IMG/VR virus record: IMGVR_UViG_3300032516_000234
Coordinates: 1 to 21,148 of that record
From: a virus
Reading direction: 5' to 3' (one strand)
DNA length: 21,148 nt
Shown: piece after piece, positions 1 to 21,148 of the stretch
Position numbering within the stretch: position 1 is the first letter of the stretch
Layout of the letters: the number at the start of each line of letters is the position of its first letter
Notes under the pieces: generated by a model
Databases searched by the model: none
What the model was told of the DNA's origin: nothing
The model's input: the letters and a program-made list of their open reading frames with translations, nothing else
Program-made: the position numbers and the translations under genes

Positions 1-2
1 AA

Positions 3-1223
3 ACTGAACCTACTGAGGTCATTTATCAGAGTCCCTACGCACTGGAGAAAGTCGCCAGCGCCAGATATCTGGACGAGGAGTTCCCGCACGGACGCCGGCC
101 CTTTGCGACTCTCAAGTACCAACCTATTTCTGGACGTTGGGATGCCATTGGATTGGGTGAGAACTTGGCGTCCTTGGCCATTGAGATTGACACCATCATC
201 AACCACATCAACAATTCGCAGGAATTGATTAACAACCCGTTCTTCTTCTACACACCAGTGGCCATGTCCGTGTCGCCAGAAGTTCTGAACGGGGTCAAAC
301 CGGGACAAGGTATTCCGGTCAGCGACCCCAACGGTATCATCTTTCCGAAGTTCCAACAGGAACCTTTGGCTAACTTGTCCGCGCTTGATTCGCTGCTGTT
401 GTTCGCAGATCGCGTGACGATGTCCCCGATGAACATGGGTTCTCCGCAGGTGCGTAATGCCCCGCGTACCGCCCGCGGTACACTGGCCATGTTGTCAGAA
501 GGAAACATCAAGACTGACGTGCTAATCACACGTTGGCAGTTGACCGGCTGGACAGAAATGATCCAGCAACTCTTCGGCTTGTACCAGAAGAAAATGCCGG
601 ACGAGAAGTGGTACTTCGTGACTGGTTCGACCCAGAAGCCTGTACCCAAGCGCACAACGCCTGCGCAGATCCGAGGACGATTCCAGTTCAAGTTCGCGGG
701 TAATACTGTGAACACCAACCGAGAAGTTCTACGTAGCATCGCGCAGGTTCGGTATTCCACGGTGATGACGCACCCCGATTACGCTACCGATCCTCAGGTT
801 CGCAGAAACGCGCTGGAAGACTTCTTGCGTAACTTTGGCGAGGGTACGGACATCAGCCGGCTGATGCCAGCAATGCCGGGACAGGGCGCCTACACGCATC
901 CTCCTATGGCTCAGAATCAGGAAAATCAGGCGCTGTCCCAAGGAATCACGTTGGAGGTTCTGCCTACTGACAACCACCCTGACCATCTCCGAATCATGGA
1001 GGAATACGAGAAGACCGCTCAATTTGATCTAATGGCGCCAGAGGCCGTGGGCGTGTACGCGGTACACAAACGCGGGCATCTGCAGGGCATGCAGGCCACT
1101 CTCGCAGCCGGAGGCCAGATGCAGCCGGGCATGGCCAACAATGTGCCGACCGGCATGTCAAATGCGGCCACAATGGGCGGAGGCTCGGCAGATTTGAACA
1201 CTCTCGAAGGTGGGGTTCAGTAA
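3..1223 (+). CDS. Portal (head-tail connector) protein, 5' end missing
   Basis: The frame is open from base 3, so the gene starts before the window and 406 codons remain. The TTG at 153 is not taken as the start, because coding-like sequence (SPYALEKVASARYLDEE) continues upstream of it in frame. The portal forms the dodecameric ring at one capsid vertex through which DNA is packaged and ejected. Visible support: a long helix-forming stretch with NNPFFFYTP, then SPQVRNAPRTARGTLAMLSE, the RTA/GT pattern I associate with portals of short-tailed phages, then a long helical arm and a Gly/Met/Gln-rich low-complexity tail (about the last 60 residues). Position as the first gene before scaffold and capsid agrees. 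It overlaps the next gene by one base (TAATG). The family is recognised by pattern only; terminase is the expected gene just upstream. Confidence 0.82.
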   Translation, partial: TEPTEVIYQSPYALEKVASARYLDEEFPHGRRPFATLKYQPISGRWDAIGLGENLASLAIEIDTIINHINNSQELINNPFFFYTPVAMSVSPEVLNGVKPGQGIPVSDPNGIIFPKFQQEPLANLSALDSLLLFADRVTMSPMNMGSPQVRNAPRTARGTLAMLSEGNIKTDVLITRWQLTGWTEMIQQLFGLYQKKMPDEKWYFVTGSTQKPVPKRTTPAQIRGRFQFKFAGNTVNTNREVLRSIAQVRYSTVMTHPDYATDPQVRRNALEDFLRNFGEGTDISRLMPAMPGQGAYTHPPMAQNQENQALSQGITLEVLPTDNHPDHLRIMEEYEKTAQFDLMAPEAVGVYAVHKRGHLQGMQATLAAGGQMQPGMANNVPTGMSNAATMGGGSADLNTLEGGVQ

Positions 1224-1417
1224 TGTCCGAAGTTCGTGATTTTCTGCAGTCTGAGGCGGGACATGCCTTGATGCGGGAATTGACTGGGTTTGTCCAGCAA
1301 CAGAACGTCGTGGTTGTGCATTCGGCCGCCAGTAAGAATCTTGAAGCGGTTCGATACGACTCCGGGGTTTTAGCCGGAAGAGTTTCTTTGGTCAATTTCC
1401 TCAACGAGCACGAGTAG
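1223..1417 (+). CDS. Small unknown protein after portal (64 aa)
   Basis: I do not recognise this gene. It starts at the ATG that shares one base with the portal stop (TAATG), so it is probably translated by re-initiation. The product is small and soluble-looking: an N-terminal amphipathic helix (MSEVRDFLQSEAGHALMREL), a hydrophobic beta-like patch (NVVVVHSA) and a C-terminal helix (LEAVRYDSGVLAGRVSLVNFL). There is no signal peptide or membrane segment. Small genes at this place in late operons often encode head-assembly accessory proteins; that role here is inference from position only. The tight overlap on both sides and lack of a competing frame make it a real gene. Confidence 0.6.
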   Translation: MSEVRDFLQSEAGHALMRELTGFVQQQNVVVVHSAASKNLEAVRYDSGVLAGRVSLVNFLNEHE

Positions 1418-1424
1418 GAGTTTC

Positions 1425-1652
1425 ATGCCAAGGGATACTAGCCAAGCTAAAAAGAAGATTCGTGAACTTCTTGGTAAGGGTGTCAAGATGAACATGGATT
1501 TCGCGTCGGAGTTTACTAGGGATATCGTTGATTCCAACCTCAAGTTGGGTGACACCTCCGGCCAGCGCCGAGTCGCTGAAAAAGCATTTCAGAATATGCA
1601 GTACCCAACCGAGGCGGCTGCTAAAGCCGCGCACAAACGCAAGTCCAGATAG
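1425..1652 (+). CDS. Small basic unknown protein (75 aa)
   Basis: Unrecognised. The start ATG has an AGGAG site at 1416-1420 that overlaps the TAG stop of the previous gene (TAGGAG), with ideal spacing. The product is rich in Lys and Arg at both ends (SQAKKKIREL near the start, HKRKSR at the end) and largely helical, with no membrane segment or zinc-type cysteines. Its charge would suit nucleic-acid or scaffold contact, but nothing shows this directly. It is followed by a 57-base gap that holds an inverted repeat in front of the scaffold gene. Confidence 0.55.
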   Translation: MPRDTSQAKKKIRELLGKGVKMNMDFASEFTRDIVDSNLKLGDTSGQRRVAEKAFQNMQYPTEAAAKAAHKRKSR

Positions 1653-1663
1653 TTTCCCAAACA

Positions 1664-1706
1664 CTCTCCGAGTTACGCCGCCGATGCGTCATTCGGACTA
1701 GGAGAG
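1664..1706 (+). promoter_or_regulatory. Hairpin masking the scaffold gene ribosome binding site
   Basis: An inverted repeat lies in the gap before the 1710 start. Bases 1664-1673 (CTCTCCGAGT) pair with 1697-1706 (ACTAGGAGAG), with nine of ten pairs matched and one G-A mismatch. An inner CCGA/TCGG stem (1681-1684 with 1693-1696) stacks on it. The 3' arm contains the Shine-Dalgarno sequence AGGAGAG, so the folded RNA would hide it. The upstream stop is at 1650-1652, close enough that a terminating ribosome could open the stem. Translational coupling of scaffold to the preceding gene is my inference; the structure is seen directly. There is no T-run, so it is not a terminator. Confidence 0.55.
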
Positions 1707-1709
1707 ACC

Positions 1710-2555
1710 ATGTCAGTGCTAGACAAAGCGATTGAAGGCGTACCGCCGGTGACGCCGCCGGCCGGTCAGCCCCCCGTCATTCCCCCCAGCCCGGGTGACA
1801 AGGCCGACGGTAAGGGTCGTGGCCCAGATGAAGTTCGCGGCGAGTTGATCCGCAAGATGGAGGAATCCAATGCGGCTCTTCGCGCCGAGTTGGCCGGCCT
1901 CAAAGGGATGGTTGAAGGAGCGGTTGCGGCACGTCCGGCGGTGCCGGCGGGCCCCAAGAATCTCGACGAAATGTCCATCGCGGAACTGCGTACCATGCGC
2001 ACCCAGATTCCCGCGGAACAGTCGCAGGCCCTCGTGGCGTTGGACGAGTTGATCTCCAATCGCATGATGGACGAGCGCATTTCTGCTGGGGTGGACAAGA
2101 AGCTGGGAACGCAGAAATTCAACCAACTCGAGAAGGACGCCAATGAGGCAGCTATGGCTCGTTGGCCGGAATTGCGGGACAAGACCTCTCGTTTGTATGT
2201 CATGACGAATCGACTACTTGACGAGATGGGCAACCTTGCGGAAACCGATCCGCGCGCAGTTCTGAACGCGGCAAATGAGGCGGGATTGGGTCTCGGACTT
2301 ACACCCAAGACTCACGGACCGCGCCCCGTGTATGATCGTGGCGGCATGCTAGCACATGGACGCGATCAATACGCTCCGGGGCCCGGCGATGCCAGCGCCA
2401 AGTTGTCCCCCGAGGAAGAGGCCGAATTGGACAAGATTTCACGTCGTCTGGGCGAAGCTATGCCCGGCGGCAAATTTACCGCCGAACAGATGGTACGCAT
2501 TCGTGAGGGTAAGTTGGCCTACAAAGCCAATGCGCATCTGTTGACGAACGGTTAG
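1710..2555 (+). CDS. Probable capsid scaffolding protein (281 aa)
   Basis: A scaffold is the internal template for prohead assembly and leaves or is degraded before DNA fills the head. The family call rests on composition and place. Residues 1-40 are Pro/Gly-rich and probably disordered (VTPPAGQPPVIPPSPGD). Residues 41-70 form a charged coiled-coil-like helix. Residues 110-180 are helical with WPELRDKTSRLYVMTNRLL. Residues 195-230 form a Gly/Pro linker. Residues 232-281 are a compact charged C-terminal helical segment (LSPEEEAELDKISRRL), as expected for the capsid-binding end. Length is close to T7 gp9 (about 307 aa) and it lies between portal and capsid. It has no protease signature. The start has a strong AGGAG site that lies inside a hairpin. 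Confidence 0.65.
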   Translation: MSVLDKAIEGVPPVTPPAGQPPVIPPSPGDKADGKGRGPDEVRGELIRKMEESNAALRAELAGLKGMVEGAVAARPAVPAGPKNLDEMSIAELRTMRTQIPAEQSQALVALDELISNRMMDERISAGVDKKLGTQKFNQLEKDANEAAMARWPELRDKTSRLYVMTNRLLDEMGNLAETDPRAVLNAANEAGLGLGLTPKTHGPRPVYDRGGMLAHGRDQYAPGPGDASAKLSPEEEAELDKISRRLGEAMPGGKFTAEQMVRIREGKLAYKANAHLLTNG

Positions 2556-2565
2556 GAGTTAGAAC

Positions 2566-3192
2566 ATGGCCAAAACCGAGACACCCCCCGCACTGCAGAT
2601 GGTCGAGTCGCCGGCGTCCGCCAGTGATTTGGACCTGCAGTCCCAGCTTGGGACTCTCCGTGACGAAATGCGCCAGCGGATTGCCGAGAAGATTGCCAAA
2701 GGTGAGTCTGTCGACGCCGGCGTGCAGATGCTCAAAGATCCGTTCACCAGTAGGAATCCGCACCAGATCAAAGCACATCCCCCGGACAGGGTACTGTCGT
2801 GGAAGAATCCCCGGTACCGGCAGGAACGTGGATGGCGGGGTTGGTCCCCGGTTTCGTATGACGACGAAATCGGCCGGACCTTGTCCTCGTACATCGATGG
2901 TCCGCCCGCCAAGATGCAGGGTAGTGCTGTTCTGGATAATTACGTGCGGCGTGGTACTGATTCAGTGTTGTGCTGGATCCCCAAGGACGTGTGGCTGGCG
3001 AGGCAACTCGAGCAGTCCAGACGTGCTCTCGAAGCGGAAGCGCGTGCGGCCATGCGTGGCCAGATCGCAATTCGCAGCGGGGTTATGCTGACTGGGGATG
3101 GTGGCGTCAAACAAAGTACCGGCCGCGACAAATCGCAGCGGGAAATTGACGGCGAACTTATGGGTTCGCGGGAGATGCTCTCGCAGGAGTAA
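2566..3192 (+). CDS. Unknown head-region protein, Trp/Arg-rich core (208 aa)
   Basis: Not recognised. It starts at an ATG preceded by an AGGAG that overlaps the scaffold stop (TAGGAG at 2553-2558). Residues about 1-65 are helical and charged. Residues about 75-145 form a conserved-looking core with several Trp (VLSWKNPRYRQERGWRGW, then DNYVRRGTDSVLCWIPKDVW). Residues 145-165 are a Glu/Arg-rich helix and the C-terminal 45 residues look flexible. No membrane segment or enzyme motif is visible. The place between scaffold and decoration/capsid genes suggests a virion or assembly protein; that is inference. Confidence 0.55.
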   Translation: MAKTETPPALQMVESPASASDLDLQSQLGTLRDEMRQRIAEKIAKGESVDAGVQMLKDPFTSRNPHQIKAHPPDRVLSWKNPRYRQERGWRGWSPVSYDDEIGRTLSSYIDGPPAKMQGSAVLDNYVRRGTDSVLCWIPKDVWLARQLEQSRRALEAEARAAMRGQIAIRSGVMLTGDGGVKQSTGRDKSQREIDGELMGSREMLSQE

Positions 3193-3201
3193 GAAGTTTT
3201 C

Positions 3202-3795
3202 ATGGCTAACAATGTGAATGCCCCTATGGGGCTTCGGCCGCTTAACGCGCCGAATGGCAATTCGCCGCGAGTTGGCGAGTACGTAGTGCCGGCCAGCGCC
3301 AATACCATCTACGAAGGTGATATTGTTGTGCGCAGCGAGACTGGCGTTGTGGCTCTCATTTCCACGGTTACTACGGTCTTGGCCCATAGTATCCGCGGAG
3401 CAGCCGCGCACTATTCACCCACTTCTACCGCCAAGCGCACGATTTTGGTCTATGACGACCCGGATCAGGTGTTTTTGCTTCAGGGCGATAGCGTAGGTAC
3501 AGTGCTATACGATACGGATGCGGAAATTCTGGCTGCCATTGGTCAGTTTACTGCTCCGGTCCTCATTGTCGGAGGCGCTGGCGACACTACCACGGGGCAG
3601 TCTAAACTTATGATGGATAGCAGTGCTGCGGCTATTCCTGTGCAGAAGTTGGCTGAAACCGCGGCTATTTTCCAGTTCCTCGGCGTGTACCCGGCCGTCT
3701 CTAATGACGTTACTGGCTTGTATGCAAAGTATATGGTCAAGTTCGGCAAGATGACGCATATCGAAACTACTTCCGGCAGCCTGACGGTTGCGTAA
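3202..3795 (+). CDS. Head decoration-like structural protein (197 aa)
   Basis: Probable virion structural protein, either a capsid decoration protein or a minor head component. The N terminus NAPMGLRPLNAPNG followed by VGEYVVPASANTIYEGDIV is a pattern I know from phage structural proteins encoded just before or beside the major capsid gene, usually as 'G(L/F)RP... Y.I.A... GD.V'. The rest alternates short beta strands (RTILVYDDPDQVFLLQGDS) with small turns, and the C terminus carries FLGVYPAVSNDVTGLYAKYMVKF, also typical. There is no membrane segment. Its AGGAG (3185-3189) overlaps the upstream gene's end. It could alternatively be a second coat protein; the gene next door is the better major capsid candidate. 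Confidence 0.65.
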   Translation: MANNVNAPMGLRPLNAPNGNSPRVGEYVVPASANTIYEGDIVVRSETGVVALISTVTTVLAHSIRGAAAHYSPTSTAKRTILVYDDPDQVFLLQGDSVGTVLYDTDAEILAAIGQFTAPVLIVGGAGDTTTGQSKLMMDSSAAAIPVQKLAETAAIFQFLGVYPAVSNDVTGLYAKYMVKFGKMTHIETTSGSLTVA

Positions 3796-3829
3796 TTTGG
3801 CTTAACAGCCTGAAAGGTAGGTACTGGTC

Positions 3830-4741
3830 ATGAGTGCTGGTGCCATCATGCTGCGTGCCAGATTTGCGGACTTGTTTCAGTCGCGTCTGGCCTTCCTTGA
3901 CGAGATCATGTTCGAGAACTTCAACGCCCCGGGGCTCTCGTATCCCTCGGTGTTCAATGTTCGTAATTCCAGCCGTGCGTACGAAGAGGTTACCGGCATC
4001 ACCGGCTTTGGCGAGTTCGCCACCAAGACGGAAGCCGGCGGGATCCTCTACGATACCCTGTTGCAGGGCTTCGACAAGCGGTTCACGCACGTCACGTACT
4101 CCAAGGGCTTCCAGATCAGTTTCGAGGCTGCCGATGACGACATCGACGGCGCGATTACTGCGGCTGGTCCCCCGCTGGCACGTGCCGCGCACGTGTCCAT
4201 CGAGCGGTACATCTGGTCCGTGATTAATGGTGGGTTTGCCACCACGACCACGCCCGATGCCGCGTACCTGTTCTCGGCCAGCCATGTGCTGGTCGGTGGC
4301 GGTACGGCCAGCAATCTCGTGTCCGGCGATCTCTCGATTGCTAATCTCGAGACTGCGATCAATCTGTTCGATACCATGGTGGACGACCGGTCCATGCCCA
4401 TCGAGGGCAATCCGGCTGTTCTCGTGATTCCTGTCCAGCTTCGGTGGCTGGCGCACGAGATCCTCAAGTCGGAACTTCGATCGAACACCGCCGACAATGC
4501 GACCAACGCTCTGGCGCCCCTCGGCATCCAGATCGTGATGTCGAAGTACCTCACCGATGACGACTCGTGGTTCGTCATGTCGCCTCCTGCCCAGCATCGC
4601 GTGCTGGCGTACTGGCGTATGCAGCCGGCCACGGATCATACCATCGATTTCGAGACTGGCAATCTGAAGTCCAAGATGACCTACCGGCTGTCGGCGGGTG
4701 CTGCGGACTGGCGGAATGTGGTCGGCGGACTGGGGGCGTAA
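3830..4741 (+). CDS. Major capsid protein, HK97 fold, gpT-like (303 aa)
   Basis: Forms the icosahedral shell. Visible family features: an N-terminal helix (FADLFQSRLAFLDEIMFENF), then YPSVFNVRNSSRAYEE and FGEFATKTEAGGILYDT, then FTHVTYSKGFQISFEAADDD (an extended-arm and spine-helix pattern of gpT-like coat proteins), FSASHVLVGGGTASNL at about residues 147-165, an NPAVLVIPVQLRWLAHEI strand and helix, and DDDSWFVMS near the C terminus. The length fits HK97-fold coats that lack a long N-terminal scaffold domain, consistent with a separate scaffold gene. An SD-like GAAAGG/AGGTAGG precedes the ATG. Codon use is strongly GC-ending, as expected of a highly expressed gene. Five G residues just before the stop could permit some frameshifting. 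Confidence 0.85.
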   Translation: MSAGAIMLRARFADLFQSRLAFLDEIMFENFNAPGLSYPSVFNVRNSSRAYEEVTGITGFGEFATKTEAGGILYDTLLQGFDKRFTHVTYSKGFQISFEAADDDIDGAITAAGPPLARAAHVSIERYIWSVINGGFATTTTPDAAYLFSASHVLVGGGTASNLVSGDLSIANLETAINLFDTMVDDRSMPIEGNPAVLVIPVQLRWLAHEILKSELRSNTADNATNALAPLGIQIVMSKYLTDDDSWFVMSPPAQHRVLAYWRMQPATDHTIDFETGNLKSKMTYRLSAGAADWRNVVGGLGA

Positions 4742-4743
4742 TC

Positions 4744-5184
4744 ATGGCGGCAGGAACTGTTCGTCAGAAAGGTACCCGGTTTTCCGGTCCCGTTAAAAAC
4801 GCCGAAGTAGTCCTGTTTGACCCGCTATTCGTGGACGCCGAGGGTGTTCGGGTGATGGCATTGCCCACCGATAAGGGGGCCGTTGTTACCTACATCATGG
4901 TCAATGCTGTTGGTGTGACTGGTAGCCCAGATCTTATTGTAGGTCACGCTACGGACACGGATGCGCTCGTAACAACTGTGCAGGTTACCACAGCGTTGGC
5001 GGTTACCGCGGGTGGATTTGCTGCCACTATTCTTACCCCGACTGGTCTTCTGCAGGGAGAACTCGGTAAGAATGCGCGTTTGACTGTTACTGTTGCAACT
5101 GCCACTTCGGAAGCAGTTGCTAATTTGCAGGTCCATATTTGGGGGTACCTGACCGATTACGAAGGTACTACCAAACTTCGGTAA
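4744..5184 (+). CDS. Small beta-rich virion protein after capsid (146 aa)
   Basis: Unrecognised family; probably a capsid-associated or decoration protein. The chosen ATG at 4744 lies two bases after the capsid stop. The frame is open for 177 bases upstream, but that part reads as out-of-frame capsid sequence (Cys/His/Arg-rich and unlike the rest), so it is not used. The product is Val/Thr/Ala-rich with alternating strands (VVTYIMVNAVGVTG, ARLTVTVATATSEAVANL, QVHIWGYLTDY), suggesting an Ig-like or jelly-roll fold. A hairpin terminator follows immediately. A capsid-fused form through frameshifting is possible but unproven. Confidence 0.6.
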   Translation: MAAGTVRQKGTRFSGPVKNAEVVLFDPLFVDAEGVRVMALPTDKGAVVTYIMVNAVGVTGSPDLIVGHATDTDALVTTVQVTTALAVTAGGFAATILTPTGLLQGELGKNARLTVTVATATSEAVANLQVHIWGYLTDYEGTTKLR

Positions 5185-5193
5185 TACGGAATG

Positions 5194-5227
5194 GGGGTGG
5201 GTTCGGCAAATGAGCCCACCCCTTATT
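5194..5227 (+). terminator. Rho-independent terminator after the capsid genes
   Basis: Bases 5194-5204 (GGGGTGGGTTC) pair with 5212-5222 (GAGCCCACCCC): eleven continuous pairs with one G-U wobble, and a seven-base loop. TTATT follows. The stem is very GC-rich and the T-tract is short, so termination is likely to be partial. The position, directly after the capsid genes, is like Tphi after T7 gene 10: it would give high capsid transcript levels with read-through to tail genes. The structure is seen; the efficiency is inferred. Confidence 0.75.
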
Positions 5228-5244
5228 CACATAAGGAGTAAATC

Positions 5245-6117
5245 GTGGACGACCGCATTCACATCACCGATAGTGACATGGTGTTGGATGGACAACCGGA
5301 TTACGTAATTGGGCGCAGGTCGTCCATTAAGCTGGCAACAAAGCCCCATATTGTGGTCGCTATCCCCATGGGATGTAAGGCGCACGATAGCGTGCTACAG
5401 TGTCCAGAATGTGAAAAACAATACAAAGTGGATTCCGGTTTTACGGTGCCGGCGAGTGTACCCGCGGTATTCTTCATATCGCATATGAACTGGGTTCCGC
5501 CCCTTAATGTCGCGATGACCTACGCCTTCAAATCTGGAATGCGATCTCCGCATGCTCGCCAGATTATGACGATGGAGGCCATTCGACAGGGTGCGAAGTA
5601 CATTTTCTACGTCGACGATGATACTATCATTCCGCGACTGGGACTGTACACACTCCACAATTTCATGGAACAGCACCCCGAAGTTGGGGCTGTAACCGGC
5701 ATCTACACTACCCGCGAAGATCCGTGCGAGCCACTCCTGTACAAGAACCACGGAGAAGGCGCCGCATGGGACATCGAAATGGGTCCGGGTGCGCGGCCTA
5801 CGCAGATCATGGGTGGAGGCGCCGGCTGCCTTTTGGCGCGCGTCGAGGCCATCAAGGCGTGGATGGATGCGAATCCTGACCAGCCAATTTGGGCCGATCA
5901 GCGCGACATTCCCGCGGATGGTTCGGATGACAGTATCCCATTGGTCATGTGGGGACACGACATTAGATTCTGCGTTTTGTTGACGGAGTTGGGTTGGCCC
6001 GTCTATGCGCACGGACAAGTCCTGTGCGGCCATTATGACGTAGACACGAATCGCGTTTTCGAGGTGCCGGCCGATGCCCCGGGCTTTAGCATCCGGAATG
6101 CGGCGCCCAAGGAGTAA
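5245..6117 (+). CDS. GT-A fold glycosyltransferase (290 aa)
   Basis: Likely transfers a sugar from a nucleotide-sugar donor. The nucleotide-binding strand is HIVVAIPMG (35-43). The metal-binding DDD is at 124-126 in KYIFYVDDDTIIP. A GGGAGCLLARVEAI acceptor-side element is at about 190-203. WGHDIRFC at 236-243 followed by CGHYD (261-265) fits the catalytic-acid and late histidine elements of GT2-like enzymes. An insert near the N terminus holds C44-x2-H47 and C53-x2-C56 (CPEC), possibly a zinc knuckle. There is no membrane segment, so it is cytoplasmic. It starts with GTG after AAGGAG (5234-5239). The acceptor is unknown: virion proteins, DNA or host glycans are all possible. It lies just after the capsid terminator and before the fibre genes. 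Confidence 0.82.
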   Translation: MDDRIHITDSDMVLDGQPDYVIGRRSSIKLATKPHIVVAIPMGCKAHDSVLQCPECEKQYKVDSGFTVPASVPAVFFISHMNWVPPLNVAMTYAFKSGMRSPHARQIMTMEAIRQGAKYIFYVDDDTIIPRLGLYTLHNFMEQHPEVGAVTGIYTTREDPCEPLLYKNHGEGAAWDIEMGPGARPTQIMGGGAGCLLARVEAIKAWMDANPDQPIWADQRDIPADGSDDSIPLVMWGHDIRFCVLLTELGWPVYAHGQVLCGHYDVDTNRVFEVPADAPGFSIRNAAPKE

Positions 6118-6119
6118 GT

Positions 6120-8159
6120 GTGGCGACATATTGGGTTAGCGATCTTCAGGGCGTAGATGATGTTGGGCATACCGGGCTATCGTATGTGTTGGCTAAGAAG
6201 ACCTGCAATGAAGGTCTGAAATTGCTGGCGAGTGCTGGGGATATACTCAATATCGTCAATGATGGGGAATACGCGCTAGAACCCGTGGCCGCGAATGCGC
6301 CGTATTTGGTGTCTGTAACTGGTGGTTCCAGTTGGGAAAATTTTGGATTCAAAATCCAAGGAACCACTCCTACGGGTACTCCCGCATTAACTACTCTCAA
6401 ATCTGGAAACACGGCAGCATTCTTCATAAAGATCAATGCGGCGTATTCGTATACCATTGTGCAAGGTTTCAGATTCGATTCATCGGCCGCTCGGGGCAAT
6501 GCTGCAGTGTCACAGACTTACGTATGGATAGACACCTCTCTTAGTAGTACTACTTGGGGACCGATTAAGATCCGTTGGTGCGAGGTAGATGCGGGGGTAC
6601 CGACTGCCACATTGAGTAGTAGGAATCTTTTACATTACCACATGTCCAATTCCATAGCGGGTATTACAAATATTGGATCTGTGGAATATTGTTACATCCG
6701 CAATGTTGGCTTGTCAGTCATAAGCATCCAACCACATGACGACTACAACGGTTCTCCCGCCAATTTCGAAGTAAAGAATTGTTTCTTTTATGATACGGTG
6801 GGGTACACCAGTTCCACTTCTAGAAAGATACTTCTGGATGATCGCATTGGTTCCGTGGGGTCGACATCCAGCGTACACCATAATACGTGGGTATGTTCAG
6901 GAACAGTAGCTTTTCCATACCAAACTGCGTTTGTGCAGTTGCAATCTTCGTTTAATGCAAGTACATTATGGGCTACTAATGTACTATTGCATTCTAACAT
7001 ATTTGCGTTTTATGGAGTTGGCGCCAATCCCAATACTTCTTCCACATTTAGAGGCATGGGTTTTTTTGCGCAACTAATAACCAATCCGACTATAGGGTAC
7101 AATATCTTCAAATATGAAGGTACGGCTCGGATACCCACGTCTGGTTGGTATAGTGGAATTGTAGATCCTGACCGCGTTGACGCTCCGGATGACGCCGACA
7201 CATACGCCACAGATCATGTCCTCCATTCCGGCGTCACAGACCACAGCGATCTGTTTCATATCCCCGGCACTCCTAGGGTGTGGGCGGAACCTTTGGCTGA
7301 TGGTGGGTATACCATCACCATTCCCGGGGATCTGCGCCCGCGGTACCTGTATCGTACTGATGGGTTGGATGCCAGCATTCCCGGTGCAACCGCGGAAACA
7401 TTCGATGAAGCACCCATTACAGTAGACGACGCGTACGCCTGTCTCGCTAACGAAACTGTGTCCGGCAATGTTCTGACCAATGACTCGGATCCTGACGGGT
7501 ATCCGACCGTGGGTGAAGTTCAGGTTCCGATGACAGCCGTATGGTACTCGGGGCCAACGGCCGGGACGTTGGTTGGAGGACTTGGGTCTGACGGGTCGTT
7601 CACGTACTTGGCGCCGGCCGACGATGGCGTCTACACGTTTACGTATCGGGCATACGACAGCGAACTGTTCTCACGAGTTACCACGGTCACCATAACTGTC
7701 ACGTCTGTAGTTGTGCCGCCGGATCCGCCGCCAGACGACGTGATCGAAGACCCCGTATTTCTGGATGTATTGCCGTGGTTTGAGCCAGATCTCAAAGTGG
7801 TAGAGACACTATCAATCCAAACCAAGCGCAACCGGGTTATTCATCACGACCAGCGTTCATATTCCGAACGTAAACGCTGGCGCGAGTTCACACATCGTGT
7901 GGTGGAACTGGCTACAAACACAACTCAGATAATCACCTTGGGTGGCATACAGACTGCGGAATTTGTAATGCTGAAAACAGACAGTCCCATTGACATGGCA
8001 ATCAATGGCAATTTTCTTACCGAAGTGGGACAAGCCGCTTCTCCATATTGGCCAGTTACTTCGTTGGCAGCGCTGTCTATGTCTTGTGTTACTGGTATCT
8101 GTTTGCGAAATAACAGCACCACTAACACGGCAACGATAATCATGGCGGTGACGGACTGA
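6120..8159 (+). CDS. Beta-helix tail fibre with Ig/cadherin-like domain (679 aa)
   Basis: Probable receptor-binding fibre or spike. Residues 1 to about 400 are Gly/Ser/Thr/Asn-rich with repeated short strands and right-handed beta-helix spacing (VEYCYIRNVGLSVIS, VKNCFFYDT, VHHNTWVCSG, LLHSNIFAF). Residues about 425-530 form a cadherin-like/Ig repeat with the signature VSGNVLTNDSDPDG at 447-460. A proline-rich linker (VPPDPPPDD) follows at about 532. The last 130 residues form a separate beta domain (FVMLKTDSPIDMAINGN). No catalytic site or autoprotease motif is evident. The GTG start at 6120 has AAGGAG five bases upstream, overlapping the glycosyltransferase end. It lacks the anchoring N terminus seen in the 13544 spike. 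Parts of it are clearly AT-richer than neighbours, suggesting later acquisition. Confidence 0.7.
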   Translation: MATYWVSDLQGVDDVGHTGLSYVLAKKTCNEGLKLLASAGDILNIVNDGEYALEPVAANAPYLVSVTGGSSWENFGFKIQGTTPTGTPALTTLKSGNTAAFFIKINAAYSYTIVQGFRFDSSAARGNAAVSQTYVWIDTSLSSTTWGPIKIRWCEVDAGVPTATLSSRNLLHYHMSNSIAGITNIGSVEYCYIRNVGLSVISIQPHDDYNGSPANFEVKNCFFYDTVGYTSSTSRKILLDDRIGSVGSTSSVHHNTWVCSGTVAFPYQTAFVQLQSSFNASTLWATNVLLHSNIFAFYGVGANPNTSSTFRGMGFFAQLITNPTIGYNIFKYEGTARIPTSGWYSGIVDPDRVDAPDDADTYATDHVLHSGVTDHSDLFHIPGTPRVWAEPLADGGYTITIPGDLRPRYLYRTDGLDASIPGATAETFDEAPITVDDAYACLANETVSGNVLTNDSDPDGYPTVGEVQVPMTAVWYSGPTAGTLVGGLGSDGSFTYLAPADDGVYTFTYRAYDSELFSRVTTVTITVTSVVVPPDPPPDDVIEDPVFLDVLPWFEPDLKVVETLSIQTKRNRVIHHDQRSYSERKRWREFTHRVVELATNTTQIITLGGIQTAEFVMLKTDSPIDMAINGNFLTEVGQAASPYWPVTSLAALSMSCVTGICLRNNSTTNTATIIMAVTD

Positions 8160-8641
8160 TGCCAACTGAAGGTGTCAATCCTACTTCGGCCGCTGTGGAC
8201 GCCGCAGTAGTTAAGTTCACCACCAACGCCTATGATGATAATGTTGCAACGATTTGTACTTTAGGTTATGCCGCCAAACCCAACACCGCCACTGTTCGTT
8301 TCCAGTCCTTTGGAGATGGTACTGTATCCCCAACTCAGCGAAGATCTGTGTACTTGGCGGTAATGGGTGAATGGCTGACGGCGGGGCTGTCAGACGCGAC
8401 CCCGTACATATCAATAGCATTCCAAATAAAAAGAGTAGTTGATTCGTATTGGATCACTCTCATAAATGAGAGAATGGCGTATTACTCTTCGTGGCCCACC
8501 GGCAGTTGGAGAAGATTCGATATCACTTCCATAGTGGGAGAAGATGACTTATCTCACTACCATGTTCGTATTATGCACTTTGTAAGTGATACACCTCCTG
8601 ATCCACTCGAGCCCCCATACGGGGATGGTGGTGGCACGTAA
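8159..8641 (+). CDS. Beta-rich tail or fibre accessory protein (160 aa)
   Basis: Unrecognised. The start ATG overlaps the fibre stop by one base (TGATG), implying coupled translation. The sequence shows alternating strands and aromatic residues (ATVRFQSFGDG, YISIAFQIKRVVDSYWITLINE, SWRRFDITSIVGEDDLSHYHVRIMHF), compatible with a jelly-roll or carbohydrate-binding-type sandwich, and ends in a Pro/Gly-rich tail (PPDPLEPPYGDGGGT). No catalytic residues are recognisable. Its place in the fibre cassette suggests a fibre component; that is inferred from context. Confidence 0.5.
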   Translation: MPTEGVNPTSAAVDAAVVKFTTNAYDDNVATICTLGYAAKPNTATVRFQSFGDGTVSPTQRRSVYLAVMGEWLTAGLSDATPYISIAFQIKRVVDSYWITLINERMAYYSSWPTGSWRRFDITSIVGEDDLSHYHVRIMHFVSDTPPDPLEPPYGDGGGT

Positions 8642-9117
8642 TGGCCAACTCCACATTTGTTCTTCGAGAAATAGAGTTTCAAGTCGAGTACCCCGGAACT
8701 ACGTATTCAGGAGATCCCATGACGGTATTTGGTTTGAACACCGGAATTCGTGTACTGGACAACGTGTCGTTGCTGGTGGATTCCGCCAATAGCGTCAACA
8801 ATTCAGGACTACTATACGGAAGTCTGGCAGTTGTCGGTGCCGACTTGGATGATGGTTTGCCAACAGCTTCAGTGTGTGTATACCTAAATCCCGAACGCAC
8901 AGTATTCTCGCAACTAAGATTGCGGTTGCCAGACGTAGCGGCTACTACGCTTACGGTGCCCGTGACTTCCGAAAATACTGTGGCTACGTTTGCCGATGCT
9001 CCGGTTGTCACACCATACGGGCTACGAGTAGCCATCACCAGTAACGAGGCATCCGACGGCACCGGTACAGTGGACATCTTTCTGATGGGGAGTGAACATG
9101 GCTGTTCCCGAGGGTAG
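8641..9117 (+). CDS. Small beta-rich virion protein, PYGLR family member A (158 aa)
   Basis: Unknown function, but its C-terminal half resembles the genes starting at 9098 and 9782. It has VCVYLNPERTVF (about residues 78-89) and, about 45 residues later, TPYGLRVAITS followed by a final strand VDIFLMGS. The rest is Val/Thr/Ser-rich alternating strands. It begins one base inside the stop of the gene before (TAATG). Its last codons overlap the next gene. Probably a fibre-associated or minor structural protein; inferred from the fibre context and from paralogy. Confidence 0.55.
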   Translation: MANSTFVLREIEFQVEYPGTTYSGDPMTVFGLNTGIRVLDNVSLLVDSANSVNNSGLLYGSLAVVGADLDDGLPTASVCVYLNPERTVFSQLRLRLPDVAATTLTVPVTSENTVATFADAPVVTPYGLRVAITSNEASDGTGTVDIFLMGSEHGCSRG

Positions 9118-9484
9118 TATGGCGCGTGGGGAAGTACAGATTATCCCGTACGCAATTGCGGCTGGCACGATTGCTAAGTTTGATCTGACCCCCGGAGCGT
9201 ATGATCTACACGTGATTAAGTCGCCCACTAGTACCGCTCAACCTATGAAGGTGGATCTGTACACAAATCCGGAACAAACAGCCGTAGATACGATGTACAT
9301 GTTGCAGACTTCTTCCGGTCTGGCGGCTACTTCCTTTCTTACTGTGCAAGCTGCCACCGGGCAGAACGTACTGGTAACTCCCCGTGGTAGTAACTATACT
9401 CCTTTTGTAATTCCGTATGGATTGCGTGTGCGATTCTTGGGATCTGGCAATTACAACGGATTCTTAGTCACGCGGAGACGGTAA
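9098..9484 (+). CDS. Small beta-rich virion protein, PYGLR family member B (128 aa)
   Basis: Second member of the putative family: KVDLYTNPEQTAV near the middle and IPYGLRVRFLGSGNYNGFLV at the C terminus align with the 8641 and 9782 proteins. The N terminus shares the pattern 'IIPYAIAAG...FDLTPGAYDLHV' with the 9782 protein. I chose the ATG at 9098 because GGGGAG lies five bases upstream. A GTG at 9092 adds two residues, and an ATG at 9119 just after the upstream stop is also possible. It overlaps the previous gene by 20 bases. Function unknown; structural by context. Confidence 0.55.
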   Translation: MAVPEGSMARGEVQIIPYAIAAGTIAKFDLTPGAYDLHVIKSPTSTAQPMKVDLYTNPEQTAVDTMYMLQTSSGLAATSFLTVQAATGQNVLVTPRGSNYTPFVIPYGLRVRFLGSGNYNGFLVTRRR

Positions 9485-9795
9485 TGCAGGCGATATCCAT
9501 CCCAGATTCCCAAGACAAGGTGCGGGTATTTGCAGCGGATGCAAGAACCTTGTATTTCAAAATTGATGTTGCCACCGATGACACCAGAAGTTCTGGCGCA
9601 ATTACATACGGGTTTGTGAACGAGCCAGTGCCACGGGAATACCGTTCGACTGCTATCCCCGGGGTGTACGTTCTGGTAGTGGATGGGCAACTAAACGGCA
9701 TCTACATACAACGCCACTTCACCCGCATTACCAAGATGGATCTTGAGGGCAAACCTACAGGATTAAACCCAGGAGGCACTCGTGTCCTCAAATAG
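9484..9795 (+). CDS. Small unknown beta-rich structural-type protein (103 aa)
   Basis: The start overlaps the preceding TAA by one base (TAATG) with GGAG upstream. The protein reads as one beta-sandwich domain: VRVFAADARTLYFKIDVATDD, then AITYGFVNEPVPREYRSTAIPGVYVLVVDG. The 'IPGVYVLVVD' pattern is common in small phage tail or fibre proteins that present a strand edge. It lacks the PYGLR motif of its neighbours, so it interrupts the paralogous series. It ends 14 bases inside the next gene. Role inferred from neighbours only. Confidence 0.5.
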   Translation: MQAISIPDSQDKVRVFAADARTLYFKIDVATDDTRSSGAITYGFVNEPVPREYRSTAIPGVYVLVVDGQLNGIYIQRHFTRITKMDLEGKPTGLNPGGTRVLK

Positions 9796-10231
9796 ACGTG
9801 ACTATGTGGTTCAACGCAGCGAGACACTGGTGATCCCAGTAATGTCTACATGGGTGGAAAGTGAGGCTGCGAACTACGACATTGACCTGCCTTTGGGTTG
9901 CTATTTTCTGACTCTATTGGTGTCCATTACAGATCCTGACGGGTCTACAAGCGCGACCATCGCTCTATACCCGTACCTTGACGCGGCCAAAACAATTGTA
10001 GGAGAAGCGCTTTCTCTGCGTGGATTGGACGAGTCCACTTCTGGAACGTCAAAAACATTGCCCGCTAGTTCTACAATCGTCGGATACGCAATAGAAGCCA
10101 ATGTAAATCCGGCGGTAGGTGGGCGTATTCCACTGTCTTTGCCTTTTGGCCTGCGCATGACGTGGAATTTCGGCAATACCCATTCTACTACTACACTATC
10201 CATCAAGTTGGCCGCGGCAAGGGATGCGTAA
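9782..10231 (+). CDS. Small beta-rich virion protein, PYGLR family member C (149 aa)
   Basis: It starts with GTG at 9782, supported by a perfect AGGAGG at 9771-9776. Third likely paralogue: an N-terminal strand pair (ETLVIPVMSTW, then NYDIDLPLGCYFLTL) matches the 9098 protein; ATIALYPYLDAAKTIV corresponds to the 'YxNPExT' segment; LPFGLRMTWNFG corresponds to PYGLR. No enzyme motif is visible. The last base of its TAA stop is the first base of the adaptor gene. Probably a fibre or tail accessory protein; function unknown. Confidence 0.55.
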   Translation: MSSNRRDYVVQRSETLVIPVMSTWVESEAANYDIDLPLGCYFLTLLVSITDPDGSTSATIALYPYLDAAKTIVGEALSLRGLDESTSGTSKTLPASSTIVGYAIEANVNPAVGGRIPLSLPFGLRMTWNFGNTHSTTTLSIKLAAARDA

Positions 10232-11262
10232 TGATTACGGGGCTTAAACTCATCAATGAGGCCGAAGATCGACTGGGGTGGCGACAAACTCCCACATTGG
10301 AAGATTCCGTTCTTCGCCCAGAAACTCGCAAGCTATTACGGATGCTGAACCGAGTGCTCAAATCATTGCAGTCTGCCGACGACTGGCCCTTGATGCGCGC
10401 AGAGGGTACCCTAATGACGCTGGCTGCGGCAGAGGGAACTGCTCCGTTCTATCTGGTCAATGGCAGTGCTACGGTAATTGTTATTTCGGGTACCCCTACT
10501 GATACGTCCACTCCGGCGGTACTGCGCCTAGATGAGAGTTACATTGGGCGAGCCATCCAAATTGGCGACGAATCCACTGTGTACCGTATTAAGTCCGTGG
10601 CCAACCCACAGTGTTTTGATCTTAATCGTCCGTGGATAGGGGCCACTACTGTTCTTGTGGCTGGGCCGTCAGAGTACCAGACCTACACCATCGCACAGGA
10701 TCAGTACTTTCTGCCCGCGGATTACTGCCGTCCTAACGGCAAATGGGATCAGTTTCTGGCTCCTTACGGCATTCAACCCGTAGGTCCAGACGCGTTTTCC
10801 ACGGTTCGGCGCAGTCGTGGTGGTACTCTACTGACCCATGCTCCGGAGATATTTACGGTCTACGGAGTGGATGCCGGGCAGGTCTACCAGATTTTGCACC
10901 TCGATCCATTCCCGCTCGAACAGCAGATCCTGCAATTTACGTACCAGATCGTGCATCCTGAAATCGAAACCGATGCTGACCGCATTCTCTTTCCCGCGTC
11001 GCATGAGGGCGTGATCCTAGAAGCCCTACTGTATCTGGCCAACAGGGACTATCAGGACGACTCCAAACTCGAAGTGGTATTGCGGGACTACATGCGCGAG
11101 ACATCGGCGGTCAGGGCCTTGTCCCCCATGACGGAAGACCCATTCCAGATACGGCCCTCTGGCTCCCATCGGATTGCCCAGCATCGTCGCTGGGGCGCTG
11201 CGAGCCCGCGGCTGGACTACGGATCCTACTTCGACCGCATTGACGTCTACGGACTGACCTAA
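10231..11262 (+). CDS. Head-tail adaptor (tail tube A-like) protein, 343 aa
   Basis: Likely sits under the portal and links it to the tail nozzle. I chose ATG 10231 (TAATG overlap, AAGGGA upstream) rather than the in-frame ATG at 10162, which would add residues read out of frame from the preceding gene. Residues 1-55 are helical and end in the LKSLQSADDWPLMRAEGT segment; the DW pair after a 'LN..L' helix is a hallmark I know from such adaptors. Residues about 75-160 form a beta domain (ATVIVISGTPTDTST, then VYRIKSV). YTIAQDQYFLPADYCRP follows, and the C-terminal third is helical. It is larger than T7 gp11 (196 aa). Order directly before the propeller protein supports the call. Confidence 0.65.
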   Translation: MITGLKLINEAEDRLGWRQTPTLEDSVLRPETRKLLRMLNRVLKSLQSADDWPLMRAEGTLMTLAAAEGTAPFYLVNGSATVIVISGTPTDTSTPAVLRLDESYIGRAIQIGDESTVYRIKSVANPQCFDLNRPWIGATTVLVAGPSEYQTYTIAQDQYFLPADYCRPNGKWDQFLAPYGIQPVGPDAFSTVRRSRGGTLLTHAPEIFTVYGVDAGQVYQILHLDPFPLEQQILQFTYQIVHPEIETDADRILFPASHEGVILEALLYLANRDYQDDSKLEVVLRDYMRETSAVRALSPMTEDPFQIRPSGSHRIAQHRRWGAASPRLDYGSYFDRIDVYGLT

Positions 11263-11272
11263 CAGGAGTACC

Positions 11273-13540
11273 ATGCCCCCCAAACGCCTAGTCATCAACA
11301 ACATGCCCCTGCGGTCAGGACTGGCCACGGCCGGCAAGCAGGGAACCATTGGCGAGGATCAGTTGTGGCGGGCAGAAAATATGTCGTCTGGTCTCGACGG
11401 ATTGCTTTCCAAGCGCCCGGGAATCCGCCAATGGGGACAGACCATTAAGCAGCCACGCGCCAATGCGTCTGGCGAGTACTTCAATTTCTATGAACCATTT
11501 TCGTCCACGGCCGTATGGGGTGTCACCAATGGCGATCCCGCCACCTTTACCCACCAAGTCAAGCAAGGCGAACTGACCGTTGCCGTCGAGGACACAAACG
11601 ACAATACGTACTTGTTCTTTGGGCGCAGCATATCTGGGGGCGAACTCGAACCAACGTCTCATGACTTTTCTCTGCGCCTAGTAATACGCGCGTTGAACTT
11701 GCCGCGAGGGGATGGGGATACCAGCGACACCACGGCGGGTGGTACTAACGACGGTGGCACCCTATCTATCTTTGCCAGATCAGACTATTCCGAAATCATG
11801 CGGTCTTTTCGTCTTTTCTATGATGGCGTGTACTGCCGCAATACTGGGAGTTGGGTTCGTATTGCTACCAGCCCCATCGGGGATGGGCAGTATCACTCCA
11901 TTGAAATTCGGTTTGATGCTACCGCCAATTGCGAAGTTTATGTGGACGAAGTGCTGGTAAGTACAACCGCATCTTCGTTCGTAGAGGAATGGACGGGGGT
12001 CATTTCCGGATCCTCGCACGAACATCTTGTGCTAGCATGGTCCAATGATGCCGGAACGTGGACATGCAAACTTACAGACTTGATGTTTAAGGACTCAGTT
12101 GAGGATCCATTCGTAGGAGAACGCATTGATGCGGTAACTGACTTCAAGACTACATCTACTGCAGGTAGTGCCAAACGCATCCTATTGGTAGCTACGCCCA
12201 GATACATCTACGCGGATATTGGACTTAGGTTGGTCTGGTCGCCCATCTTGGCGCTGACCGGAGGACAGGCCCAGTTCGCGTCGTATCGGCAGGATATGAT
12301 CATCTTTGACACCGACATGGTGCGCCTGTGGAACGGCGAAGATGAGATGGAAATTCTGGAGGATGCTCCTCCAGTACGTTTTGGTACTGAACATGGAACA
12401 CGACTATTCGCTGCCGGCGACAGGAACCATCCGCGGCGCGTGTACTTTACCGCCAGCCGCGAAGCCAATACATGGTTTGCTCCAGACGTAGATCCTGATG
12501 AGACATTCGACGAAGTGACGGAAGCGGGCTACCACGAAATTCCGGGCTCTCGTGGAGACGAAGTTACTGGTCTACACGGAGACTTCGCAAATTTCTGTTT
12601 CGTAACGACAACTCGCGGATTGTGGGTCATCAGCGGCGTGGGCCCAGAAACATACACGCGAAGTTCTGTATCCAGATCCCAGAACGGCGCCGGGCCCATG
12701 TCCATTACACGCGTAGGAAATGATTTGTGGACACTGGGCCGTACCGGCGTAGCCAATGTCCAAACTACGCAGAATTACGGGGATCTTCTGACAGTTCTTC
12801 CCAGCGCGCCCATCGGCAACTTGTGGAGTGCGGATCCGAACATCCCCAACCGTTTGGACCAGAGCCAGATTGACAAAGCAATCATCGCGTACAATCCTGT
12901 ACTTGGACTGGTATATTTGGTAGTTCCAGTGCTAGGCCAAAATGATCTATCCGCCATCTATTGCTGCAACATCGGGCTGCAAACGTGGCATGGACCTTGG
13001 GTAACGGATACGACAGCACTGGCCTGTGTGGAAATCGCGGATCCCGTCACCAGTACCATGCTCCACGGGAGTTCTGACGGGCGCGTAGGCATCACGGATC
13101 TTAGCTACAAAATGGACTATGGAGATACCAGATACACGACTATTTTCGAATCTCCTAGCCTTAGTGGGCGCAGCTTGGACCCTGCTATCACCAAACTCAT
13201 CAAGACGTGGAAAACTCTACGCCTATACATAATGCCGCGAGGTGAATGGAATATCACCGTGCGGTGGAGCGCGGACGATGATAAGGCGCAGTCTATCACG
13301 GTTTCACAAAATGCGTTCAAGTTTCCAGCGCTAAGTGACACGTTCAGACTTGGGGATTCGGTCGATGGTCTCATTCATACCGATCAATTAATCGGTGTGC
13401 TTGACATCACGCTGGATGCGCGTGGGCGCTACTTCAAGTTTACTGTCGAAACCGACGATGACAATGACGGAGAGGACTTTGTACTGCAAGGTTACGAAGT
13501 CGAATTTATCCCCAATGGGCTGGAGCAGGAAGGCGAGTAG
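11273..13540 (+). CDS. Beta-propeller tail nozzle protein with lectin-like insertion (755 aa)
   Basis: Probable distal tail/nozzle protein of the T7 gp12 or P22 gp10 type (T7 gp12 is 794 aa). The N terminus has the usual entry pattern: 'QLWRAENMSSGLDGLLSKRPG' broken as ...AENMS, then GLLSKRPGIRQW. Residues about 70-270 are an extra beta-sandwich resembling a laminin-G/concanavalin domain (SFRLFYDGVYCRN, YHSIEIRFDATANCEVYVDEVLV). From about 285 on, propeller blades follow: YRQDMIIFDTDMVRLWNGED, HGTRLFAAGDRNHPRRVYF, NFCFVTTTRGLWVISG and GNDLWTLGRTGVANVQ. The C-terminal 150 residues form a further beta domain. The AGGAG at 11264-11268 sits well before the ATG. It would be virion-located. Confidence 0.72.
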   Translation: MPPKRLVINNMPLRSGLATAGKQGTIGEDQLWRAENMSSGLDGLLSKRPGIRQWGQTIKQPRANASGEYFNFYEPFSSTAVWGVTNGDPATFTHQVKQGELTVAVEDTNDNTYLFFGRSISGGELEPTSHDFSLRLVIRALNLPRGDGDTSDTTAGGTNDGGTLSIFARSDYSEIMRSFRLFYDGVYCRNTGSWVRIATSPIGDGQYHSIEIRFDATANCEVYVDEVLVSTTASSFVEEWTGVISGSSHEHLVLAWSNDAGTWTCKLTDLMFKDSVEDPFVGERIDAVTDFKTTSTAGSAKRILLVATPRYIYADIGLRLVWSPILALTGGQAQFASYRQDMIIFDTDMVRLWNGEDEMEILEDAPPVRFGTEHGTRLFAAGDRNHPRRVYFTASREANTWFAPDVDPDETFDEVTEAGYHEIPGSRGDEVTGLHGDFANFCFVTTTRGLWVISGVGPETYTRSSVSRSQNGAGPMSITRVGNDLWTLGRTGVANVQTTQNYGDLLTVLPSAPIGNLWSADPNIPNRLDQSQIDKAIIAYNPVLGLVYLVVPVLGQNDLSAIYCCNIGLQTWHGPWVTDTTALACVEIADPVTSTMLHGSSDGRVGITDLSYKMDYGDTRYTTIFESPSLSGRSLDPAITKLIKTWKTLRLYIMPRGEWNITVRWSADDDKAQSITVSQNAFKFPALSDTFRLGDSVDGLIHTDQLIGVLDITLDARGRYFKFTVETDDDNDGEDFVLQGYEVEFIPNGLEQEGE

Positions 13541-13543
13541 CAC

Positions 13544-15241
13544 ATGGCGATCGTAACTCTGCCTACGTTTGCAGATCTCGAGATTGTTACGGCGGAGAAG
13601 CTGAACGCGCTAGTTGCCGCGCTCAACGCCAAGTTCTCGGGAGGGTTCGATTCCGGCGACATTCAGTGGCCGCTTACTGCCGAGGGCGATTTGCGGATGG
13701 ACATTTATGATATTACTGGTGGGCACAAGATCATGAATGTCATCAATGCGGCTAATTATCCATTTGAGGAAGCTGTAGCGGCGGCTGGTGCCGGTGGATG
13801 TGTGTTTATTCCGCCCAATACAACGGTAACAGGGGCCGGTGTTACATTCACCGGCAATGGCGTAGCGATTGTAGGCGCTGGACCTTCTTCGGTACTACGA
13901 TTGGCCGGCGAAGCCCCTACTAGCACTTTCATATTGCGGTCCAGTGGGGCTACTGCGCATACAGGATTCCTGATGGCCAATCTTACGCTAGACGGAAATG
14001 CTAGCGCAGGTACTGGCAACACGGGACTTCAACTTAGATATGTTCACAATGCCGTCATCCATGGGGTAACTTTCCAGAACTTCTCTGGTCCTGCACTAGA
14101 CTTGACCTACGGCGTAGCAGCGGGTAATGGATGTTCCCGTGTATCGGTGTCTAACTGTGTGTTTTCTGGAGGATCCAGTTACCACATACTATCGAATGAT
14201 GTGTCTGATATTACGATTCATGGCAACACATTCGTAGATAACACTCTATCAGCCATCTATCTGAAAGCCAATGCTACCAATTGCCTGATCAAACGCGTCA
14301 AGATCTCGAACAACAATATCTCGTCTGGCATTAATCCCGCCATATTTGTGGAAGGCAACGCCACGGCAACTTCCGCGAACTGGGCGGATATTGACGTCAG
14401 TCACAACACCGTGGATTCTATGACAGGCGCCTCGCCCGCCATATACGTGGGGTCTATTGCGGGCGGGATTCTTCGGGCGTCTGTCTGCGACAATAGCGCC
14501 GTGTCCGCAGCCCACGACGGTTTGAGCGTATGCTGCGACTACGGAACTGTGCGCGGAAACCTCCTGTACTCGGCCGGCGGGGACGGCATCGACCTGACTG
14601 AGTCCGTCATGCTGGAAGTATCTGGCAACGACGTGCGCACTGCAACAGCCAATGGCATTGACGCGCACGATTCGGTTAGTTGCACGATCCACGACAACCG
14701 AACGCAGGGTTCGGCAGTTCCTCTCCTACATTCGGCCACAACGCGTCAGTGGGCCAATGGGGACACAGTGGGCGCTCTCCCATTCGTCGGATTTGTTAAT
14801 AGAACGGCTGTTACCGTAGGAGCGGGCCTAAGTGTAGCCGGTGGATTTATTACTATCCCAGCCAATACATTGCGAGTTGGGGATGTCTTGCATTTCCATA
14901 GTGCGTACACGTATAATGGTGACGCGGATTATTCTTGGAATATGAATCTAGTGGTGCTGCCGGCAGGTGGAACAGCTAGTGTAATTGCACAGCACGCTTG
15001 GGATACAGAGCAGGATGCCTTGACTGACATGTTAGATGCTACTATGGTAGTAACTTCTGCCACCGCGGCCTATTCGCTAGTAGAGGTCAACTCGCAGAGA
15101 GCAGTAGTCATCAACACCGCCGTAGATATGCGATTCTACGTTACGTCCGAGGGTGACATGAAGGATAGCGACAGTATGACTGTTCATTATCTGGAAATTA
15201 CTCGTATCGGTGGATACGAAGAACAGACGGCCGTAACATGA
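13544..15241 (+). CDS. Tail spike with pectate-lyase-like beta-helix (565 aa)
   Basis: Likely trimeric receptor-binding spike, possibly a polysaccharide depolymerase. Residues 1-65 look like a virion anchor (VTAEKLNALVAALNAKF, DIQWPLTAEGDL). Residues about 75-115 have the pectate-lyase-3 entry (FEEAVAAAGAGGCVFIPP, VAIVGAGPSSVLRL). Residues about 140-395 are beta-helix coils with 'HNAVIHGVTFQNFSG', 'VSNCVFSGG', 'ITIHGNTFVDN' and 'ISNNNISSG'. Residues about 410-565 form a C-terminal beta-sandwich (FITIPANTLRVGDVLHFHS), probably trimerisation or binding. I cannot assign catalytic acids with certainty. It follows the nozzle gene by three bases and its stop overlaps the next start (ATGA). Confidence 0.74.
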   Translation: MAIVTLPTFADLEIVTAEKLNALVAALNAKFSGGFDSGDIQWPLTAEGDLRMDIYDITGGHKIMNVINAANYPFEEAVAAAGAGGCVFIPPNTTVTGAGVTFTGNGVAIVGAGPSSVLRLAGEAPTSTFILRSSGATAHTGFLMANLTLDGNASAGTGNTGLQLRYVHNAVIHGVTFQNFSGPALDLTYGVAAGNGCSRVSVSNCVFSGGSSYHILSNDVSDITIHGNTFVDNTLSAIYLKANATNCLIKRVKISNNNISSGINPAIFVEGNATATSANWADIDVSHNTVDSMTGASPAIYVGSIAGGILRASVCDNSAVSAAHDGLSVCCDYGTVRGNLLYSAGGDGIDLTESVMLEVSGNDVRTATANGIDAHDSVSCTIHDNRTQGSAVPLLHSATTRQWANGDTVGALPFVGFVNRTAVTVGAGLSVAGGFITIPANTLRVGDVLHFHSAYTYNGDADYSWNMNLVVLPAGGTASVIAQHAWDTEQDALTDMLDATMVVTSATAAYSLVEVNSQRAVVINTAVDMRFYVTSEGDMKDSDSMTVHYLEITRIGGYEEQTAVT

Positions 15242-15630
15242 TAATCCGCGAAGCCACCTACACAGACTCTTCCGGCATCAAAGAATGCGTGGCCTCCACA
15301 GTCTACTACCATGACGTGGATCCCGGCGCCATGGGCGGCAGATGGATCGTAGCTTGCCCTGACGACGCCCCGGATCTTGTTGTTGGGTGCGTGTGGTTGA
15401 TGGTCGAACCGCCCAATGCGTACCTCGACTTCTTGGCTGTCAGTCCAAAGTACCAGAACTTTCTGGGCGTACCACTGCTTGGGTTCACGCAGAAATGGCT
15501 TGCCGAGCACGGAGTGCGGTATATGCGCGCCGCCATACAGTCCTCCAACTTTCGCGCCATACGTCTAGGACTGGCTTTCCGCGCCAAACTCGACGCCGGT
15601 TACGCCCTATTGTACTGGCAGGGAGACTAA
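15238..15630 (+). CDS. GNAT-fold protein, T7 gp13-like position (130 aa)
   Basis: The sequence has the GNAT order: IREATYTD start, VGCVWLMVE strand pair, LDFLAVSPKYQNFLGVPLLGFTQKWLAEHG (motif A region, residues 64-92), then AAIQSSNFRAIRLGLAF (motif B, Asn104) and YALLYW. The cofactor pyrophosphate loop, normally R/Q-x-x-G-x-G/A, reads QNFLGV here, so acetyl-CoA binding may be weak or lost. Length and place (before a 208-aa and two larger proteins) match T7 gp13 (138 aa), whose family I recall as GNAT-related. It may be a virion-assembly factor rather than an enzyme. It starts by ATGA overlap with the spike gene. Confidence 0.65.
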   Translation: MIIREATYTDSSGIKECVASTVYYHDVDPGAMGGRWIVACPDDAPDLVVGCVWLMVEPPNAYLDFLAVSPKYQNFLGVPLLGFTQKWLAEHGVRYMRAAIQSSNFRAIRLGLAFRAKLDAGYALLYWQGD

Positions 15631-15631
15631 C

Positions 15632-16258
15632 ATGGGCAAAGGTTCTAGCACAACTACCACTACCGGATCTATTCCCGGCGCCGCGGCAGACGAGACCCAA
15701 CTTCGTGGCCTTCTGTCCACACTGGCAAGTAGTACCAGCGGACAGTTTGGCGATCTGTCTTCTATGGCTTCCGGCAATATTTCTGCGTCGGATTCCGACC
15801 GGCAGTTCATAGAAACTGCCCAGAACGCCGCCGCGGAAATCGCGCGCAAGAACGCGGAGAACAACTTCGCTTCGCAGAAGCGGCTCGTGGAGGAGCAGCT
15901 TTTGTCAAAGGGCATGGAGGGCGGCAGCATTGAGGCGGTCACCACCGCCCTGATGGGCAAGTCCAATCAGGATGCGCTGAACAACATCAATCTCCAGCAG
16001 CAGGGCCAAGCCGCCGAACAGATGACGAGTCTTCCGTTCCAGCGGGCCGGTGTGCAGTTGTCGGCCAACCAGTTGCTGCTCCAGAAATTGCTCGGCGCAG
16101 CCAACCCCGTAATGCAGCAGAGTCTGCAGGAGCGGCTGGCGCAGGGCACCACTACCTCACGAACTGAAACTAGCCCCGGTGCTTTTGACTACTTCAAAGA
16201 AATTTCAGATCTTGCGAAGAAATTTGCGCCCGTACCCAAACCCGCACCCGCAGCATAG
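15632..16258 (+). CDS. Internal virion protein, gp14-like (208 aa)
   Basis: Probable ejection protein packed inside the head. T7 gp14 is 196 aa and lies at the same place. The N terminus is Ser/Thr/Gly-rich and likely flexible (GSSTTTTTGSIPG). Residues 55-165 are nearly pure helix, rich in Ala, Gln, Asn (AQNAAAEIARKNAENNFASQ, LLSKGMEGGSIEAVTTALMG, NLQQQGQAAEQ-like stretch), and residues about 180-208 are Pro-rich at the end (APVPKPAPAA). The '...GGSIEAV' segment recalls the 'EGASMDRI' region of gp14, a weak parallel. No signal peptide is seen. GGGAGA (15621-15626) precedes the ATG. The role in forming the outer-membrane part of the DNA channel is inferred from T7. Confidence 0.58.
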   Translation: MGKGSSTTTTTGSIPGAAADETQLRGLLSTLASSTSGQFGDLSSMASGNISASDSDRQFIETAQNAAAEIARKNAENNFASQKRLVEEQLLSKGMEGGSIEAVTTALMGKSNQDALNNINLQQQGQAAEQMTSLPFQRAGVQLSANQLLLQKLLGAANPVMQQSLQERLAQGTTTSRTETSPGAFDYFKEISDLAKKFAPVPKPAPAA

Positions 16259-16269
16259 GAAAGGTAACA

Positions 16270-17694
16270 ATGGCAGACAATCCCCGTCTCTCCAATCTTG
16301 GCGTGACCTCTCCTAGCACCGCGGGTGCCGGCGTCGAGTCGTCTTTGGGCCCGGATAAGCTGGCCGCGCTTCTGGAAGGTACGACAGGTCTAGACAAGAA
16401 ATTGGCGGAAATGCGCGCAACCCCGCCTGCAAAGAAATCCACCATGGATAACTTGCTTTCGGCGCGCAACATTCCTATGCTGGTGCTGGCCGGACTCGCC
16501 GCTGCAGCGGGGGGCAAGGAAGGTGGGCTAGGCGCAGCAGCCGGTGTGTTGGCCGGAACTGTTGAGGGAGTAGGCGAAAGTACCGCGAAGCAGAACACCG
16601 AGGCCGAGGCAAAGCACGTCAAGGCCATTGGCGACATGCAGGACATAGTCGATAAGCGGCGCCAGACTATTACCACATTACTGACCGCGCAACCCGGGCT
16701 ATTTATGGATGCGGCTGGTAAGGATGCCATCGACCCAGTAATTCTGGGTATGGCCACCACCGGGGTTCCCATCGCGCTATCGCCAGCATCAATTGTTGGT
16801 GAACGCCGCCGTACTGCCCAGCAGGATGCCCGCATCAATTTCTGGGCGGACAAACTCAAAACAGCTACTACTCCAGAAATGGCACTGCAGGCTGGCCAGC
16901 AGCTATCCACGACGCTAGAACTTAACTTGTCGCCGGACGACATTGCCGTAATGTCGACTATGGACGACACTTCTATGTGGCTGAACTTGGCGGACAATTC
17001 TACGACGGACACAGGATCTGTGCTGTCGGCGTGGGTGTTCGCGGAACAGAATGGCAAGCCCCTTACTGACCCGGAAGTGCTTCGTAAGTTGCGGCCCGCG
17101 GCCAAGACTGCCGGCGAAGTTACCATGGATGACGTGGCCATTGGGTACTTGCAGAAGTGGCAGGACGCCATCAAGCAGAATCCTGAACTGGCACGTCTTC
17201 CCAAAGATCAACAGATCGCCACCATCTTTGCTGATGATCCGGCTGGGGCCACGGTGCTTACCGGCAGATTCAAGACGCTCGAAGGCGCCCCCACGTACGT
17301 AGACGGGTCGATGATCAAGGACGTCATGATCAATGTCTCGAATACCGAGAACGCGCTTCGTGCCATGAGTCCCGGTGCCGCCGAAAAGCTATTCGGAACT
17401 CCAGAACACGCGGCAGAAGTTCGCGCTGGTATGGTAAGGGCGCAGGTCAGTGTTCTTAACGGCGAACTTGCCAGTCAGCACGCCTCGCGAGTTGGCACCA
17501 TCTATTCCGAAATCGAAGAGGTGTACCGCACTACGTACCCCGACGCCTCCCCTGCTGAGGTATCGGCCCGGGCGCTGCAAATCTTCAGCGAAACCGTGGG
17601 CGAAGTCAGTGGCGACCCCACAGCTCCCGACTTCGACATTGACATTCTGCGCACTGCATTCCGCAAAAAGGTTACTGCTGGACTGGCTCGATAG
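16270..17694 (+). CDS. Internal virion protein with glycine-rich hydrophobic segment (474 aa)
   Basis: Probable ejection protein at the gp15 place; T7 gp15 is 747 aa, so this one is clearly shorter. Residues 1-60 are flexible. Residues 68-104 are a Gly/Ala-rich hydrophobic stretch (PMLVLAGLAAAAGG, then GLGAAAGVLAGTVEGVG), a glycine-zipper pattern suited to membrane insertion or helix packing. The remaining ~370 residues are helical and charged (QTITTLLTAQPGLFMDAAGK, YLQKWQDAIKQNPELARL, IYSEIEEVYRTTYPDASPAE), with no enzyme motif recognised. GGAAAGG at the upstream stop supports the ATG. Function is inferred from gene order. Confidence 0.52.
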   Translation: MADNPRLSNLGVTSPSTAGAGVESSLGPDKLAALLEGTTGLDKKLAEMRATPPAKKSTMDNLLSARNIPMLVLAGLAAAAGGKEGGLGAAAGVLAGTVEGVGESTAKQNTEAEAKHVKAIGDMQDIVDKRRQTITTLLTAQPGLFMDAAGKDAIDPVILGMATTGVPIALSPASIVGERRRTAQQDARINFWADKLKTATTPEMALQAGQQLSTTLELNLSPDDIAVMSTMDDTSMWLNLADNSTTDTGSVLSAWVFAEQNGKPLTDPEVLRKLRPAAKTAGEVTMDDVAIGYLQKWQDAIKQNPELARLPKDQQIATIFADDPAGATVLTGRFKTLEGAPTYVDGSMIKDVMINVSNTENALRAMSPGAAEKLFGTPEHAAEVRAGMVRAQVSVLNGELASQHASRVGTIYSEIEEVYRTTYPDASPAEVSARALQIFSETVGEVSGDPTAPDFDIDILRTAFRKKVTAGLAR

Positions 17695-17705
17695 GAGCAA
17701 TACAC

Positions 17706-20700
17706 ATGCCGACCAATCCCGAACAGCTTGATCGTCTCCGCTCTAAGGAGCAGGCGTTGCTGCGCGTGGGGTTTGATTCTAGCGCTGCGAAACTGGCAGT
17801 GTATGGCACGGACCAAGCCACCGACGAAGTTCTTACGGCAGCGGCTCCGGCTTCGTCTGTTGGCACGCCCAAGTTGCTGGCCGACCGGGCCCCCCTTGAG
17901 GCGCAGACCAACTACTTCGAGGACCAAGAAACCGTTGAGGGCCGCCCCACAGCACGCCAGCAGATCGCGGCCTTCCTCAAGAACAAGACTCCGGACATCC
18001 ACGTCCGGTACGACAAAGGCGACCAGCTTCGCCGGGAACTGGTGGACTATTCCGCCATTGCCGAAGGTGAGCGCGCACTTCGGGAACGTGATATGCTGGC
18101 GGACTTTACTATCGCAACGAACACCGTGACCCCGATTGTGCTGGGGCTGCAGCAGGCGTGGTACGGGGCTCTGCGCGGCGAGCATCCCGCGGAATTTGCC
18201 CAGCGCCTGTTCCCAGAAGTCACCATCCCAGACAGCGCCGGCCAGCAGAAGAAGAAGTGGCAGGCCCTTGTCGGGCTCGACCTCATGCGCCTGCGGCTCG
18301 TGGGCCTCGGCACGCCGTTTCATCCGTTGTCCAGCGACGCCACCACGGAAGTGGCGCGGGATTTGTCTTTGCGATTGGCCGAGGAAGCCGGAGAAGATTT
18401 GTTGGAGTTCAGGGATGTGTTCGAAGCCGGACAGTCAGGATACGGTATCGACGTCCTGCCGGGCGCCATGGGCGCTAAGTCGTTGCCGGACAAGGGCACT
18501 CCAGAACGGACTGCAGCCGAAGCCGGCATCGCGGACACCGGTGCCGACATCTATCGCAACTGGTCTTCCCATGGACCCGCGGGCACCGCAGCTATGGCAG
18601 GCGCTGCTTCAATTTTTGCAACTATGGAGATCGCCAACGATCCCATGCTGGCGACAGTGCCGATGGCGCCGGGAGTGGTCAACCTACTGCGCAGATCCAT
18701 GCCAGCCAGTTCCGTGGCCCGGGTGACCGGGGCCATCGCCGTCCGCACAAAGGGCTTCGAGGATGTGCTACGGGCCGTAGAGGATGGCACAAAATGGGTC
18801 GCCAAGGCCGAGCGCACGTACCAGACCACCAAGAGGGCCAACGACGGGGTGCGGCTGCTACAGGCCCGAAAACAGCTTGCTAAGTCCATGGCTCTTCTAG
18901 AGGCGGCCAAGGATCCCGGCGCCTCGGAAGCTGTTCTGCTGCATGTAGTTCCGCGCGAGGCCGCGGAAGCAGTCAAGGACAAGGTCTACACAGGCACCGT
19001 TGTGTCCACCAGCGAGGGGGCGTTTGCGTCGGGCGAACAGAGGCAAAAGGCCATCCTCGCCAACATTCAGGACACCATCCGGACCAAGATGCGGGACGGA
19101 TCGCCGGCCTCCGAGGTTGCGGAACTGGATGCTCGGTACCAGCAGCTTGCGGCCATGAAGCCGAAGGACATCCCCCTGAACCTGTCCGCAGCCGGCACTC
19201 CGGCCGAGGACATCAACGCTGTCATCAATGCCGAGCGTCGGGCAGCCCTGTCTGGTGAATCGACCCATCCTATCATCGACCTTGAGGATCCGGCGTACGA
19301 CGCTGCCGGCCTCCAGCAGCGGATCCTGATGGGTCCGGATGACGCGGAACAGAGCGGCGAGGCGTTCAGGTTGCTGGCAGCCGGCGCCGACATTGACGAT
19401 GTGGCCGTGCGCGAGATGTCCATCCCGGCGTACATGTCTGGGTACGGGCTTAGGCCGCACAACCTGACGGCCGATGGCCTGCTGGACGTGCCGCAGTTGA
19501 CCAAGGCCAACCGGCAGGCAGCTACGCGCTTGGAAAAAGCACGCGTGAAGCGCATTGTCGAACTCGACGAGCTTGACAAGACGCGCCCATTGACAGACTC
19601 CGAAGGAATGGAACTTCTCGAGCACAAGACCACGAAGTACAAATTCGAAGACAAGTGGCTCCCGCACCGGACCATGCACACGGACGTGGAACGCGCGTCG
19701 TGGCAGCAGACCATCGGAGAAAAGCTGGGAGACGTGTTCACGCCCGGCCTGTATCCAGAATCCTTGAGCCTGCGTCCGCCGGCCATGCTACGTTCTTTGC
19801 TGTATCAGTTCCGCGAACCCATGCGTGTGATGAAGTCCATGCACCCAGAGATGTTTGCCCGCATACGCAATGGTACGTACGCGGCTGAATTCGAAATGAA
19901 ACGTATGGCCGAGTTCTTTGACCAAGAACTTGTGCGTGCTGGCGTTAAGAATAAGGCCGGCAGTGCCGGCAAGATGGTTAGCAAAGAGCGCGGCGAGCAG
20001 CTATTCGATTTGCTAGATGCTGATCCACGTTCGGAGGCGTTCACGGCCCTCCACTTGGCCGCCGATGACGACATGCGCATGTCCATGCGCCGTATCCGTG
20101 GCATGTTCGATTACATGGCCGACAAGCAGGGCATCTCGCCTTCCGAGCGGTACATCACTGGGTACATCAATCATGTGCTGTCGGCCGAGCAATTGGCCAA
20201 CGGATCCATACCTTTGGATCTAATTGGCGCGTCTCCCCGGGCCAAGACGTTTGCTGCGCATTTGCTGGACCGTACGGGCAAGGGCGCGTACGAACGGGAT
20301 CCGCTGCTGGCGCTGGACATCTACAGCCGGGCAGCTTCCCGCAAGTTGCACATCGAGCCCATGCTCAAGGATATGCAGTTCGCGGCCAAGAAGTTCGTCA
20401 AAGAGAATCCGGCCGATGCTTGGTTCATGAACTACACCAATGACTTGATCAACAACTTCAAGGGCACCCCGTCCATGCTGGGCAACAGCGCCGACAGCAT
20501 GATGCGCGACATCAACATTTCGCTGCGGAAGTCTCCTGAGTTTACCGGCGCGTGGAAGCAAGTCATGGGCGATAAACCCATTCCAGTGTATGACCCGGGC
20601 GATGCCGGGCGCACGGTAATGGCCATGACTTCTCTTGCGTATTCTGGCGCCCTTACTGGCAACGCCCGGTACTTTCCTATGGCCGTGGCTACCGGCATCG

Positions 20701-21148
20701 CTACCAATGCCCCGCGCTTTGGAGTGTTCCGTACGCTGAAATCACTCTTCACGTGGGCCACGCCCGAAGGGCAGGCGCTGGCCCGAGCCGCCGGCATCGG
20801 TGACCAGTGGAATCAGATCTTTGAGGCCCCGTCGTGGAAGTCTATTTCCCAGCAGGCCGCCAGCGTGCATGCCGGCGGGCCGTCAATAGCCGCGTCCGAA
20901 AACTTCATCCGGTCGGTGACGTTCAATTCCGCCAAGGAAGACTACATGAAGAGGCTCGGGCTGTCCACGTGGCGCGAGGTTCAGAATGCTGGTCTTGAGA
21001 ATAGAATCTTGGTGGAGGCATCGCGGGCTGCAGAGGAAGTCAACCACCTATTCGGCCAGCTTGGCAAGCCGCCCAAGTTTGCCCGTGTTAGCAAGTCCGG
21101 ATCGGTAGCGGCAACCCAGTTCTTGTCCTTCATTCCCAAGCAGCTTGA
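17706..21148 (+). CDS. Giant internal virion (ejection) protein, 3' end missing (>1147 aa)
   Basis: I translated this frame codon by codon: it starts at ATG 17706 (MPTNPEQLDRLRSKEQALL), preceded by TAGGAG at 17692-17697, and stays open for 1147 codons to the last base. It is last in the ejection block, as T7 gp16 (1318 aa) is. Helical, Ala/Glu/Arg-rich segments dominate. A mildly hydrophobic region lies at about 293-330 (AAMAGAASIFATMEIANDP) and another at about 970-1005 (TVMAMTSLAYSGALTG, MAVATGIATNAP). The visible C-terminal end has VNHLFGQLGKPP and TQFLSFIPKQL. I see no clear lysozyme or transglycosylase signature in the N-terminal part, unlike T7 gp16. It is probably packaged in the head and injected with DNA; a large polyvalent-type protein is the alternative. 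Codon use is strongly GC-rich. Confidence 0.65.
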   Translation, partial: MPTNPEQLDRLRSKEQALLRVGFDSSAAKLAVYGTDQATDEVLTAAAPASSVGTPKLLADRAPLEAQTNYFEDQETVEGRPTARQQIAAFLKNKTPDIHVRYDKGDQLRRELVDYSAIAEGERALRERDMLADFTIATNTVTPIVLGLQQAWYGALRGEHPAEFAQRLFPEVTIPDSAGQQKKKWQALVGLDLMRLRLVGLGTPFHPLSSDATTEVARDLSLRLAEEAGEDLLEFRDVFEAGQSGYGIDVLPGAMGAKSLPDKGTPERTAAEAGIADTGADIYRNWSSHGPAGTAAMAGAASIFATMEIANDPMLATVPMAPGVVNLLRRSMPASSVARVTGAIAVRTKGFEDVLRAVEDGTKWVAKAERTYQTTKRANDGVRLLQARKQLAKSMALLEAAKDPGASEAVLLHVVPREAAEAVKDKVYTGTVVSTSEGAFASGEQRQKAILANIQDTIRTKMRDGSPASEVAELDARYQQLAAMKPKDIPLNLSAAGTPAEDINAVINAERRAALSGESTHPIIDLEDPAYDAAGLQQRILMGPDDAEQSGEAFRLLAAGADIDDVAVREMSIPAYMSGYGLRPHNLTADGLLDVPQLTKANRQAATRLEKARVKRIVELDELDKTRPLTDSEGMELLEHKTTKYKFEDKWLPHRTMHTDVERASWQQTIGEKLGDVFTPGLYPESLSLRPPAMLRSLLYQFREPMRVMKSMHPEMFARIRNGTYAAEFEMKRMAEFFDQELVRAGVKNKAGSAGKMVSKERGEQLFDLLDADPRSEAFTALHLAADDDMRMSMRRIRGMFDYMADKQGISPSERYITGYINHVLSAEQLANGSIPLDLIGASPRAKTFAAHLLDRTGKGAYERDPLLALDIYSRAASRKLHIEPMLKDMQFAAKKFVKENPADAWFMNYTNDLINNFKGTPSMLGNSADSMMRDINISLRKSPEFTGAWKQVMGDKPIPVYDPGDAGRTVMAMTSLAYSGALTGNARYFPMAVATGIATNAPRFGVFRTLKSLFTWATPEGQALARAAGIGDQWNQIFEAPSWKSISQQAASVHAGGPSIAASENFIRSVTFNSAKEDYMKRLGLSTWREVQNAGLENRILVEASRAAEEVNHLFGQLGKPPKFARVSKSGSVAATQFLSFIPKQL

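Follow-up and report, generated by a model that had tools for sequence, protein, structure and literature searches.

A small-protein family with a predicted jelly-roll fold between the fibre and adaptor-like genes of an unclassified tailed phage and its relatives

This work identified three homologous small proteins (A, B and C) in a stretch of viral DNA of 21,148 nt (hereafter the window; virus record IMGVR_UViG_3300032516_000234, positions 1 to 21,148), which is a piece of an unclassified tailed phage genome. Comparisons of sequence profiles that include their relatives clearly point to their descent from one ancestor. With a probability of roughly 0.6, we consider that A, B and C belong to one jelly-roll family of small, single-domain proteins, as paralogues or exchanged copies, and that they are virion parts located on the tail with the fibre encoded at 6120. 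C is the usual copy and is the sole one in most phages of the group. The C family is unlisted in the databases searched; its fold is ordinary and its probable kind of role is familiar.

Results

Gene organization

All the open reading frames (ORFs) of the original prediction were confirmed (Table 1). From X to the adaptor-like gene, each gene shares 1 to 20 bases with the next, an arrangement suggestive of coupled translation. The fibre-like protein has a Big_9 domain, and its C-terminal part is conserved. A has a longer N-terminal part followed by its conserved half (residues about 57-150). An in-frame GTG precedes B at 9092, yet the B orthologue starts at MAVP.

Table 1. Genes and motifs of the window discussed in the text
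Feature	Position	Strand	Size or residues	Basis or remark
Capsid protein, HK97-type	3830			phrog_371, E 2e-13
Small gene, 4735 family	4735-5184			adjoins capsid gene
Glycosyltransferase-like gene	5245-6117			weak Pfam matches
Fibre-like protein	6120..8159	+	679 aa	Pfam Big_9, E 7e-9; relatives at same place
X	8159..8641	+	160 aa	unrelated to A/B/C; first gene of lineage-specific block
A	8641..9117	+	158 aa	divergent extra copy of C family (profile tests, shuffles)
A motif 1, YLNPERT	8881..8901	+	residues 81-87
A motif 2, PYGLRV	9013..9030	+	residues 125-130
B	9098..9484	+	128 aa	second extra copy (profile tests, hhalign, shuffles)
B motif 1, YTNPEQT	9260..9280	+	residues 55-61
B motif 2, PYGLRV	9413..9430	+	residues 106-111
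D	9484..9795	+	103 aa	unrelated, between B and C; fails C-family test; window lineage only
C	9782..10231	+	149 aa	common copy; GTG start; profile E 9.6e-18; predicted nine-strand jelly roll
C motif 1, YLDAAKT	9974..9994	+	residues 65-71	directly past strand 58-64 of model
C motif 2, PFGLRM	10142..10159	+	residues 121-126	entering strand 124-130 of model
Adaptor-like gene	10231..11262	+		3' neighbour of C; named by place and size only; anchor for finding relatives
Large tail protein	11273			named by place and size, no family match
Beta-helix protein	13544

Homology of A, B and C

The relatives of the window were gathered by scans with the 10231 and 11273 proteins and share its capsid, fibre, adaptor and tail genes. 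Compared pairwise without these relatives, A, B and C appear only borderline homologous: their Smith-Waterman scores were reached by 0 (A-B), 4 (B-C) and 31 (A-C) of 1000 shuffles. Homology becomes clear once relatives are brought into the profiles. A profile of 11 C-family proteins of other phages, none of them from the window or its sister record L002, was tested on a set of 974 ORFs (plus strand of the window and of 25 loci, several of which are overlapping pieces of one contig). It retrieved C (E = 9.6e-18), B (2.1e-8), A (2.4e-6) and the A protein of L002 (5.1e-4), whereas the first unrelated ORF came at 0.022; among these 974 ORFs it did not pick up X, D or the 4735 protein. For A, B and C, from the window as well as from L002, each score was reached by 0/2000 shuffles, compared to 374, 104 and 1334 of 2000 for the non-members D, X and the 4735 protein, respectively. 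When lineages were left out one at a time, all left-out members were recovered at 3.2e-6 or better, save the A protein of L002 (5.9e-5), whereas E-values of the top-scoring non-member ranged from 6.1e-4 to 0.075.

The alternative that C is the only true member of the family, A and B sharing short motifs with it by convergence or chance, draws on the weakness of the direct A-C comparison, apparent from the shuffles given above and from hhalign of A against the two-sequence C profile alone (E = 0.0086, probability 4.7%); B is likewise weak against this profile (0.00095, 22.2%). However, a C-family profile devoid of A and B still finds B (4.6e-11) and A (1.5e-7), as well as the L002 orthologues of B (1.2e-10) and A (5.9e-5), with the best other ORF at 0.0032. 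None of the 2000 shuffles reached the scores of A and B. We consider this alternative highly improbable. Profile comparisons by hhalign gave E = 2.3e-5 (76.1%) between A and B, and, with the C-family proteins of other phages, 7.4e-10 (96.5%) for B and 3.5e-6 (87.6%) for A. The common ancestry implied by the original prediction, an old duplication of one small domain, is thus borne out by profile tests, leave-one-lineage-out searches and shuffles; the tree does not separate local duplication from a copy gained from a relative.

D and X were also considered as family members and were rejected by the C-family profile, by the shuffles and by searches with their own profiles. Kinship of the C family with the 4735 family received no profile support: A, B, C, the C-family proteins of other phages or all C proteins gave at most 2.4% probability with hhalign. 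Profile comparison also revealed no link between the C family and the C-terminal part of the fibre.

Motifs

The original prediction relied on two spaced elements, YxNPExT and PYGLR or PFGLR, 45-60 residues apart. Both are present in all three proteins; their spacing from start to start is 44 (A), 51 (B) and 56 (C) residues. The N-terminal strand pair proposed to be common to B and C was found. The literal strings PYGLR and YxNPExT were rejected as a family signature, orthologues being devoid of them: in the nearest relative, B reads PYGIQI and VNEAQT and C reads PFGALV. According to patterns set post hoc, a looser motif 1 (a strand ending roughly in [YFWM]x[ND]xx[QKRH][TN]) occurs in 15 of the 17 family proteins. 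A PYG-type turn with a hydrophobic residue after it occurs in 14/17, and A, B and C each carry both elements at similar spacing. The L008 protein reads, by eye, IHGMKV at the turn position. From their placement in the C model, both motifs look structural and not catalytic. No paper on PYGLR in phages was found in the open-access literature.

Predicted fold and comparison with known proteins

C is predicted with fair confidence to be a nine-strand jelly roll: its model, built from 15 aligned proteins, has a pLDDT of 81.6, a pTM of 0.75, nine strands and no helix. The nearest solved folds are YomS (Z 10.7, 2.4 Å over 111) and IBDV VP2 (10.2), then the Omono River virus protrusion (9.9), the baseplate cup of phage KP1 (9.5) and the 4-1BB ligand (9.2); these values are close to ties. 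The best Foldseek E-value of the C model was 5.8e-4 in the PDB and 2.5e-5 among predicted viral proteins, several of which come from uncultured tailed phages. A jelly roll gives a fold class and not a function, and a Z near 10 fits many unrelated proteins. For A, the shared fold rests on sequence because its own model is poor (pLDDT 53.6, too poor to count, from an alignment that contained relatives of B and C); the matches of this model are headed by YomS (Z 10.1) and include the BPP-1 jelly roll (Z 7.6).

The C-terminal domain of YomS/XepA (6i5o), the best structural match of the C model, is like C a small phage protein made of a single jelly roll, but the two are only 14% identical and YomS was absent from the matches listed for the C-family profile A14 against the PDB. 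In PMC6834076, YomS is described as a pentameric disc and as a protein of the lytic cassette, whereas the A, B and C genes lie between a fibre gene and the adaptor-like gene. The baseplate cup of a variant of Klebsiella phage KP1 (PDB 9f4b chain F, residues 314-447; 3.4 Å over 112) contains a tail jelly-roll domain similar to the C model, but this is a domain of a baseplate protein of ~447 residues and is 12% identical to C. IBDV VP2, satellite virus capsid proteins and the TNF-like 4-1BB ligand have the fold class in common with C (Z 9-10); with these capsid proteins and TNF-like ligands no sequence link was seen, and their biology is unrelated.

The suggestion that the three proteins are not assignable to any known family held. 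B, C and their relatives matched no family of Pfam or PHROGs; A matched none in Pfam and, in PHROGs, nothing better than phrog_25932 (E = 0.48); NCBIfam gave none for A, B and C. The tblastn searches of A, B and C, and likewise of the fibre, adaptor-like and tail proteins, gave no match in 50,697 phage records, nor did those of the L019 copy and of the first L022 copy in the phage collection. The adaptor-like protein has no match in Pfam, PHROGs or NCBIfam, and PDB sequence searches with the adaptor, tail and C-family profiles yielded nothing useful. B used alone in a viral scan retrieved no relative, and a scan of the genome collection with the adaptor alignment found no match. In six of 18 phage records with a distant capsid match, neither the family profile nor the adaptor profile gave a match, an empty result of a kind that proves nothing by itself; the capsid profile did match in these six and in L009, so the records were readable.

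Distribution, copy number and gene order

Copies were counted with a profile that combined C, its relatives and B but not A; it matched in 18 of the 19 whole virus records searched. Several records repeat one another almost identically, as pairs or triples, and our grouping gives ~14 lineages, 13 of them with a match. The window, L001 and L002 have three copies each, L021 and L022 two, and the 13 others one. Most relatives carry one small gene immediately 5' of the adaptor gene. The gene directly before the adaptor-like one is a C-family gene in the window, L002, L004, L007, L008, L009, L013, L018, L019, L022, L023 and L024. The gene upstream of it is a relative of the 6120 fibre according to phmmer in L002, L004, L007, L008, L013, L018, L019 and L024, and is fibre-like by eye in L009, L022 and L023. 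L020, searched as a whole record, has no C-family match and its fibre gene runs directly into the adaptor gene; either the C-family protein is not always needed or it is encoded outside that fragment.

X, A, B and D form a four-gene block between the fibre gene and C that is found in the window and L001/L002 only; A itself was found only there, the matches of the X profile are confined to ORFs of these records, and the D profile found no other clear ORF among the 974 beyond the window lineage. The original prediction described the three genes as interrupted by one different gene, D; D is indeed unrelated, but so is X, which belongs to the same block. In the family tree, the two L022 copies are sisters (support 96/92), which points to a second, separate duplication in L022. 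The tree (backbone support 46/62) does not fix the order in which A, B and C branch; A and B may either stem from C in place or have been gained from a relative.

This gene order also bears on another role. C-family proteins could be assembly helpers that fold or trimerise the 6120 fibre without being part of the virion, A and B being further helpers. Small genes immediately downstream of fibre genes often encode chaperones, and C directly follows the fibre gene in those single-copy lineages in which the interval between fibre and adaptor-like gene was inspected. However, the predicted fold is a viral-type jelly roll, no assembly protein was matched in Pfam, PHROGs or NCBIfam, and L020 retains a fibre without C. 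We regard such helpers as unlikely.

Divergence between the window and L002

The identity between the proteins of the window and those of L002 is 99% for the capsid protein, 49% for the fibre, 43% for X, 48% for A, 52% for B, 39% for D, 43% for C, 73% for the adaptor, 76% for the tail protein and 62% for the beta-helix protein. With 39-52%, the fibre, X, A, B, D and C rank among the proteins of lowest conservation, compared to 73 and 76% for the two that follow. Differences at fourfold sites amount to 0.08 for the 2566 gene and 0.13 for the capsid gene, 0.60 for the 4747 gene, 0.32 for the 5245 gene, and 0.56-0.78, all near saturation, from the fibre through the beta-helix gene. Divergence changes sharply, from low in 2566-4741 to high in 4747-15241. 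From the sequences compared, this step looks like recombination between related phages, with a boundary probably near the capsid gene. The fourfold-site contrast indicates that part of the protein divergence reflects ancestry; inside the older, diverged part, conservation is still lowest in the fibre and the small proteins. Elsewhere in the window, a small ORF (1425-1652) has no clear similarity to its positional counterpart in L002 (22% over 32 aligned residues), its flanking genes being 100% and 83% identical to those of L002.

These values are relevant to the possibility that C-family proteins coat the head as cement or head fibres, only their genes adjoining the fibre gene. Jelly-roll cement proteins are present on phage heads, and the BPP-1 jelly roll belongs to the low-confidence matches of the A model. 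However, the 4735 family gene, located directly 3' of the capsid gene in several relatives, is a better cement candidate. Furthermore, near-identical capsids combined with C proteins that are 43% identical would be odd for a tight capsid binder, yet the 4735 protein differs as much (30%). Overall, we consider a head location improbable.

Genes near the capsid gene

The 4735 family is a separate small family 3' of the capsid gene and likely a cement or decoration protein; its L002 member is 30% identical to that of the window, compared to 99% for the capsid. The glycosyltransferase-like gene sits within the run of virion genes. It encodes 290 residues in the window and L002 and has longer forms in relatives (L008:5118-6521, L004:5742-7214 and L007:696-2135), the part added in L008 matching methyltransferase families. 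Homing-endonuclease-like genes lie directly 3' of the capsid gene in three records: L008:4204-4617 is LAGLIDADG-like (E = 0.0012, slightly below the Pfam cut-off), L019:4184-4624 is LAGLIDADG-like by eye, and L020:4665-5084 shows by eye an HNH-like pattern without Pfam match. Proteins of ~330 residues, beta-helix-like by eye, are encoded downstream of the capsid gene in L018:6487-7518, L019:4675-5673 and L020:5088-6062.

Discussion

The place of the genes between fibre and adaptor, the jelly-roll fold and the low conservation together suggest a small oligomeric tail part near the fibre. The fibre-tip or decoration role put forward in the original prediction appears plausible from the gene place in 12 lineages and from the predicted jelly roll of C. 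We infer that A, B and C are present in the virion, form oligomers, contact the fibre and face the host. A, B and C would be made from one run of overlapping genes, adopt a jelly-roll fold and assemble into small rings or trimers. These assemblies would accompany the 6120 fibre on the short tail, forming a host-facing collar or tip of this fibre, and the extra copies A and B would provide extra or mixed assemblies with other surfaces.

A more specific arrangement can be imagined, in which the fibre base would be surrounded by a mixed pseudo-symmetric jelly-roll ring or collar composed of A, B and C and perhaps also of D and X. It would derive from a homomeric ring of C by duplication, and phages of this group would tune host attachment by a gene number of 0 to 3. 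We regard this ring as rather unlikely.

Phage tails are rich in jelly rolls and duplicated domains, so this is otherwise an ordinary kind of finding. It is a modest but sound gain for the knowledge of phage tails: a family of small proteins with a predicted jelly-roll fold and strongly diverged extra copies, unlisted in the databases searched, in tailed phages whose fibre, adaptor-like and tail proteins lack any tblastn match in the 50,697 records. The range of 0 to 3 copies at a single gene position provides a natural series for the transition from a single-copy to a multi-copy tail part.
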